A DNA stretch of 64,000 nt from Helcobacillus massiliensis. GTDB taxonomy: Bacteria; Actinomycetota; Actinomycetes; Actinomycetales; Dermabacteraceae. The notes beneath the pieces were generated by a model. The model saw nothing but the letters and a program-made list of their open reading frames with translations. It did not search any database and had not been told where the DNA came from. A program made the position numbers and the translations under genes. Below are positions 1 through 64,000 of this stretch, piece by piece. Position 1 is the stretch's first letter. Every line of letters begins with the position of its first letter. Location of the stretch: NCBI RefSeq assembly GCF_014191425.1, contig NZ_JACHWP010000001.1:310001-374000 (forward strand). Direction: 5' to 3'.

Positions 1-2
1 AC

Positions 3-302
3 AAGGGCATCTACCCCTACCTCCTCGGCGGCGAAGAGAACCCCCGGCTGCTCAACGTGCGCCTGTTCGATGCGCCCACGAAGAAGGCCGCCTACAAGCG
101 CCAGACCGACAAGGCCAACGCCGAGGGCACCTCGAACTGCCCCCTGTGCGCCGTAGGCAGCAATGCGAACAAGACGCGCATCTACAAGCTCAAGGAGATG
201 GAAGCCGACCACGTGACCGCCTGGTCAACCGGCGGCGACACCTCGCTGGACAACTGCGAGATGCTCTGCGTGACCCACAACCGCTCGAAGGGCAACCGCT
301 GA
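3..302 (+). CDS. C-terminal part of a DUF262/DUF1524-like HNH endonuclease (5' end outside window)
   Basis: The frame is open from the window edge, so only the last 99 residues or so are seen. They contain a complete HNH fold: a zinc-knuckle CPLC, then an EADH segment followed by WSTGGDTSLDNC and a CVTHNRSKG tail. Upstream residues KGIYPYLLGGEE resemble the linker region of DUF262 proteins that carry a C-terminal HNH domain, a family that includes GmrSD-type restriction enzymes. It is probably a DNA endonuclease used in defence or restriction. The next gene starts 17 bp downstream on the same strand, so it may be the first gene of a three-gene operon. The HNH call is secure; the DUF262 assignment is from the short linker only. 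Confidence 0.75.
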   Translation, partial: KGIYPYLLGGEENPRLLNVRLFDAPTKKAAYKRQTDKANAEGTSNCPLCAVGSNANKTRIYKLKEMEADHVTAWSTGGDTSLDNCEMLCVTHNRSKGNR

Positions 303-319
303 GATGACGGCCTCTTGAG

Positions 320-1495
320 ATGACTATCTCCGTGACCCTGGGCGGGGGTGTTGCGTCCATCGACCGCGAGGTCTTCGAGCTACTTTTCGACAACTCGACG
401 GTGCGCAACTACAAGGACTACACGACCGCTCTCTCGGCGGGAGTCATCGCGTTCAAGGACCTGCTCGACCTCTCACGCAAGGCAGAGATCCCCTACCCTC
501 TCTTCTTCGCTCCACTGCCGGTTGTCACGGCTCAAGTCGATCTGAAGACGCGGAAACTGCTCCAGGGCGTGCGCAAGGGGACATTCTCGCTCAACTCACG
601 TGCCACGATCGAGCTGGCCGACGTCGAGCTGATCATCAAGGACCTCGTACGGAAGCAGGAGTTGGTGAAGAAGCACGACCCGACCCTGAAGAGGAATCCG
701 ATCGTCGGGATGCTCCGTAAATCCACTGGCGGCCCGGTCCGTGACGCCCAGGCCCTCCTCACGGCGCTCGGCTTCTCGACCCAAGACATTCAAGCGACGA
801 AGAACAAAACCGCAGCTGCAGAGCTGTTCATCAGCCGCCTCGAAGCGAACCACATCCTCGTCTCGCGCAGCGTGAACGGCTACATGCCCCAGACGTTGTC
901 AAAAGCCAAGTTCAGCGGCCTGACGGTCCGGGATGGCAAGGTCCCTTACATCTTCTTGACGGGCGGTTCCCATGGAGAGGACGAGGAGCCGGTCGGTCGC
1001 CAGGTCTTCACACTCGCGCTCCTGGCCGTGCTCGTGGCTCGTCGGGTCTTCGTGCCGGTCACCATGGACACTCGACAGATTGAAGCGTCACCCGGGCCGG
1101 AGTACGGCATCGTCGCGGAGATGCTGATGCCTGCGGTCCAACTGCGTCAGTGTTCGCTCTCCTCGCTAGACGAGGTAGGCGAGGTCGCCGACCACTTCAA
1201 GGTGACCCCCAGCGCCATCGTTGTCCGCTCCGCCCTGCTCAAGCTTCTTGACCGCTCGGTGGCCGATGACTACCTCGCCGAACTGGCAAAGGCTTACTCC
1301 GCGCGCCCTAAGCCTCCGGCGCGAACGCCAAAGCCTGTCAACGCGATTCGGAAGTACAACGGGAGGGAGTTCTCTGTGCGGATGCTGGACGCATTGGATA
1401 GTGGGCGGATAACGCCGCGAGAGTTCTGTCAGTTGGCCTGCTCAAACCGGATCGGCGTGTTCGATATCCCCGACTTCCGGAGCGCCGTCTGGTGA
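320..1495 (+). CDS. ImmA/IrrE-like protein lacking the HExxH zinc motif
   Basis: 391 residues. The second half follows the ImmA/IrrE (COG2856) plan: an isolated LEANHILV strand, a FSGLTV segment, a YIFL strand (210-213), then FTLALLAVL at 230-238 where active members have FTLAHELGH, and an EYGIVAEMLMP block at 261-271 matching the conserved E..AN.FAAELLMP helix. The helical tail ending at about 310 resembles the HTH-like C-terminal part. Both zinc histidines and the catalytic glutamate are therefore absent, so I infer a non-proteolytic binding protein. There is no N-terminal XRE domain. Its TGA overlaps the GTG of the PIN gene by 4 bp, implying translational coupling. The ATG at 320 has a weak RBS. 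Family assignment rests on pattern recognition and needs a profile search. Confidence 0.6.
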   Translation: MTISVTLGGGVASIDREVFELLFDNSTVRNYKDYTTALSAGVIAFKDLLDLSRKAEIPYPLFFAPLPVVTAQVDLKTRKLLQGVRKGTFSLNSRATIELADVELIIKDLVRKQELVKKHDPTLKRNPIVGMLRKSTGGPVRDAQALLTALGFSTQDIQATKNKTAAAELFISRLEANHILVSRSVNGYMPQTLSKAKFSGLTVRDGKVPYIFLTGGSHGEDEEPVGRQVFTLALLAVLVARRVFVPVTMDTRQIEASPGPEYGIVAEMLMPAVQLRQCSLSSLDEVGEVADHFKVTPSAIVVRSALLKLLDRSVADDYLAELAKAYSARPKPPARTPKPVNAIRKYNGREFSVRMLDALDSGRITPREFCQLACSNRIGVFDIPDFRSAVW

Positions 1496-1917
1496 GCAGG
1501 CGCTACTTGGTGGACAACAACGCCCTCTCGCGGCTCACGTCGACGCAGCGGACCAGTAGCTTCTTCCTGGAGCACTGCCATCTGACTGCCGACGTCCTCC
1601 ACGAAGCGCGCGGCTACGTCGAGCCGGAGCTCGAAGACCGAGAGGTCCCTCTGACGCCGCAGGTGCTCAACCGGCTCATCGAAGTGATGGCGGATGCACA
1701 GGTTGGCGACACGAGCTTGGTGGACTTGTATGCAAACAAGGGCACTGCCGATCCGGTCATGATCGCCTTCACCCTTGAGGCGCGTGACTTCGAGCGCAAT
1801 ACTCTCCTCCCGGATACCTGGGTGATCGTCACGGATGACAAGGCGGTTACAGCAGCCGCTGGATGCTTTGGGCTTGATGTCATCTCAAGCAGTGAGTTTC
1901 GGCAACTGTTTCCCTGA
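1492..1917 (+). CDS. PIN-domain protein (putative RNase, toxin-like)
   Basis: 141 residues with the PIN acidic constellation: D8 in YLVDNNAL, E38 in LHEAR, D87 in GTADPVMIA and D115/D116 in IVTDDKAV, ending in the typical GLDVISSSEF strand-helix. PIN domains are Mg2+-dependent ribonucleases and the commonest class of type II toxins (VapC). The start codon GTG overlaps the stop of the IrrE-like gene, so the two are co-translated and probably form a complex. ImmA-like genes next to PIN genes are a recurring genomic pairing. Here the usual antitoxin with a DNA-binding domain is missing, so whether this is a toxin-antitoxin pair or a defence effector is open. Confidence 0.75.
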   Translation: MSRRYLVDNNALSRLTSTQRTSSFFLEHCHLTADVLHEARGYVEPELEDREVPLTPQVLNRLIEVMADAQVGDTSLVDLYANKGTADPVMIAFTLEARDFERNTLLPDTWVIVTDDKAVTAAAGCFGLDVISSSEFRQLFP

Positions 1918-1959
1918 TTCCTCTTGTGCTCGCGGCAGAGCCGCGCCGGGTAATCCCAT

Positions 1960-2026
1960 GAGGACCCGGCTGCGCCCGCAAGCGCCGATTCACCCGAGCA
2001 CGGCTGCGAGGGTGCGCCGGGTCCTC
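1960..2026. repeat. 11-bp inverted repeat upstream of the ardA-like operon
   Basis: GAGGACCCGGC at 1960-1970 and its exact complement at 2016-2026 are separated by 45 bp. It lies between the PIN stop codon and the strong RBS of the next gene. It could be a stem that ends the upstream transcript or an operator; there is no T-tract. Confidence 0.45.
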
Positions 2027-2047
2027 CCGACACCGAGGAGGACCACC

Positions 2048-2215
2048 ATGTCAGAGCCCACCATCAGCACGACCGAGCGCGTCGGCCTGTCCCCGAGCGG
2101 GGGAGGCGTCGCCGTCTGGGTCGGCGACGCCGTCCGGCTCACCCTGGACTGGGACCAGGCCCGCCAGCTCCACCGGCTCCTGACCGATCAGCTCGACCGC
2201 GAGGCCGCCCGATGA
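2048..2215 (+). CDS. Small protein of unknown function (55 aa)
   Basis: ATG at 2048 is preceded by a strong GAGGAGG Shine-Dalgarno at 2036-2042, which fixes the start inside a longer open frame. The 55-residue product has no motif I recognise. Its middle has a GGGVAVWVGD strand pattern and a charged helix (DQARQLHRLLTDQLDREA). The stop overlaps the ATG of the ArdA-like gene as ATGA, so the two are translationally coupled. A partner or regulator of the antirestriction protein is possible, but nothing in the sequence proves it. Confidence 0.6.
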   Translation: MSEPTISTTERVGLSPSGGGVAVWVGDAVRLTLDWDQARQLHRLLTDQLDREAAR

Positions 2216-2772
2216 CCGCCGCGACCGCCCACCAGACCCCGCGCGCATGGATCGGCTGCCTGCACTGCTGCTACAACTCCGGCCATCTCGTCGGCGACTG
2301 GTTCGACGCCGTCGATGCCGACGAGGCCACTCTCGCCGACGTCCACAAGGGCTCTGGGAGGCCCTACACGGCCTGTGAAGAGCTCTGGGTGATGGACCAC
2401 GACCTGATCCCCATCCCGGGCGAGATGAGCCCTCACGAGGCCGCTGAGTGGGGCCGGTGCTTCGAGGAGGCCGGTCCTGAGCAGTGGCCCGCCGTCTGCG
2501 CGTGGGTCCGGTCCGGGATGCACGTGACCGAGGGGACCGGCGACCTGCCCTCGCTGCCCGACTTCGAGGAGCGCTACTGCGGTCACTGGGAGAGCTTCCG
2601 GGAGTACGCCGAGCAGCTCGCCGACGATACCGGGATGATGACCGGCTGGCCGGAGGAAGCCGTGCGGTACTTCGACTGGGCGGGCTGGACCCGCGACCTC
2701 GCCTTCGACCACACCGTCGTCGACGCCCCGGCGGTCGAGGGCTACGGCGTCTACGTGTTCCGCGACCTCTGA
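2212..2772 (+). CDS. ArdA-like antirestriction protein
   Basis: 186 residues, acidic, near the usual ArdA length. Features matching the family are the N-terminal PRAWIGCLHCYN-like strand (written PRAWIGCLHCCYNSG here), an EELWVMDHDLIPI block in the place of AEEWAIHDYE..., a central FEERYCGHWESFREYAEQLADD helix and a final YFDWAGWTRDLAFD followed by YVFRDL. ArdA proteins mimic B-form DNA and block type I restriction enzymes during conjugative entry, which suits a mobilizable element. It shares an ATGA overlap with the 55-aa gene and is convergent with the XRE gene (5 bp gap). Confidence 0.75.
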   Translation: MTAATAHQTPRAWIGCLHCCYNSGHLVGDWFDAVDADEATLADVHKGSGRPYTACEELWVMDHDLIPIPGEMSPHEAAEWGRCFEEAGPEQWPAVCAWVRSGMHVTEGTGDLPSLPDFEERYCGHWESFREYAEQLADDTGMMTGWPEEAVRYFDWAGWTRDLAFDHTVVDAPAVEGYGVYVFRDL

Positions 2773-2777
2773 GCTGC

Positions 2778-3044
2778 TCAGACGAGCTTGGAGGGCACGC
2801 CCACCTGCTTGGGGTGCCGCGCGCAGACCGGGGCCACCAGCTCGGTCAAGGGCACGCCGAGGGCGTGGGCGATGCCGTGGAGCGTGGAGATCTTCGCGGC
2901 CACGCGCCCGGCCTCGACCTCGATGATCGTCTTGCGGTGGACCCCGGCGGCCTCTGCGAGCCGGTCGATCGAGAACCCGGACTCCTTGCGCAGGCGCGCC
3001 ACCTCCACGCCGAGGGCGCGCAGGTCTGGGGCGGGAGCAGGCAT
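2778..3044 (-). CDS. XRE-family helix-turn-helix regulator
   Basis: 88 residues from the ATG at 3044. An upstream in-frame GTG at 3077 lacks a Shine-Dalgarno, whereas GGGAAG lies before 3044. One HTH_3 domain spans nearly the whole protein: LGVEVARLRKESGFS, DRLAEAAGVHRKTI and EVEAGRVAAKISTLHGIAHALGV. It is a single-domain repressor of the kind that controls plasmid and ICE promoters. It sits opposite the lipoprotein gene, so it may regulate its own promoter and that of the lipoprotein in the 110-bp divergent gap. Confidence 0.85.
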   Translation of the reverse strand: MPAPAPDLRALGVEVARLRKESGFSIDRLAEAAGVHRKTIIEVEAGRVAAKISTLHGIAHALGVPLTELVAPVCARHPKQVGVPSKLV

Positions 3045-3154
3045 CCACCCAACTTCCCGCAGGCGCGTGCGTTGCACAGTAACCCAAACGCGCCTGTTTT
3101 CAGTACGCTGATCGGGAGTTCAACCGAACCATTGCCGAACGAAGGTGAACGACC

Positions 3155-4093
3155 ATGTCCCACAGACCAACGATCCTGACTGCATCGGTCCTGCTGTCGC
3201 TGCTTGCCCTCACGGGGTGCGGGGGAGGCTCGGGCGACCCGACGCAACCCGACCCCGGAGCAGGCGATCCCGCCGACGATGGGTCGGGCTCGGCCGTCTA
3301 CGAGTTCACCCGCGAACCGCCGGGCATGCTCACGTCCCTGACCGTCGCCATCCCCGACGACCTCAGAGAGGCCGCAGGGCCCGATGCCGAGGGGCTCCTG
3401 GTCGACAGCGTGACCCTGACGCCCCACGAGCTTGACGGCGTGAAGCACTGCGCGGTGAATGTCGCCATCGAGTGGGCTGATGGTGCCCTGGAGCTGGCCA
3501 ACAAGCCGGCCACGTCCCAGGCCGATGCCGATGCCGAGATCGAGAAGTGGACCAACAGCTTCCTGGACTACTTCGACGTCGAGACCACCGAGGAGTGGAT
3601 CGAGCTGGCCGAGCGGGCCCAGGGCGGCGATGCACAGGCGGGCCAGACGATCGCCGAGGGGATGGAGGCAGCCGACCAGAGCCATCCTTACGCTGCCAAC
3701 GCCACCCGCGAACTGCGGGAGCAGGGCCTGGCGTTCGAGCCCCGCCTGTTCATCGAGAAGATGCAGGAGCTCATCGCCGCCGACGCCAACAAGCCCGTCG
3801 ACGAGGCGGCAGAGGAGTCGGAGGAGGCCAACGTCGCCCGTGAGGGCCTCGGCATCCGGGGCAGCGTGTACCCGCTCGCCGACCTGAACGAGTCCGCGCC
3901 CGAGACCGGCCTGTACCTGGCTCCGGACTTCGCCTCCGGCATCAACGTGGGCAGCTGCGCGGCCAACCCGACCGACGACGACGCCACCGAGACCTTCACC
4001 TTCCGGACCTCCCAGGACGGGGAGGGGGCCGACTTCGCCGAGTTCGACTACACCGTCCTGTCCGACGGTTCGATCACCGTGGTCGAGGCCTAG
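3155..4093 (+). CDS. Lipoprotein of unknown function, possibly cut by a recent stop codon
   Basis: 312 residues. A type II signal peptide is clear: hydrophobic ILTASVLLSLLALTGC with the lipobox LTGC at about residues 19-22, then a Gly/Pro/Asp-rich tether. The mature part is acidic, with no domain I recognise. The start has a GAAGG-type RBS. After the TAG at 4091-4093 the same frame continues for 15 sensible codons (VEDYERDVNGDWIAK) to another TAG at 4139-4141, suggesting a CAG-to-TAG change that shortened the protein. A strong terminator follows at 4157. Lipoproteins of this type on mobile elements can act in surface exclusion, but function is unknown. Confidence 0.8.
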   Translation: MSHRPTILTASVLLSLLALTGCGGGSGDPTQPDPGAGDPADDGSGSAVYEFTREPPGMLTSLTVAIPDDLREAAGPDAEGLLVDSVTLTPHELDGVKHCAVNVAIEWADGALELANKPATSQADADAEIEKWTNSFLDYFDVETTEEWIELAERAQGGDAQAGQTIAEGMEAADQSHPYAANATRELREQGLAFEPRLFIEKMQELIAADANKPVDEAAEESEEANVAREGLGIRGSVYPLADLNESAPETGLYLAPDFASGINVGSCAANPTDDDATETFTFRTSQDGEGADFAEFDYTVLSDGSITVVEA

Positions 4094-4156
4094 GTCGAGG
4101 ATTACGAGCGCGATGTCAACGGCGACTGGATCGCCAAGTAGACCGTATGCAGCCGC

Positions 4157-4182
4157 AGGCCCGCTCCCGTCGGAGCGGGCCT
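4157..4182. terminator. Bidirectional intrinsic terminator
   Basis: Perfect 11-bp stem AGGCCCGCTCC / GGAGCGGGCCT with a CGTC loop, followed by GTCGTCTTT on the + strand. It lies between the convergent lipoprotein and relaxase genes. Confidence 0.8.
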
Positions 4183-4190
4183 GTCGTCTT

Positions 4191-6245
4191 TCACCGCTCC
4201 ATCCCTCCGGCGTTCGGTGGGCGCTCCAGCCCGTCCTCGTGGTTGACCTCGAGGTCGGCCTCACGGACCGACTTGAGTGCCTTCTCCCTGCTGGTCAGCT
4301 CTCTCCTCGTGGCCTCGTGCCTCAGCTCGGCCAGCGTCGAGGGCTCGCCGTCCCAGGCGTGGTCGCCCGCAGCGACCTCGGCGCGCATCGCGTCGGCCAG
4401 TGCCTTGTCCTGGTGCACCTCGACGGCCCTGCGGGCCTCGGCGAGCTTCGCCGCGCGGCGCCACAGCTCGAAGGCCACCGAGGTGTCCAGTGCGTCCTCG
4501 TAGCGCTCCAGCGTGGCGCTCCTGAGCCCCTTGGCCAGCGCGCCGTCCAGCGGCTCCCCGGCGGCCAGTTGCGCGCGCCAGCGCTCGTCGATCTGGACCA
4601 TCTGCTCCCAGGCAGCCACCTCGCGCTCGCGCGTCGGCCTCCTCTTCCGCAGCGGTGACTCGTGGGGCGCAGCGGTCCTCACCTCGGAGGTCGAGGGCGC
4701 CTCGGCCCTGGACCCGGCGGTAGCCGGGGCTGGGGCCGGAGTCGTGTCGGCGGCAGCCGGCGCGCTCACCTCGGCCACGTCCTCGACCGTCTCGACGGCA
4801 CGCTGCTGCTCGGCCTCCTGCTCGCGCTCCCAGGCGGTCTTCGGCTCGTCGAGCGCGCGCCACGCGGCGATGGCGGCGTCGACCTCCGCGTAGCCCATCC
4901 CGGCGCTGCGCATCGCACCTCGATCGGGCGTGCGCAGCCGCCGCTTCTGGAGGTCCCAGGCGTCGAGGACGACCTTGTCGGCCAGCTTCGCGTCCGGTCC
5001 ATCCGCATCGGATCCATCCGCCACGGCGACGCCGTCGTCTGCGCTCTCGGGCGACGGCTCCGCGGGCGCCATGGCCGCCTCGAACCCAGCCCGCCGGGCT
5101 TCGGCCATCATCTCCTCTGCGCGGCGCTCCTGCTCCCACTGGGCCGCCAGCGCCGCGGCGCTCTCGCTGCGGCGCTCAGCCAGGGCGTCGTCGAGGCTGC
5201 TCGCCATCGCCGCGCGCATCTGCGCCGCCGACATCGCCGGTTTCGGCGCGGCCTGCGCAGCCAGCTCGGCGTTGCGCTGGATCGTCTCCTCGACGTGGTC
5301 GAGCATGGCGAAGCGGCCGAGCCTGCTGGCCCGTCGCCGGTCGCTGGGACTCGGCTCGATGTACTCACCGTCCGCCCCGCGGCGCTTCATCTGGTAGGTG
5401 AGCCCGCGGCCCTTCTTCCCGCGCTTCTCGACCACGACGCCGACCCCGGCCAGCGCCTCGGCGTAGCCGTCGAAGTCGGTGTAGCCCGTGTCCTCGAGCA
5501 CAGTCCGGATGCGCTCCTTCAGCACCGCGAAGCTGAACGGCTCCGGCTCGCTCGGCGAGGCCCCGGCGCTCCACTTCTGGTGCTTGTCCAGCCCCCGCTG
5601 CTCGGACTTCTCCTTCAGCTCCCAGCCCGTGGACGTCAGCTCGTTGCGCTGCTCGTACCCCTGCGCGGCGAGCACGGCGTCGTGGGTCCTGGACAGGACC
5701 GAGTGCTTCACGTTGGACGAGGCGAAGCTCTTGCCCGTGGCCTTGTCGATCGAGTCGATCACGATGTGGTTGTGGACGCAGCCGGTCTTCCCATCGACCT
5801 GGGTGACGACCAGCGCGCGGCGATGGTCACCAGCGAGCGAGCGGGCCAGCTCCTGGCCCAGCCGATGACCCTCCTCCCAGTCGTCGGGATCGTCGGGGTC
5901 GAGAGCCCCCGCACCGTCCCGCGCGAAGCTCTGGATGACGTGGTACGCCTGCACGTAAGCGCCCTCGGTGACGTCGCGGTAGGTCGGCTGGCCGGTCGCC
6001 TTGTCGGTGCCCCACTGCACCTTGACCGTCCTGGTCCCGTCCTTGCGCCAGCGCTTCCGGTTATCCCGGAACTGCCCCTCGCCGAACTCCGGGATGCAGC
6101 CGTTGATGCCGCTCGCAGCCACGAACCGGTCGCCCTTGGCCTGACCGTCCTTCTCAGTGAGCGCATACGCAATCAGCCGCGCCGAGTTCCTCGTCGGGCT
6201 GGACATCACGACCGCTGCGATGGGCTTCACCATGACCTCAGTCAT
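4191..6245 (-). CDS. Relaxase, MobA/VirD2-like (MOBP type)
   Basis: 684 residues. The N-terminal 250 or so form the relaxase domain: a candidate nucleophile Y27 in LIAYALTEKD, the HVIQSF motif at 102-107, and the metal-binding HNHIVID at 158-164 preceded by VTQVDGKTG. This pattern fits PF03432-type relaxases that nick oriT and stay attached to the transferred strand. The C-terminal 400 residues are Ala/Glu/Arg-rich and predicted helical or coiled, without a helicase motif. The gene overlaps mobC by 8 bp and lies downstream of the oriT-like repeat. No T4SS gene is visible, so the element is probably mobilizable rather than self-transmissible. Confidence 0.85.
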   Translation of the reverse strand: MTEVMVKPIAAVVMSSPTRNSARLIAYALTEKDGQAKGDRFVAASGINGCIPEFGEGQFRDNRKRWRKDGTRTVKVQWGTDKATGQPTYRDVTEGAYVQAYHVIQSFARDGAGALDPDDPDDWEEGHRLGQELARSLAGDHRRALVVTQVDGKTGCVHNHIVIDSIDKATGKSFASSNVKHSVLSRTHDAVLAAQGYEQRNELTSTGWELKEKSEQRGLDKHQKWSAGASPSEPEPFSFAVLKERIRTVLEDTGYTDFDGYAEALAGVGVVVEKRGKKGRGLTYQMKRRGADGEYIEPSPSDRRRASRLGRFAMLDHVEETIQRNAELAAQAAPKPAMSAAQMRAAMASSLDDALAERRSESAAALAAQWEQERRAEEMMAEARRAGFEAAMAPAEPSPESADDGVAVADGSDADGPDAKLADKVVLDAWDLQKRRLRTPDRGAMRSAGMGYAEVDAAIAAWRALDEPKTAWEREQEAEQQRAVETVEDVAEVSAPAAADTTPAPAPATAGSRAEAPSTSEVRTAAPHESPLRKRRPTREREVAAWEQMVQIDERWRAQLAAGEPLDGALAKGLRSATLERYEDALDTSVAFELWRRAAKLAEARRAVEVHQDKALADAMRAEVAAGDHAWDGEPSTLAELRHEATRRELTSREKALKSVREADLEVNHEDGLERPPNAGGMER

Positions 6246-6693
6246 CCACTCCCGCGATGCGCCCGGCCAGCTCCACCAGCCTGCCGTCGATCGCTTCGAG
6301 CTGGCGCTTCACGTCGTCGAGGTCGCCGGTCACCTGACCCGTCAGGTGGGCGACCTTGGCCATCTGGTTGACGTTGTGGCCGACCTTCCTCATCTCAGTC
6401 CTCAGCTCCTGGACGCCGTCGATCAGGCCGTCCACCACCCCGGGATCGGCACCGCCCCTTCGGGCCGATGCCTGGGCCTGCTCGCGGGCCAGCCATCGGC
6501 ATCCGTCCTCCACCGCTTCGCGGATGATGTCCGAGACGGTGACGGCCCGGCCGGTCGCCTCACTCGCCCGCTTCGCGGACTCCTCGGCGAGGTCGAACGA
6601 TGACTGCGTCATCCTGAGTTCGACCCGCTTCGGGTAGATCGCCCGCCTACCTCCTCGCCGCCTCGGCTGCGCCTCGTCCGGCATCGTCACCAC
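6238..6693 (-). CDS. mobC: MobC-like relaxosome accessory protein
   Basis: 151 residues. The N-terminal half has a ribbon-helix-helix-like pattern (RVELRMTQSSFDLAEESAKRA). The centre has the MobC signature VGHNVNQMAKVAH, corresponding to the family's IGNNLNQIA. Such proteins bind oriT and assist the relaxase. I prefer the GTG at 6693 because GGGGAGG lies 5 nt upstream of it; an ATG at 6684 is an alternative. The gene is immediately downstream of the 17-bp inverted repeat and overlaps the relaxase start. Confidence 0.85.
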   Translation of the reverse strand: MVTMPDEAQPRRRGGRRAIYPKRVELRMTQSSFDLAEESAKRASEATGRAVTVSDIIREAVEDGCRWLAREQAQASARRGGADPGVVDGLIDGVQELRTEMRKVGHNVNQMAKVAHLTGQVTGDLDDVKRQLEAIDGRLVELAGRIAGVDD

Positions 6694-6712
6694 GTCGGTC
6701 GACCTCCCCTCG

Positions 6713-6779
6713 GTAATGCTGCAACCGGGCTGTCCGGTGGGCTGCGCACCCCCATCAGTATACCCGGTTGCAGCATTAC
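6713..6779. repeat. oriT-like inverted repeat
   Basis: GTAATGCTGCAACCGGG at 6713-6729 is repeated as its exact complement at 6763-6779, with a 33-bp spacer. It lies directly upstream of the mobC Shine-Dalgarno, the usual place for an oriT in mobC-relaxase modules. A second small palindrome GTTTGGC-TCC-GCCAAAC follows at 6804-6820. The nick site cannot be located by eye. Confidence 0.65.
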
Positions 6780-6932
6780 GGCGAGCAGTTCAACTGTACG
6801 GGTGTTTGGCTCCGCCAAACCCCCTCCCAGTTGCTGCCCGCCCCTCGTCGGCTCCGCCTCCTCGGGGGACAGGGCTACCGCCCTCCCCACCTCTGCTGCG
6901 CTCCGGTGGGGCCCCTCCCGACGGCACGGAAA

Positions 6933-6962
6933 GACCCCGGCCCGCTGCGCGGAACCGGGGTC
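6933..6962 (-). terminator. Terminator of the small coiled-coil gene
   Basis: GACCCCGG at 6933-6940 pairs with CCGGGGTC at 6955-6962. On the - strand the stem is followed by TTTCC. It lies 20 bp after the stop codon of the upstream (- strand) gene. Confidence 0.55.
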
Positions 6963-6982
6963 CTCGTCACCGTCCACGACGC

Positions 6983-7465
6983 CTACGCGCCGTAGACCGA
7001 GAAGCCCCGCTCGTGCGCGTCCTCACGCTCCTCGTCGCCCTCGTGGATGGCACCGTAGGCGACCGTCTCCCCGTCCTCGAGGACGGGCTCCTCGGCCTGC
7101 TCGATGCCGGCCTCGCTCGCGGCCCCGCGCGCCTTCAGCGCGACGACGGCTTCGACGAGGCGCGCGGCCCGCTTGGCCTCGCCGCGGTCCTTGCGGACCC
7201 GGCGCACCGTGCCGTCCTTCGTCATCCGCTCGGTCACCTCCTCGGTGATACCGAACAGCTCGTACAACTCCTCGACAGCGGCACAGCGCGCCTCACCGGC
7301 GTACTTGAGCGCGTCCTTGACGGCCTTCGCGTCGGCCCTCTCCTCGGCCTCGATGGCCGCCTTCTTCGCGGCCAGCTCGGCCTCGAAGGCCTTCCGCTCG
7401 GCGACGAGATCGGCGAGCCGCTGAACCCGCCGCTCGCGCCGAGTCATGGTCATGTTGTCGGTCAT
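6983..7465 (-). CDS. Element-encoded protein of unknown function, coiled-coil N terminus
   Basis: 160 residues. Start at ATG 7465 is set by AAGGAGG nine bases upstream. Residues 5-60 are an Arg/Lys/Glu/Ala heptad-like helix, likely a coiled coil. The middle has ALKYAGEARCAAVEELYELFGITEEVTERMTKDGTVRRVRKDRGEAKR, which could be a small helical DNA-binding unit. The tail is acidic. It sits between the primase and mobC in the backbone of the element. A role in replication control or partition is plausible by position only; I do not recognise the family. Confidence 0.65.
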   Translation of the reverse strand: MTDNMTMTRRERRVQRLADLVAERKAFEAELAAKKAAIEAEERADAKAVKDALKYAGEARCAAVEELYELFGITEEVTERMTKDGTVRRVRKDRGEAKRAARLVEAVVALKARGAASEAGIEQAEEPVLEDGETVAYGAIHEGDEEREDAHERGFSVYGA

Positions 7466-7524
7466 AGTGATGCCTCCTTAGGCGTCGTTGTTCGGGAACC
7501 CATCCCCGGTGGTGGGCCGGTAAG

Positions 7525-9102
7525 TCAGAGCAGCATGATCCCCGGGGCGTCCGCGACCTCGTCCCAGACCGACGTCTGGGGTTTCGGAGATTGCTGCGGT
7601 ACCGCAGCAGGGCGCTGCCCGGGAGGGAGCTCTACCATCGGCTCCTTGGACACGGTCAGCGCCTCGCGCAGGACGTTCAACCCCTGGTGCACCATCCCGC
7701 GGCGCTCCTTCACCGACGGGTAATCGAGCCGAGCCAGCGCATCGGCGAACCCCGACCGACCGAGCTGGTCGCGGCGGTAGATCCCTTCCGCTGTGCACCA
7801 GTCCTTGTACGCCTCGTGCAGCACCGTCGTCGTGTCGCCGATGCCCCCCGTCTCGCACTGCTCGGCCACGAACCTGCGCACATCGTCCTGGCCCTCGGCG
7901 TACTCGCTCGTCCTCTCCTGAACCGCCTCCGGCTCATCGAGGCCGCGCTCCCAGTACTCACCGAGGCCAGCCACCATCCATGTCAGAATCGCGTCGGCCG
8001 CGAGCTCCAACTTCTCCGGAAGGCGGGGGTCCTGCTCGTCCGGCGGGATCACGACATTGAAAGGCACCGCGCGCACCCGCGACCACACCGCAGGGTCCGC
8101 GACCTTAGACGGCAGCTCGGGCAAATGGTTGGTCACCATGAGGAAGCTGTGCGACGGGAGAAACTCGATCGGGTCCTTCCGCAGCGCACGCGCCTTGATC
8201 GGATCGCCGCCGGTCAACCTCTTGAGGACCGACGCCGACAAACGGATCTTCGTGTCGGTCTCCGAGAGCACCACCATCCGACGCCCCCGCAGGTCGAAGA
8301 ACGCCGGAGACGGCGCGTTCGGATTCGACTTGACGACCTCCATCAGCGCCGGGTCAGCCACCCCGCCGTAATCACCCAGAGCGTGGAGAACCGACGTGTA
8401 CGCCACACCCTTGCCATTGCGCCCCGTCCCGGTCGCGATGGGGAACACGTGCTCCAAAACCTTCCCCACAAGACCCACCCCGAAGAACCGCGCGAGGTAG
8501 GACCGAACGTGGTCATCCGGCAGTACCTGCTCCAGGAAGTCTTCCCACAGCTCGCTATGAGCCCCAGGGACGTAAGCGGCCCGGGTGACCTTCGTGATCC
8601 GATCATCGGGGTCGTGGGGTCGCAGTTCCAGACCATGCAGGTCGAGCGTCCCGTTCGCGCAGTTGAGCAGGTAGGGGTCGGCGTCCATGTCCGCAGCAGC
8701 GGCGCACATGCCCTCCAGGGACCCCGCGAGTTCGAGTACCCCCCGAACCCCGGAGGCCGTGCTGCACGCCATCACGTCGGACGCCAGGTCCTTGTCGCCG
8801 AGGGCGAGCCCCCACATGGCCTTGAGCGTCTCCATCGCCGCAGCCTTGGCGCGCGTACCGCCCTTGTCCTCGGCCCAGCGCTTGCCGTCCCAGTGGTGCC
8901 AGCCGATGCCGACCACGTACAACAACTTGCCGAGCCACTGGGCAGCGAACTCATGCGCAGCCCTGACGTGCTTGCGGTGCTTGCGGGCGTCGTCGAGCAA
9001 TATCGTGCGCTGCTCGGCAATGGTAATCTGAGGCCCAGAGTCGGCAAACTCTTCCGGAGCCGCTCCACCTGACTGGGTGGGGCGGCTTTCTTGTTCGCTC
9101 AT
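7525..9102 (-). CDS. P4-type primase/SF3 helicase (phage/plasmid replication protein)
   Basis: 525 residues. The D5_N-like region (about 100-200) includes the YLLNCANGTLDL strand typical of P4 family proteins. The SF3 helicase core follows: Walker A GTGRNGKG near residue 222, then a DLRGRRMVVLSETD Walker-B-like strand, a KRLTGGDPIKAR segment and an FLMVTNHLPELP sensor motif. These proteins initiate replication of excised P4-like elements, plasmids and PICI-like islands. The N-terminal primase motifs are not obvious, so this may be the helicase half only. It overlaps the excisionase gene by 4 bp (ATGA), making a xis-rep operon. Confidence 0.88.
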   Translation of the reverse strand: MSEQESRPTQSGGAAPEEFADSGPQITIAEQRTILLDDARKHRKHVRAAHEFAAQWLGKLLYVVGIGWHHWDGKRWAEDKGGTRAKAAAMETLKAMWGLALGDKDLASDVMACSTASGVRGVLELAGSLEGMCAAAADMDADPYLLNCANGTLDLHGLELRPHDPDDRITKVTRAAYVPGAHSELWEDFLEQVLPDDHVRSYLARFFGVGLVGKVLEHVFPIATGTGRNGKGVAYTSVLHALGDYGGVADPALMEVVKSNPNAPSPAFFDLRGRRMVVLSETDTKIRLSASVLKRLTGGDPIKARALRKDPIEFLPSHSFLMVTNHLPELPSKVADPAVWSRVRAVPFNVVIPPDEQDPRLPEKLELAADAILTWMVAGLGEYWERGLDEPEAVQERTSEYAEGQDDVRRFVAEQCETGGIGDTTTVLHEAYKDWCTAEGIYRRDQLGRSGFADALARLDYPSVKERRGMVHQGLNVLREALTVSKEPMVELPPGQRPAAVPQQSPKPQTSVWDEVADAPGIMLL

Positions 9103-9326
9103 CGCGGTCCACCTCCAACGAGGTTTTCCACCAGCCAGGCGTCCAGATCGGCGACGCGATAGACGACCCGGGCACCCGCACGGACGTATCGGGGCCCCTG
9201 GCTGCGGCCACGCCAGTTAGCGAGGGTCTTCGGAGCGACGCCGATGTACCGCCCAGCTTCGTCAGTGTCGAGTGCAGCCGGGGGGAGGGTGTGGCCGGGA
9301 TCCACAGCATTCGGTGACAGGGACAT
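9099..9326 (-). CDS. AlpA/excisionase-like DNA-binding protein
   Basis: 75 residues with a MerR/excisionase winged HTH: LDTDEAGRYIGVAPKTLANWRGRSQGPRYVRAGARVVYRVADLDAWL, the standard pattern of AlpA/Xis proteins (helix-turn-helix, then a beta wing starting at PRYV). Such proteins act as recombination directionality factors or activate element genes. It is the first gene of the - strand replication operon. The integrase that normally neighbours it is missing in the window; the 1.17 kb upstream is non-coding. Confidence 0.85.
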   Translation of the reverse strand: MSLSPNAVDPGHTLPPAALDTDEAGRYIGVAPKTLANWRGRSQGPRYVRAGARVVYRVADLDAWLVENLVGGGPR

Positions 9327-9792
9327 GATCGTGAGTCCTTCAGGAGGCGACGGGGGACCGTCGGGCTCACCGAATCCCGATCAAGACGAATACACGCGTG
9401 GTGCCTTCGGAAGCTCCACGTCAGGGCTCTCAGGCCCCGAGTCCCCTCACGCCGACAGGAGGACCAGAAGATCTACTGTGGTGCCGCCCAGGTCGGACGC
9501 CAGGCGGCCCGCCGCAACCCCTCAGGGCTCGTCGGCGGTATAGGAACGAGCCTATCACCCCTGTCAACCCTGCGCTACCCCAGACCTTGGCAACTCGCAG
9601 GTCTTCGGCCTCGCGCGACGGCGGCATCTGCGCTTCGCTCGGCCGAGGGCACGCTGCGGGCCCGCCCTCTCCAGTCGAGAGATCCTCCCCATCAGGAGGG
9701 ACCCCACTCATTCAGTAGACGAGGCGGTCAGCAGGGGTGGTCGATGGGGTGTGCAGAAGCCCCTGGAGTCTGAATATGTTCTGACCAGGGGT

Positions 9793-9872
9793 TGTGAAGT
9801 TTGTGCAGTTCACCCCCGTACTTCCTCCCGGGCGCGCGGGAAAGTAGTGCAGCAAACTGCACAAACTTCACA
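9793..9872. repeat. 18-bp inverted repeat with GTGCAG copies (origin or attachment arm candidate)
   Basis: TGTGAAGTTTGTGCAGTT at 9793-9810 recurs as its exact complement at 9855-9872. GTGCAG/CTGCAC occurs at 9751, 9803, 9847, 9857 and 9878, i.e. five times in 133 bp. Iteron-like spacing upstream of a replication operon suggests an initiator or integrase binding region. Confidence 0.6.
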
Positions 9873-9890
9873 CAGCACTGCACGTGGCGG

Positions 9891-10085
9891 CCCGGCCTGA
9901 CCGGTTGCCCTGCCCGTGCGAGCAGTCCTGCTGACTGCCCGGAGGGGTCCTGCCCCGAAAAGGCAGCCGCGCCACCGCGCCGGCACCGAGCGCCATCGAC
10001 CACCCGGCCTGACCGATTGCCCTGCCCGAGCGAGCAGGCCTGCTGTCTTCCCGGAGGGGGTCCTGCCCTGAGAAGAGAACCGCGC
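9891..10085. repeat. Imperfect direct repeat, two copies of about 82 bp
   Basis: Copy 1 (9891-9972) and copy 2 (10003-10085) both begin CCCGGCCTGACCG, share TTGCCCTGCCCG, CGAGCAG and CCCGGAGGGG, and end with CCGCGC. The offset is 112 bp. Inverted pieces within each copy could form stems. Confidence 0.6.
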
Positions 10086-10212
10086 TATGTGCCGCAGGCC
10101 GCTCTACCGGGTTGCAACGACCTGGACGTCCTCGACCGCCAGTCGCGCACCGGTCGCCACTCACGCCGCCAGGAGCCGGTCCGTCAACACCAGGTGATTC
10201 CTGAAGGCCAAG

Positions 10213-10245
10213 AGTTCGACACGTGCCCCCTGAGCTCCACCATTC
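10213..10245 (+). other. tRNA/tmRNA-3'-end-like segment, possible attachment-site remnant
   Basis: GAGTTCGACACG is followed 16 bp later by GCTCCACCA, the arrangement of a T-loop plus acceptor end of tmRNA or tRNA genes. The T-stem does not pair, and no intact RNA gene precedes it. Integrases of such elements often use these ends. Only suggestive. Confidence 0.25.
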
Positions 10246-10294
10246 AGCGGCGCCCCGCTCATCACGGGAGTGACGCGCCAGCAGCTGATCAACG

Positions 10295-10326
10295 AAGAGC
10301 CCTGGACTGATGTCCAGGGCTCTTTT
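10295..10326 (+). terminator. Strong intrinsic terminator without an upstream gene
   Basis: Perfect 13-bp stem AAGAGCCCTGGAC / GTCCAGGGCTCTT with a TGAT loop, running into TTTT. No + strand gene lies within 6 kb upstream, so it may belong to the gene used as integration target. Confidence 0.85.
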
Positions 10327-10499
10327 CTGTGCCCAAGACGGTGAACAGCACGGTCGGCGCGTGCATGTCCGCCGCTGACGTGTGGCTCAGATCTCCCATG
10401 CGGAGGTCGGAATCCGGGTCGCACGCCGAGGCAAAGGGCAGGTATTCTTCAGCTTGTGCGCTCGCAAAGAGCCCGTGGGACCGTGACAGGGGGTGACGA

Positions 10500-11366
10500 G
10501 TGGAGACAGGGACGGCTGGTACCAGGTTTCTGCTCACGCCCACCGTTGCTCGGCTCTTCACCTGGGGCTCCAGCTCCATGTCCGGCGAGGGCGGCGACCA
10601 CGGTGCGCCGAGCCCGAGCCGTCCGCACGAGCACCTCCGCGCAGTCCTCAGCCCGGGCGAGGTCATCCCCACCGCGCAGGGCGGCACCCAGAGCTTCCAC
10701 AACCGTGTCCAGATCGGACTCGACGCCCCGACCGTCGCGTTCCCCGGCGGTCGCGCCGCCACCCCCGGCACCGCGCCCGTCTCCGGGGTGGACCATCACA
10801 TGAACTCCTGGCGCGGCTTCTCCTGCGCCGGCAGTATCAACGGTGTGCCCGGCGTCCTCGCCGGTGCGGACACGCACTTCACCTGGACACCGGCCGACGG
10901 GTCGACCCTCACCGAGGACGGCCCCTTCGTCTCCGCCTTCACCTCAGACCTGAAGGGCGCCCACCATCTCTTCTGGTGCGGAAAGAACAACATCGGTGAA
11001 CAGGGCGGCGCCCTGACCATCAGCGATACCGATGCAATGGTCGACTTCACCGGCGCGGCGGAGCGGTGCTTCATCCTCGGACAGTGGGTCACTCCACTGG
11101 ACAGCACCCGGATCGCTCGCGCGGTCGCCCGGGTCAACGATCACCAGCGCGCCCGCTACGGCGATCTCTTCCTCGATGTGCAGGAACTGCTGTCCACCTC
11201 GTGGGGTCTGCAGAGCCCACCGGTGCGCGCGCTCGCCTTCACCGCGACGCGGGGTCGCATCCCGGAGTCGGTGGTGGCCCCCGATGGCATCCATCTGAAC
11301 GCGCGCGGCAACCAGGTCGTCGTGTGGGCGCTGCTGGAGCGGATGAAGCAGCTGGGGTGGATCTGA
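10500..11366 (+). CDS. SGNH/GDSL-like hydrolase domain protein
   Basis: 288 residues. GTG start at 10500 with AGGGGGTGA upstream. The SGNH nucleophile block is GSSS at residues 23-26 after a hydrophobic strand (ARLFTWG), and the final Asp-His dyad is D262-x-x-H265 in DGIHLNARGNQVV. Esterases of this fold deacylate or deacetylate lipids or cell-wall polysaccharides. There is no clear signal peptide, which is odd beside an exported SLH protein. The stop overlaps the ATG of the next gene, implying coupled translation. Substrate unknown. Confidence 0.65.
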   Translation: METGTAGTRFLLTPTVARLFTWGSSSMSGEGGDHGAPSPSRPHEHLRAVLSPGEVIPTAQGGTQSFHNRVQIGLDAPTVAFPGGRAATPGTAPVSGVDHHMNSWRGFSCAGSINGVPGVLAGADTHFTWTPADGSTLTEDGPFVSAFTSDLKGAHHLFWCGKNNIGEQGGALTISDTDAMVDFTGAAERCFILGQWVTPLDSTRIARAVARVNDHQRARYGDLFLDVQELLSTSWGLQSPPVRALAFTATRGRIPESVVAPDGIHLNARGNQVVVWALLERMKQLGWI

Positions 11367-12037
11367 TGAGGCCGTCTCCCACACCCTCGGGCCGCGTGCG
11401 CCGCCGGGTCCTCGTCGCCGCCGGGTCGATCGGCGGCCTTGCCCTGCTGACGGGAACGGGCGCCACCGTCGTCCGGAGGTTCACTGACGTCTCAGAATCG
11501 CCCTTCCGCGCGGACATCGAATGGATCACCTCCACGGGCATTGACCCGGGTGCAGGGAAGCATGAGTTCCAGCCGGAGACACCGGTTCTGCGGCATGAGC
11601 TCGCGGCTGCGCTGTACCGGTTCGCGGGGTCGCCGGCCACGGTCGGGGCCCGCGGGGTCTTCACGGATGTTCCCGCTGATGCGCAGAACCGTGCAGAGAT
11701 CGAATGGCTGCAGGCGCAGGGGCTTGAGTGGGGGAGCGCTGAGGGCGAGTTCCAGCCGAACGCCGTCGCCACCCGCGGCCTGCTGGCCGACTACCTGCAT
11801 GGTCTGCTGGAGGCGCGCCTGCGCCGCCACGGTCTGCGCATTGACCCGGAGGCAGCGGACCTCTTCGCCGACGTCGCTGCTGACCATCCAGCGGCAGCAC
11901 AGATCCGCTGGATCCGTGCCAGTGGAATCACCGCCGGGTTCCCGGACGCGACGTTCCGCCCCGATGGTGACCTGCTGAGGCAGGAGATGGCGGCCTTCAT
12001 CCGCGGCGCCGCCCTCCTCGCCGACCGCGCCCGCTGA
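11366..12037 (+). CDS. Secreted protein with three S-layer homology (SLH) repeats
   Basis: 223 residues. N-terminal RRR followed by VLVAAGSIGGLALLTG is a signal sequence, possibly Tat-type. Three SLH modules follow: FTDVSESPFRADIEWITSTGI, FTDVPADAQNRAEIEWLQAQGL and FADVAADHPAAAQIRWIRASGI, the last with GFPDATFRPDGDLLRQEMAAFI. SLH domains bind pyruvylated wall polysaccharides, so this protein is probably anchored at the cell surface. Start overlaps the SGNH gene stop by 1 bp. The protein consists only of SLH modules, so it may work as an adapter for a partner, perhaps the SGNH protein. Confidence 0.85.
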   Translation: MRPSPTPSGRVRRRVLVAAGSIGGLALLTGTGATVVRRFTDVSESPFRADIEWITSTGIDPGAGKHEFQPETPVLRHELAAALYRFAGSPATVGARGVFTDVPADAQNRAEIEWLQAQGLEWGSAEGEFQPNAVATRGLLADYLHGLLEARLRRHGLRIDPEAADLFADVAADHPAAAQIRWIRASGITAGFPDATFRPDGDLLRQEMAAFIRGAALLADRAR

Positions 12038-12040
12038 CCC

Positions 12041-12100
12041 TCAGACCGCAGACGCAGAACCGCCCCGAACCTCCGGTCTGAGCCGGTTGCTCGGGGCGGT
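12041..12100. terminator. Bidirectional terminator with competing stems
   Basis: ACCGCCCCGA (12059-12068) pairs with TCGGGGCGGT (12091-12100). A second pair TCAGACCG (12041-12048) / CGGTCTGA (12074-12081) overlaps it. Located between the convergent SLH and permease genes. Confidence 0.6.
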
Positions 12101-12128
12101 GCGCTGTCCGCGTCAGGCAGCGCGGGGA

Positions 12129-13718
12129 TCAGCCGTCGTAGCGGTGAGAGCCGCGGCCGCGCTCCTCGACGTACTGCGAGGCCGCCAGGACCGGGTGCTC
12201 GCCGGTGTAGCCCTGGCGCTCCGCCGCGATCGCCATGACGCGCTTGCGCACCAGGAACCAGCCGCCGATCAGCACGGGAACGAGCAGCAGAAGGAACGCC
12301 AGGGTGTACGTGCCGACGGGGTAGTCGAACGCCATCATCACGACCACGATCGCCAGGAACGCGAGCACCACGATGTCGTTGACCGGTGCAAGGGGTGCCC
12401 GGTACTTCGGGCGGGAGTACACGCCCTTCTTCGCCAGGTGCACGAACTTCATGTGCGACAGGCAGATCGCGGCCCACGCCGCCATGGTGCCGAATGCGGC
12501 GATGTTCAGCACGATCGTGAACGCGTCCTCGGGGACGATGAAGTTCAGCCCCACGCCGAGCACACCCACGATGGAGGTCAGCCAGATGCCGCCCACGGGC
12601 ACGCCGTGCTTGTTGAGGCGGCCCGCCCATTCGGGGGCGGAGCCGGCCATGGCCATGGAGTGGACGATGCGGCCGGTGGAGTACAGGCCCGCGTTCAGCG
12701 ACGACGCAGCCGCGGTGATGACCACCAGCTGCATGACCGGGGCGGTCCAGGTGATGCCGATGGAGTCGAAGAACGTCACGAACGGCGACTCGCTCCCGGA
12801 GTAGGCGCTGGCCGGCAGCAGCAGCACCAGCAGAACGATGGAGCCCACGTAGAACAGGGCGATGCGCAGCAGCACCGTGTTGACCGCCTTCGGGATCACG
12901 GTCTTGGCGTCCTGGGTCTCACCGGAGGTGGTGCCCACCAGCTCGATGCCGGCGTAGGCGAACACGGTGCCCTGGATCGCCAGGAGCGCGGGAACGGCGC
13001 CGAACGGGAACCAGCCCCCGTTCTCGCTGATGAGGTGGAAGCCGGTGTCCGAACCCGTCGGCGTCCCGAAGATCAGGAAGAGGATGCCGACCACGAGGAA
13101 CGTCACCAGCGCCGCAACCTTGATGAACGCGAACCAGAACTCGAGCTCACCGAACACCTTCACACTCACCAGGTTCATGGCGAGCACGATGGCGAGGACC
13201 ACGAGGGCGGTGAGACCCTGCGGGATGGCGGCGACGAACTCGCTGTACCGGCCGAACCATGCGATGTAGAGCGCGATGGCGGTGGCGTCGGCAACGGCCG
13301 TGGTGGCCCAGTTCAACCAGTACAGCCAACCGGCGGTGAAGGCGGAGCGCTCGCCGTAGAACTGGCGGGTGTAGGAGACGAAGGAGCCCGAGGAGGGGCG
13401 GTGCACCACGAGCTCGCCGAGGGAGCGGAGCATCAGGTAGCCCATGAAGCCGCAGACGGCGTACACGATGGCGAGGGCGGGCCCGGAGGCGGCGAGGCCG
13501 CCGCCGGCGCCGAGGAACAGGCCGGTGCCGATCGCGGAGCCGATGGCGATCATCTGCAGCTGTCGGGGTGAGAGCCCCTTCTGCATGCCTTCGTCCTCGG
13601 CGGCGAAGAAGTCATCGTCGGGGATGTGCACGCCGGCGGGGGCTTCAGCCGAGCCCGCGGCGGAGCCTGTGGGCGCGGAGGGCTGAGGATCACCCGCTGG
13701 GGGAGGGGTGGTGGACAT
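12129..13718 (-). CDS. ansP: Amino-acid permease, L-asparagine permease (AnsP) type
   Basis: 529 residues from ATG 13718, which has GGAAGG upstream; a GTG 9 bp earlier has none. It is an APC-superfamily transporter of about 12 membrane helices. Diagnostic segments are IAIGSAIGTGLFLGAG in helix 1, GELVVHRPSSGSFVSY, the GWLYWLNWATTAVAD helix and FGELEFWFAFIKVAA, which match the AnsP/GabP/AroP group and best the asparagine permeases. It imports amino acid with protons across the cytoplasmic membrane. Convergent with the SLH gene. The AGCS transporter lies upstream on the same strand, 160 bp away. Substrate is inferred from family resemblance only. Confidence 0.8.
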   Translation of the reverse strand: MSTTPPPAGDPQPSAPTGSAAGSAEAPAGVHIPDDDFFAAEDEGMQKGLSPRQLQMIAIGSAIGTGLFLGAGGGLAASGPALAIVYAVCGFMGYLMLRSLGELVVHRPSSGSFVSYTRQFYGERSAFTAGWLYWLNWATTAVADATAIALYIAWFGRYSEFVAAIPQGLTALVVLAIVLAMNLVSVKVFGELEFWFAFIKVAALVTFLVVGILFLIFGTPTGSDTGFHLISENGGWFPFGAVPALLAIQGTVFAYAGIELVGTTSGETQDAKTVIPKAVNTVLLRIALFYVGSIVLLVLLLPASAYSGSESPFVTFFDSIGITWTAPVMQLVVITAAASSLNAGLYSTGRIVHSMAMAGSAPEWAGRLNKHGVPVGGIWLTSIVGVLGVGLNFIVPEDAFTIVLNIAAFGTMAAWAAICLSHMKFVHLAKKGVYSRPKYRAPLAPVNDIVVLAFLAIVVVMMAFDYPVGTYTLAFLLLLVPVLIGGWFLVRKRVMAIAAERQGYTGEHPVLAASQYVEERGRGSHRYDG

Positions 13719-13877
13719 CGATGTCACCTTCCGGAGAGTCGGGGGTCGATGGACTGTTGAACAATGTAATGCAGGGGGCGTCGGTCCCGGTGCTCACTTC
13801 TGCTGGGACTCGGATGGAGCGCCGGGGAAGGTGTCCGGCGATGCGGAAGCGCCCCCTCAGGCAGAGGGCTGACGGGG

Positions 13878-15545
13878 TCAGCCAGTGGCGTGGGACCCGG
13901 AGGACCCGTCGGCCCCCGCAGCCCCATCCGCGGCTGCGGCCCCTGGACTGCGCTCGTCGGAGTAGTGCGGCCAGTCCGGGTCGGCAGCCAGGCGGTTGTG
14001 CACCGCGGTTTCGTGCTCGTCGAGGCGGATCGCCTCCATCTCCGCGGTGCGGGTCTGCTCACGGGTGGGGGTGTGGTCGCCCATGCCGACCCGCAGGTCC
14101 TCATCCACTTCGCTGACCGTTCCCACCGCGACGCGGGTCCGGTGGCGGAGGATCTCGTAGCGGACCACCCGGGCCAGCACGTACAGGCCCAGCAGGTTCG
14201 GGAGGGTGACGAGGAACGTGGTGGCGTCGGCGAACCCGACCATGGAGTCCATGGAGATCGCCGCACCCACGACCACCGAGAGCACGTAGATGATGCGGAA
14301 CGTGATCCGCACTCCCTTGGAGGGGCCGAAGATGTAGGTGGCGAGCATTTCGCAGAAGAACGAGTAGCTCAGCATCGTCGACAGGCCGAACAGGAACACC
14401 ACGGCCGTGAGGACGTACGGGAACCAGGCGGTGACCGTGCCGAACGCCTCAGCGGTCAGCACCACGCCGTCGGAGTCCGGGCTGCCGTGGCGGTGCACCC
14501 CGGTGATGACGATCGCGACCGCGGTCAGCATGCACACCACCACGGAGTCCACGAACGGGCCCCACATCGCGGTGTACCCCTCCGTGGCGGGGTCCTTCGT
14601 CTTCGAGGCGGAGAACGACATCGATGCCGTTCCCACACCCGCAGCGTTGGAGAACAGGGCACGCTGGATGCCGATCACGGCCACACCGATCGCGCCGCCG
14701 GTCACACCCTGCGGCGACACCGCGCCGGTGAAGATTTCAGCGACCGCGCTCGGCAGCTGACCGATGTTCATCACGATGATCAGCAGCACGGACAGGATGT
14801 ACGCGATCGCCATGAACGGGGTGATGAACGAGGTCCAGCGGGCGATGGAGGTGACGCCGCCGAGCACCACGATCGCGACGATCACCGCGAGCGCTGCACC
14901 GATCATCCAGTTGTTCTGCCCGATCACGCTGTTCTCGCCGAACGCGCTGGAGACGATCATCGTCACCTGGTTCGCCTGGAACAGGTTGCCGCCGCCGAGC
15001 ATGCCGATGAGGGCGCATACGGCGTAGATGCCGGCGAGGACCACGCCGAAGCGCTTCCAGCCGATCTCGGCGAAGCCGTCGCGCAGCACGTACATGGGGC
15101 CGCCGAGGGTGGATCCGTCGGGCAGGACCCGGCGGTACTTCGAGCCGAGCGCCGCTTCGGCCATCTTCACGCTCATGGCGAAGAAGCCGAACAGGGCGAT
15201 CCAGACGGCTGCGCCGGGACCGCCGGCCACGATCGCGATGGCGACGCCGGCGATGTTGCCGAGGCCCACGGTGGCGGACAGTTCCGTGGCGAGCGCCTGG
15301 AAGGAGCTGATCTCCCCGGGATCGGTCTTGCGGGCGTAGCGGCCGCGGATCACGGCGATGGAGTGCTTCAGTCCGGTGATGGGCTGGAACCGCAGCCAGA
15401 CGGTGAAGAACACGGCGGCGAGCATCAGCCAGAGGACCACCACGGGGACGCCGCCGAAGATCGGCAGCTCTACGAAGATGATGGAGCTGAGCACGGCGGA
15501 CAGAGGGGCGAAGACGGCTTCGATGACGGAGTCGATCGACGACAT
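13878..15545 (-). CDS. Sodium:alanine symporter (AGCS family, AlsT/DagA type)
   Basis: 555 residues from ATG 15545 (MSSIDSVIEAVFAPLS); the longer frame upstream has no RBS and non-membrane sequence. About 11 membrane helices with AGCS marks: GLGNIAGVAIAIVAGGPGAAVW, KMAEAALGSKYR, GGPMYVLRDGF and NQVT. Family members import alanine or glycine with Na+. The last 90 residues are a charged cytoplasmic tail. Next to ansP and the threonine-degradation genes, it adds to an amino-acid uptake and catabolism cluster. Confidence 0.9.
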   Translation of the reverse strand: MSSIDSVIEAVFAPLSAVLSSIIFVELPIFGGVPVVVLWLMLAAVFFTVWLRFQPITGLKHSIAVIRGRYARKTDPGEISSFQALATELSATVGLGNIAGVAIAIVAGGPGAAVWIALFGFFAMSVKMAEAALGSKYRRVLPDGSTLGGPMYVLRDGFAEIGWKRFGVVLAGIYAVCALIGMLGGGNLFQANQVTMIVSSAFGENSVIGQNNWMIGAALAVIVAIVVLGGVTSIARWTSFITPFMAIAYILSVLLIIVMNIGQLPSAVAEIFTGAVSPQGVTGGAIGVAVIGIQRALFSNAAGVGTASMSFSASKTKDPATEGYTAMWGPFVDSVVVCMLTAVAIVITGVHRHGSPDSDGVVLTAEAFGTVTAWFPYVLTAVVFLFGLSTMLSYSFFCEMLATYIFGPSKGVRITFRIIYVLSVVVGAAISMDSMVGFADATTFLVTLPNLLGLYVLARVVRYEILRHRTRVAVGTVSEVDEDLRVGMGDHTPTREQTRTAEMEAIRLDEHETAVHNRLAADPDWPHYSDERSPGAAAADGAAGADGSSGSHATG

Positions 15546-15655
15546 GGGGAGCTTTCTGTAGACAGTGCTGCGCGTCACAGCGCTCCCCAGGATAAGGGCG
15601 GTGCCCGGGTATGGCCACTTCAGGACGGATCGTGGCCGGCAGGGCTGCGGGTATG

Positions 15656-15726
15656 CGGAACCGCCGCGCACCTCCCTGGTGTCCCCGGCGGGGCCGACGG
15701 GGGAGGGACGATGCGCGGCGGTTCCG
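15656..15726. terminator. Large hairpin downstream of kbl
   Basis: CGGAACCGCCGCGCA (15656-15670) pairs perfectly with TGCGCGGCGGTTCCG (15712-15726); the interior also has CCTCCC/GGGAGG complementarity. No T-tract, so it could be a Rho-independent stop for kbl or a cruciform between kbl and the symporter gene. Confidence 0.5.
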
Positions 15727-15757
15727 GCCCTGCGGCGTCAGGGCGTGATCGCGCCGA

Positions 15758-16984
15758 TCAGTGCTGTTCGGCGTCGCGGGACTTCACGAACGCCTGCACG
15801 ACCTTCTCGATGTCCTGCGCGGAGTGCGCGGCGCTGAGCTGCACGCGGATGCGGGCCTCACCGCGGGGCACCACCGGGAAGGAGAACGCGGTGACGTACA
15901 CGCCGTTCTCCAGCATGCGGTCGGCGATGCGGCCTGCGAGGGCGGCGTCGTGGAACATCACGGGGATGATCGCGTGCTCGCCCTCGAGCAGTTCGAAGCC
16001 CTCTTCGCTCATGCGGCGGCGGAACAGGGCGGCGTTGTCGAACAGCTGCTGGCGCAGTTCGCTGGACTCCTTCACCAGGTCCAGCGCGGTGATGGTGGCC
16101 TCCACGATGCTGGGGGCGAGGGAGTTGGAGAACAGGTATGGGCGGGCGGTCTGGCGGAGCATCTCCACGATCTCCTTGCGGCCGGCGACATAGCCGCCGG
16201 AGGCGCCGCCGAGGGCTTTGCCGAAGGTGCCGGTGTAGATGTCGACCCGGTCGGAGACGCCGAAGTGCTCCGGGGTGCCGGCGCCGGTTTCGCCCATGAA
16301 GCCGACGGCGTGGGAGTCGTCCACGAGGACGAGGGCACCGAATTCGTCGGCGAGGTCGCAGATCTCATCCAGCGGTGCGAGGTAGCCGTCCATGGAGAAG
16401 ACGCCGTCGGTGACGATGACGGTGCGGCGCGCGCCCTTGCCGTCGTTGAGCTGCTTCGTCTCCTCCAGCTTGGCGCGCAGGTCCGCCATGTCGGCGTTGC
16501 GGTAGCGCAGGCGGGCGGACTTGGTGAGGCGGATGCCGTCGATGAGGGAGGCGTGGTTCAGCTCGTCGGAGATGATCGCGTCCTCCTTGCCGAACAGGGA
16601 CTGGAACACGCCGCCGTTGGCGTCGAAGCAGGAGGCGAACAGGATGGTGTCCTCGGTGCCGAGGAACTCGGAGACGCGGCGCTCCAGCTCCAGGTGGCGG
16701 TCACCGGTGCCGCAGATGAAGCGGACGGACGCCATGCCGAAGCCGCGCTCATCGAGGGCGCGCTTGGCGGCCTCGATCAGCTTCGGGTGGTCGGCGAGGC
16801 CCAGGTAGTTGTTGGCGCAGAAGTTCAGCACCGGCTCGGCCTTCGAGGAGTCCTCGACACCGCCGGGGGTGGCCTTGACGTGGGAGGACTGCGGGGTGGT
16901 GATGGCGCGCTCGGCTTTGAAGGTGCCGGCGTCGCGGATGGCCTGCAGCTCGTCGTTCAGCTGCTGCTTGATCTCGGTGTACAT
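15758..16984 (-). CDS. kbl: Glycine C-acetyltransferase (2-amino-3-ketobutyrate CoA ligase)
   Basis: 408 residues, typical length. Alpha-oxoamine synthase fold of PLP enzymes: [13 protein letters not shown] near the N terminus, [12 protein letters not shown], the cofactor Asp/His in [13 protein letters not shown], and the PLP lysine K256 in [10 protein letters not shown]. It splits 2-amino-3-ketobutyrate with CoA to glycine and acetyl-CoA (EC 2.3.1.29). It follows tdh by 54 bp on the same strand, forming the two-step threonine-to-glycine pathway. Confidence 0.95.
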
Positions 16985-17038
16985 GAGGGGACAGTGCCTT
17001 TCAGTGATGGATGCGGGGGAGGGGAGCCGGGGTGCGGC

Positions 17039-18103
17039 TCACACGTTCTCCCAGTCCAGGACGATCTTGCCGCCGGCGGCGGTGCGGGCCATCTCGTAGC
17101 CCTTCTCCCACTGCTCAGCGGGCAGGACGTCGGTGACGGTGGCGAGGATCTGGCCGCGCAGCTTCTCGCTGGAGCGGAGCATGGCGCTCATCGCGTTCCA
17201 GGTTTCGAACATCTCGCGGCCGTAGATGCCCTGCAGGGTGAGCATGCGGGTGATGACGTGGGTCCAGTTGATCTCGAACTCGCGGGCCGGCAGGCCGAGG
17301 AGGCTGATCTTGCCGCCGTGGTTCATGTTGTCGATCATCTCCTTGACGGCCGACGGGTTCCCGGAGGTCTCCAGGCCCACATCGAAGCCCTCGATCATGC
17401 CGAGGACCGCCTGGGAGTCGCGCACCCGCTCCTTCGCCACGTTGATGGCGACGTCGGCGCCGGCGGCGGCCGCCATGTCGAGGCGGTGGTCGGCGACGTC
17501 GGTGATGGCGATGTAGCGGGCGCCGGCGTGGCGGGCGACGGCCGCGCACATCAGGCCGATGGGGCCGGCGCCGGTGATGAGGACGTCCTCGCCCACCACG
17601 GGGAACTTCAGCGTGGTGTGCACGGCGTTGCCCAGGGGGTCGAACACGGCGCCGAGCTCCGGGGTGATGATGTCGGTCTTGGAGTTGTTCTCGTGGACCC
17701 ACACGTTCTCGTCGGGGATGACGACGTATTCGGCGAAGGCGCCGTCGCGCTGCACGCCGATGCCGCGGGAGCGGCGGCACATGTGGCGGCGGCCGGCGCG
17801 GCAGTTGCGGCAGATGTTGCACACCACGTGGCCCTCACCGGAGACGCGGTCGCCCACCTTGACGTCGAGGACTTCGCTGCCGACTTCCACGACTTCGCCG
17901 TAGAACTCGTGGCCGGGGATGAAGGGGACGGTGTCGCACATGTCCTGAGCGGAGGAGTCCCACGCGAGGATGTGCAGGTCGGTGCCGCAGATGCCGGCGC
18001 GCAGGACCCGGATCTTGACGTCGGTGGAGCGCTCCAGATGGGGCTCCGGAACATCGACGAACTCCAGGCCGGCGCTCGCACCGACCTTCTTCAGCGCTTT
18101 CAT
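17039..18103 (-). CDS. tdh: L-threonine 3-dehydrogenase
   Basis: 354 residues. Zinc-dependent medium-chain dehydrogenase: catalytic zinc ligand C39 in CGTDLH, GHE at 64-66, the structural zinc cysteines C95, C98, C101 and C109, and a Rossmann stretch VLITGAGPIGLMCAAVARHAGA. It oxidises L-threonine with NAD+ to 2-amino-3-ketobutyrate (EC 1.1.1.103), the substrate of the downstream kbl product. The 219-bp gap to the divergent hrpA gene holds the promoter. Confidence 0.95.
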   Translation of the reverse strand: MKALKKVGASAGLEFVDVPEPHLERSTDVKIRVLRAGICGTDLHILAWDSSAQDMCDTVPFIPGHEFYGEVVEVGSEVLDVKVGDRVSGEGHVVCNICRNCRAGRRHMCRRSRGIGVQRDGAFAEYVVIPDENVWVHENNSKTDIITPELGAVFDPLGNAVHTTLKFPVVGEDVLITGAGPIGLMCAAVARHAGARYIAITDVADHRLDMAAAAGADVAINVAKERVRDSQAVLGMIEGFDVGLETSGNPSAVKEMIDNMNHGGKISLLGLPAREFEINWTHVITRMLTLQGIYGREMFETWNAMSAMLRSSEKLRGQILATVTDVLPAEQWEKGYEMARTAAGGKIVLDWENV

Positions 18104-18307
18104 AGAACCTCGTTGTGCTCGCTGTACGGATGGGCGCGCCGTTGCGCACCGTCACCAGCCTAGTACCGTTCCGCCCTGCTTTTCGCGCGTTGGGGCCCCG
18201 TCGGCCCGTTTCCGAAGGACCGGCCGCCTGCGCGGGAGCGCCCGGCCGGGGTCCCGGGTGATGGGGGAGGGCAGGGCGGGCAGGCGCGGCCGACGGGTGC
18301 CGCCGGA

Positions 18308-18313
18308 TAGAGT
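18308..18313 (+). promoter_or_regulatory. -10-like TAGAGT just upstream of hrpA
   Basis: TAGAGT ends 9 nt before the hrpA ATG and no Shine-Dalgarno is present, which predicts a leaderless transcript starting at or near the start codon. Confidence 0.45.
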
Positions 18314-18322
18314 GGGCGCACC

Positions 18323-21300
18323 ATGTCGACATCCTCTTCGCCTGCGCCCATCGCGATCACGTACCCGTCGGACCTCCCCGTCTCCGAACGCCGCGAGGAC
18401 ATCATGGCCGCGATCCGGGACCACCAGATCGTGGTCATCGCGGGCGAGACAGGGTCCGGCAAGACCACCCAGCTGCCGAAGATGTGCCTTGAGCTGGGCC
18501 GCGGCGCGAACGGCCGCCTCATCGGCCACACGCAGCCGCGCCGCATCGCCGCCCGCTCGGTCGCCTCCCGCATCGCCCACGAACTCGGCGAGAAGCTCGG
18601 TGAGGGAACAGTCGGCTACCAGGTGCGCTTCACGAAGCAGACAGCCCGAGGTGCGCGCCTGAAGGTGATGACCGACGGCATCCTCCTCTCGGAGATCCAG
18701 CACGATCGGCTGCTGAAGAAGTACGACACGATCATCATCGACGAGGCGCACGAACGCTCCCTCACCATCGACATGCTCCTGGGGTACCTCAAGCGCATCG
18801 CCCGCCGGCGCCCCGACCTGAAGATCATCATCACCTCCGCCACCATCGACCCGGAGCGCTTCGCCGCCTTCTTCTCCGATGACTCCGACGACCCGGCCCC
18901 CATCCTCGAAGTGTCCGGCCGCACCTACCCGGTGGAGATCCGCTACCGCCCCCTGGTCCTCGAGACCACCGTCGAGGCCGAGAACGAGGACGAGGAGGAC
19001 CTGTACGAGAAGGAGGAGCGGTCCCTGCCGCAGGCGGTCTGCTCCGCCGTTGACGAACTGCGCCGCGAAGGCCCCGGCGACATCCTCGTGTTCCTCCCCG
19101 GGGAGCGGGAGATCCGCGAGATCGGCGATGAGCTCGGCAAGCACCTCGCCGCTCGCACCCGCGCCGGTGAACAGGTGCAGGTGCTGCCCCTGTTCGGCCG
19201 CCTCTCCCAAGCGGACCAGGACCGCATCTTCTCCCCGCCGAAGAACTCGACGACGCGGCGCATCATCCTCGCCACGAACGTCGCCGAAACCTCCCTGACG
19301 GTCCCCGGCATCACCTACGTCATCGACTCCGGTCTCGCCCGCATCTCCCGCTACTCCCAGCGCACCAAGGTGCAGCGCCTCCCCATCGAGCCGATCAGCC
19401 AGGCCAGCGCCCAGCAGCGCTCCGGCCGGTCCGGCCGCACCGCCCCCGGCATCGCCATCCGTCTGTTCTCCGAAGAGGACTTCGCCGCGCGCCCCGAGTT
19501 CACCGAACCGGAGATCCTGCGCACCTCGCTCGCGAGCGTCGTGCTGCAGATGACCGCGCTCGGCCTCGGCGACATCGAACGCTTCGAGTTCCTGGAGAAG
19601 CCGGAGACCCGTGCGGTGCGCGACGGCATCCGCCTGCTGGAGGAGCTGCACGCCATCGAGCAGAAGCCGTCGGCTCCTGGCGGCCGCGCCCTCACCCCCA
19701 CGGGCCGCAAGCTCGCCCGCTTCCCCCTCGATCCCCGCATGGCGCGCATGCTCCTGGAAGCGCACGACCGCGGCGCCCTCGCCGACGTCCTCATCATCGT
19801 GGCGGCGCTGTCCATCCAGGACCCCCGCGAACGGCCCCTGGAGCAGCAGGAGAAGGCCGACCAGCTCCACCGCCGCTTCGCCGACGACACCTCCGACTTC
19901 CTCACCCTCCTCAACCTGTGGCGCCACATCGAGGAGCGCCGACGCGCCCTGTCCTCCTCCGCCCTGCGCCGAGAGATCCGTCAGGAGTTCCTCCACTACA
20001 TGCGCATCCGCGAATGGTGGGACCTGCACGGACAGCTCAAGCAGATGTGCCGCGACCTCGACCTGCACACCAGCAGCGACCGCGCCGGCGACGACGCCAT
20101 CCACCAGTCCCTGCTCGCCGGCCTCCTCTCGCACGTGGGCCTGTTCGAGGAGAAGAACCGCGACTACCAGGGTGCACGCGGCACCCGGTTCGTGCTCTGG
20201 CCCGGCAGCGCCATCGCCAAGAAGCGCCCCGACTACGTGATGGCAGCGGAACTGGTGGAGACCTCCCGCCTCTTCGGCCGCACCGCCGCCCGCATCCGAC
20301 CCGAATGGATCGAGGAGCTCGGCGCCCACGTGGTGAAGCGCTCCTACTCCGAACCGCACTGGTCCACCAAGCGCGCCTCCGCCATGGCGTACGAGAAGGT
20401 GACGCTGTACGGGGTGCCGATCATCGCGCAGCGCGCCGTCAACCTCGGCCGCATCGACCGAGAGCAGGCCCGCGACACCTTCATCCAGCAGGCCCTCATC
20501 GAAGGCCGGTGGACCACCCGCCACCACTTCTTCCGCGACAACAACCGCCTCATCGAGGACCTGCAGGAGCTGGAGGCGAAGACCCGCCGACGCGACATCA
20601 TCGCCGGCGACGAGACCCTCTTCCGCTTCTACGACGAGCGCCTCCCGCAGAACATCGTCTCCGGCCGCCACTTCGACTCCTGGTGGAAGAAGCAGCGGCA
20701 CAAGACCCCGGATCTGCTCCACTTCACCCGTGACCTGCTGCTCGCCGACGACGCCGAACCCGTCGCGCAGGGCTTCCCCGACACCTGGGTGCAGGGCGAT
20801 ATCACCCTGCACCTCACCTACAACTTCGACCCCACCACCCAGCGGGACGCGAAGCAGAAGCAGCGCGACGGCGTCACCGCCACCGTCCCTCTGGCCGTCC
20901 TCGGTCGCCTCGAGGACACCGGGTTCGACTGGCTCGTGCCCGGCATGCGCGAAGAGCTCATCATCGAACTCATCCGCTCCCTGCCGAAACCGCTGCGCCG
21001 CCACCTCATCCCCGCCCCTGACAAAGCGAAGGCGGTCGCGCAGACCCTCGCCGACGACGACCCCAACACCGGCGAAAAGTTCGTCGAGGCCGTCGCCGAT
21101 GAACTGGTCGCGCTGCCGGGCGTCCCCGACGACCTGGAGCTGTACGGACCGGAGTTCCAGACCGACCGCCTCAGCGAGCACCTGCGCATGCACTTCCGGG
21201 TGGTCGACGAGAAGGGCCGCACCGTCGGCGCCGGCGACGACCTCGCGCAGCTCAAGCAGCGCCTCGCCGGCCGTGTCCGCACTTCCGCGGCGAAGCAGGC

Positions 21301-22201
21301 CGACAGCTTCGGCGCGCGCGGCCTCACTGCGTTCCCCGACACGCCGATCCCCACCACCCGCCGGTCCCGCCAGGGCGCCCTGGACGTGGTGGTGTACCCC
21401 GCGCTCGTCGTCCGCACCGAGACCGACGGGGCCGTCCGCATCGATCTGACGGCGCTCCCGTCGGCCCAGGAGCAGGCTCGCGAGCACCCTGCCGCGGTGA
21501 CCCGCCTGGTGGACCAGCGGATGCGCACCGACTCCGCGCAGATCCTCGCCGGACTGCCGAACCCGGTGAAGCTCGCGATCACTCAGTCCAGCTACGGCAG
21601 CGCGCAGAAGCTCCTTGCTGACGCCTCCCTCGCCGCCACCGCGGACCTGGTGCGCCGCACCGACGCCGCCGGGATGGTGTTCGAGCCCGACGATTTCGAG
21701 GCGCTGGTGGAGCGCGTCGGCACGGAGCACCCGGCGCTTGCCCGCTCCCTGATGCTGAACGCCGTGGACGCGCTCGCGGCGCACGCGAAGGTGGCGAAGG
21801 CGGTCTCCCGCGTGAACTCGCTGTCGGTGCTCAACCAGATCACGCAGCTGCGCGACCACGCGGCCTCGCTGGTGGGGGAGCGGTTCGTGTCCCGCACCCC
21901 CGCCCGGTGGCTGCCGGAGCTGCCGCGGTTCGAGAAGGCCGCGCTGCACCGGGTGGACAAGATGCAGGACAATCCGCAGAAGGATGCGCACGCACAGTGG
22001 CAGATCCAGGACATCGAGGGGTACTGGCAGCACGCGCAGTTGAAGCTGCCCGCCGCTGTGCGGGCGTCGGAAGCTGCGCAGGACATCCCCTGGCTGATCG
22101 AAGAGCTGCGGGTGTCGCTGTTCGCCCAGCAGCTCGGAACCTCCGTGACGGTCAGTGACAAGCGGATCCGCAAGGCGATCGCGGAACTGGAGAAGTCCTG
22201 A
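18323..22201 (+). CDS. hrpA: ATP-dependent RNA helicase HrpA
   Basis: 1292 residues, the standard full length of HrpA. Motif I GETGSGKTT at 41-49, DEAH box at 140-143 in IIDEAHERS, SATID, then the C-terminal helicase half with ATNVAETSLTVPGITYVID and QRSGRSGRTAPG, followed by the HA2/ratchet, OB-like and DUF3418 regions. HrpA is a DEAH-box RNA helicase used in mRNA processing and in resolving stalled ribosomes in bacteria. Monocistronic and probably leaderless. A 1350-codon antisense frame over it is a shadow of GC-rich codon use. Confidence 0.95.
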   Translation: MSTSSSPAPIAITYPSDLPVSERREDIMAAIRDHQIVVIAGETGSGKTTQLPKMCLELGRGANGRLIGHTQPRRIAARSVASRIAHELGEKLGEGTVGYQVRFTKQTARGARLKVMTDGILLSEIQHDRLLKKYDTIIIDEAHERSLTIDMLLGYLKRIARRRPDLKIIITSATIDPERFAAFFSDDSDDPAPILEVSGRTYPVEIRYRPLVLETTVEAENEDEEDLYEKEERSLPQAVCSAVDELRREGPGDILVFLPGEREIREIGDELGKHLAARTRAGEQVQVLPLFGRLSQADQDRIFSPPKNSTTRRIILATNVAETSLTVPGITYVIDSGLARISRYSQRTKVQRLPIEPISQASAQQRSGRSGRTAPGIAIRLFSEEDFAARPEFTEPEILRTSLASVVLQMTALGLGDIERFEFLEKPETRAVRDGIRLLEELHAIEQKPSAPGGRALTPTGRKLARFPLDPRMARMLLEAHDRGALADVLIIVAALSIQDPRERPLEQQEKADQLHRRFADDTSDFLTLLNLWRHIEERRRALSSSALRREIRQEFLHYMRIREWWDLHGQLKQMCRDLDLHTSSDRAGDDAIHQSLLAGLLSHVGLFEEKNRDYQGARGTRFVLWPGSAIAKKRPDYVMAAELVETSRLFGRTAARIRPEWIEELGAHVVKRSYSEPHWSTKRASAMAYEKVTLYGVPIIAQRAVNLGRIDREQARDTFIQQALIEGRWTTRHHFFRDNNRLIEDLQELEAKTRRRDIIAGDETLFRFYDERLPQNIVSGRHFDSWWKKQRHKTPDLLHFTRDLLLADDAEPVAQGFPDTWVQGDITLHLTYNFDPTTQRDAKQKQRDGVTATVPLAVLGRLEDTGFDWLVPGMREELIIELIRSLPKPLRRHLIPAPDKAKAVAQTLADDDPNTGEKFVEAVADELVALPGVPDDLELYGPEFQTDRLSEHLRMHFRVVDEKGRTVGAGDDLAQLKQRLAGRVRTSAAKQADSFGARGLTAFPDTPIPTTRRSRQGALDVVVYPALVVRTETDGAVRIDLTALPSAQEQAREHPAAVTRLVDQRMRTDSAQILAGLPNPVKLAITQSSYGSAQKLLADASLAATADLVRRTDAAGMVFEPDDFEALVERVGTEHPALARSLMLNAVDALAAHAKVAKAVSRVNSLSVLNQITQLRDHAASLVGERFVSRTPARWLPELPRFEKAALHRVDKMQDNPQKDAHAQWQIQDIEGYWQHAQLKLPAAVRASEAAQDIPWLIEELRVSLFAQQLGTSVTVSDKRIRKAIAELEKS

Positions 22202-22275
22202 CATTCGGACAGGTTTCGGCCGAGTTTCGGTGAAGGTGACCGGTCGCTGAGATCGGCCGTGTCACACTGGGGTCC

Positions 22276-23727
22276 ATGACACCGCAGCCTTCAGTCAGCT
22301 ACTCCATCACCATCCGTCTGGAGTTCGCCGCGAACTCCGCCGCCATCAGCGACATCACCGGCACCATCGAGAAGATGGGCGGCAGCGTCACCGCTCTGGA
22401 CGTCAACGCCTCCGGCCCCGAGCGGATGCGCGTGGACATGACCGTCCTGACCGCCGGCCACGACCACGCGATGAGCGTGGTGGAGGCGCTCAAGGGCATT
22501 GAGTCCGTCGAGCTCGGCAAGGTCTCCGACCGCACCTTCCTCGCCCACCTCGGCGGCAAGCTCGAAGTGAAGTCCAAGCATCCGATCCGCCACCGCGACG
22601 ACCTCTCCCTCGTCTACACCCCCGGTGTGGCACGCGTGGTGAAGGCGATTGCGGAGACCCCGTCGGACGCCCGCCGCCTCACCATCAAGCGCAACACGGT
22701 CGCCGTGGTGACCGACGGCTCCGCCATCCTCGGCCTCGGCGACCTCGGCCCTCTCGCCGCGCTGCCCGTCATGGAGGGCAAGGCCGCCCTCTTCAAGCGC
22801 TTCGCCGACATCGACGCTTTCCCCATCTGCCTGGATGCGACTGAGGTGGACGACATCGTCGCCCACGTGAAGGCGATCGCGCCCGTGTTCGCCGGCATCA
22901 ACCTCGAGGACATCTCCGCCCCCCGCTGCTTCGAGATCGAGGACCGCCTCCGTCAGGAGCTGGACATCCCCGTGTTCCACGACGACCAGCACGGCACCGC
23001 CGTGTGCGTGGTGTCCGCTCTGCGCAACGCTCTGCGCGTGGTGGAGAAGGACATCCGGACTGTCCGCATCGTCCTGTCCGGCGCGGGCGCGGCCGGCACC
23101 GCGATCCTGCGCCTGCTGAAGGCCGCCGGCGCGGAGGACATCGTGGTCGCCGACATCGACGGCGTCATCCACTCCGGTCGCAAGAATCTCACCGGCCGCC
23201 TCCCGTGGATCGCCGGGGTCACCAACCCGCGCGGCATCACCGGCACCCTCAAGGACGCCGTCAAGGACGCCGACGTGTTCATCGGCGTCTCCGCTGCCAA
23301 CATCCTCGACGAGGACGACATCGCTGCGATGGCGGACCGCTCCGTGGTGTTCGCGATGGCGAACCCGGAGCCGGAGATCGATCCGGTGATCGCGGCCCGC
23401 CACGCCGAAGTGGTTGCGACCGGCCGGTCCGACTTCGCCAACCAGATCAACAACGTGCTCGCCTTCCCCGGCGTGTTCCGCGGGCTGCTCGATGCGCGCG
23501 CGAAGAACTTCAGCGACCGCATGCTGCTCGCGGCCGCGGAGGCGCTCGCGGACGTGGTCAGCCCTGAGGAGCTGAACCCGAACTACATCATTCCCTCGGT
23601 GTTCAACGAGCGCGTCACCTCGGCAGTGGCGGACGCGGTGGAGCAGCAGGCGCGTGAGGAGATGGGCACCGTGGACACCATCACCGGTGCGATCCCGGCG
23701 ATCAAGGGCGGCGAGATCCACCTCTGA
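22276..23727 (+). CDS. NAD-type malic enzyme with N-terminal ACT domain
   Basis: 483 residues. An ACT-like regulatory domain occupies about 5-85 (SITIRLEFAANSAAISDITGTIEKMGGSV reads as its first strands). The malic enzyme core follows: SLVYTPGVARV, VTDGSAILGLGDLGPLAALPVMEGK, the metal-site NLEDISAPRCFEIE, HDDQHGTAV, and the nucleotide fold RIVLSGAGAAGTAI. It decarboxylates malate to pyruvate with NAD(P)+ (EC 1.1.1.38 type). The ACT domain suggests allosteric control by an amino acid or other small ligand. Followed by a hairpin. Confidence 0.92.
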   Translation: MTPQPSVSYSITIRLEFAANSAAISDITGTIEKMGGSVTALDVNASGPERMRVDMTVLTAGHDHAMSVVEALKGIESVELGKVSDRTFLAHLGGKLEVKSKHPIRHRDDLSLVYTPGVARVVKAIAETPSDARRLTIKRNTVAVVTDGSAILGLGDLGPLAALPVMEGKAALFKRFADIDAFPICLDATEVDDIVAHVKAIAPVFAGINLEDISAPRCFEIEDRLRQELDIPVFHDDQHGTAVCVVSALRNALRVVEKDIRTVRIVLSGAGAAGTAILRLLKAAGAEDIVVADIDGVIHSGRKNLTGRLPWIAGVTNPRGITGTLKDAVKDADVFIGVSAANILDEDDIAAMADRSVVFAMANPEPEIDPVIAARHAEVVATGRSDFANQINNVLAFPGVFRGLLDARAKNFSDRMLLAAAEALADVVSPEELNPNYIIPSVFNERVTSAVADAVEQQAREEMGTVDTITGAIPAIKGGEIHL

Positions 23728-23742
23728 GCCGCGCTCTTTCAG

Positions 23743-23779
23743 CAGCCCCGCCCCGGAACCGAATCCCGCGGCGGGGCTG
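23743..23779 (+). terminator. Hairpin after malic enzyme gene
   Basis: CAGCCCCGCC (23743-23752) pairs with GGCGGGGCTG (23770-23779), loop 17 nt, followed by TCTGCGTTC; weak T content. Confidence 0.6.
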
Positions 23780-23878
23780 TCTGCGTTCGTGACAGGACGT
23801 GTCGTGGCGCACAGCGATGGTGGAGGCGGGCCGTGGCGCCGGGTGCGGGCCGCCGCAGTCGGGTGTCACGCCGGTCGC

Positions 23879-23884
23879 TAGGAT
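23879..23884 (+). promoter_or_regulatory. -10-like TAGGAT, leaderless start
   Basis: TAGGAT ends 6 nt before the ATG at 23891; no Shine-Dalgarno can be placed, so the mRNA probably starts at the AUG. Confidence 0.45.
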
Positions 23885-23890
23885 GGCGGC

Positions 23891-24382
23891 ATGACTTCGA
23901 CGACTCTTCGCACTCTGCCCGCTGGCACCGCGGCCGGCGCCTCCAGCGCGGTCGCCGCCTGCGGCGCATCCGCCACTGGCGCGGCGGCACGTGGCGCCTC
24001 CGCTTCCATCAATGATCCGAACGATCCGGGGCCCTATGCCGCTCCGGATGCGCCGACGGCTCCGTCCAGCACCGCGGTCCTCGACCGTGAGGAGCAGCTG
24101 GAGGACGCCGACGAAGGCGATCACGACCGCTTCGCGCACTATGTGGAGAAGGAGAAGATCGCGAAGGCGGCGCTCAACAACTCTCCGGTGATCGCCCTGT
24201 GCGGCAAGGTGTGGGTGCCGGGCCGTGACCCGGGCAAGTACCCGGTGTGCCCGCAGTGCAAGGAGATCTACGAGCAGATGGGCCAGGGCGGCGGCTCCGG
24301 CAAGGGCGACGGCGACGGCAAGGGCGACTCCGGCCGCTCCGGCTTCGGCGGGCTCGGCCGCTTCTTCGGCGGCGGCCGCTGA
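23891..24382 (+). CDS. DUF3039 domain protein
   Basis: 163 residues. The core at about 65-135 matches DUF3039: HDRFAHYV, then PVIALCGKVWVP and KYPVCPQCKEIYEQM, in which the cysteines could bind a metal. The N-terminal 60 residues are Ala/Ser/Pro-rich and disordered, and the C terminus is Gly-rich (GKGDGDGKGD, FGGGR). The family is found across Actinomycetota and has no known function, usually near this helicase gene. The 24806 helicase follows after a 423-bp repeat-rich gap. Confidence 0.8.
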   Translation: MTSTTLRTLPAGTAAGASSAVAACGASATGAAARGASASINDPNDPGPYAAPDAPTAPSSTAVLDREEQLEDADEGDHDRFAHYVEKEKIAKAALNNSPVIALCGKVWVPGRDPGKYPVCPQCKEIYEQMGQGGGSGKGDGDGKGDSGRSGFGGLGRFFGGGR

Positions 24383-24513
24383 CCTCGGCCTCCCAGCCCA
24401 CTCCGGCCTCCGATTGGCCTCCGGCCCCGCCTGGCCTTCGGTTCGCCCCGGCTCACCCCGGCCTCCGGTTCGATCCCTGGCCCCGCCTGGGCCGCTGACC
24501 CAGGCCTCACAAT

Positions 24514-24569
24514 CGAAAGCGACTTTTTTGCAGAAAAGCCCCGGCCTTTCCGCAGAAAAGTCGCTTTCG
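24514..24569. repeat. 25-bp near-perfect hairpin with AT-rich arms
   Basis: Arms 24514-24538 and 24545-24569, loop CCCCGG; outer 14 bp (CGAAAGCGACTTTT) are perfect and three inner positions differ. Both arms contain GCAGAAAAG. Reads as a bidirectional terminator for the DUF3039 gene or a mobile repeat unit. Confidence 0.7.
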
Positions 24570-24588
24570 TTTCGCGACGGGCGAGACG

Positions 24589-24642
24589 GTGGCGGCCGCG
24601 GCGGGTGTGGCGGCCGCGGCGGGTGTGGCGGCCGCGACGGGC
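24589..24642. repeat. Three tandem 18-bp units
   Basis: GTGGCGGCCGCGGCGGGT repeated at 24589, 24607 and, with two changes, 24625. Confidence 0.85.
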
Positions 24643-24789
24643 GTGGGGGCTGCCGGGGCGCAACGGTGGTGGGCGCGGTGGGACGAGTGTCTCGGGCGCG
24701 GGGCTGCGGGGGCGCAACGGTGGTGGCTGCGGCGGCGAGGGTGTCCGGCACCTCGATGCGGCCTGCGTCCGGACACCCCACGGTGGGGC

Positions 24790-24795
24790 TACAGT
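24790..24795 (+). promoter_or_regulatory. -10-like TACAGT before the helicase gene
   Basis: TACAGT ends 10 nt before the ATG at 24806, with no Shine-Dalgarno; consistent with leaderless or near-leaderless transcription. Confidence 0.4.
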
Positions 24796-24805
24796 GGATG
24801 CGCTC

Positions 24806-26608
24806 ATGAACTCATATGCCTCTGCTTCGCACGATCCCGGCCCCAAGCACCCGTCGTCCTTCGCCGCCCAGACCCTGCCGCCCGCGTTCCCTGCGCGCGC
24901 CGCCTGGGGAACGGCCGCGAAGCTGCGCGCCTGGCAGGCCGAGGCGCTCGAGCTGTACCAGAGCACGCAGCCGCGGGACTTCCTCACCGTCGCCACCCCC
25001 GGCGCCGGCAAGACCACGTTCGCGCTGCAGATCGCGGCCGGGCTGCTGCAGGACGGCATCGTCCGCCGCGTAACCGTGGTCGCCCCCACGGAGCATCTGA
25101 AGACCCAGTGGGCGGACTCCGCCAAGCGCGTGGGCATCGCGCTGGACCCGAACTTCACGAACGCGCAGGGCCGCCACGGCGCCCACTTCCAGGGCGTCGC
25201 CGTCACCTACGCGCAGGTGGGGGCGAACCCCCGGCTGCACCGCGCCCGCACCGAGGCCGAACCCACGCTCGTGATCCTCGACGAGATCCACCACGCCGGT
25301 GATGCCCTCACCTGGGGCGACGGTGTGCGCGACGCGTTCGACCCCGCGAAGCGGCGCCTCAGCCTCACCGGCACCCCGTTCCGCTCCGACGACGCCCAGA
25401 TCCCGTTCGTCGACTACGAACCGGACGAGCAGGGGCACCTCCGCTCCAAAGCGGACTACACCTACGGCTACCGCAGCGCCCTCCAGGACTACGTGGTGCG
25501 GCCCGTTCTGTTCATGACCTATTCGGGGCGCATGCACTGGCGCACCAAGGACGGTGACGAGATCTCCGCGCAGCTCGGCGCGATGGAGACCAAGGACATC
25601 ACGCAGCAGGCGTGGCGCACCGCACTGGACCCGAAGGGCGAATGGATCCCGACCGTGCTGCAGGCCGCGGACCAGCGACTCACCGAGGTGCGCCGCCATG
25701 TCCCCGACGCCGGCGGTCTCGTCATCGCCACCGATCAGAAGGCCGCGCGCGAATACGCCCGGATCCTTCTGCAGATCACCGGGCAGCCCGCCACCCTGGT
25801 CCTCTCCGACGATGCCACCGCCGGCTCCAAGATCGAGCAGTTCTCCGACTCCGATGACCGCTGGATGGTCGCGGTGCGCATGGTGTCCGAAGGCGTGGAT
25901 GTGCCGCGCCTGTCCGTCGGCGTGTACGCCACGTCCACTGCGACCCCGATGTTCTTCGCGCAGGCTGTAGGCCGCTTCGTGCGCTCCCGCACCCGCGGCG
26001 AGACCGCCAGCGTGTTCCTGCCGTCCGTGCCGATCCTGCTGGCGCTCGCGAACGAACTCGAAGCCGAGCGCGACCACGTGCTCCAGCAGCGCACCGAGAC
26101 GGGCGATGAGGAGACCGGGCTCGACGAGGACGCGCTGCGGGAGGCGAACCGTGCGGAGCGCGCCAGCAACGAGATGGAGACGTTCGAGGCGCTGGAGTCC
26201 GACGCGCATTTCGACCGCGTCCTCTTCGACGGCGGCGAGTACGGCACGCACGCGATGGCGGGCAGCCAGGAGGAGCTGGACTTCCTCGGCATCCCCGGGC
26301 TGCTGGACGCCGACCAGGTGACGGATCTGCTGAAGGAGCGTCAGCGCTCCCAGCAGACCCGCGGCGGCTCCTCCTCACAGGCATCCGCGACCGCGCACGA
26401 CATCGCCGACCACCGGGACATCTCCGCTCTGCGGAAGGAACTGTCGTCCCTGGTGAGCGGGTGGGCGAAGCGCACCGGCACCCCGCACGGCAGCGTCCAC
26501 AACGAGCTGCGCCGCCGCTGCGGCGGCCCGGCGGTCCCGCAGGCGAGCGCCGCCCAGATCCAGGACCGGATCGACGTGCTGCGCGGCTGGTTCGTCGGCA
26601 AGAAGTAG
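24806..26608 (+). CDS. SF2 DEAD/DEAH-type helicase
   Basis: 600 residues from ATG 24806; the frame is open further upstream but that part is low-complexity repeat sequence. Motif I ATPGAGKTTFALQIA, motif Ia VAPTEHLKTQW, motif II LDEIHHAGD, motif III SLTGTPFRSD, then in domain 2 VRMVSEGVDVPRLSVGVYAT and AQAVGRFVRS (motifs V and VI). The architecture is the ResIII/UvrB-like helicase found in Actinomycetota next to the DUF3039 gene. Role is probably DNA or RNA remodelling in repair; no nuclease domain is visible. Confidence 0.88.
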   Translation: MNSYASASHDPGPKHPSSFAAQTLPPAFPARAAWGTAAKLRAWQAEALELYQSTQPRDFLTVATPGAGKTTFALQIAAGLLQDGIVRRVTVVAPTEHLKTQWADSAKRVGIALDPNFTNAQGRHGAHFQGVAVTYAQVGANPRLHRARTEAEPTLVILDEIHHAGDALTWGDGVRDAFDPAKRRLSLTGTPFRSDDAQIPFVDYEPDEQGHLRSKADYTYGYRSALQDYVVRPVLFMTYSGRMHWRTKDGDEISAQLGAMETKDITQQAWRTALDPKGEWIPTVLQAADQRLTEVRRHVPDAGGLVIATDQKAAREYARILLQITGQPATLVLSDDATAGSKIEQFSDSDDRWMVAVRMVSEGVDVPRLSVGVYATSTATPMFFAQAVGRFVRSRTRGETASVFLPSVPILLALANELEAERDHVLQQRTETGDEETGLDEDALREANRAERASNEMETFEALESDAHFDRVLFDGGEYGTHAMAGSQEELDFLGIPGLLDADQVTDLLKERQRSQQTRGGSSSQASATAHDIADHRDISALRKELSSLVSGWAKRTGTPHGSVHNELRRRCGGPAVPQASAAQIQDRIDVLRGWFVGKK

Positions 26609-26693
26609 CCGGCCGACGGAGCCCGGCGCGCCGGCGAGGTCCGCCCCCCGAGGGAGGCCGACGCGCCGACGGGGCCCGGTCCCGTCCAGCGCC

Positions 26694-28031
26694 TCAGTCG
26701 GTGACGGCGTCCGCGCTCAGCACCACCGGCAGGATCACCTCGCCGTCCTGGCCGGACAGCACCGAGTCATCGAGTTCCGCGATAGCGGCGTCATGCACCT
26801 GCCGGGCCCGCTGGATCCGTTCCTGCTGCCCGAGCTCATCCAGACATCGGCCCTGGTCGATCAGGGTTACGTGCAGCGGGCGCACCTGCTTCCCCGGCGG
26901 CAGGATGAGGGTGTCCTCTTCGGCGCCGCTCTGGTGGGGGAGGATCAGTTCGTGGGTGGCGCGCCCGTCGGCCCCCAGCACGCGGTAGGCGCGCTTGCGG
27001 CCCGCGATCGTGGCCTTGTCCGCGGACTTCTTCGCCACCGGCACCATGGTGCCGTCCTCGCCCTCGCGCTCCACCAGTTTGTACACGAAGCCCTGCGCGG
27101 GATGGTCGCCGCCGGTGACGAGACGGGTGCCGATGCCGTAGCCGTCGATCGGCGCCTCCCGCAGCTCGAACACCCGGTACTCGTCCAAGTCGCTCGTGGC
27201 GGTGATCTGCGTACCGGTGGCGCCGAGCTCATCGAGCTGGGCGCGCACCTCCCGCGCCGCCGCGGCGAGGTCACCGGAGTCCAGACGGACCGCCCCCATG
27301 TCGCGGCCGGCGATCTCCACGGCGGTGCGGACCGCTTCGCGGATGTCGTAGGTGTCCACCAGCACCGACGTGCCTGCGCCGAGGGAATCGATCTGGGCGC
27401 GGAACGCGTCGGCCTCCGAATCGAACAGGAGGGTGAAGGCGTGCGCGGAGGTGCCCACCGTGGGGATGCCGTAGCGGCGGCCCGCCTCGATGTTAGAGGT
27501 GGCGCCGAAGCCGACGATCGCGGCGGAGCGGGCACACGCCACCGCCGCCTCTTCGTGGACGCGTCGCGACCCCATTTCGATGAGGGGGCGGCCCGCAGCG
27601 GCGAGCTTCATCCGGGAGCCGACGGAGGAGATCGCCGAATCGTGGTTCAGGATCGACAGGATCAGGGTCTCCAGCACCACTCCCTGTTCGAAGGTGGCGT
27701 CCACACGGACCACGGGGGAGTTGGGGAAGAACAGTTCGCCTTCGCGGTAGGCCGAGAGGGAGCCGGTGAAGCGGTAGTCGGCGAGGAACGCGAGGAAGTC
27801 GTCATCGAACAGGTCGAGGGAGGCGAGGTGGTCGATGTCCCGCTCATCGAACCGGAAGTCGGCGAGGGCGTCGAGCACGCGGCCGATGCCGGTGAACACA
27901 CCGTAGCGGCGGCCCTCGGGGAGGGAGCGGGTGAAGACTTCGAAGGTGCAGCGGCGGTCGGCGGTGCCGGCGCGGCGCGCCGCCTGCATCATCGTCAGCT
28001 CGTACAGGTCCGTGTAAAGCGATTTGGTCAC
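26694..28031 (-). CDS. pncB: Nicotinate phosphoribosyltransferase
   Basis: 445 residues, GTG start. It matches actinobacterial PncB: LYTDLYELTMMQAARR, FEVFTRSLPEGRRYGVFTGIGR, the catalytic-region SRRVHEEAAVACARSAAIVGFGATSN, and VRLDSGDLAAAAREVRAQLD near the PRPP site. It makes nicotinate mononucleotide from nicotinate, PRPP and ATP (EC 6.3.4.21), the first step of NAD salvage. It is divergent from clpS, as in Mycobacterium. Confidence 0.95.
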   Translation of the reverse strand: MTKSLYTDLYELTMMQAARRAGTADRRCTFEVFTRSLPEGRRYGVFTGIGRVLDALADFRFDERDIDHLASLDLFDDDFLAFLADYRFTGSLSAYREGELFFPNSPVVRVDATFEQGVVLETLILSILNHDSAISSVGSRMKLAAAGRPLIEMGSRRVHEEAAVACARSAAIVGFGATSNIEAGRRYGIPTVGTSAHAFTLLFDSEADAFRAQIDSLGAGTSVLVDTYDIREAVRTAVEIAGRDMGAVRLDSGDLAAAAREVRAQLDELGATGTQITATSDLDEYRVFELREAPIDGYGIGTRLVTGGDHPAQGFVYKLVEREGEDGTMVPVAKKSADKATIAGRKRAYRVLGADGRATHELILPHQSGAEEDTLILPPGKQVRPLHVTLIDQGRCLDELGQQERIQRARQVHDAAIAELDDSVLSGQDGEVILPVVLSADAVTD

Positions 28032-28037
28032 GCCCTC

Positions 28038-28043
28038 AGCCTA
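28038..28043 (-). promoter_or_regulatory. -10-like TAGGCT of pncB
   Basis: On the - strand TAGGCT ends 6 nt before the pncB GTG. The overlapping + strand TAGGAT at 28042-28047 could serve clpS, giving back-to-back promoters. Confidence 0.4.
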
Positions 28044-28103
28044 GGATAGGGGGACACCGTCTGCCGACATCAGACCGCCGCCGGCGGGAGGGGAGGAGCA
28101 CCC

Positions 28104-28442
28104 ATGGTCGAGGCGAGCCCGGAGCGCCGACGAACGGCCCCGGCCCTCAGCGATGCCGATCGCGGACTCGAGCAGGAGCGCGACACCGCCGCGATCGCCG
28201 TCCAGGACCGCCTCTGGAACACCGTGGTGTGGAACGACCCCATCAACCTGCAGTCCTACGTGGTGCACGTGCTGCGCACCCACTTCGGCTACGACCGGCA
28301 GAAGGCGGAGCGGCTGATGCTGCAGGTCCACCACGAAGGCCGCGCCATCGTCTCCACCGACCCCCGTGAAAGCGCGGAGGGGCACGTGCAGGCGATGCAC
28401 GCGTTCGGCCTCAACGCGACCCTCGAACAGCAGGAGGGCTGA
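28104..28442 (+). CDS. clpS: ATP-dependent Clp protease adaptor ClpS
   Basis: 112 residues; RBS GGGAGG/GGAGG before the ATG. Core WNTVVWNDPINLQSYVVHVLRTHFGYDRQKAERLMLQVHHEGRAIV-type sequence (read in pieces) carries the NDP-N pocket that binds N-degron residues and the helix contacting ClpA/ClpC. It delivers N-end-rule substrates to ClpCP. The 40-residue N-terminal extension is flexible, as usual. Followed 3 bp later by the DUF2017 gene. Confidence 0.95.
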   Translation: MVEASPERRRTAPALSDADRGLEQERDTAAIAVQDRLWNTVVWNDPINLQSYVVHVLRTHFGYDRQKAERLMLQVHHEGRAIVSTDPRESAEGHVQAMHAFGLNATLEQQEG

Positions 28443-28445
28443 GCG

Positions 28446-29102
28446 ATGGCGCATTCGTTCGTGCCGCGGCTGGACGGCCGCTACATGTGCCGCCTCGATC
28501 AGGACGAGCGCAACGTGTTCGCGCAGGTGTCCACGGAGGTGGTGCAGCTGATCCGCTGGGATCTGCGGATGGACGCCGACGACGACTCCCAGGCCGCGCG
28601 TCCCGGACTCGCCTCCGATGACCCGCTCGCGCGCCTGGAGGCGGAGCACGCCGCCGACCAGCAGGTGTCGGCCCCGCGCGACGGCGCCGTCAGGCGCCTG
28701 TTCCCGTCGGCCTTCCCCGACGATGACCGCGCTGCCGACGAGTTCCGGCGCTTCAGCCAGACCTCCCTCGCGGAGGGGATGATCGAGACCCTCAACACGG
28801 TCATAGCAGCGCTCGGGGCCCATGAGCTCAGCCCCGATGAGGAGCTCGTCCTGGACGCCGAGCAGGCCGACCACTTCGTGCGCGCCATCACCACGATCCG
28901 CCTCGTCCTCGCCGACCGGATGGGGCTGAAGAACGACGGCGACTTCGAAGCGCTGCAGCTGCTGCGCTCCAACCAGATCGACGTCACCGAGAAGGAGGAC
29001 GAGGACGGCGTGGCCAGCCTGGACTTCCTCGCCTCCCTGTACGAGTTCCTCTCCTGGCTGCAGGAATCGCTCGTGCGGGCGATGTCCGCCGGCCTGCGCT
29101 GA
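28446..29102 (+). CDS. DUF2017 family protein
   Basis: 218 residues, mostly helical and acidic, with the family-typical start FVPRLDGRYMCRLDQDERNVF and a C-terminal DFLASLYEFLSWLQESLV helix. It is always downstream of clpS in Actinomycetota (Rv1332 in M. tuberculosis). Function unknown; the fixed pairing suggests a role in Clp-dependent turnover. Starts 3 bp after the clpS stop. Confidence 0.9.
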   Translation: MAHSFVPRLDGRYMCRLDQDERNVFAQVSTEVVQLIRWDLRMDADDDSQAARPGLASDDPLARLEAEHAADQQVSAPRDGAVRRLFPSAFPDDDRAADEFRRFSQTSLAEGMIETLNTVIAALGAHELSPDEELVLDAEQADHFVRAITTIRLVLADRMGLKNDGDFEALQLLRSNQIDVTEKEDEDGVASLDFLASLYEFLSWLQESLVRAMSAGLR

Positions 29103-29219
29103 GCGGCCGGTCGCTGGTGGACCGCGGCCGACGGGTGCCGACTGAGACCCGCGCCGCGGCCCTAGTGTGAGAAGAGGCGCACAGTGACGGGCGCACCGGA
29201 CTTCGGTGATGACAGTGGC

Positions 29220-29225
29220 TAGGTT
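29220..29225 (+). promoter_or_regulatory. -10-like TAGGTT of murI
   Basis: TAGGTT ends 6 nt before the murI ATG; no Shine-Dalgarno. Leaderless mRNA predicted. Confidence 0.45.
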
Positions 29226-29231
29226 GGTCGT

Positions 29232-30065
29232 ATGAACAGTGCACCGATCGGCATCTTCGACAGCGGGGTCGGCGGGCTGACGGTCGCCCGTTCGATCATC
29301 GACCAGCTTCCCAATGAGGAACTGCTGTACATCGGCGACACCGCCCACACCCCCTACGGCGACAAGCCGCTCGCCACGGTCCGCCAGCTCTCCCTGGACG
29401 TGATGGACGAACTGGTGGACCACGGGGTGAAGATGCTCGTGATCGCCTGCAACACAGCCACCGCAGCCGTGCTCGCCGACGCACGCGAACGCTACGACGT
29501 CCCCGTCATCGAAGTCATCAAACCGGCTGTGCGCCGCGCCGTTGCCACCACACGGAACAACAAGGTGGGCGTGATCGGCACCCGCGCCACCGTGAAGTCC
29601 CGCGCCTACGAGGACGCCTTCGCCGCCGCCGTGGACGTGGAGGTCACCTCCGCCGCCTGCCCCCGGTTCGTGCAGTTCGTGGAGTCCGGCACCACCACCG
29701 GCCCGGAGGTCATCGCCGCCGCCGAGGAGTACCTGGCGCCGATCAAAGCGGCGGGCGTGGACACCGTGGTGCTCGGATGTACCCACTACCCGCATCTCGC
29801 GGGGGCCGTCAGCGTCGTGATGGGTCCCGAGGTGACGCTGGTGTCCAGTTCGGAGGAGACCGCCCTGGAGGTGTACCGCGAGCTGCGCGCCGGCGACCTG
29901 CTGCGCGAGGACGCGAAGCCGCCGCTGCACACGTTCGCTGAGACCGCGCCGCGCGTGGGCCGCACCTCGCAGTTCGCGCAGCTGTCGCAGCGGTTCCTCG
30001 GCCCCGCGATCTCCCGCACCGCGACCATTCCCATGATCGACTCGAAAGAGGGGCTCGACCAGTGA
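29232..30065 (+). CDS. murI: Glutamate racemase
   Basis: 277 residues. Asp/Glu racemase fold with D10-S11 in [11 protein letters not shown] and two catalytic cysteines, C73 in [10 protein letters not shown] and C183 in LGCTHYPHL. It makes D-glutamate for peptidoglycan (EC 5.1.1.3). Its stop overlaps the GTG of the metallo-hydrolase gene. The murI-MBL-rph-rdgB order is the same as Rv1338-Rv1341. Confidence 0.96.
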
Positions 30066-30838
30066 AGCTCACCGTTCTCGGCTGCTCGGGCAGCTTCCCG
30101 AGCGCCGATTCCCCCGCCTCCTCCTACCTCGTGCAGCACGTCGACGATGAGGGCCGCACCTGGAGGATCCTCCTGGACGCCGGCAACGGCTCCTTCTCCA
30201 CCCTGCAGCGCGTCGTCGACCCGTGCGACCTCGACGCCGTTGTGATCTCCCATCTGCACGCCGACCACTTCCTCGACGTAGCGGCGCTCGAAGTGTTCCG
30301 CGCCTACCACCCGGAGCGGGACCTGCCGGTGATCCCGGTGTACGCCCCCGAGGACGCTGCGGCGCGGCTCAACGCCGCCACCGGCAACACCTGCACCACC
30401 CCGCCGGGGGCGTCCGGGCCCGCACTCAAGCACGAGGTCCTCGCCGATCAGCGCACCTTCGAGGTGGGGCCGGTGCGGTTCACAGCTCGGGAGGTGCGGC
30501 ACCCGGGACCCGCGTTCGGCTTCCGCATCGAAGCGGGCGGCCGCACCCTCACCTACTCCGGTGACACCGACTCCTGCGACAGCCTCGTGGACCTCGCCCG
30601 GGACGCTGACCTGTTCCTCTGCGAAGCGGGGTACATCGAGGGGCGCGACGACCACATCGAGGGCCTGCACCTGTCGGGCCGCCGCGCCGGTGTCGCCGCT
30701 CAGGAGGCGGGCGCCCAGCATCTGCTGCTGACCCACATTCCGGCGTGGACGGACCCGCAGATCCCGATGCGGGAAGCCTCCGAGGTGTTCGAGGGGCCGA
30801 TCTCGCGCGCTGAACTGCTCGCCACCGTCAGCGTCTGA
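30062..30838 (+). CDS. MBL-fold metallo-hydrolase (Rv1339 type)
   Basis: 258 residues. The metal motif HLHADHFLD and later YSGDTDSC and LLLTHIPAW mark an RNase Z-like metallo-beta-lactamase fold. By synteny it is the orthologue of mycobacterial Rv1339, reported to hydrolyse cAMP, so a cyclic-nucleotide phosphodiesterase role is plausible; a tRNA 3' processing role is less likely because the flexible arm is absent. GTG start overlaps murI by 4 bp. Confidence 0.88.
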
Positions 30839-30904
30839 CATCCTGGTGCGGTGACGGCGCCGCAGGAGCGGGCCGCAACCGATCCGATCCGCGAGGAGAA
30901 CCTG

Positions 30905-31672
30905 ATGAACGCTGAGCCCACGACCGCTGACCGCACCGCCGCTGACGCTCCCCGTGTGGACGGACGCGGCCCCGGTGACCTGCGGGAGGTCCGCATCACC
31001 CGCGGCTGGCTGGATCACGCCGAGGGCAGCTGTCTGATCGAGTTCGGCCGCACCCGCGTGCTGTGCGCCGCGTCCTTCACCGAAGGGGTGCCGCGGTGGA
31101 AGAAGGGCTCCGGGTCCGGCTGGGTCACCGCCGAGTACGCGATGCTGCCGCGCGCTACGAACTCCCGCTCCATGCGGGAGAGCGTGAAGGGCAGGATCGG
31201 GGGACGAACCCACGAGATCTCCCGCCTCATCGGCCGCTCCCTGCGCGCCGTTGTGGATCTGGAGGCGCTGGGGGAGAACACCATTCAGATCGACTGCGAT
31301 GTGCTGCAGGCCGACGGCGGTACCCGAACCGCTGCCATCACCGGCGCGTATGTGGCCCTCGTGGATGCGATCCAGTGGGGCAAGCGGCACACGTCGGTCC
31401 CGGCCGCCGCGACCGTGCTGAAGGACTCGGTGGCGGCAGTGTCCGTCGGTATCGTGGACGGTCGCCCGCTGCTGGACCTGGAGTACCGCGAGGACGTCGC
31501 CGCGGACACCGACATGAACGTGGTGATGACCGGCGCCGGCGGGTTCGTGGAGGTGCAGGGCACCGCCGAGGGCGAGCCCTTCAGCCACGAGGAGCTGACC
31601 GCTCTGCTGGGCCTCGCCAGTGACGGCTGCCGCGACCTGATCCAGAAGCAGCTCGCCGCGTTCCAGAACTGA
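30905..31672 (+). CDS. rph: Ribonuclease PH
   Basis: 255 residues from ATG 30905, with GAGGAG 8 nt upstream. PDX-fold phosphorolytic exonuclease: [12 protein letters not shown], the [14 protein letters not shown] region, [19 protein letters not shown] and [19 protein letters not shown]. It trims tRNA 3' ends with phosphate (EC 2.7.7.56). Member of the murI-rdgB operon; rdgB starts 14 bp after it. Confidence 0.96.
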
Positions 31673-31686
31673 AAGGGCCCTCGCTG

Positions 31687-32313
31687 ATGACTGAGCCGCG
31701 GATCGTCCTGTCCACCCACAACGCCAAGAAGCTCACGGAGCTGCGGTCCGTGCTGGCGGAGGCGATGCCCGGTTTCGACCCGGCGCTGGTGACCTCCGCG
31801 AGCGAGTTGAGCCTGGCCGATGTGGTGGAGGACGGCGTCACGTTCGAGCAGAACGCCCTGATCAAGGCGCGGTTCGCCGCGGAGAGGACGGGCCTGATCG
31901 CGATCGCGGACGACTCCGGCATCGCGGTGGATGTCCTCGGCGGCGCGCCGGGCATCTTCTCCGCCCGGTGGTCGGGCCGCCACGGCGACGACCAGGCCAA
32001 CAATGATCTCCTGCTCGCGCAGCTCGCCGATGTTCCGGACGAGCATCGCGGGGCTCGCTTCGTGTGCGCGGCGGCGATGGCGCATCCGTCGGCCGACGGG
32101 ATCGCCACCCACGTGGAGCGAGGCGAGATGGCGGGTGTGATGCTGCGAGCCCCGCAGGGCAATGGCGGTTTCGGCTACGACCCGCTGTTCCGGCCCGACG
32201 GGTGCGCGGTCTCCTCGGCGCAGCTGAGTGCGCAGGAGAAGAACGCGATCTCGCACCGCGGTCGAGCGTTCCGGGCGCTCGCGCCGCACGTGGTGGCGCT
32301 GCTGGGGGCGTGA
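31687..32313 (+). CDS. rdgB: XTP/dITP pyrophosphatase (RdgB/HAM1)
   Basis: 208 residues. STHNAKKLTEL substrate loop at the N terminus, the catalytic-region GLIAIADDSGIAVDVLGGAPGIFSARWSG, and GNGGFGYDPLF plus ISHRGRA near the C terminus. It hydrolyses deaminated purine nucleoside triphosphates (EC 3.6.1.66), protecting DNA and RNA. Last gene of the cluster and convergent with the NUDIX-like gene (15 bp gap). Confidence 0.95.
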   Translation: MTEPRIVLSTHNAKKLTELRSVLAEAMPGFDPALVTSASELSLADVVEDGVTFEQNALIKARFAAERTGLIAIADDSGIAVDVLGGAPGIFSARWSGRHGDDQANNDLLLAQLADVPDEHRGARFVCAAAMAHPSADGIATHVERGEMAGVMLRAPQGNGGFGYDPLFRPDGCAVSSAQLSAQEKNAISHRGRAFRALAPHVVALLGA

Positions 32314-32328
32314 GCCGCGGCTGACCCC

Positions 32329-32868
32329 TCAGGCGAGGCCGGCGTTTGCGAGGGCGCGCTGCACGAGGATGCGGTGGCCCTTCTCGAGGTCCTCCAGAAC
32401 ACGGCCCTCGCGCAGTTCGGCGACGCTGAACCAGGACAGTTCGAGCGCGTCCTCCTGCGGTTCGCATTCGCCTTCCACCGGCACCACGTACACCATGGAC
32501 ACGGCGTGCTGGCGCGGGTCGTGGAAGAGGACATCGGGTCCGTCGGTGGGGAAGTACTCCGCGACCGTCATCGGGGTGATGGACGTGGGGATCTTCGGGA
32601 AGCTCATCGAGCCGAGGTCCTTCTCCACGTGCCGCATGATGGCGTCGCGCAGGGTTTCGCGCACGAGGACGCGGCCGGAGACGATGGAGCGGACGATGTG
32701 GCCGCCGCCGTCGGCTCGCAGCAGCAGTCCGACTTCGGTGATGGCGCCGCTGGCGTCCTGGCGCACGGGGATGATGTCCACGTAGAGGATCGGCAGGCGG
32801 CTGCGCAGATACTCGAGCTCGTCGCGGTCGAACCAGGCGGATTCGGTGCCAACAGCGGTGCGTGTCAT
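32329..32868 (-). CDS. NUDIX-fold protein, DUF4916 type
   Basis: 179 residues from ATG 32868 with GAGGACC upstream. The fold reads as NUDIX (PVRQDASGAITEVGLLLRADGGGHIVRSIVSGRVLVRETLRDAIMRHVEKDLG, in pieces), but the catalytic Nudix box G-x5-E-x7-REUxEE is degenerate: RETLRDAIMRHVEKDL carries only part of it. This matches the actinobacterial DUF4916 group. Hydrolase activity is uncertain. Convergent with rdgB. Confidence 0.75.
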   Translation of the reverse strand: MTRTAVGTESAWFDRDELEYLRSRLPILYVDIIPVRQDASGAITEVGLLLRADGGGHIVRSIVSGRVLVRETLRDAIMRHVEKDLGSMSFPKIPTSITPMTVAEYFPTDGPDVLFHDPRQHAVSMVYVVPVEGECEPQEDALELSWFSVAELREGRVLEDLEKGHRILVQRALANAGLA

Positions 32869-32949
32869 GCGGGGTCCTCGTTCGGGAAGTGGGCGGGGTC
32901 TCAATCCCTGCCAACTCTACCCGCCGCCTCTGGGGCGGCCGCAGATCGG

Positions 32950-33034
<85 letters not shown>

Positions 33035-33254
33035 GCGGCCCACAGCCTAACCCGGGCCGCGTCCGGCGCGGGTCTCAGGTGTCGACGGTGCAGGGCTCGG
33101 CTCGTCAGGGTGCCGGGTCCGGCTCGCCAGAGCGCGAGTCGCGGCTCGTCACGGGGCGGGTCGCAGGTGGCTGCGTCGCGGCCAAGGTTCTGCCAGGGTG
33201 CCGCGCGGTACCCTGGAGGGTGAATGAGCCCAGATCCGACGATGGAGAGTGAAC

Positions 33255-33623
33255 GTGGCTGACAAGAACAAGGAGTCCCTCGCGGACATGCGCGCTGACG
33301 CATACCGTCGCCAGAACAACCTCGCGGGTGATGTCGCCGAGCTGCTGGACCGAGTGAACCCGAAGAACGTCCTTGAGCGCACGAAGAACGAGGCTGTTGA
33401 TAAGGGCCGTGCGTTCTTCCTCGACTCCAATGGCAAGCCGAAGCCCGGCCCCGCAGCCGGTGTCGGCGGCGCCACCCTCGCCGGCATCGCCGTCGTCGTC
33501 GGCGCAGCGCTCCTCACCGTGAAGTCCAAGCAGGACGATGAGCGCAACGAGGAGCTCCGCCAGGCGAAGGAGCGCGTGAAGCGCCTCAAGCAGCGCCCCG
33601 TCAACAAGCGCGTCGTCGTCTGA
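33255..33623 (+). CDS. DUF3618-like small membrane protein
   Basis: 122 residues from GTG 33255 (GGAGAGTG upstream at the right distance; an earlier GTG at 33249 is too close to it). N-terminal half is charged and contains the DUF3618-like LADMRADAYRRQNNLAGDVAELLDRVNPKNVLERTKN. One membrane helix lies at about 70-90 (AGVGGATLAGIAVVVGAALL), followed by a basic coiled-coil tail. A bacterial cell-envelope protein of unknown function. Confidence 0.75.
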   Translation: MADKNKESLADMRADAYRRQNNLAGDVAELLDRVNPKNVLERTKNEAVDKGRAFFLDSNGKPKPGPAAGVGGATLAGIAVVVGAALLTVKSKQDDERNEELRQAKERVKRLKQRPVNKRVVV

Positions 33624-33728
33624 CCAGCGCCATGAGGTCCACCGCGTTCGCCACCGGCGGCGCGGTGGATCGCCGTGTCTGAGAACCGGCGAGTCCCGTC
33701 CCCTCCAGAGAACCGAACAGGAATGATG

Positions 33729-34484
33729 ATGAACGATCAGCAGAACCTCACCGCCGTGATCACCGGGTCCTCCCGCGGCGTCGGCGCCGACACCGCCAAG
33801 CTCCTCGCCGGCCAGGGCTTCAACGTGGTGGTGAACTACCGGGAGAAGGCGCCGCGCGCGAACAAGGTCGTGCAGCAGATCGAAGAAGCGGGCGGTCGGG
33901 CGATCGCCGTCGGCGCCGATCTGACCAAGCCTGAGGACGTGAAGACGCTGATGCAGTCCGCCGTGGATGAGTTCGGCTCCCTGGACCTGCTGGTGCTCAA
34001 CGCCTCCGGCGGTATGGAGAAGAACCTCGGTGAGGACTACGCGCTGCGCCTGAACCGCGACGCCCAGGTCGGTGCCCTGACGACTGCGCTGCCGCTGATG
34101 CAGCCGGGCTCCCGCGTGGTGTTCGTGACGAGCCACCAGGCCCACTTCATCAACGATGTGGAGACCATGGCCGAGTACCACGAGGTGGCGAAGTCCAAGC
34201 GCGCCGGTGAGGATGCGCTGACGGCGATGGTGCCGGAGATGAAGGACCAGGGCGTCAGCTTCGTGGTCGTCTCCGGGGACATGATCGAAGGCACGGTGAC
34301 CGCGACTCTGCTGAACCGCGCCCAGCCGGGTGCTCTGGAGTCCCGCCGTGAAGCCGCCGGCCGCCTCTACAGCGTCGCCGAATTCGCTGAAGAGATCGTC
34401 GCCATGGCGACCGCGGACGTCGAGACCGGACACGTGGAGCTCGTGGGCGGTGCGGAGGACTTCCTTGCACAGGTGAAGAAGTAA
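33729..34484 (+). CDS. SDR-family oxidoreductase with atypical active site
   Basis: 251 residues from the third of three tandem ATGs; only this one is properly spaced from AGGA. Rossmann motif TGSSRGVG near the N terminus, VGADLTKPEDV and NASGGME are standard SDR. The catalytic serine is in FVTSHQAH. The tyrosine helix reads EYHEVAKSKRAGEDAL, so Tyr to Lys spacing is +5 and +7, not the usual +4. NAD(P)-dependent reductase activity is likely but substrate is unknown. Confidence 0.8.
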   Translation: MNDQQNLTAVITGSSRGVGADTAKLLAGQGFNVVVNYREKAPRANKVVQQIEEAGGRAIAVGADLTKPEDVKTLMQSAVDEFGSLDLLVLNASGGMEKNLGEDYALRLNRDAQVGALTTALPLMQPGSRVVFVTSHQAHFINDVETMAEYHEVAKSKRAGEDALTAMVPEMKDQGVSFVVVSGDMIEGTVTATLLNRAQPGALESRREAAGRLYSVAEFAEEIVAMATADVETGHVELVGGAEDFLAQVKK

Positions 34485-34524
34485 CCGGACTCAGCGCTCG
34501 CGGCGCGGGGCGGCCGACGGGGTC

Positions 34525-34730
34525 TCAGTCGAGGATCTCGCCGGTGGTGTAGAGCCACGCCCCGCCGTCGCGGACGAACTGCGAACGCTCATGCAGTTCC
34601 ACGCGGCCACCCGAGCCGCGCCGGGCCCAGTGGTCGACGGCGCCGCGATGACCGGGCCGCAGCATTCACTCCAGGGCGCACGGCTGCTGCACGGGCAGGG
34701 CTCTGACGCGGCGGGATCGGCGGCGATCAC
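34525..34730 (-). pseudogene. Remnant of a YchJ/UPF0225 (SEC-C) gene
   Basis: The first part reads SEPCPCSSRAPWSECCGPV, the zinc-binding N terminus of YchJ proteins. The last part, in another frame, reads VDHWARRG, VELHERSQFVRDGG and AWLYTTGEILD, the family's C terminus. The middle (roughly 60 codons or more) is deleted and the frames no longer agree. The GTG overlaps the stop of the next gene (- strand), so the original was translationally coupled to it. A real YchJ is about 130 residues. Confidence 0.75.
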
Positions 34731-35395
34731 AGCGCCTGCCCGCTGACGCGTTCGAGGACGCTGCGGCAGTCGTCGCTGAACGTGACGGACAGGGCGCCGC
34801 CGTCCTCCAGGGTGGACAGCTGCTCGATGCGTTCGCCGCGCTGCCAGAAGATGTGCGGGGACAGGCGGTCCTCACGCTCGGCCCCGCTGAACTCGTGAGC
34901 GGCGAAGCGCAGCAGGGCCCGGATCGCGGGCAGCACTGACGCGTCCCGAATCGGAGAATAGGCGAACAGTCGGAAGTGCGGCGCAGCGAAGAGGTAGCCG
35001 TCGTCCGTGGGGCGGAACCCGTCGGCCTGCTCGATGAGATCGGCCCCCACCAGCAGCTTGGACGCCGTCAGGGCGGTCTCCCCGGTGACGGCGGTGAAGG
35101 AGCAGGTGGCGTCGCCGTGGCGGTCGATGTCGATGAGGTCCATGGCGGCGAGGTTGTCGATGCCGATGGCGAACAGTTCGTCCCAGCCGCCGAAGCGCTC
35201 CACGGAGGACTGGGTGAGGGGGATGATGCCGTCGGGCAGGTCCAGCACGAGGATGGCGACGAGGTCCGCGGTCATCAGACGGAAGGGAACCGAGCGCATC
35301 TGCGCGAACTGGTCCTTGGTGATGACGCGGACGAACGTGTGGTGGGCGACGTCCGTGCGGTGAGCGCGCGAGAGGTCGAGGATCGGCTGGGTCAT
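34727..35395 (-). CDS. Conserved hypothetical protein
   Basis: 222 residues from ATG 35395; a GTG two codons upstream is possible. No motif I can name. It alternates hydrophobic strands and short helices (VRVITKDQFAQM, DLVAILVLDLPDGIIPLTQSSVERFG, GALSVTFSDD), suggesting a soluble alpha/beta protein of roughly 200 residues. A strong hairpin lies just upstream, belonging to the ferritin gene. Its stop overlaps the YchJ remnant, so it was once part of a two-gene unit. Confidence 0.7.
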   Translation of the reverse strand: MTQPILDLSRAHRTDVAHHTFVRVITKDQFAQMRSVPFRLMTADLVAILVLDLPDGIIPLTQSSVERFGGWDELFAIGIDNLAAMDLIDIDRHGDATCSFTAVTGETALTASKLLVGADLIEQADGFRPTDDGYLFAAPHFRLFAYSPIRDASVLPAIRALLRFAAHEFSGAEREDRLSPHIFWQRGERIEQLSTLEDGGALSVTFSDDCRSVLERVSGQAL

Positions 35396-35407
35396 GGCCA
35401 CAACAGT

Positions 35408-35446
35408 AGCGCGCCCGCTGAGTCTGCACGGACTCGCGGGCGCGCT
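35408..35446 (-). terminator. Long hairpin after the ferritin gene
   Basis: AGCGCGCCCGC pairs with GCGGGCGCGCT, and the stem continues as GAGTC/GACTC after a single unpaired T, with a TGCACG loop. Sits 72 bp past the ferritin stop codon. Confidence 0.7.
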
Positions 35447-35517
35447 GCTGTTCAGTGCTGGTCATGGGGGCCGACGGGGCCCGGTGACCAGCGCGTGCTC
35501 AGCACCTCAAGGGGTGC

Positions 35518-36039
35518 TCAGGCCTCGTTCTCGGTGCCGTCGGAGGTGCGCTGGCCGAGCTCCTGGTCGATGCGGAGCAGACCCGAGCCGTCCGTGCCGA
35601 CGAGTTCGAGCTGACCGACGATCTCACCGACGGTTGCCTCCTCTTCGAGCTGCTCGTCGATGAACCAGTTGAGCAGGGGGCGGGCGTCGAGGTCGCCAGC
35701 CTTCTCGGTCTCGCGGTACAGCTCGCGGATCGCTTCGGACACCTTCTGCTCATGCGCGAGGGCGGCCTGGAAGATCTCCAGGGCCGTCATCGTCCTCTCT
35801 GTGAGCTCGGGCGCGGGAATACTCTCGATCTGCGCGTGGCCCTCACGATCAACCACATGGTCGATGAACTTGTTGGCGTGGACGATCTCCTCATCCGCCT
35901 GGGCGCGCAGCCACTGGCCCATGCCGGAGAGGTCCTGGCGGTCGGCCTCGATGGCGAGCTGACGGTAGGTCATGCTGGCTTCGAATTCGAGGGTGATCTG
36001 GTCGTTGAACTTCTTCTCAAGGTCCTTCGTGATCTTCAT
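35518..36039 (-). CDS. Ferritin
   Basis: 173 residues. Four-helix ferritin of the Ftn type: LEKKFNDQITLEFEASMTYRQLAIEAD in helix A, ADEEIVHANKFIDHV with ferroxidase-centre Glu/His, and LAHEQKVSEAIRELYRETEKAGDL. It oxidises Fe2+ and stores iron in a 24-mer shell. There is no heme-ligand methionine at the usual bacterioferritin position, so ferritin rather than bacterioferritin. Likely monocistronic. Confidence 0.92.
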   Translation of the reverse strand: MKITKDLEKKFNDQITLEFEASMTYRQLAIEADRQDLSGMGQWLRAQADEEIVHANKFIDHVVDREGHAQIESIPAPELTERTMTALEIFQAALAHEQKVSEAIRELYRETEKAGDLDARPLLNWFIDEQLEEEATVGEIVGQLELVGTDGSGLLRIDQELGQRTSDGTENEA

Positions 36040-36254
36040 GTGATCATCGTACGGCTCGAGTTTGTGACAGTCCTCAACACGTGCTCAGAGCCAGCTGAGG
36101 CCGGCCGGCCCGCCTCGCTGGGCTCCTCTCGGCCGAGCACCCTGGGCTCCTCGGCCCGGTCCGCACGGGGCCGCTCGGCCTGGCTGGCCGCGTCGCCCGC
36201 GACGCATCCGGGCGGGGCCTGCCCAGGGGATAGGATCGCCGGCGTGACCGATGC

Positions 36255-36301
36255 GGCGGGGACGGCCCCGCCTGTGCCGCACCGAGCGGGGACGGCCCCG
36301 C
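36255..36301 (+). repeat. Two identical hairpins before the antiporter gene
   Basis: GCGGGGACGGCCCCGC occurs at 36256-36271 and 36286-36301. Each is a perfect 6-bp stem with ACGG loop. They lie within 65 bp of the start codon at 36317 and could be leader hairpins or a regulatory protein site. Confidence 0.6.
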
Positions 36302-36316
36302 AGAACCAGGCTTCGA

Positions 36317-37465
36317 ATGCCCAGCACTGCCCGCACTGTCCTGACCCCTGCTGCGATCGCGCGACTGCTGATCGGGTGGGGATCCGTCGGCGCCCTCGCT
36401 GCGCTCACCCCGGCCCTGACCGCCACCCCCGCCACGCCGGTCCTCGCAGTGGCGCTCGCCGTGATCGTCGGGATCATCCTGGTCTGCTCCTTCGGAGTGG
36501 TGGCTGAAGCCGAAGCGCTCGCAGACCTGCTCGGCGACCCATACGGCACCCTGGTGCTCACCCTGTCGATCGCGCTGATCGAGGTCACGCTGATCTCCTC
36601 GGTCATGCTCGGCCCCGGCGACCATCAGACGATCGCCCGTGACTCCGTGGTCGCGGTCTCGATGATCATCCTCAATCTGGTGATCGGCCTGTCGCTGGTG
36701 GTGGGGGCCCGGCGGCACGGCCCGATGCTGCCGAATCGTCGCGGGGTGGCGCAGTACCTGATGCTGACGCTCCTGTTCTCGGCGATCGCGTTCGTTCTGC
36801 CGCACCCGCTCGGCACGGACGGTGCCTTGTCGGCCCGGATCGGGGTCCTTGTGGCAGTGCTCGTGACCGGGGTGTACGCGGTGTTCCTCGTTCGTCAGAT
36901 GGGGCGCGGGAAGCGGGACTTCCAGGAGGCGGCGGCAGGCGCGCCGCACCCAGCCGATGCAGCGCCGGGGAGTTCGTCAGCCGCAGTGGGGGAGGGGCCG
37001 ACGGGTGCCGCCCGCGTCCTGGTTCTGCGCACTCTGCTGCTGATCGCGCTGGCGCTGCCGATCGTGCTGATCTCCCAGTCGATGGCGGCGCTGCTCGACA
37101 TCGCCGTGACACGGGCGCAGGCGCCCGTGGCGCTGTCGGGCCTGCTGATCGCGGCGATCGTGTTCCTGCCGGAGACGATCACGTCGGTCCGGGCCGGTGC
37201 GGCGGGGGAGATCCAGCGGGTGTCGAACCTGTGCCATGGGGCGCTGGTGTCCACCGTGGGGCTGACGATCCCGTCGGTCCTGATCATCGGTGCGCTGACG
37301 GGTCAGCGGGTGGTGCTCGCGGCATCGTGGCCGGAGATCGCGATCATGGCGATCACGCTGGTCCTCACCGCAGCCGGATTCCTCCGCGGACGGATCGGAG
37401 CCGGCTTTGGGTGGGGGCACCTCGGCCTGTTCGCCGTGTATGCGGCCGTGGTGCTGGTGGGCTGA
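36317..37465 (+). CDS. Ca2+/H+ antiporter (ChaA/CAX type)
   Basis: 382 residues from ATG 36317; upstream in-frame codons are Arg-rich and cover the hairpins. CaCA-superfamily protein with about 11 membrane helices. The two inverted alpha repeats carry the key acidic segments: SIALIEVTLISSVML in the first half and FLPETITSVRAG in the second. A Pro/Ala/Gly-rich loop joins the halves. It exports calcium or other divalent or monovalent cations using the proton gradient. It ends just before the tRNA-Lys terminator. Confidence 0.85.
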   Translation: MPSTARTVLTPAAIARLLIGWGSVGALAALTPALTATPATPVLAVALAVIVGIILVCSFGVVAEAEALADLLGDPYGTLVLTLSIALIEVTLISSVMLGPGDHQTIARDSVVAVSMIILNLVIGLSLVVGARRHGPMLPNRRGVAQYLMLTLLFSAIAFVLPHPLGTDGALSARIGVLVAVLVTGVYAVFLVRQMGRGKRDFQEAAAGAPHPADAAPGSSSAAVGEGPTGAARVLVLRTLLLIALALPIVLISQSMAALLDIAVTRAQAPVALSGLLIAAIVFLPETITSVRAGAAGEIQRVSNLCHGALVSTVGLTIPSVLIIGALTGQRVVLAASWPEIAIMAITLVLTAAGFLRGRIGAGFGWGHLGLFAVYAAVVLVG

Positions 37466-37492
37466 GCGTGGAGACCTGACGGGGGCATGCAG

Positions 37493-37522
37493 AAGGCCCC
37501 GCCGGTGATCCGACGGGGCCTT
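37493..37522. terminator. Terminator of tRNA-Lys copy 1, bidirectional
   Basis: AAGGCCCCGCCGG pairs with CCGACGGGGCCTT (one mismatch), loop TGAT. Lies between the antiporter stop and the tRNA on the opposite strand. Confidence 0.75.
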
Positions 37523-37533
37523 CCCATGCAGTG

Positions 37534-37607
37534 TGCGCCATCAGGGATTCGAACCCCGGACCCACTGATTAAGAGTCAGTTGCTCTAACCAACTGAGCTA
37601 ATGGCGC
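37534..37607 (-). tRNA. tRNA-Lys(CTT), copy 1
   Basis: 74 nt. GCGCCAT acceptor, anticodon stem ACTGA with loop CTCTTAA (anticodon CTT), T-loop GTTCGAATC. CCA is not encoded. Second identical copy at 43260. Confidence 0.96.
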
Positions 37608-37843
37608 TTCGCTGCTCACAGCAGGTGACCGCTGAGGCAACAGGTCATCGCCGAAGCGACGGAGACCACCCTATCGCCCTCGCGGCCCCGGCGCCACTCG
37701 GAACCGGGGCCACAGGCAGGTAGGTCGAACATCACACCCGGCGGCTTCGTCGGCGATGAGGTGACAAGTGACGGCGAAGCAGACGCTGGGCGGCACTGAC
37801 CAGATCACCGCGTGTGATGCTCGAGATCATGGGGCGGCGGCGC

Positions 37844-38938
37844 TCAGGCGAGCAGTGCCGCGCCGAGGCCGCCCACCACCGTCACCGCGACAGTGGAGCC
37901 GAGGGCGAGGATCACCGGGCGCAGGCCCAGGCGGCGGAACATGCTGAGCTTGACGCCGGCGCCGAGGCCGAACATCGCGGCACCCAGCAGCAGGGTCTGC
38001 ACGAGGCTCGCCGCATCCAGCAGGCCCTGCGGCATCGGCAGGATCGACCGCAGGATCACAGCCACGATGAACAGGGCCACGAACATCGGCATCACCGGCG
38101 GCATGGTGGTCGCGGACGCGTCGGCCCCGCGCTGGCGCAGGCGGCGGCGCTCCACGATCGCAATGCCGGCCATCACCGGGGCGAGCACGAGCACACGCGC
38201 CAGCTTCACGATCACGGCCGCTCCGAGGGCGGCACCGCCGAGGGCGCCGCCGATGGCGACGACCTGCGCCACCTCGTGCACGGAGGCGCCGGCCCACATC
38301 GCGGTCTGGTCGGTGGTGAAGCCGATCGCGGAGGCCATCAGCGGCAGCAGCGGGATCATGATCGTGCCGAACACGACCACCAGCGCCACGGCGGAGACCA
38401 CTTCCTCCTCCTTCTTGTCCTGGATGACGCCGTCGGCGCCCGCCACAGCAGCAGCGCCGCAGATGGAGAAGCCGCAGCCGATCAGAAGGGAATGCGGACG
38501 GCTGAGCCCCAGCATGGATCCCATGGCGAGAGAGGAGGCGAGGCCGATGACGACCACCGCCACCACGAGGAGCAGAACGCCCCACCCGAGGGCGAGGATG
38601 TCGCCGATGGCCAGCTGCAGGCCGAGCACCACGATGCCGGCTCGCAGCAGGTGCTTCGCACTGAACGCGATCCCGGGTTCGACCAGGTCGGGCACGCGGA
38701 TCGTGTTGCGCATCAGCATGCCGAGGACGATGGCGATCATCAGTGCGCTGATCGGGCCCGTCACGGTCGAGATCGCGAACGCGAGAGCGATGCCGGCGGC
38801 GCACAGGGCAATGCCCGGGATGAGCCCGCCGATGCCGCGGCGCGGGCCCGGATCCGGTGCCGGTGCGGTGGCCGGCGCCTGGGTGGCGGCGGGGGCTGGA
38901 GCGGTCAGGGTCTGGGGGGTCGATGCGTGTCGGGACAT
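37844..38938 (-). CDS. YeiH/UPF0324 family putative exporter
   Basis: 364 residues from ATG 38938. Cons_hypoth698 (PF03601) membrane protein with about 10 helices: GLIPGIALCAAGIALAFAI, GIAFSAKHLLRAGIVVLGLQLA, CGFSICGAAAVAGADGVIQDKKEEEV and WAGASVHEVAQVVAIGG. The N-terminal 45 residues are Ala/Pro-rich. Divergently transcribed LysR gene 71 bp away probably controls it, the standard yeiH-yeiE layout. Proposed role in sulfate or small-molecule export is not proven. Confidence 0.9.
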   Translation of the reverse strand: MSRHASTPQTLTAPAPAATQAPATAPAPDPGPRRGIGGLIPGIALCAAGIALAFAISTVTGPISALMIAIVLGMLMRNTIRVPDLVEPGIAFSAKHLLRAGIVVLGLQLAIGDILALGWGVLLLVVAVVVIGLASSLAMGSMLGLSRPHSLLIGCGFSICGAAAVAGADGVIQDKKEEEVVSAVALVVVFGTIMIPLLPLMASAIGFTTDQTAMWAGASVHEVAQVVAIGGALGGAALGAAVIVKLARVLVLAPVMAGIAIVERRRLRQRGADASATTMPPVMPMFVALFIVAVILRSILPMPQGLLDAASLVQTLLLGAAMFGLGAGVKLSMFRRLGLRPVILALGSTVAVTVVGGLGAALLA

Positions 38939-38977
38939 GGGGACAAGTCTTCGCCGCTCGCGTCGCTTCCGGTAGGC

Positions 38978-38998
38978 ATGCTCCCCGCACGGGGGCAT
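38978..38998. promoter_or_regulatory. Inverted repeat in the yeiH-LysR divergent gap
   Basis: ATGCTCCC (38978-38985) and GGGGGCAT (38991-38998) form an imperfect dyad, in the position and shape of a LysR-type operator. Confidence 0.4.
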
Positions 38999-39009
38999 AT
39001 CATCGGCGT

Positions 39010-39921
39010 ATGCTTCCGGATCTGCCCGACCTGCGCACCGCCCAGCTCCTCGCCGCCGTGCGCGAACTCGGCTCCATCGGGGCCGCTGCCCGCCATGTCG
39101 GCATCGCCCAGCCCAACGCGTCGCGCACCATCAGCGCCCTGGAGAGCTCCCTCGGCGCGCAGCTGCTCACGCGCCATCCCCGCGGCGCTCGCCTCACCCC
39201 AGCGGGAGAGCGCGCCGCCGAGACCGCCCGCCGGCTCCTCGACGCCGCCCGCGACCACGCCCGCACCCTCGAGGACATCGCCGCCGCCCCCACCGGCAGC
39301 CTCGCCATCGCCGCCTCCAACACCGTGGCTGACCACATGATCCCGCGCTGGCTCGCCGCATTCCGGCCCGCCCATCCCGGCATCACCGTGTCCGTCGTGG
39401 TCCGCAACTCCAGCCGGGTGTTCGACGACGTCCAGCGCGGCAGCGCCGACCTCGGCTTCGTGGAGACCCCGTCGGTCCACCCGCGCCTGTCCACTGAGGA
39501 CATCACCCGCGACCGCCTCGCCATCGTGGTGCCGCCCAGCCACCCATGGGCGCAGCGCACCGAGATCACCCGTGAGGACATCCTCGCCGAAGGCCTCGTC
39601 ACCCGCGAGGACGGCTCCGGCACCAAACTCACCCTCCAGCAGGCATTGGGGGAGGAGGCCGTGCTGCAGTCCATCGTGGAACTCGGCTCCAACGCGGCCG
39701 TCCGCTCCGCCGTCCTCGCCGGCGGCGGCCCCGCTGTCCTGTCCGAACTGGTGGTGCTCGAGGACCTGCAGCGCGGCACCCTCGTGGAAGTCGAGGCCGA
39801 TTTCATCAGCGGCGACGAACTGGACCGCACCATCCGCGCCGTCTGGCGCGGCAGCAGCCCGTCGGCCCCCGCCCAGGCGTTCCTGCGCTCGGTGACCAAC
39901 GTCCCTGCGCCGGGCATCTGA
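39010..39921 (+). CDS. LysR-family transcriptional regulator
   Basis: 303 residues. Winged HTH at 5-65 (LRTAQLLAAVRELGSIGAAARHVGIAQPNASRTISALESSLG in pieces), followed by a linker and a substrate-binding domain starting near residue 90 (GSLAIAASNTVADHMIPRWL). Start codon ATG 39010 faces the divergent yeiH gene. It likely activates yeiH through the dyad in the intergenic gap and represses itself. Effector unknown. Confidence 0.9.
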   Translation: MLPDLPDLRTAQLLAAVRELGSIGAAARHVGIAQPNASRTISALESSLGAQLLTRHPRGARLTPAGERAAETARRLLDAARDHARTLEDIAAAPTGSLAIAASNTVADHMIPRWLAAFRPAHPGITVSVVVRNSSRVFDDVQRGSADLGFVETPSVHPRLSTEDITRDRLAIVVPPSHPWAQRTEITREDILAEGLVTREDGSGTKLTLQQALGEEAVLQSIVELGSNAAVRSAVLAGGGPAVLSELVVLEDLQRGTLVEVEADFISGDELDRTIRAVWRGSSPSAPAQAFLRSVTNVPAPGI

Positions 39922-39929
39922 GCCCCTGC

Positions 39930-39935
39930 TATAGT
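39930..39935 (+). promoter_or_regulatory. -10 TATAGT of the PTS operon
   Basis: TATAGT lies 7 nt before the RAT sequence at 39943, so the transcript would begin right at the antiterminator target. Confidence 0.5.
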
Positions 39936-39942
39936 CAGCGCA

Positions 39943-40004
39943 GGATTGTTACTCCTCCGAGGCAAGACCTGAGACAGCACCACTGTGCCCGTCTCGGGTC
40001 TTTT
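39943..40004 (+). promoter_or_regulatory. RAT antiterminator site overlapping an intrinsic terminator
   Basis: GGATTGTTACTCC followed by TCCGAGGCAAGACCT is a close match to the ribonucleic antiterminator (RAT) consensus bound by BglG/LicT/SacT proteins (39943-39970). Its 3' end overlaps the terminator stem AAGACCTGAGAC (39964-39975) / GTCTCGGGTCTT (39991-40002) ending in TTTT. Binding of the antiterminator to RAT would free the downstream PTS gene. Confidence 0.85.
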
Positions 40005-40051
40005 CGCATTTAACGCGGTGCCTCGCCACACTTCGGAAGGAAGGGACATCG

Positions 40052-42229
40052 ATGTCCACGAAGCAGACGCGCTCACCAGCAGCGCAGATCGTCGAGGGCG
40101 TGGGCGGCCCCGACAACATCATCAGCCTCACCCACTGCGCCACCCGCCTGCGGTTTCAGCTGAAGGACGCAGCCCAGGCTGACGCGTCCGTGCTCGACAC
40201 GGTCCCCGGCGTGATGGGCACCGTCCCGCAGGCAGGCGACCGGTACCAGGTGGTGATCGGCGGCGCCGTCGGCGGCATGTACAACGACATCATCAGTCTG
40301 CCCGAGACCCGCTTCCTCGGCGACTCCTCCTCCGCGCGTCCCAAGACCGATGCCGAAGTGAAGGCCGAGGCCCGCGCCGGCGGCCCGCGCGGCCGCTTCG
40401 GCTGGCTCGACAGCTTCTTCGAGTACCTCTCGGACTCCTTCCGCCCCCTGCTGGGCGTGCTGCTCGGCGCTTCCCTCATCATCGCGTTCACCGCGGTGCT
40501 CGACGCCTTCGGCGTTGTCGACTTCCGCGCCGATGACAAGTCAGCCACCTGGGTGTTCGTCGATGCGATGTGGCGCAGCGTGTTCTACTTCCTGCCCGTG
40601 ATGGTGGCGTACAACGCCGCCCGCAAGCTCAACATCGACCCGTGGGTGGGCGCCGCCGTCATGGCCGCCGTCATGACCCCCGAATACATCCTCCTGAAGA
40701 ACACCGAACGGTTCGCCGACACGATCTGCACCACCAACGCCACGCTCGGCACCGAGTCCTGCGTGGCGAACATCGCCGGGATCCCGCTGCAGCTGCAGGA
40801 CTACGGCGGCCAGGTCTTCGTGCCGCTGATGATGGTGCCTCTGCTGTTCCTGGTGTACCGCCTGTTCCAGAGGATCATCCCGAGCTCCGTGCACATGGTG
40901 TTCGTGCCGTTCTTCAGCTTCATCATCATGATCCCGGTGACCGCGTTCCTCATCGGCCCGCTCGGCATCTGGCTCGGCTCCGGCCTCGGCACCGGTCTGG
41001 CATGGCTCAACGGCAACGCCCCGATCGTGTTCGCCATCCTCATCCCGCTGCTGTACCCGTTCCTGGTGCCGCTGGGCCTGCACTGGCCGCTGAACGCGCT
41101 CATGCTGCAGAACATCAACACCCTCGGCTACGACTTCATCCAGGGCCCCATGGGCGCATGGAACTTCGCCTGCTTCGGCGCCACCGCCGGCGTCCTCATC
41201 CTCTCCATCCGTCACCGCGACGGCGTGATGCGGCAGACCTCCACGGGTGCGCTCGCGGCCGGTCTGTTCGGCGGCATCTCCGAGCCGTCCCTGTACGGCA
41301 TCCACCTGCGGTTCAAGCGGATCTACCCGCGCATGCTCGTGGGCTGCCTTGTGGGCGGCCTGATCGTGGGCCTGTTCGGCGGCGTCAACGCCTCCACCTT
41401 CGTGTTCACCTCGCTGCTGACCATCCCGGTGTTCTCGCCCGCGCTCGTGTACATCATCGCGATCGCCGCGGCGTTCTTCACCGCCATGCTGCTGATCGTG
41501 TTCACCGACTACATGACGCCGGAGCAGCGCGCTGCGGCGATCGCTGAGCGCGACGCCGCTGAAGCCGCAGAGCGCGGCGATGTCCCGACGGCGGATGAGC
41601 GTGAGCTCGTCGGTGCCGGCGCGCCCCTCCCAGCCGGTGCCGCCGGCGCTGGTGCGGCCGCTGCGGCCGGCTCCCACGCCGCCGGTTCGGAACCTTCGGC
41701 GGAGGGCTCCGTCGGCGCCCAGACTGCCGGTGGTTCTGCTGCCAGCGGACGGGCCGACGGGCCCACGGAGACGATCGGCGCCCCGCTCGACGGCGCGGTC
41801 CTGTCCCTGGATGACGTGGATGACGCCGTGTTCTCCTCGCGCGCCCTCGGTGAGGGCGTCGGCATCGAACCCGATGCGCACGCCGGGTCCGTGCAGGTGA
41901 CCGCGCCCGTCGGCGGTGAGCTGATGACAGTGGCCTCCACCGGTCACGCCTACGGCATCCGCACCGCCGACGGCGTCGAGGTGCTCGTCCACATCGGCAT
42001 CGACACCGTGCAGATGGGCGGTGACGGCTTCGACGTCCGCGTGGCGCAGGGCGAGTCCGTGCACGCCGGGGATGTGCTCGCCGTGGTGGACTTCGACGCG
42101 GTCCGCCGCGCCGGCCACCCCGCCACCACCCTGATGACCGTCACCAACACCGCGTCGCTCGGTTCGGTGGAGCCCGTTGTCGGTTCGACCGCCCGCGCCG
42201 GTGACGCGGTGATCCGCGTGGCGAAGTAA
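40052..42229 (+). CDS. PTS beta-glucoside-type transporter EIIBCA
   Basis: 725 residues. EIIB with phosphocysteine C29 in LTHCATRLRFQ; EIIC membrane domain at about 115-490 with 8-10 helices and NALMLQNINTLGYDF; Ala/Gly/Ser-rich linker at about 500-575; EIIA with phospho-His H647 in VLVHIGIDTV. The family imports and phosphorylates beta-glucosides or sucrose/trehalose-like sugars. The RAT upstream and the LicT-like gene downstream point to beta-glucosides. No phospho-beta-glucosidase gene is adjacent. Confidence 0.92.
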   Translation: MSTKQTRSPAAQIVEGVGGPDNIISLTHCATRLRFQLKDAAQADASVLDTVPGVMGTVPQAGDRYQVVIGGAVGGMYNDIISLPETRFLGDSSSARPKTDAEVKAEARAGGPRGRFGWLDSFFEYLSDSFRPLLGVLLGASLIIAFTAVLDAFGVVDFRADDKSATWVFVDAMWRSVFYFLPVMVAYNAARKLNIDPWVGAAVMAAVMTPEYILLKNTERFADTICTTNATLGTESCVANIAGIPLQLQDYGGQVFVPLMMVPLLFLVYRLFQRIIPSSVHMVFVPFFSFIIMIPVTAFLIGPLGIWLGSGLGTGLAWLNGNAPIVFAILIPLLYPFLVPLGLHWPLNALMLQNINTLGYDFIQGPMGAWNFACFGATAGVLILSIRHRDGVMRQTSTGALAAGLFGGISEPSLYGIHLRFKRIYPRMLVGCLVGGLIVGLFGGVNASTFVFTSLLTIPVFSPALVYIIAIAAAFFTAMLLIVFTDYMTPEQRAAAIAERDAAEAAERGDVPTADERELVGAGAPLPAGAAGAGAAAAAGSHAAGSEPSAEGSVGAQTAGGSAASGRADGPTETIGAPLDGAVLSLDDVDDAVFSSRALGEGVGIEPDAHAGSVQVTAPVGGELMTVASTGHAYGIRTADGVEVLVHIGIDTVQMGGDGFDVRVAQGESVHAGDVLAVVDFDAVRRAGHPATTLMTVTNTASLGSVEPVVGSTARAGDAVIRVAK

Positions 42230-42272
42230 GGTGTCGGGAGTCTGACACATCCATGAAGAGCGGGAAGGTGCG

Positions 42273-43127
42273 ATGAAGGTTCTGCGCGTGCTGAACAACA
42301 ACATCGTGCTCTCCCGCGATCCGTCCGGGAGCGCCGTGATCCTCACCGGCTCGGGGCTCGGCTTCCGGGCCCGCCCCGGCGATGCGGTCGACCCCGCGAA
42401 GATCTCCCAGACGTTCGTGCCGGCCGACGGACGTGACCCCGACCATCTCGCGCAGCTGCTCGCCGAGCTGCATCCCGGCATCGCCCGCGCCGTCCTGAAC
42501 GCCCTACGGCAGGTCGATGAGAAGCTCGCCCAGTCCGTCACCCTCGTGGTCGCGATCGCGGACCACATCGCGGGCGCCGCCGCTCGCCGCGCCTCCGGTG
42601 ACGACGAGCCGGCCTACCCGCTGGAGCCGGAGGTGCGGGCCCTCTACCCGCAGGAGCTCGACCGGGCTCGGACGATCCTCCGCCTGATCAACGACCAGGT
42701 CGAGCAGCCGCTGGAGGACTCGGAAGCGACCGCGATCGCGCTGCACCTGGTGAACGCGAGCTTCGCGCATCAGGGGGACCTCGCCTTCACCTACCGGATG
42801 ACGGGCGTGATCCAGCAGATGCTCGCCGTGATCGAAAGCCGCTTCGGTGTGGAGCTGGAGCAGTCCACGGTGAACACAGCCCGCTTCATCACGCATGTGC
42901 GGTACCTGTTCGCCCGCATCCAGCAGGGCAAACAGCTGGAGGAGGTGTCCTCCGTGATCGGTCAGTCGATCCGCGACGCCTATCCCGAGGCGGTGCGCGT
43001 GGCGGAGCAGCTCGCGTCGATCGTCAGCCTCCGCTTCGGCGAGAGCCTGACAGCGGACGAGGTGTCGTATCTGGCGCTGCACGTCGCCCGCATCACCACA
43101 TCCGCCGAGGCAGTGCAGCGCGCCTGA
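42273..43127 (+). CDS. BglG/LicT-family transcription antiterminator
   Basis: 284 residues. N-terminal CAT RNA-binding domain at about 1-58 (MKVLRVLNNNIVLSRD, GLGFRARPGDAV), then PRD1 (with IADHI and IALHLVNASF histidines) and PRD2 (RFITHVRYLF, YLALHVARI). It binds the RAT upstream of the PTS gene when dephosphorylated by sugar transport and stops premature termination. It is 43 bp after the PTS gene, so positive autoregulation is expected. Confidence 0.92.
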   Translation: MKVLRVLNNNIVLSRDPSGSAVILTGSGLGFRARPGDAVDPAKISQTFVPADGRDPDHLAQLLAELHPGIARAVLNALRQVDEKLAQSVTLVVAIADHIAGAAARRASGDDEPAYPLEPEVRALYPQELDRARTILRLINDQVEQPLEDSEATAIALHLVNASFAHQGDLAFTYRMTGVIQQMLAVIESRFGVELEQSTVNTARFITHVRYLFARIQQGKQLEEVSSVIGQSIRDAYPEAVRVAEQLASIVSLRFGESLTADEVSYLALHVARITTSAEAVQRA

Positions 43128-43218
43128 CCGGGGGCGGTTCTTCGGGGTCGACGGGGGCCCCGCGCTTTTCGTCGTCGCAGCGACCGTACGAATGCGAGTG
43201 GGCGGGGCGGGTATGCAG

Positions 43219-43248
43219 AAGGCCCCGCCGGTGATCCGACGGGGCCTT
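43219..43248. terminator. Terminator of tRNA-Lys copy 2, bidirectional
   Basis: Same 30-nt hairpin as at 37493-37522; it also serves the antiterminator gene that ends at 43127. Confidence 0.75.
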
Positions 43249-43259
43249 CCCATGCAGTG

Positions 43260-43333
43260 TGCGCCATCAGGGATTCGAACCCCGGACCCACTGATTAAGA
43301 GTCAGTTGCTCTAACCAACTGAGCTAATGGCGC
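43260..43333 (-). tRNA. tRNA-Lys(CTT), copy 2
   Basis: Same 74 nt as copy 1, with anticodon CTT and no encoded CCA. The IS110 element begins about 50 bp away on its 5' side. Confidence 0.96.
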
Positions 43334-43469
43334 CTGTCCCGCTGTGCGGTACTCGAAAGACAGTACACGCCCTGATGGTCCATGGGGAAGCCGAGCGGGT
43401 GTTCGTGAGACGCATCGAACATCGCGGCACCCGTCGGCCCGTTACCTTGTGAGCACCCCGATGGACGGG

Positions 43470-43661
43470 GTCTGGTCGCTCGGCCGGGTATGGCTTTGTT
43501 GCCCTGCCATTGATGGTCCGGGGGGTGTTGCCGCCCGGTCGAGAGACACGCGTTGACCGCTGATAGGGACACGGCCCAGCTCTGTCTGAGGTCTCTTCGT
43601 AACGTGGGTGCCGGCATCGGGTGTCGAGACTGCGGCCAGCAGTGATGAGGAGGACAGCGTC
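43470..43661 (+). ncRNA. Candidate IS110 bridge RNA region
   Basis: IS110-group elements encode a bridge RNA in the left end. Here TGATGGTCC (43511) copies the left flank and ATAGGGACAC (43563) copies the right end, in the order target loop then donor loop. Boundaries are guessed; transcription is inferred. Confidence 0.4.
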
Positions 43662-44885
43662 ATGAACACAGGGTTCGCGGTCGTGATCGGCCTGGACGTC
43701 GGGAAGACAGCTCACCACGCGTGCGCACTCGACCCGGAGGGGAACAAGCTGTTCGACAAGCCCCTCCCGCAGGACGAGACCAAACTTCGCGAGCTGTTCA
43801 CCCAGCTGCAGAACCACGGCGAAGTTCTGCTGGTCGTCGATCAGCCGAACACCATCGGAGCGTTGCCGATCGCGGTGGCCCGGGATACCGGCTGCACAGT
43901 CGCCTACCTTCCCGGATTGGCGATGCGGAAGGCCGCGGATCTGTATCCGGGCAGGTCAAAGACTGATGCGCGGGATGCTTTCATCATCGCCGACACGGCC
44001 CGCACCATGCCTCACACCCTCCGGCAGGTCGATCGTGACAGCGAGGTCCTCTCCGCGCTGAAGGTTCTGGCCGGGTTCGATGAGGACCTCGCTCACGAGA
44101 CCACAAGGGCGCTGAACCGGATCCGGTCCCTGCTCACCCAGATCCACCCCGCGCTCGAGCGCGTCTTCGCAGGCGGGAAGCTTTCCACTGGGCTCGTGCT
44201 GGACCTGCTGGAGAAGTTTGGCGGACCCACCGGCCTCCGAAGTGCCGGCCGAGGGAAGGTGCTGCGGTTCGCCCGCGCGCATTCACGCCGCGACCCCGAG
44301 ACGCTGGTCGAGCAGATCTTCACAGCCCTTAGCGAGCAGACCGTCATCGTGCCCGCCACCGCAGCGGTTGAGCTGGTGATCCCCCGAGTCGCTGGCCAGG
44401 TTAAAGAGCTGAAAGAACAGCGCGCGACCGTGGCCCACGAAGTGGAGGGCATGCTGGAGGACTTCCCTCTCGCCTCGGTCTTGATGAGCATGCCGGGGAT
44501 CGGCATCAAGACCGCCGCCCAGATCCTCCTCGCGATCGGTGATGGCTCCGCGTTTGAGTCCGCCAGCCACCTCGCGGCCTATGCCGGGATCGCGCCGGTC
44601 ACCCGCAGATCAGGCACCTCGATCCGCGGAGAGTTCCCCGCCCGGTCAGGGAACAAACGCCTGAAGAACGCCCTGTTCTACTCCGCCTGGGTCGCCTCCA
44701 ACCACGACCCCATCTCCAAGGCCTACTACGATCGCAAACGCGCCGAAGGCAAACGGCACAACGCCGCCGTGATCTGCCTAGCCCGCCGCCGCTGCAACGT
44801 CATCTACGCCATGCTCCGCGACGGCACCTACTACCAGCCACCGACAACCGCCCCTACCCCCGAGCCGACCGCTCTCGCGGCTTGA
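43662..44885 (+). CDS. IS110-family transposase (DEDD recombinase)
   Basis: 407 residues from ATG 43662 (GAGGAGG upstream). RuvC-like DEDD_Tnp domain with D12 (IGLDVGK), D60 (VVDQP), D102 and D105 (KTDARDA). The C-terminal Tnp20/serine domain holds MPGIGIKTAAQIL, AYAGIAPVTRRSGTS and SGNKRLKNALFYSAW. It performs RNA-guided recombination in the family. The gene appears intact. Confidence 0.92.
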   Translation: MNTGFAVVIGLDVGKTAHHACALDPEGNKLFDKPLPQDETKLRELFTQLQNHGEVLLVVDQPNTIGALPIAVARDTGCTVAYLPGLAMRKAADLYPGRSKTDARDAFIIADTARTMPHTLRQVDRDSEVLSALKVLAGFDEDLAHETTRALNRIRSLLTQIHPALERVFAGGKLSTGLVLDLLEKFGGPTGLRSAGRGKVLRFARAHSRRDPETLVEQIFTALSEQTVIVPATAAVELVIPRVAGQVKELKEQRATVAHEVEGMLEDFPLASVLMSMPGIGIKTAAQILLAIGDGSAFESASHLAAYAGIAPVTRRSGTSIRGEFPARSGNKRLKNALFYSAWVASNHDPISKAYYDRKRAEGKRHNAAVICLARRRCNVIYAMLRDGTYYQPPTTAPTPEPTALAA

Positions 44886-44999
44886 CTCGAAACATAGGGA
44901 CACCCCCCGTCCGGGACGGATGGGCCCCAGGTGCAGGTGACCGGCTCGCATAGACTGGTCTCCACCCCCCGCTCACCACGACGAACCGAGGAGACTCCT

Positions 45000-45896
45000 G
45001 TGAGGATCGCAGTCACCGGCGCCACCGGCGTGCTCGGCCAGGAAGCAGTCGAAGCTCTGGTTGCGGAGGGCCACGAGGTCACCGGTGTGACCCGCCGGGA
45101 GCGCGGCATTCCCGTCATCGAAGGACGCGGCGCCCGCCCCGTCGTCGCCGACGTCTTCAGCGCGTCCGACCTCGCCCGCGCATTCCGCGGGCACGACGTC
45201 GTCATCAACACTCTCGCGAAGATCCCCGTCGGCATGACCGCGCTGCGACCCCTCGCGTGGCGTGAGGACGACCGTCTCCATCAGGAGGCGTCCGTGGCGA
45301 TCGCTCAGGCCGCCGCTGATGCCGGCTGCTCGAAGCTGATCCAGGAGTCCTCCCTGTTCATGTACCCCGACAACGGCGATGACTGGATCGGTGAGGACCA
45401 GGCGCTGAACGTCCGCAGCTCCGCGTTCAGAGCCCGCGTCACCGAGATGCGCGCCGCGGTCGACTTCGCCAACCGAGGCCGCTCCGCGGTGATCCTGCGG
45501 CTCGGCCAGCTGTACGGTCGCGACCCCGCCACCACGGACACCCTGCGCAAGGTGCGCGATGGGGCCCCGGTGCTGCTGGGGAAGCCGTCGGACTACATCA
45601 CCCTGCTGCACCACCAGGACGCCGGCCGCGCCTTCACCGCGGCCCTGAAGGCCCGCTCCGGGTTCTACAACGTGGGCGGGGAGCCGATCCGCCGTGAGCG
45701 CTGGGCGAAGGACCTCGGCCGCGAAGCGAAGGCGGACAAACCCGCCCGGTTCTTCAACGACATCGCGCAGCTCGCGCTCAGCCCCCGCCTCGAGGTGCAG
45801 CGGCGCTCCCTGCGGGTGTCGTCCCTGCGGTTCTTCAACGAGACCGGCTGGACGCCCACGATCGGGCCGTCCACCCTCGGCTGGTCGCGCATGTGA
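45000..45896 (+). CDS. NAD-dependent epimerase/dehydratase-type protein
   Basis: 298 residues from GTG 45000 with GAGGAG upstream. Extended SDR: Rossmann motif VTGATGVLGQEAVEALV and a serine/tyrosine-like region (ESSLFMYPDNGDDW). Residues IVNTLAKIP-like (VINTLAKIPVGMTAL) and NVGGEPIRRERWAK close the fold. Substrate unknown; the typical YxxxK is not evident, so catalysis is uncertain. It ends 30 bp before the FMN riboswitch and is not part of the rib operon transcript. Confidence 0.75.
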   Translation: MRIAVTGATGVLGQEAVEALVAEGHEVTGVTRRERGIPVIEGRGARPVVADVFSASDLARAFRGHDVVINTLAKIPVGMTALRPLAWREDDRLHQEASVAIAQAAADAGCSKLIQESSLFMYPDNGDDWIGEDQALNVRSSAFRARVTEMRAAVDFANRGRSAVILRLGQLYGRDPATTDTLRKVRDGAPVLLGKPSDYITLLHHQDAGRAFTAALKARSGFYNVGGEPIRRERWAKDLGREAKADKPARFFNDIAQLALSPRLEVQRRSLRVSSLRFFNETGWTPTIGPSTLGWSRM

Positions 45897-45926
45897 TCCG
45901 GACTGCGCTCGGTTACACTGGACGCA

Positions 45927-46070
45927 CTTGTTCCGGGAATCGGTGGAATTCCGAACTGGCGGTGACAGCCCGCTAACCGGCTCCACGGCCCGCACCCGCG
46001 GGACCGCTGAGCTGGCCTGACCGGTGGAATTCCGGTGCCGACAGTCACAGTCTGGATGGGAGGAACACAA
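45927..46070 (+). promoter_or_regulatory. FMN riboswitch (RFN element)
   Basis: Conserved pieces of the RFN fold are in order: GGTGGAATTCCGAACTGGCGG, ACAGCCCGC, a variable arm, CCGGTGGAATTCCGGTGCCGAC, and CAGTCTGGATGGGAGG (each read in part). P1 is formed by TTGTTCC and GGAACACAA. It senses FMN and controls the rib operon that starts 60 bp downstream, probably by termination or RBS sequestration. Confidence 0.95.
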
Positions 46071-46130
46071 CTGGCGCGCGCCCTCATGGCGAGCGCCCGT
46101 CTCCCGCGCCCGGTGTCGTGAAAGGAACCG

Positions 46131-47279
46131 ATGAGCGGGAGACTCCTCTCATCCCTTCCAGGCACCGAGCTGGCCGCGGCGTTCTCGCGCGCGATCAGAC
46201 TCGCCCAGAAGGGACCACGCAGCGCCAACCCCCGAGTGGGCGCCCTCCTGATTCTGCCCAGCGGCGACACCGTGGAGGGCTGGCACCGCGGCGCCGGCAC
46301 GCCCCACGCCGAAGCCGACGCACTCGACCGCGCCCGCGCCGCCGGTCACGATCCCCGCGGCGGGACCATGATCGTCACGCTGGAGCCGTGCGCCCACAGC
46401 GGCCGCACCCCCTCGTGCGCCCGGGGCCTGATCGACGCCGGCGTCACCGCCTGCCTGTTCGCCCACGCCGACCCCACCGAACGGGCCGGCGGGGGAGCGG
46501 ACCTGCTGCGGGCCGACGGCATCACCGCCCTCACCTGGGTCGACGCCGTCGCTCACACCGACCACGCCAGCACCCCCGGCGACGCGGCTGCGGCGAAATC
46601 GCTGACCGCGGATGCGCAGCGGCTCAACGACCGGTGGATGCGTGCCCAGGCGGAACGGCGGCCCTTCGTCACTGCGAAGATCGCACAGACCCTCGACGGC
46701 TTCACCGCCGCTCCCGACGGCACCAGCCAGTGGATCACCTCCCACGAAGCGCGCGCCGCCGGGCACCGACTGCGCGCGCATGTCGATGCGATCGCCGTCG
46801 GCACCGGCACCCTCATCGCGGACGACCCGCGCCTGAGTGCCCGCACCCCCGCAGGCGACGCTGCGCACCAGCCGCTGCGCGTCGTGATCGGGCAGCGCCC
46901 GGTGCCTGAGGGGTCCGCCGTCATCGGAGCCGACGGGCGCTTCGTCCACCTCGCCACCCGAGACCTGCCGGCCGCGCTCACGCAGCTGCGCCGAGAGCAC
47001 GGCGTGGAGCACCTCCTGATCGACGGCGGCCCCACCCTCATCGGGGCGGCACTCGCCGCGGACCTCATCGATGACCTGTGGGTCCATATCGAGCCGACGC
47101 TCCTCGGCGCAGGCCGGCCCAGTGTTCTTGGCCTGAACCCGTCGACCCTCACCGACCGCCTGGACTTCGACGCTGATGCGCCCGAAATCCACGGCACCAC
47201 CGTCACCATCCACGCCCGGCCCCGCCCTGCAGCGCCGCAGGCCGATACCGCGGGCACCCCCGACCGGAAGGACGTCTGA
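46131..47279 (+). CDS. ribD: Bifunctional pyrimidine deaminase/reductase RibD
   Basis: 382 residues. N-terminal deaminase: HAEADAL and the zinc motif TLEPCAHSGRTPSC. C-terminal reductase: FVTAKIAQTLDGF, DGTSQWITSHEAR, GTGTLIADDPRLSAR and HLLIDGGPTLIGAAL. It carries out two steps of riboflavin synthesis (EC 3.5.4.26 and 1.1.1.193). First gene under the FMN riboswitch; RBS AAAGGAAC. Stop overlaps ribE. Confidence 0.95.
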   Translation: MSGRLLSSLPGTELAAAFSRAIRLAQKGPRSANPRVGALLILPSGDTVEGWHRGAGTPHAEADALDRARAAGHDPRGGTMIVTLEPCAHSGRTPSCARGLIDAGVTACLFAHADPTERAGGGADLLRADGITALTWVDAVAHTDHASTPGDAAAAKSLTADAQRLNDRWMRAQAERRPFVTAKIAQTLDGFTAAPDGTSQWITSHEARAAGHRLRAHVDAIAVGTGTLIADDPRLSARTPAGDAAHQPLRVVIGQRPVPEGSAVIGADGRFVHLATRDLPAALTQLRREHGVEHLLIDGGPTLIGAALAADLIDDLWVHIEPTLLGAGRPSVLGLNPSTLTDRLDFDADAPEIHGTTVTIHARPRPAAPQADTAGTPDRKDV

Positions 47280-48034
47280 TGTTCACTGGAATCGTTGAAG
47301 CGAAGGGACGGATCGTCGAGATCCGCGATTTCGGCGGCTCCCTCACCCGCCTCACCGTGTCGGCACCCGCGGACCTCATCGCGGATCTGCAGCACGGTGC
47401 CTCGATCGCCGTCAGCGGGGTCTGCCTCACCGCCCTGGCCGAGCCTGCTCCCGAGCACGCACCCGGAGAGTCCGCTGCCACCACCGACGCCGCGGACCCG
47501 GGCGCTGCCGCCACAGCGCTGTTCACTGCCGACGTCATGGGGGAGACCCTCGCCCTCACCACGCTCGGCGGTGCGAGAGTCGGTGACGAGGTCAACCTGG
47601 AGCGCTGCACCCGCGCCGGCGACCGGCTCGACGGGCACATCGTGCAGGGCCACGTCGATGCGGTCGGGACGGTCGTGGACCGCCGCGACGAGGGGCAGTG
47701 GCGCCGTCTGCGGGTGCAGATCCCGTCGGCCCTCGCCGGTCAGATCGCCCAGAAGGGTTCGATCGCATTGGACGGCGTCTCCCTCACCATCACTGAGGTG
47801 TCCGTGCCGGGCGCTGCGGAGCCCTTCGCGGAGGTCGCGCTGATCCCCGAGACGCTGCGCGCCACCACCTTGGGGCGCGCATCCGTCGGCACGAGGGTGA
47901 ACGTGGAGACCGACGCGATCGCGAAGTACACCCAGCGCCTCCTCGCCGTCGCCGCCGCGCGGCCCGCCCCAGCATCCGCGTGCGACCGCTCCACCGCTGC
48001 ACCCGCCGACGCCCCGAAGGAGGCCCGCGCATGA
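47279..48034 (+). CDS. ribE: Riboflavin synthase alpha chain
   Basis: 251 residues, longer than the usual 200-215. Two repeated lumazine-binding barrels: [12 protein letters not shown] with [13 protein letters not shown], and [24 protein letters not shown] with [15 protein letters not shown]. The extra length is an Ala/Asp/Pro-rich insert after the first barrel and a C-terminal tail. It converts two lumazine molecules to riboflavin (EC 2.5.1.9). ATG overlaps ribD by 1 bp and the TGA overlaps ribBA. Confidence 0.93.
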
Positions 48035-49356
48035 CGCTCCGACTCACGCCCCTGCCCGATGCCCTCGACCAGCTGCGCGCCGGCCGACCCGTCGTTGTGC
48101 TCGACGACGAGGACCGCGAGAACGAAGGCGACCTCATCCTCGCCGCCGAACTCGCCACCGAGGAGCAGATCGGCTTCATGGTCCGCCACACCTCCGGCTA
48201 CCTCTGCGCCCCCATCACCCCGGGCCGTGCACGCCGACTCGGCCTGCCGCTGATGGTGCCGAACTCCGAGGACCCGAAGCTCACCGCCTACACCCTCACC
48301 GTGGACGCCCGCCACGGCACCACCACCGGCATCAGCGCGCACGACCGCGCCCTCACCGCCCGCACCCTCGTCACCGGGGAGGCTTCCGACCTCATCCGGC
48401 CCGGTCATCTCGTTCCGCTGATCGCTCGTCCCGGCGGTCTGCGCGAACGCCCCGGCCACACCGAAGCCGCCACCGACCTCGCCCGCCTCGCAGGGCTCCG
48501 GCCAGCCGGGGTGATCGGCGAGATCGTCCACGACGACGGCTCCATGATGCGCGCGCCCGCCCTCGCCGCGTTCGCCGCCGAGCACGGCCTTGCGATCATC
48601 ACGATCGAGCAGATCCTCGCCAGCGGCCTGCTGGAGGAGCTCGATGGGCACGCCGCATCCGTCGGCCGGCCGCAGAGCGCCGACGGCGCCGACGACCCCG
48701 ACGGTGCCGCCGATGGTCGCGGCGAGGGAGCTGACGACTGCTCTGACGGCATCGCCGCCAGCGACCCCATCGACCTGCCCACCCCGCACGGCACGTTCAC
48801 CGCCCGCGCCTGGCAGACGGAGCGCGGCGAGCACCTCACCCTCACCGCCGACGGCCCCGACCGCATCAGCGCCCCCGGGGCCGACGGAAGCCCCAGCGCC
48901 ACAGTCCGCCTCCACTCCGAATGCCTCACCGGGGATGTGTTCGGCTCCCACCGCTGCGACTGCGGCGAACAGCTCGACGCCGCCCTCACCGCGATCGCCC
49001 GCGACGGCGGCACCCTGCTGTATCTGCGCGGACACGAAGGCCGCGGCATCGGCCTGTTCAACAAGCTGCGAGCCTACGCCCTCCAGGACCGGGGCGCGGA
49101 CACCGTGGACGCCAACCGCGACCTCGGCCTGCCCGTGGACGCGCGGCTCTACACCGACGCCGCCGGCATCCTCCGCCGCCTCGGCCTCACCGAGGTCGAC
49201 CTCATCACCAACAACCCGGTGAAGGCGGCGGCGCTGGAGGCCGACGGAATCCGCGTCCGCTCTATCCGCAGTGCCGAAGTGCCGGCGCGCGCGGAGAACA
49301 CCCGATACCTCGCCACCAAGCGCGACCGCATGCACCACATGCTCACAGCGATCTGA
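48031..49356 (+). CDS. ribBA: Bifunctional DHBP synthase/GTP cyclohydrolase II
   Basis: 441 residues from ATG 48031 with AAGGAGG upstream. RibB half: [25 protein letters not shown] and [21 protein letters not shown]. RibA half: [23 protein letters not shown] with zinc cysteines, [26 protein letters not shown] and the substrate-site [11 protein letters not shown]. The insert between domains (about 210-260) is Ala/Asp/Gly-rich. It makes both entry precursors of riboflavin (EC 4.1.99.12, 3.5.4.25). Confidence 0.95.
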
Positions 49357-49405
49357 CCACCCCACCACCAACTCGCACACTCCGCAGAATCGAAGGAGAC
49401 TTCTC

Positions 49406-49888
49406 ATGGCCGGACACGGCACCCCCTCCACCCCGCTCGCCCCCGCAGAGAACGGTCCCCGCTCCATCGGCATCGCCGCTGCCTCCTGGCATGCGCAGAT
49501 CATGGACTCGCTGATGGACGGCGCCCGGCGCGCCGCCCGTGACGCCGGCATAGACGACATCGTCGAGATTCGGGTTCCCGGCTCGTTCGAGGTCCCGATC
49601 GCGGCGCAGTCCCTCGCCCGTGCGACCGACGTGGTGGTCGGCCTCGGCGTGGTGATCCGCGGAGAGACCCCGCACTTCGAGCACATCGCAAGCGCCGCCA
49701 CCTCGGGCCTCGCCCAGGTGGCTCTGGAGGAGTCCACCCCGGTCGGCAACGGCGTGCTGACCGTGAACACGCAGGAGCAGGCGATCGCCCGCGCCGGGGG
49801 AGAGGGCGCGAGCGAGGACGCCGGCTATGCCGCAGCGGAAGCGGCGATCCGCACCTACCGGGCGATTGCAGAGGTCCGCGGCCGCTGA
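49406..49888 (+). CDS. ribH: 6,7-dimethyl-8-ribityllumazine synthase
   Basis: 160 residues from ATG 49406 with GAAGGAG upstream; an N-terminal disordered 18 residues then the core AAASWHAQIMDSLMDGA, VPGSFEVPIAAQSLA, GVVIRGETPHFEHIASA and NGVLTVNTQEQA. Substrate-binding residues are in place (EC 2.5.1.78). Last gene of the rib operon, 50 bp after ribBA. Confidence 0.95.
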   Translation: MAGHGTPSTPLAPAENGPRSIGIAAASWHAQIMDSLMDGARRAARDAGIDDIVEIRVPGSFEVPIAAQSLARATDVVVGLGVVIRGETPHFEHIASAATSGLAQVALEESTPVGNGVLTVNTQEQAIARAGGEGASEDAGYAAAEAAIRTYRAIAEVRGR

Positions 49889-49906
49889 ACCGGGTACCCG
49901 TCGGCG

Positions 49907-49924
49907 GTCAACCAATCGGTTGAC
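49907..49924. promoter_or_regulatory. Palindromic TetR-type operator
   Basis: GTCAACC-AATC-GGTTGAC is a perfect 18-bp dyad, the classic form of a TetR-family operator. Neither a TetR gene nor an intact efflux gene is nearby, so it looks orphaned. Confidence 0.55.
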
Positions 49925-50093
49925 GTGCGCGGCGGTGGGTGACGCGGCCGGGCATGGGCCCGGTGCGCTGCCGGGAGCGGGGATGGCGGAGGCGTTCACC
50001 GACGGCACCCGGTGGGCGCTTCTCATCGCGGCGGGGTTCATGCTGGTGGGCTTGGCGGTTCTGGCAACGAGATCCGCACCACGCGGCCGCTGA
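49923..50093 (+). pseudogene. C-terminal remnant of an MFS efflux pump
   Basis: The open frame ends with AGMAEAFTDGTRWALLIAAGFMLVGLAVLATRSAPRGR (in part), a sequence typical of the last helix of DHA2/EmrB-type MFS pumps. The rest of the protein, about 400 residues, is absent and no start is present. Together with the adjacent TetR-type operator it looks like the residue of a deleted tetR-MFS locus. Confidence 0.6.
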
Positions 50094-50191
50094 CCCGATT
50101 GGCTTTCGTCGGATGGGGCGCACTATGCTGAATACTCGTGACGACGAGCGCGTCAGTCCTGAGGGATCAGGGCGCGGCTCATCCGATCCCT

Positions 50192-50268
50192 GGTGGTCGT
50201 AGCTCAGTTGGTAGAGCTCCTGGTTGTGGTCCAGGCGGTCGCGGGTTCAAATCCCGTCGATCACCCCA
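50192..50268 (+). tRNA. tRNA-His(GTG)
   Basis: Acceptor GTGGTCG/CGATCAC with one G-T pair, G-1 opposite discriminator C, anticodon stem CCTGG/CCAGG with loop TTGTGGT (anticodon GTG), T-loop GTTCAAATC. CCA is encoded. Confidence 0.95.
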
Positions 50269-50272
50269 GTGC

Positions 50273-50308
50273 CCCGGGACACCGCTGCAGCGGTGTCCCG
50301 GGATTTTT
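50273..50308 (+). terminator. Terminator of tRNA-His
   Basis: CCCGGGACACCGC (50273-50285) pairs perfectly with GCGGTGTCCCGGG (50290-50302), loop TGCA, then ATTTTT. Confidence 0.9.
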
Positions 50309-50403
50309 CATGTCCGCCCCGCTGCGCCCGCAGCCGCCCTGGCTGTTCCGCCACGACGCCTGCGGCTGCCCCGGCAGCTCCGCCACCGCGCCGCTGCTGC
50401 CTC

Positions 50404-52329
50404 TCACTGCGGGTTGTCGAGCAGCCCCCGTCGGACCCCTTCTGCGAGCGACGGCCACACCGGCAGTCGCGGAATCAGCGTGGCCTGCACGGCGTGGTAC
50501 GCATCCGGCTTCCCCCGCCACACGGTCGTGGACGGCTCCAGGTCAATGTCCAGCTCGTGGTGCCAGGACCCGCCCGCGGGGTCGATGAAGTCCTCAGCGA
50601 TGTGCTCCCACCACTGCTGGTAGAGGTCCGCCCACCGGCGGTCACGGGTGGTGCGGTAGGCGACCGCGGCGGCGCCGACGGCTTCAGCCGCCACCCAGTG
50701 CATCCGCTCGCGCGCCACCGGCTCGCCCTGCCAGTCCACCGTGTACGGGAACCCGCCCGTGCCGTCGATGCCGTCGAACTCAGCGGCGCGGTTCATCAGA
50801 GCGAGCGCGCACTCCAGCATCCACTGCGGCTGATCCTGACCCTGCTGGGCGAGACCGGCGCGGGCCGTCAGCGTCAGGCGCGCCCACTCGAACCAGTGGC
50901 CGATCGTCGCGCCGTAGGGGCGGAACGGATCCGCGCGGTTGTCCGTGTTGAACTCCGGCAGCATCTCCCATTCGGAGGAGTAGTGCTCGGGCAGCAGCCA
51001 GTCGTTGTCGCGGGCGAACTCGTTGACAGCGCGCTTGATGATCCCCACCGCGATCTGCAGCAGGTCCAGGCGGTCGAGCACATCAGCAGCGGCGAGCAGC
51101 GCCTCCACCGTGTGCATGTTCGCGTTGATGCCGCGGTACTCCTCCGTAGAGGAGAAGTCCCTGGTGAAGCTCTCACGGACCATGCCCTCGGTGCGGTCAT
51201 AGAACCGTTCGAGCAGAACCTCGAGCGCGTCATCGAGGAGCGCGCGGGCACCGGGGCGGCCAGCGGCCGTAGCGGACGCGGCGGCGAGGACCACGAACGC
51301 GTGCGCATACGCGCTCTTCGAATCCCCCGCGACCGAGCCGTCGAGGGCGACCTCATCGAACCAGCCGCCGTGCTCGGCATCGGAGAAGACATCGCGGAGG
51401 GCGCGCACACCGTGATCGGCGAACTGCCCGGCTTCCGGGTTGCCGAGCATGGAGGCCAGGGAGAACACGTGGGTCATGCGGCAGTTGATCCACAGTTCCC
51501 GATTCTTCGACTCGTCGATCTCGCCGGTCTCATCGAGCCAACCGAAACCGCCCTCATCGAGCGCGGAGCCGGCAGCGAACTCGAGCAGGGCATCGCCCTC
51601 GCTGGCGAGCCAGCGGGCGTGAGTGGGGGAGTCCAGCCAGGTGACGCTCGCGGGGTGGTCACCCTCCGCATCGGCCGCGTCCGCGGCACCGGAGGAATCG
51701 GCGGAGCCGTCGGCCGGGAGCTCGAAGCGCTTCGCCTGCACCTTCAGATAGTCGGTGGTGGGGCCGGGCGCGGAGACGAACATCGCCTCCCGGTAGTACT
51801 TCAGCTCCTGGATGGATTCGCGGATATCGGCGAGGGCGCGGTGCCCGCCGTGCTTCTGCGGCGTGTTGAAGAAGACCCGCGGCAGCCACCGCTTCGCCAG
51901 CTCCTTCAGCGAGGACACGTCGATTGTGCGGTAGGAGAGGTAGCTCTCGAACAGGGGCAGGTCGCGCTCCAGGAACGCTCGGTCGGTGCCCACGCTGTTG
52001 CCGGCGAGCGGCGCCTTGCCGGGCTCCGGCACGTACTGGCGGACGTACTCCAGACACTGCTGCTGGGCCTCTTCCAGAGTGACCCCGTCGGCCAGCTCCT
52101 CCAGCAGACCGGAGTCGGTGTGCATCTGGCGGACGAAGTCGTTCATGGACTCGATTGCGCCCTCCGGCGGGCGGATCACGATGTCCACACCGTCGCCGAG
52201 GACGGTGAGGTCGGCGTCGGTGACGAGGACCGCGACTTCGATGAGGGCGTCCTCGGCCTTGTCCAGGCCGGTCATCTCGCAGTCCACCCAGACGATTCGG
52301 TTGCTGACAGTGTTCTTCGTGCTCTTCAC
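50404..52329 (-). CDS. orn: Oligoribonuclease fused to a YihS/AGE-type sugar isomerase
   Basis: 641 residues in one uninterrupted frame. Residues 1-205 are a complete Orn with the DEDDh set D16, E18, D116, H163 and D168 (WVDCEMTGLD, NSVGTDRAF, HRALADI). A 20-residue Ala/Asp/Ser/Gly linker follows. Residues 228-641 are an N-acylglucosamine-2-epimerase-fold protein of YihS/mannose-isomerase type: NCRMTHVFSLA, GWFDEV, NANMHTVEALL, HWFEWARL, ERMHWVAAEAVGA, GGSWHHELD and GKPDAYHAVQATLIPRLP. So one chain would join a 3'-5' exonuclease for 2-5 nt RNA with an aldose-ketose isomerase. The GTG start (52329) is the only candidate near the Orn N terminus. Confidence 0.88.
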   Translation of the reverse strand: MKSTKNTVSNRIVWVDCEMTGLDKAEDALIEVAVLVTDADLTVLGDGVDIVIRPPEGAIESMNDFVRQMHTDSGLLEELADGVTLEEAQQQCLEYVRQYVPEPGKAPLAGNSVGTDRAFLERDLPLFESYLSYRTIDVSSLKELAKRWLPRVFFNTPQKHGGHRALADIRESIQELKYYREAMFVSAPGPTTDYLKVQAKRFELPADGSADSSGAADAADAEGDHPASVTWLDSPTHARWLASEGDALLEFAAGSALDEGGFGWLDETGEIDESKNRELWINCRMTHVFSLASMLGNPEAGQFADHGVRALRDVFSDAEHGGWFDEVALDGSVAGDSKSAYAHAFVVLAAASATAAGRPGARALLDDALEVLLERFYDRTEGMVRESFTRDFSSTEEYRGINANMHTVEALLAAADVLDRLDLLQIAVGIIKRAVNEFARDNDWLLPEHYSSEWEMLPEFNTDNRADPFRPYGATIGHWFEWARLTLTARAGLAQQGQDQPQWMLECALALMNRAAEFDGIDGTGGFPYTVDWQGEPVARERMHWVAAEAVGAAAVAYRTTRDRRWADLYQQWWEHIAEDFIDPAGGSWHHELDIDLEPSTTVWRGKPDAYHAVQATLIPRLPVWPSLAEGVRRGLLDNPQ

Positions 52330-52495
52330 CCGTCCAGCCTATCCACTGCCCCCATGCCCGCGCGCTCCCGGCGCCTGATCAGGGCTTTGTCACCGAGTGC
52401 TCAACTCCGGCCACTAGGGTTGGACACGAACCGCGCCAGGCGGCACATCTGAATCGGGCAGCCCGGCGTCACTTCGACGAAGAAAGGGGCCTTCC

Positions 52496-53125
52496 ATGGC
52501 TGACTACACTCTTCCGGATCTCTCCTACGACTACGGCGCTCTCGAGCCGAACATCTCCGGCCGGATCATGGAGCTGCACCACTCCAAGCACCACAAGACC
52601 TACGTGGACGGTGCGAACACCGCTCTGGAGAAGCTTGCTGAGGCACGCGAGAAGGACGACTTCGGCACCATCAACCAGCTGGAGAAGAACCTCGCGTTCA
52701 ACCTCGCCGGCCACGTCAACCACACCGTGTTCTGGAACAACCTCTCCTCGGAGGGCGGCGACAAGCCGACCGGTGAGCTCGCCTCCGCAGTGGACGAGTT
52801 CTTCGGCTCCTTCGACGGCCTGCGCGGCCAGTTCACCGCTGCAGCCCTCGGCATCCAGGGCTCCGGCTGGGCGATCCTCGCCTGGGACTCCCTCGGCGGC
52901 AAGCTCATCATCGAGCAGCTGTACGACCACCAGGGCAACCTCGCAGCCGGCTCCGTCCCGCTGCTCATGCTCGACATGTGGGAGCACGCCTTCTACCTCG
53001 ACTACCAGAACGTGAAGGCGGACTACGTCAAGGCGTTCTGGAACATCGTCAACTGGGCCGATGTTGCGGACCGCTTCGAGCGTGCCCGTAAGCAGACCGT
53101 CGGCCTGATCACGCCGACGGCCTGA
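52496..53125 (+). CDS. sodA: Superoxide dismutase (Mn/Fe)
   Basis: 209 residues. Metal ligands H28 ([13 protein letters not shown]), H76 (HVNHTVFW), D160 and H164 ([12 protein letters not shown]). QGSGWAIL and GNL AAG segments are standard. It disproportionates superoxide in the cytoplasm (EC 1.15.1.1). AAAGGGG-type RBS; a TAGGGT -10-like box lies at 52416. Confidence 0.95.
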
Positions 53126-53157
53126 TCGCCAGCAGTCCCGCGCTCACCTGAGCGAAC

Positions 53158-53191
53158 CAGCGGCGGTGCCTCCTCGGAGGCGCCGCCGCTG
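53158..53191 (+). terminator. Terminator of sodA
   Basis: CAGCGGCGGTGCCTCC pairs with GGAGGCGCCGCCGCTG (one G-T), loop TC, then TTCACTGTC. Confidence 0.75.
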
Positions 53192-53298
53192 TTCACTGTC
53201 TGCGGGCCGGCGGGGTCATACGTTGGTCGGAGGCGCTCCGGCCGGAAGCACCGCCAGGTCTAACGGCGAGCCGACGGGTTCTTCCCTACGGTTGTTCC

Positions 53299-54492
53299 AT
53301 GACTTCACCGCAGCAGCCCTCATCGTCACCGGCCGCATTCGGTCCTCACGGCCCCCTGGACGGTCGCGAACCCGTCGGCCGCCCCCGACTCTTCAACGGC
53401 TCCACCCGTCTCGGCCTGACCGGCGACCTCGCCATGCGGCACCCCTGGGAGCTGCCGCTCTTCGCCGTCGCCGTGCTCGTCACCATCGGGTTCAACCTGG
53501 CGTGGCTGGCGAGCATCGTCGTGTTCATCATCCTCGTCGCAACCGGCAACGACGCCTCCGTCGTCGACAGCCTCGACCCGAACCTCATCCAGCTGTTCGT
53601 CATCATCGGCGCCCTGCCGTGGATCCTGTGGATCCTGCGCGCCCTCATGTACGCGCAGCAGCGCGCGCTCGCGGTCCGCATGAGCCCCACCCAGTTCCCG
53701 GAGGGCTACCGGATGGTGTGCGAGGCAGCGCAGCAGTTCGGCATGCGCCGCGTTCCCGACGCCTACGTGACGATGGGCAACGGCGTGATCAACGCGTTCG
53801 CCGCCGGTCACGGTTTCCGCCGCTACGTGGTGGTCCACTCCGACCTGTTCGAGGTGGGCGGGCGTGTCCGCGACCCCGAAGCACTGCGCTTCGTCATCGC
53901 CCACGAGGTGGGGCATCACGCTGCGGGCCACACCGGCTACTTCCGCATCCTGTTCCAGAACCTCTTCTACCAGGTGCCGATCCTCGGCAAGGCCCTCTCC
54001 CGCGCCCAGGAGTACACGGCGGACAACTACGGCTACTCGCACGTCCCCAACGGTGCGCCCGGAACCATGGCGCTGCTGGCCGGCGGCAAGTACCTCAACG
54101 CCCACGTCAACGTGAACGAGCTCGCCGACCGTGCCGCCACTGAAAAGGGACTGTGGGTGCACCTCGTGCAGTGGACCTCCACCCACCCCATCACCACCTG
54201 GCGCGCGAACGCCCTGCGCGACCGCACCCGCGCCGGCAGGATGTGGCTGCGGCCCAAGGCGCCGCTGTTCCACCAGATGCTGCCGGCGGGCTCCACCTTC
54301 TCCAAGAAGCATCCCACGCCGGAGCAGGCGATCGAACTGATCAACCGTGCGCGCGCGGAGGGACTCGTTCTGGACGAGGAGCAGTTCGGCCGCTTCCCGG
54401 GCGCCGAGTATCCGGCGCCGGCATCGATGCGTGACCTGCAGATCCGCGCACCGTACCCGCCGATCAACGAGGGCACGATGCTGAACTCCTGA
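53299..54492 (+). CDS. M48-family membrane metalloprotease
   Basis: 397 residues. A disordered N-terminal 45 residues, then two membrane helices at about 50-80 and 95-115. The zinc site is H202-E203-V-G-H206 (FVIAHEVGHHAAGH), with the third ligand E238 in AQEYTADNYGY. Resembles HtpX/M48B proteins that cut damaged membrane proteins. No Shine-Dalgarno before the ATG; leaderless transcription is likely. Next gene on the strand is a tRNA on the opposite strand. Confidence 0.88.
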   Translation: MTSPQQPSSSPAAFGPHGPLDGREPVGRPRLFNGSTRLGLTGDLAMRHPWELPLFAVAVLVTIGFNLAWLASIVVFIILVATGNDASVVDSLDPNLIQLFVIIGALPWILWILRALMYAQQRALAVRMSPTQFPEGYRMVCEAAQQFGMRRVPDAYVTMGNGVINAFAAGHGFRRYVVVHSDLFEVGGRVRDPEALRFVIAHEVGHHAAGHTGYFRILFQNLFYQVPILGKALSRAQEYTADNYGYSHVPNGAPGTMALLAGGKYLNAHVNVNELADRAATEKGLWVHLVQWTSTHPITTWRANALRDRTRAGRMWLRPKAPLFHQMLPAGSTFSKKHPTPEQAIELINRARAEGLVLDEEQFGRFPGAEYPAPASMRDLQIRAPYPPINEGTMLNS

Positions 54493-54568
54493 CCCAGTCG
54501 CGTGAAGTGATGACAGAAGGGGGCGGACCAGAGAAATCTGGCCCGCACCCCTTCTCGTGTGCTGTGGG

Positions 54569-54641
54569 CGCCCCCGGCAGGATTCGAACCTGCAACCTAC
54601 GGATTAGAAGGCCGGTGCTCTATCCATTGAGCTACGGAGGC
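54569..54641 (-). tRNA. tRNA-Arg(TCT)
   Basis: 73 nt. Acceptor GCCTCCG/CGGGGGC with one T-G pair, D-arm, T-arm GGTTCGAATCC, anticodon loop CTTCTAA (TCT). The anticodon stem CCGGC/TCCGT has non-pairs C27-T43 and C31-T39, leaving three paired positions. CCA not encoded. Confidence 0.88.
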
Positions 54642-54882
54642 GGGGCACCCGTCGCCCCGTCCCGGGGCCGACGGCGCGGCGGTGACGCCGCGGGGTGTGC
54701 GGCTCAAGTGTAGGCGAGCAGGGCCCGCCGCCCCGAATTCGAGTGGCCCATGCCCACCGCCACTTGTGCACAGTTCGCCTCCGCGGGGTGTGGTGCGGAC
54801 GCTCACTGGAAATGCTGGACGGACCGCCGGCGGCAAGCGCCGGACCGACGCGGCCGCAGCGCCGCCAAAGAAGGGGGGACCC

Positions 54883-55452
54883 ATGTCCGCTATCCGCACC
54901 ACCATCGTGGGCAACATCGCCCAACCGATCCGGCTGCAGAAGTTCCCGGACGGCAATCTCGTCGTCACGTTCACCGTCGCCGTCAACGACCAGTACCTCG
55001 ACAAGAAGACCGGGGAGTTCGCCGACCGCGGCACCGAGTTCGTGCGCGTGCAGACCCGCCGCCGCGACCTCTGTCTCAACGCTGATGCTTCCCTCAGCGT
55101 CGGCGATCCGGTGATCGTGACGGGGCGCCTCACCACCCATTCGTGGAAGGGCCCCGACAACCGCGACTTCTTCGCGCTGCTGCTGCATGCTGAGGCCCTC
55201 GGGCCGAGCCTGCAGTTCGGCACCACCCGCTACTTCAAGAACAACAACCAGAAGCCGGTCGGGGACGACGGCGAGCAGCTCACCGGCGGTGAGGACACCT
55301 CTGCTGAGCTCGAAGGCCGCACTGTTCCCGACGACACCGCCGAGGATCGGGAAGCGCCGGTACGGCGGGACCCGTCGGAGCTGGTCGCCGTCTGCGTCGG
55401 TGGGGGAGAGGAGGCCGACGGGGCAGAAGGCGACAAGGAGCCGCCGTTCTGA
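54883..55452 (+). CDS. ssb: Single-stranded DNA-binding protein (SSB paralogue)
   Basis: 189 residues. OB-fold of SSB type at 1-112: TTIVGNIAQPIRLQKFPDGN, VVTFTVAVNDQYL, VRVQTRRRDLCLNADASLSVGDPVIVTGRL and HSWKGPDNRDFFALLLHAEALG (in parts). A disordered acidic C-terminal part ends in DKEPPF, the conserved tip that recruits repair enzymes. The rpsF-ssb-rplI context is absent, so it is probably the second SSB. Confidence 0.85.
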   Translation: MSAIRTTIVGNIAQPIRLQKFPDGNLVVTFTVAVNDQYLDKKTGEFADRGTEFVRVQTRRRDLCLNADASLSVGDPVIVTGRLTTHSWKGPDNRDFFALLLHAEALGPSLQFGTTRYFKNNNQKPVGDDGEQLTGGEDTSAELEGRTVPDDTAEDREAPVRRDPSELVAVCVGGGEEADGAEGDKEPPF

Positions 55453-55515
55453 TCCCACCGCCTCCGCTTGAGCAGCGGTGGACGCCGCCGAGTGGTGGTG
55501 TGACGCTGCTGGGCG

Positions 55516-56073
55516 TCAGTCCTGGGCCGGGGCGAGGCCGAGGCTCGCCTGCAGGGCGTCCACGAGCGCCGGGATGAGGCGGCGCCCCATCCTCGTGGGG
55601 GAGTCCGCGATGACCCGGCCGTTCTCCACAGCCCGCACCACACACCAGGTCTCACCGTTGAGCAGCGCGCCCACAACGACAGCTGTCTGCGCGGGCGCGC
55701 TGTCATCTCGCCGGTCCCCGTCGGCCCGCGGCGCGGCATCGATCACCGCGTGGACGGCTCCGCCGGCGAGGTCCTCCGGCCAGGTGGCCTCCTGCAGTTC
55801 AGCGACCGGGTCCAGCTGGTCGGCGCCCATTTCGATCGGCGTGAGGTGCTCCGGGTCGTCATCACCGGCGGCGAGGTCCTCGGGGTCCATCAGCTCGGCC
55901 AGCTGGGGATGATCCTCGGCGATCATGCCGGTCCTCAGCAGCATCCAGCGGGACGCGGTCGCACCCGCGGGGGGAGCCTGCGGTCCGGAGAAGGCGAAGC
56001 GGAACACTTCGAGGAGCGAAGCGGCGAGGCCGGCTTCGCGTTCAGTGAGATCAGCAGGGGAGTCGGAATTCAC
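55516..56073 (-). CDS. PPA1309-family protein
   Basis: 185 residues from GTG 56073. No enzymatic motif. Layout: a helical N terminus, an LxxTGMIAEDHPQLAEL segment, a TWPEDLAGGAVHAVIDA strand, and ALVDALQASLGLA at the C terminus. Acidic, soluble, actinobacteria-specific. It is divergent from the UPF0182 gene, a conserved pairing. Confidence 0.7.
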   Translation of the reverse strand: MNSDSPADLTEREAGLAASLLEVFRFAFSGPQAPPAGATASRWMLLRTGMIAEDHPQLAELMDPEDLAAGDDDPEHLTPIEMGADQLDPVAELQEATWPEDLAGGAVHAVIDAAPRADGDRRDDSAPAQTAVVVGALLNGETWCVVRAVENGRVIADSPTRMGRRLIPALVDALQASLGLAPAQD

Positions 56074-56096
56074 GTGCAAAGTTTAACCTGACAGAA

Positions 56097-56118
56097 TGGA
56101 CGGGGACTTCTCCGTCCA
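56097..56118. repeat. Hairpin in the PPA1309-UPF0182 divergent gap
   Basis: TGGACGG (56097-56103) and CCGTCCA (56112-56118), with a near-paired interior; possible operator or 5' leader stem. Confidence 0.4.
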
Positions 56119-56195
56119 GACTACTGACCGCCGCGCTTCGATCGGCGACGCGCGCGGACAGTTGTGAGATCGCCCTGCGAGTTATGAGGTAGCCA

Positions 56196-59100
56196 GTGAG
56201 TTTCTCCGTCCCCGCACCCGGATCACGTCCGCGGCCGAAACCGTCGGGAACGCAGGAGGACGGCAAGAGCCGGTTCACACCCCTCACCATCACGCTTCTC
56301 ATCATCGGTGCGCTCCTGGTCGCGCTGGTGATCGCTGCGGAAGTCGTCACCGCCTACCTCTGGTACAGCCAGCTCGGCTACGTCGATGTGGTCCGCACCC
56401 GCTGGATCACCCAGGTGGTCCTCTTCCTCCTGGGCGCCGCCCTCATCGCCCTGCCGCTGTTCTTCACCCTCCGCTTCGCCTACAAGCATCGGCCGGTGCA
56501 TCCGCCGATCACCCGCGAAGAACAGGCGGTGGAGCAGTTCCGTCAGGCTGTGGAGCCGCTGCGGCGCCTCATCACCTACGCCGTCCCCGGCGCTCTCGGC
56601 ATCTTCGGCGGTCTCGCCGCCGCGAGGGCGTGGGAGCCGGTGCAGCTGGCGATGCACGCGAAGAACTTCGGCACCACGGACCCGATCTTCCACAACGACA
56701 TCGGGTTCTACGTGTTCCATCTGCCGGTCATCGACATGGCGCTCACCGTGCTGAACTTCATCGTGGTCGCCACCGCCGTCGCCGCCGTCGCCGGGCACTT
56801 CGTGTACGGCGGCATCGCCTGGGGTCAGGAATCCGGTATCTCCATCACCAAGGCGGCACGCCGGCACCTCGGCATCATCGCCTTCGGCTACCTGCTGATC
56901 CTCGCCGCCCAGCACTGGGTGGAGCGCTACCATCTGCTGAACTCCGGCCACACAAAGTTCGAGGGCGCGTCCTTTACGGATGTCAATGCCCTCATCCCCT
57001 CCAAGACGATCCTGGCGGTCGCCGCCCTGATCGTGGCGGCGCTGATGCTGCTGTGGATCATCAAGGGCAACTGGAAGATCCCCGCCATCGGTGCCGGTCT
57101 CATCGTGCTGTCCACGCTCGCCGTCGGCATGGCCTACCCCACGCTGATCCAGAACTTCAAGGTCGACCCGAACGAGCGCGCCCTCGAACAGCCGTACATC
57201 CAGCACAACATCGACGCGACGCGCGCCGCGTACAAGATCGACAAGGTGAAGGAGACCCGCTACGAGGCGAAGACCGACGCCGACGCCGGTGCGCTGCGCT
57301 CCGACGCCTCCACCACCGCCCAGATCCGCCTCATGGACCCGGGGGTCGTGTCCCCGACCTTCGAGCAGCGCGAAGCGAACCGACCCTACTGGGGCTTCGA
57401 GGACCAGCTCTCCGTTGACCGCTACGACATCGATGGGAAGCAGCAGGACACCGTGATCGGCGTGCGCGAACTGCGCCCCGACAAGCTCAACCTCGCCAAC
57501 CGCGACTGGGTGACGCAGCACGTGGTCTACACCCATGGGTACGGTGTGGCCGCCGCGTACGGCAACCGGCGCCAGCCGAACGGCGAACCGTCGTTCTTCC
57601 AGTCGGGCGTGCCCGGCAGCGGCCCGTTCGGTGACTACCAGGAGCGGGTGTACTTCGGTCGGCACTCGCCGGACTACTCCGTGGTGGGTGCTCCGAAGGG
57701 AGCGGACCCGCAGGAGTTCGACTACCAGTCCGGCGGTACCGACGGCAAGGGCGACGGCTCCCAGGTCTCCAACACCTACACCGGCGACGGCGGACCGAAG
57801 ATCGGCAACCCCTTTGTGCGCCTCCTGTACGCGGTGAAGTTCCGCGAACCCAACATCTTCATCTCCAGCTACGTGAACTCCGAGTCGCAGATCCTCTACG
57901 ACCGCAATCCGCGCGACCGCGTGAAGAAGGTCGCGCCCTACCTGTCGCTGGACTCCGAGATGTACCCGGCTGTGGTGGACGGCAAGCTCAAGTGGGTGAT
58001 CGACGCCTACACCACCACCGACCGGTACCCGTACGCGCAGTCGATGGACTTCAACACCGTGGTGACGGACGCGAAGACCAACGGACAGGCCACTGCGGAT
58101 CAGCGGCAGGCGGACGTCAACTACATCCGCAACTCCGCGAAGGTGACGGTGGATGCATTCGACGGCTCGGTGGAGATCTACACCTGGGACACCGAGGACC
58201 CGATCCTGCGGGCGTGGAACGATGTCTTCCCGACCTCGCACCGCGCGGCCACGAAGATCTCCTCGGATCTCATGAGCCACCTGCGGTACCCCTCGGACCT
58301 GTTCAAGTCGCAGCGTCACATGCTCGGCCAGTACCATGTGACTGATGCTGACGAGTTCTTCGGCGGGCAGGACTTCTGGCAGGTCACGCCGGACCCGAAC
58401 CGCGCAGCTGCGGGGCAGAACAGCAAGGACGGCCAGAGCACGGTCGTTCAGCCGCCGCTGTACCTGTCGATGAAGATGCCCAACCAGGACGGCCCGCGCT
58501 TCTCCGTCTCCACCAGCTACATCCCGGTGGCGGGCCAGGACGTCCTCATGGGCTTCCTCGCCGTTGACTCGGAGACCGGCAGCACCGCCGGCAATCCGGC
58601 CGACAGCTACGGCGACATGAATCTGCTGGTGCTGCCGACCGCGAACCCGGTGAGCGCACCCCGCCAGGTGCAGAACACGTTCAACACCAACCCGGAGGTG
58701 TCGCGGGAGCTGAACCTTCTGCGCACCGGCAACTCCGAGGTCATCAACGGCAACCTGCTGACCCTGCCGATGGGCGGCGGACTGCTGTACGTGCAGCCCG
58801 TGTACGTGATGAGCTCCAGTTCCGGCGGCGGCACCTCGTATCCGCTGCTGCGCAAGGTCCTCGTCTCCTTCGGCGACAAGGTCGGGTACGCCGACACGCT
58901 CGATGAGGCACTGGATGCCGTCTTCGGCGGCGACTCCGGTGCGAACGCCGGTGATGCGGAAGTGCCCACCAAGGGCGAAGCCGGTGCCGTCGAGGGCGCC
59001 AACCCGGCACCGGGCACCGACGGCCAGCAGCCGAAGGACGGCGCGACGCCGCAGCCTTCGCCATCGCCGACCCCGTCGGCCGATCCATCGTCCCCGGCGG

Positions 59101-59273
59101 CGCCGGCGCCTGCCGATGCCGATGCCCTCACGAAGGCGCTCGACGACTTGGATGCCGCCCAGAAGGAGGCCGACAAGGCTCTGAAGGACGGTGACTGGGC
59201 CGCGTACGGTGAGGCGCAGAAGAAGATGGACGACGCCATCAAGCGCGCCCGCGAGGCCAACGGGAAGCAGTAG
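56196..59273 (+). CDS. UPF0182 family large membrane protein
   Basis: 1025 residues from GTG 56196. Seven membrane helices in the first 330 residues (ITLLIIGALLVALVIAAEVVTAYLWYSQLGY is the first, in part), then a very large extracytoplasmic domain with many Asp/Asn/Tyr repeats (VNYIRNSAKVTVDAFDGSVEIY), and an Ala/Pro/Asp-rich C-terminal tail of about 120 residues with a coiled coil. Conserved in actinobacteria, function unknown; stress-linked. Confidence 0.93.
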   Translation: MSFSVPAPGSRPRPKPSGTQEDGKSRFTPLTITLLIIGALLVALVIAAEVVTAYLWYSQLGYVDVVRTRWITQVVLFLLGAALIALPLFFTLRFAYKHRPVHPPITREEQAVEQFRQAVEPLRRLITYAVPGALGIFGGLAAARAWEPVQLAMHAKNFGTTDPIFHNDIGFYVFHLPVIDMALTVLNFIVVATAVAAVAGHFVYGGIAWGQESGISITKAARRHLGIIAFGYLLILAAQHWVERYHLLNSGHTKFEGASFTDVNALIPSKTILAVAALIVAALMLLWIIKGNWKIPAIGAGLIVLSTLAVGMAYPTLIQNFKVDPNERALEQPYIQHNIDATRAAYKIDKVKETRYEAKTDADAGALRSDASTTAQIRLMDPGVVSPTFEQREANRPYWGFEDQLSVDRYDIDGKQQDTVIGVRELRPDKLNLANRDWVTQHVVYTHGYGVAAAYGNRRQPNGEPSFFQSGVPGSGPFGDYQERVYFGRHSPDYSVVGAPKGADPQEFDYQSGGTDGKGDGSQVSNTYTGDGGPKIGNPFVRLLYAVKFREPNIFISSYVNSESQILYDRNPRDRVKKVAPYLSLDSEMYPAVVDGKLKWVIDAYTTTDRYPYAQSMDFNTVVTDAKTNGQATADQRQADVNYIRNSAKVTVDAFDGSVEIYTWDTEDPILRAWNDVFPTSHRAATKISSDLMSHLRYPSDLFKSQRHMLGQYHVTDADEFFGGQDFWQVTPDPNRAAAGQNSKDGQSTVVQPPLYLSMKMPNQDGPRFSVSTSYIPVAGQDVLMGFLAVDSETGSTAGNPADSYGDMNLLVLPTANPVSAPRQVQNTFNTNPEVSRELNLLRTGNSEVINGNLLTLPMGGGLLYVQPVYVMSSSSGGGTSYPLLRKVLVSFGDKVGYADTLDEALDAVFGGDSGANAGDAEVPTKGEAGAVEGANPAPGTDGQQPKDGATPQPSPSPTPSADPSSPAAPAPADADALTKALDDLDAAQKEADKALKDGDWAAYGEAQKKMDDAIKRAREANGKQ

Positions 59274-59387
59274 GCTGACGGGGACGGGCGTCAACCGGGC
59301 AAACCGGAGGTGAAAGTTTCCTGTCTCACGTTTGACGCCTCCGCGTTGGACATCGGAGGGGTGCCCGCGTAGATTAGAACATGTCGA

Positions 59388-59461
59388 CGCGGGATGGAGC
59401 AGTTCGGTAGCTCGCCGGGCTCATAACCCGGAGGTCGTAGGTTCAAATCCTGCTCCCGCTA
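59388..59461 (+). tRNA. Initiator tRNA-fMet(CAT)
   Basis: 74 nt. C1 opposite T72 is unpaired, as in initiators; anticodon stem CCGGG/CCCGG around CTCATAA (CAT) has the three consecutive G-C pairs; T-loop GTTCAAATC. CCA not encoded. Confidence 0.95.
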
Positions 59462-59468
59462 CGAGATG

Positions 59469-59504
59469 AAGGCCCTGACCAGAGAAATCTGGTCAGGGCC
59501 TTTC
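59469..59504 (+). terminator. Terminator of tRNA-fMet
   Basis: AAGGCCCTGACCAGA pairs perfectly with TCTGGTCAGGGCCTT, loop GAAA, then TTCCC. Confidence 0.88.
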
Positions 59505-59686
59505 CCTTACCCGGGAGCGGCTGGTCGCGGTGCCGTCGCGCCTGTGCCGGTCGATTCGTCGACGTATTCGGGGCTGTACGCGCTGACTTTCCCGAAAGTG
59601 CAGACGGATCGTTCGGCGTGGCCGCAGCGTGCGGAGGAGGAGTGCGGCGGTCGCAGGCTGCGCAGTGCGCGCATCGGGGGCAGAGA
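59505..59686. other. Gene-free stretch between tRNA-fMet and the phosphofructokinase gene
   Basis: No coding frame or promoter I can support on either strand. Contains a TCGATTCGTCGA palindrome near 59559. The next 145 bp hold a terminator hairpin and short repeats. Confidence 0.5.
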
Positions 59687-59717
59687 AGCGCCCCGGCGGA
59701 TTCACCACCGGGGCGCT
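59687..59717 (-). terminator. Terminator of the phosphofructokinase gene
   Basis: AGCGCCCCGG (59687-59696) and CCGGGGCGCT (59708-59717); on the - strand TTCTCTG follows. About 115 bp beyond the stop codon. Confidence 0.6.
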
Positions 59718-59720
59718 GTT

Positions 59721-59781
59721 CATCAGGTCGGCCCGTCCATCGGGTCGCCGCGCGCATCAGGTCGCCACGAACATCAGGCCA
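59721..59781. repeat. Four phased copies of a 10-bp motif
   Basis: CATCAGGTCG, CATCGGGTCG, CATCAGGTCG and CATCAGGCCA start at 59721, 59738, 59755 and 59772; period exactly 17 bp with 7-bp spacers. Confidence 0.7.
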
Positions 59782-59832
59782 ACTGGACCGAGGGAGCCCG
59801 ACTGGCCGAGCCAGGCGAGACAAGAACCCGAA

Positions 59833-61059
59833 TCAGTCCTCGCTGGGCTCCGCCTTCGCGAACGGCTGGCCCGCACGCACCAGGACGTCCTGGAACCAGT
59901 CCTGCTCCACATTGAATGACTTGTGGCCGGCGATTCGATCGAACTCGATGGCGCGCAGGCGGTTGTCGTTGCCCTCGTCATGGCCGATCACGCCGCTGCC
60001 GCCTTCGAGCGACACCTGCACGGCCAGATCCGTCATCGACTTGATGAGGCGCAGGTCCTCTGCATTCGCCTTCGCGGACCGCGCAAAGTACCCGGACTTC
60101 TGCACCATCACCTTTTCGGCGCCGAGCTTGTCCGCGAACTGCTTCGCGAACCAGTTGCCCGGGTTGATGGTATCGAGCTTGACGTGGCCGAACGGGTCGC
60201 GCGGCACCTCCTCGCCGTTCGCCTCCATCTCCGCAACGATCTCCGGGATGCCGGCACCCTCGGACAGGAAGATGTTGACGTTGCCGACCTCGTCCATCAC
60301 AGCCTTCAGGCGCTTCGCCTCACGGTCGATGTCGATCTTCAGCTCCGGCAGGAAGACGGCGTGCACATCCCACTTTTCGGCATCGAGGCCGATCTCCGGA
60401 AGCCACTGCTGCTGAGCGTGCCACTGCTGGTAGAAGCGGGCGGCTTCAGCAGTGAGATAGCCGCAGGCGCGGCCCATGATCTCGTGGATGATGAGCATGC
60501 GGGGGTTCGAGCCGTGCTCAGCGATGATGTTCTGCGCGAACTGGCTGGTCTGCTCAGCGGCGGTCAGGGCGCCCAGGGACTGGCGCACCGGCACGATGTC
60601 GTTGTCGATCGTCTTCGGCAGACCCACCACGCGCAGTTCAGCGTCGTGCTCGTGGAGGTACGCCGCAAGGTCAGCGGCGGTGGTGTTCGTGTCGTCGCCG
60701 CCGATGGTGTGAAGGACATCGACCCCGTCGGCCTTCAGCTTCTCCGCCGCCACCTGGAGGGCGTTCTCGCCCTCCTTGATGAGGCCGCGCTTGACGAGGT
60801 CGTCGGTGTTGGTGAGCTTCACGCGGGAGTTGCCGATGGGGGAGCCGCCGAACTGGTGCAGCAGACCTGCGTTCCGGCGCACCGTCTGGTCCACGATGAT
60901 CTTCTCGCCGGACAGCAGACCCCAATAGCCGTGGCGGTAGGCAATGATCTCAATGCTCGGGTCGAGCTCGGTGTAGCGCTCGATGAGGCCTCCCACAGCA
61001 GACGAGAGGCACGGCGCGTAGCCGCCCGCAGTCAGAAGTGCAACGCGTTTGACGGTCAT
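59833..61059 (-). CDS. pfp: Pyrophosphate-type 6-phosphofructokinase
   Basis: 408 residues from ATG 61059 (GGGAAG upstream). Group-III-like PFK: TAGGYAPCLSSAVGGL at the N terminus, IGGDDTNT at 119-126 with D123 in the position that excludes ATP, and PKTIDND (148-154) with K149, the PPi-type pair, catalytic D152. MIIHEIMGRACGYLT-type motif and the C-terminal GHVKLDTINPGNWFA follow. It phosphorylates fructose 6-phosphate with pyrophosphate, reversibly (EC 2.7.1.90). Specificity is inferred from the two residues. Confidence 0.85.
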   Translation of the reverse strand: MTVKRVALLTAGGYAPCLSSAVGGLIERYTELDPSIEIIAYRHGYWGLLSGEKIIVDQTVRRNAGLLHQFGGSPIGNSRVKLTNTDDLVKRGLIKEGENALQVAAEKLKADGVDVLHTIGGDDTNTTAADLAAYLHEHDAELRVVGLPKTIDNDIVPVRQSLGALTAAEQTSQFAQNIIAEHGSNPRMLIIHEIMGRACGYLTAEAARFYQQWHAQQQWLPEIGLDAEKWDVHAVFLPELKIDIDREAKRLKAVMDEVGNVNIFLSEGAGIPEIVAEMEANGEEVPRDPFGHVKLDTINPGNWFAKQFADKLGAEKVMVQKSGYFARSAKANAEDLRLIKSMTDLAVQVSLEGGSGVIGHDEGNDNRLRAIEFDRIAGHKSFNVEQDWFQDVLVRAGQPFAKAEPSED

Positions 61060-61201
61060 ATCTTCCCTTTCCATGGGTGCCCGGAAACAGCCGCCGCGAT
61101 CAGGCGGCCGGGCAGGTCAACGGACACTGCCATCCTAGCGGCGGCGCCTGGGGAGGAAGGTCCTCGCAACAGGCCCCATGACCAGGGGATTCACTGCCGG
61201 C

Positions 61202-61993
61202 TCAGGCCTGCTGAGCGAGCGCCTCCAGGATCATCTCGTGCAGGTGCCCGTTGCTCGCCACGGCACCGTCGCCGAAGGGCCCCGGGGCACCGTCGAGGTC
61301 GGTGAAACGGCCACCCGCCTCCGTTACGATCGGCACCAGCGCCGCCATGTCATGCAGCGCCAGCTGCGGCTCTGCAGCAGCATCGACAGCGCCTTCGGCG
61401 AGCAGCATGTAGCTCCAGAAGTCGCCGTACGCGCGGGTCCGCCAGAACCGCTGCATCAGGTTGAGGAACTCGCGCAGGCGCCCCTGCTCCGCCCAGTTCG
61501 ACAGGTCGGAGTACGACAGCGATGCGGCGTCCAGCGAACCCACGCCGGACACCTGCAGGCGCTTCGCGGACGACAGGCGTGGGCCGGTGAACGCACCGGC
61601 GTCCTTCGCAGCCCACCAGCGGCGCTTCAGAGCCGGCGCGGACACGACGCCGACCACCACTTCGCCGTCCTCGACGAGTCCGATGAGGGTCGCCCACACG
61701 GGCACCCCACGCACGAAGTTGGAGGTGCCGTCGATCGGGTCCACGATCCACTGGCGGGAGCCTGCCCCGGTGGAGCCGAACTCTTCGCCGATGACCTGAT
61801 CGCGGCTGCGGACCCGGGCCAGCTGTGCGCGGATCATCTCCTCCGCGGTGCGGTCGGCGTCGGTGACCTCGGTGAGGTCGGGCTTCGTCTCGACTGTCAG
61901 GTCCTGGGCCTGGAATCGGGACAGGGTCTTCTGGTCGACCGCGTCGGCGAGGACGTGGGCGAGGCGCAGATCGTCGGAGAGGGAAGAGCTCAT
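61202..61993 (-). CDS. hisN: Histidinol-phosphatase / inositol monophosphatase family
   Basis: 263 residues. Inositol monophosphatase fold with metal residues in IGEEFG and IVDPIDGTSNFVRGVPVWATLIG, and HDMAALVPIVTEAGGRFTDLDG near the C terminus. The aroA-rsgA-hisN cluster is characteristic of Actinomycetota, where the enzyme is HisN (EC 3.1.3.15). 17 bp after rsgA. Confidence 0.85.
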   Translation of the reverse strand: MSSSLSDDLRLAHVLADAVDQKTLSRFQAQDLTVETKPDLTEVTDADRTAEEMIRAQLARVRSRDQVIGEEFGSTGAGSRQWIVDPIDGTSNFVRGVPVWATLIGLVEDGEVVVGVVSAPALKRRWWAAKDAGAFTGPRLSSAKRLQVSGVGSLDAASLSYSDLSNWAEQGRLREFLNLMQRFWRTRAYGDFWSYMLLAEGAVDAAAEPQLALHDMAALVPIVTEAGGRFTDLDGAPGPFGDGAVASNGHLHEMILEALAQQA

Positions 61994-62010
61994 GGGCTCA
62001 CCCTACCGAT

Positions 62011-63054
62011 TCAGAGGTCCCAGGGGTTGTTCTTCCGCAGCGCGTCGTCCAGCCGGCGGAACGACGCCAGCCGCGCCGGTCCCGCCGGTCCCGCGGCGCC
62101 CTGCTCCACCAGAGCGTCCATCGCGCAGTCGGGGGCGTCCTCGGCATGGGTGCAGCCGCGCGGACAGTTCTCCTCCAGGGCCGCGAGGTCAGCGAACGCA
62201 CCCAGCAGCTCCTCGGGGGTGACGTGGCCGAGGCCGAACGAGCGCACACCGGGGGTGTCGATCACCCACCCGCCGCCGGGAAGCTGCAGCGCCAGCGCGG
62301 AAGAGGAGGTGTGGCGGCCGCGGCCGGTGACGTCGTTGACGTGGCCGGTGGCGCGGTCCGTGCCGGGCACCAGCGCGTTGATGAGGGTGGATTTGCCGAC
62401 CCCCGAATGCCCGATCAGCACGCTGGTCTCCCCGCCGAGGCGCTGCCGGAGCTCATCCAGGCCGGCGATGGACCCGTCGGCCTCCCGGTGGGTGACCACG
62501 TACTCCACCCCGAGCGGGGCGTAGGTGGTGAGGAAGTCCGACGGGTCCTTCAGATCTGACTTGGTCAGGCACAGCAGGGGCCTGATGCCGGCGACGTAGG
62601 CGGCGACCAGGCAGCGGTCGATCATGCCGCCGCGGGGCTCCGGATCAGCCAGCGCCGTCACGATCACCATCTGGGTCGCGTTGGCGACCAGGGGACGTTC
62701 GGTGGAGTCGTCATCGTCAGCGGACCGGCGGAGGAAGGAGCTGCGCTCGTCGATGCGCACGATGCGCGCGAGGGTGTCGGTGCGGCCGGACGTATCGCCG
62801 GTCATGCCGACGACGTCACCGGGAACGATGGGGGAGCGGCCAAGGGCGCGAGCGCGCACAGCGGTGACCGAACGCTCGGCGTCCGTGCCGGCATCGATGA
62901 CGGTCCGCCAGCGGCCGCGGTCCACCGCGACGACGCGGCCCGTGACGGCGTCGGAGAAGTCGGGGCGGTCCTTCGTGCGGGGCCGGGACCCGCGGCGCGA
63001 TGGACGGATGCGCACATCCGATTCGTCGTACGAGCCTCGAGGGCGACGACTCAC
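62011..63054 (-). CDS. rsgA: Ribosome small subunit-dependent GTPase A
   Basis: 347 residues from GTG 63054, whose GTGA overlaps the aroA stop; the longer frame start has no RBS. OB-fold first, then the circularly permuted GTPase with G4 (TKSDL) before G1 (GHSGVGKSTL) and G3 (IDTPGV), then the zinc cluster CPRGCTHAEDAPDC. Helps mature the 30S subunit. Confidence 0.93.
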   Translation of the reverse strand: MSRRPRGSYDESDVRIRPSRRGSRPRTKDRPDFSDAVTGRVVAVDRGRWRTVIDAGTDAERSVTAVRARALGRSPIVPGDVVGMTGDTSGRTDTLARIVRIDERSSFLRRSADDDDSTERPLVANATQMVIVTALADPEPRGGMIDRCLVAAYVAGIRPLLCLTKSDLKDPSDFLTTYAPLGVEYVVTHREADGSIAGLDELRQRLGGETSVLIGHSGVGKSTLINALVPGTDRATGHVNDVTGRGRHTSSSALALQLPGGGWVIDTPGVRSFGLGHVTPEELLGAFADLAALEENCPRGCTHAEDAPDCAMDALVEQGAAGPAGPARLASFRRLDDALRKNNPWDL

Positions 63055-64000
63055 CAGGTGCCTCCGGACCGCGCTTCCGCGTGCAGCATGGACAGCCACA
63101 TGCCCACGAAGTCCGGCAGGGTCTTCTGCGTGGTCGCCACGTTCACAACGCGCACGTCCGGCACCTTCAGACCGATGATCGCGGCGGCGGTCGCCATGCG
63201 GTGGTCCTCATAGGTCTCCATCACGCAGCCGGTCAGCGGCTTCGGCGTGATCTCCAGGGAGCCTTCGTGCTCCACGACGTCGGCGCCGAGGCGACGCAGT
63301 TCAGTGGCGAGAGCGGCCACTCGATCGGTTTCGTGACCGCGCAGATGCTTGATGCCCCGCAGGTGCGAGGGGGAGTCGGCGAGGACGGCGAGGGCGGCGA
63401 TCGTCGGCGTCAGCTCGCCGACGGAGGACAGGTCGATGTCGATGCCGCGGATGTGTCCGGTGCCGCTGAACTCGACATCGCTGCCGATGCGCTCCACCTC
63501 GGCGCCCATCATCGGCAGAATGCGGGTGAAGTCCTGGCCGGGCTGGGTGGTGTGCTCCGGCCAGTTCGCGACCGAGACGCAGCCGCCCGTGGCGACGGCG
63601 GCGGCGATGAACGGTCCCGCGTTCGACAGGTCCGGTTCGATGGTGATGTCGCCGATCTCGAATTCGCCCGGCTCCACGGTCCATTCGTGGCGGCCGTCCA
63701 CCACCCGATGCTCGGCCGTGATGCCTGCGGCCTGCAGCAGCGCCACGGTCATATCGATGTGGGGGATCGACGGCAGCGAGTCGCCCACCTGACGCACGGT
63801 CAGCGGCGCCTCGCCGCGGACACCGGCGAGCAGCAGCCCGGAGACGAACTGGCTGGAGCCGCTGGAGTCGATCTCCACCACACCGCCGCGCAGGCTGCCG
63901 GTGCCGTTGACGGTGAACGGCAGGGAGGCCGACGGGTCCTCCCGGTCGATCCGCACGCCCTGCTGTTCGAGACCGTCGAGCAGCGGCGCCATGGGCCGGG
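63051..64000 (-). CDS. aroA: 5-enolpyruvylshikimate-3-phosphate synthase (5' end beyond window)
   Basis: The frame is open to the window's right edge; about 316 codons are seen and the N-terminal quarter is missing. Motifs: RPMAPLLDGLEQQGV, SSGSSQFVSGLLLAG, LSNAGPFIAAAVATGG, DSPSHLRGIKHLRGHETDR and TYEDHRMATAAAI. Shikimate pathway step (EC 2.5.1.19). Stop overlaps the rsgA start by 4 bp (GTGA). Confidence 0.93.
   Translation of the reverse strand, partial: RPMAPLLDGLEQQGVRIDREDPSASLPFTVNGTGSLRGGVVEIDSSGSSQFVSGLLLAGVRGEAPLTVRQVGDSLPSIPHIDMTVALLQAAGITAEHRVVDGRHEWTVEPGEFEIGDITIEPDLSNAGPFIAAAVATGGCVSVANWPEHTTQPGQDFTRILPMMGAEVERIGSDVEFSGTGHIRGIDIDLSSVGELTPTIAALAVLADSPSHLRGIKHLRGHETDRVAALATELRRLGADVVEHEGSLEITPKPLTGCVMETYEDHRMATAAAIIGLKVPDVRVVNVATTQKTLPDFVGMWLSMLHAEARSGGTW

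Follow-up and report, generated by a model that had tools for sequence, protein, structure and literature searches.

Fusion of oligoribonuclease to a YihS-type sugar isomerase in Brachybacterium and in a separate branch of its family

The window analyzed here, a stretch of DNA 64,000 nucleotides long, contains a single open frame in which an oligoribonuclease (Orn) is joined to a sugar isomerase of the AGE superfamily. The encoded protein is probably bifunctional, with two domains and two independent activities on one chain. We found no description of an Orn–isomerase fusion in the open-access literature, in line with the initial annotation, which knew of no described protein of this type. The architecture brings two known families together in a new and seemingly undescribed way, and the arrangement is kept throughout a genus. 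Orn is a housekeeping nuclease of wide conservation, and here the C-terminal half of its chain is a metabolic enzyme unrelated to it, both in a whole genus and in the separate branch that includes the window. There is also a consequence for annotation: a fusion gene named after one half conceals the other.

The gene lies on the minus strand, with a GTG start at 52329, a stop at 50404–50406, and 641 codons. Its parts are as follows.

50404..52329, minus strand: Orn–AGE fusion protein, single open frame, 641 aa
51715..52329, minus strand: Orn domain, residues 1–205 (curated-model match, nearest structures, residue alignment)
51727..51756, minus strand: predicted C-terminal helix of Orn, residues 192–201 (predicted model)
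51640..51714, minus strand: linker, residues 206–230, rich in Ala, Asp and Ser and predicted to be disordered (linker sequences, predicted model)
50404..51639, minus strand: YihS-type AGE-fold isomerase domain, residues 231–641 (profile matches, structures, residue alignment)

Pfam matches to RNase_T (residues 13–175, E 1.5e-22) and GlcNAc_2-epim (residues 260–616, E 2.5e-100) fall in the two halves of the protein. An AlphaFold2 model based on 26 fused sequences (mean pLDDT 81.6, pTM 0.73) has disorder between the domains, with pLDDT below 50 at residues 211–225; of the two domains, Orn is modeled less confidently. The initial annotation had proposed an uninterrupted frame with a disordered linker between its domains. 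The frame is there, and the linker (residues 206–230) is predicted to be disordered. The initial annotation named no strand; an open frame on the plus strand, covering the same bases, was taken as spurious, a reflection of the real gene in DNA of high GC content.

The N-terminal half was expected to be a complete Orn with all five DEDDh residues, and it is. It scores 253.9 bits against the NCBIfam oligoribonuclease model NF003765 (cut-off 106), and D16, E18, D116, H163 and D168 are invariant in 36 sequences, fused or split. Equally invariant in this set are the phosphate-cap residues S112, Y133, R134 and S139 and the wedge residue L22. In Orn of V. cholerae, a phosphate cap (S108, Y129, R130, S135) and a base wedge (L18) select dinucleotides (PMC6613908). 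A domain search of the window's genome found no nanoRNase of the DHH/NrnA type, so Orn may do all of the nanoRNA removal there, and its essentiality in this genome is plausible. M. smegmatis survives knockout of orn (PMC9676404). Across the order, a survey with PF01368 gave a DHH-domain protein in 0 of 35 genomes, while 13 of 14 control genomes, Corynebacterium included, had a match.

The C-terminal half had been described as a full-length AGE-fold isomerase with its characteristic histidines, and this too holds. The whole PF07221 profile (AGE superfamily; positions 1–347 of 347) is matched with 336.6 bits, against a cut-off of 23.4. Residues H406, H478 and H612 align with the active-site residues H176, H248 and H383 of YihS and, together with R284 and E481, are invariant in 36 sequences. 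Such a three-histidine center is typical of YihS-type enzymes (PMC7762179). Foldseek comparison of the modeled domain with YihS gave TM scores of 0.93–0.96 (of target). At two positions the fusion family departs from YihS: P468 and H591, invariant in all 36 sequences, occupy the places of R238 and Q362, which we take to be sulfosugar contacts of YihS. This substitution makes sulfoquinovose an unlikely substrate. The NCBIfam D-mannose isomerase model NF051846 gave 445.3 bits (relatives, 380–508), below its cut-off of 600, and so does not fix the substrate; the isomerase may still use mannose, though it is not filed as an equivalog of that family. Our best guesses, made from sequence, are free mannose/fructose or lyxose/xylulose. 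An isomerase relative from outside the family (L062, Arcanobacterium phocae) adjoins genes for a PfkB sugar kinase and a LacI regulator, which fits use of a free sugar. In the window's genome, the fusion is the sole AGE-family gene found, by a search that gave no match to its E. coli control and whose sensitivity may be limited.

We then compared the locus across related genomes. The initial annotation had suggested a search for the same architecture elsewhere, and it is present in all 27 Brachybacterium genomes sampled, as the same single frame, with 61–65% identity and no internal stop. The sample includes B. halotolerans and B. equifaecis, several of its genomes are single-contig assemblies, and a partial Brachybacterium MAG (L049) agrees with the fused architecture. 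Outside the family, no full-length match to the fusion was seen among the matches listed for 297 genomes of the order, a search in which any fusion would be expected at the top of the ranking, or in 246 genomes of the phylum. Nor were orn and the isomerase gene adjacent in any of the loci checked outside the family.

In eight further genomes from the family, orn and the isomerase gene are separate neighbors, in the same order and on the same strand: Dermabacter hominis (G005), a Dermabacter MAG (G008), Helcobacillus massiliensis (G012), G004, G010, Dermabacteraceae TAE3-ERU5 and TAE3-ERU27 (G001 and G006), and Micrococcales bacterium 31B (G002). The orn stop overlaps the isomerase start in G008 (ATGA) and G002 (GTGA), and the two lie one to four bases apart in G004, G001 and G006. 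In the Dermabacter/Helcobacillus group, the gap is about 40 bases and includes a ribosome-binding-like site. At four loci of the Dermabacter group (L028, L029, L038, L039), the isomerase is in the frame of orn, after one TAG and 13 sense codons, and an AGGAG site precedes its ATG. Readthrough of this TAG would produce a fusion protein, but it is unlikely in Dermabacter, given the ribosome-binding-like site and ATG that follow and the fact that the Helcobacillus isomerase is out of frame. These side-by-side relatives provide natural before/after pairs, in which the effect of linking unrelated enzymes can be tested directly.

Across the fusions, the linker is unconserved and varies in length from 16 to 51 residues. 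Between related fused genes, compared in ten pairs, dN/dS was 0.03–0.17 for Orn and 0.05–0.26 for the isomerase; for the linker it was mostly 0.2–1.0, with one pair at 0.04, values that are rough owing to the few sites. These ratios indicate that both domains are under purifying selection and that the linker is drifting. The lack of conservation, along with the predicted disorder, speaks against an interface built on the linker. The linker and the first 30 isomerase codons of the window gene are free of in-frame ATG, GTG and TTG, which rules out an internal start of this kind. To be made separately, the isomerase would therefore have to use an unusual start codon or lack part of its domain, and it can hardly be produced alone from this gene. 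In the linkers of four Brachybacterium loci (L005, L008, L030, L049), a purine-rich stretch precedes an in-frame GTG, and an internal isomerase start is possible in these four.

The surroundings of the gene bear on where the isomerase came from. Two features lie next to the fusion gene.

50193..50268, plus strand: tRNA-His, anticodon GTG, convergent with the fusion gene; belongs to the ancestral orn/tRNA-His neighborhood
50273..50302, plus strand: intrinsic-terminator-like hairpin, 13 pairs followed by a T run (consensus scan only), between tRNA-His and the fusion gene

Of 15 outgroup loci checked (Micrococcales), 13 have tRNA-His immediately after orn. Within the family, the isomerase gene separates orn from tRNA-His. 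From this contrast, the isomerase gene probably arrived between orn and tRNA-His and was fused afterwards. The strand of tRNA-His relative to orn flips between lineages. Also in the window, at 46131–49888 on the plus strand, is a set of overlapping genes that, by eye, we take to be a riboflavin cluster (ribD-ribE-ribBA-ribH).

In a tree of rpoB and UPF0182, the window's genome groups with the split G008 and with Dermabacter/Helcobacillus (support 100), not with Brachybacterium. The Orn and isomerase trees agree in part only, with support that is weak in places. Monophyly of the fused genomes was rejected by AU test for both rpoB+UPF0182 (p = 0.00045) and Orn+isomerase (p = 0.000077). By these trees, the fused genes are not monophyletic, and either two fusions or one fusion followed by a fission took place. 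On the rpoB+UPF0182 tree, the two histories have equal cost, at two events each. We favor two separate fusions because, in the split relatives, start and stop still overlap in the coupled manner of the outgroup. The other history would place one ancient fusion before the split between Brachybacterium and the window–Dermabacter lineage, with the genes split again in the common ancestor of G008, Dermabacter and Helcobacillus. Its event count is no higher, but the ATGA overlap of G008 resembles the GTGA of outgroup G002 and looks ancestral rather than like a broken fusion. Moreover, gene fission is generally a rarer event than fusion, which also counts against it. We regard a fission as possible but somewhat doubtful.

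The explanation we prefer is a bifunctional protein with independent domains. Its N-terminal half would be an ordinary Orn hydrolyzing diribonucleotides, and its C-terminal half an ordinary YihS-type aldose–ketose isomerase, whose substrates are most likely free mannose/fructose (or lyxose/xylulose). The isomerase gene would have come to lie between orn and tRNA-His in a family ancestor, following orn in a pair with overlapping ends and, probably, coupled translation. Once the orn stop was lost and the two frames fell into line, the genes would have been joined through the Orn tail. This would have happened in the Brachybacterium stem and in the window's lineage, either separately or with both keeping one older fusion. 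The domains would act independently, held by a flexible tether beyond the tail of the Orn dimer. Any gain would go no further than synthesis at a fixed 1:1 ratio or co-assembly, with no chemistry passed between the sites.

Alternatively, the two activities could be functionally coupled, with the fusion itself selected: the isomerase might sense a sugar or nucleotide, or supply one, and so set how active Orn is, or it might itself be regulated by what Orn produces. Retention in all the sampled Brachybacterium genomes, perhaps through selection for linkage, would fit such coupling, and so would a fusion that, given the absence of monophyly, may have arisen twice. Yet the linker is fast-evolving and variable in length, neither half has anything out of the ordinary among its catalytic residues, and split-gene relatives manage without the fusion. 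The initial annotation had read the linkage as coupling of RNA or cyclic-dinucleotide turnover to carbohydrate metabolism. The covalent linkage of an intact Orn to an intact AGE isomerase stands, conserved in 27 Brachybacterium genomes, but the c-di-GMP part of that reading is disfavored. Neither the window's genome nor any of the Brachybacterium genomes tested gave a GGDEF domain, in a search whose control worked, and pGpG is therefore not a likely signal here. Overall, we consider functional coupling unlikely. Rather less probable still is the particular version in which fusion was selected twice because the activities affect each other, for example with the isomerase modulating Orn according to sugar or nucleotide state. 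If true, it would tie the final stage of RNA decay directly to carbon use, by a route other than c-di-GMP.

Two further readings deny that a single two-domain enzyme exists in the cell. Cleavage in the linker after translation would release two separate enzymes. The linker is disordered and drifting, and nothing conserved in it needs to stay joined; on the other hand, no motif that a protease could read is conserved in the linkers of all fusions, and we think such processing quite improbable. A sequencing or assembly error could have joined two genes, and the occurrence of two genes in relatives had been put forward as a sign of just this. Eight genomes do have two genes, but the error is refuted by the 27 independent Brachybacterium genomes with the same frame, several of them in one contig and with linkers that differ from each other. 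We see virtually no chance that the fusion is an artifact. Each half of the fusion protein can be compared with known enzymes.

Like the actinobacterial Orn proteins of M. smegmatis (MSMEG_4724, PDB 7wik) and Blastococcus (PDB 9f7m), the fusion has the full nuclease domain, the DEDDh residues and the phosphate cap, with 54–55% identity in structural alignment. Foldseek gave TM scores of 0.73–0.79 between the modeled domain and actinobacterial Orn, and up to 0.85 to human REXO2. The C-terminal tail helix is shared with M. smegmatis Orn as well, although in the fusion it is a prediction. In M. smegmatis, this helix packs on the other subunit and stabilizes the dimer (PMC9676404). The fusion point lies beyond the predicted helix (residues 192–201), and the Orn dimer should therefore be undisturbed. 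Unlike 7wik and 9f7m, which are stand-alone proteins of about 210 residues, the Orn of the fusion continues from its tail through the linker into an isomerase of 411 residues. From the curated D-mannose isomerase family (NF051846), whose score it does not reach, the fusion differs by its attached nuclease. Its closest likeness on the isomerase side is to YihS of E. coli (2rgk) and Salmonella (2afa, 2zbl, 7ag4), with about 41% identity over 411–422 columns. The predicted domain superimposes on these structures with an rmsd of 1.4–2.2 Å and with the three active-site histidines aligned. Those YihS proteins are stand-alone enzymes, whereas here the isomerase is joined to Orn.
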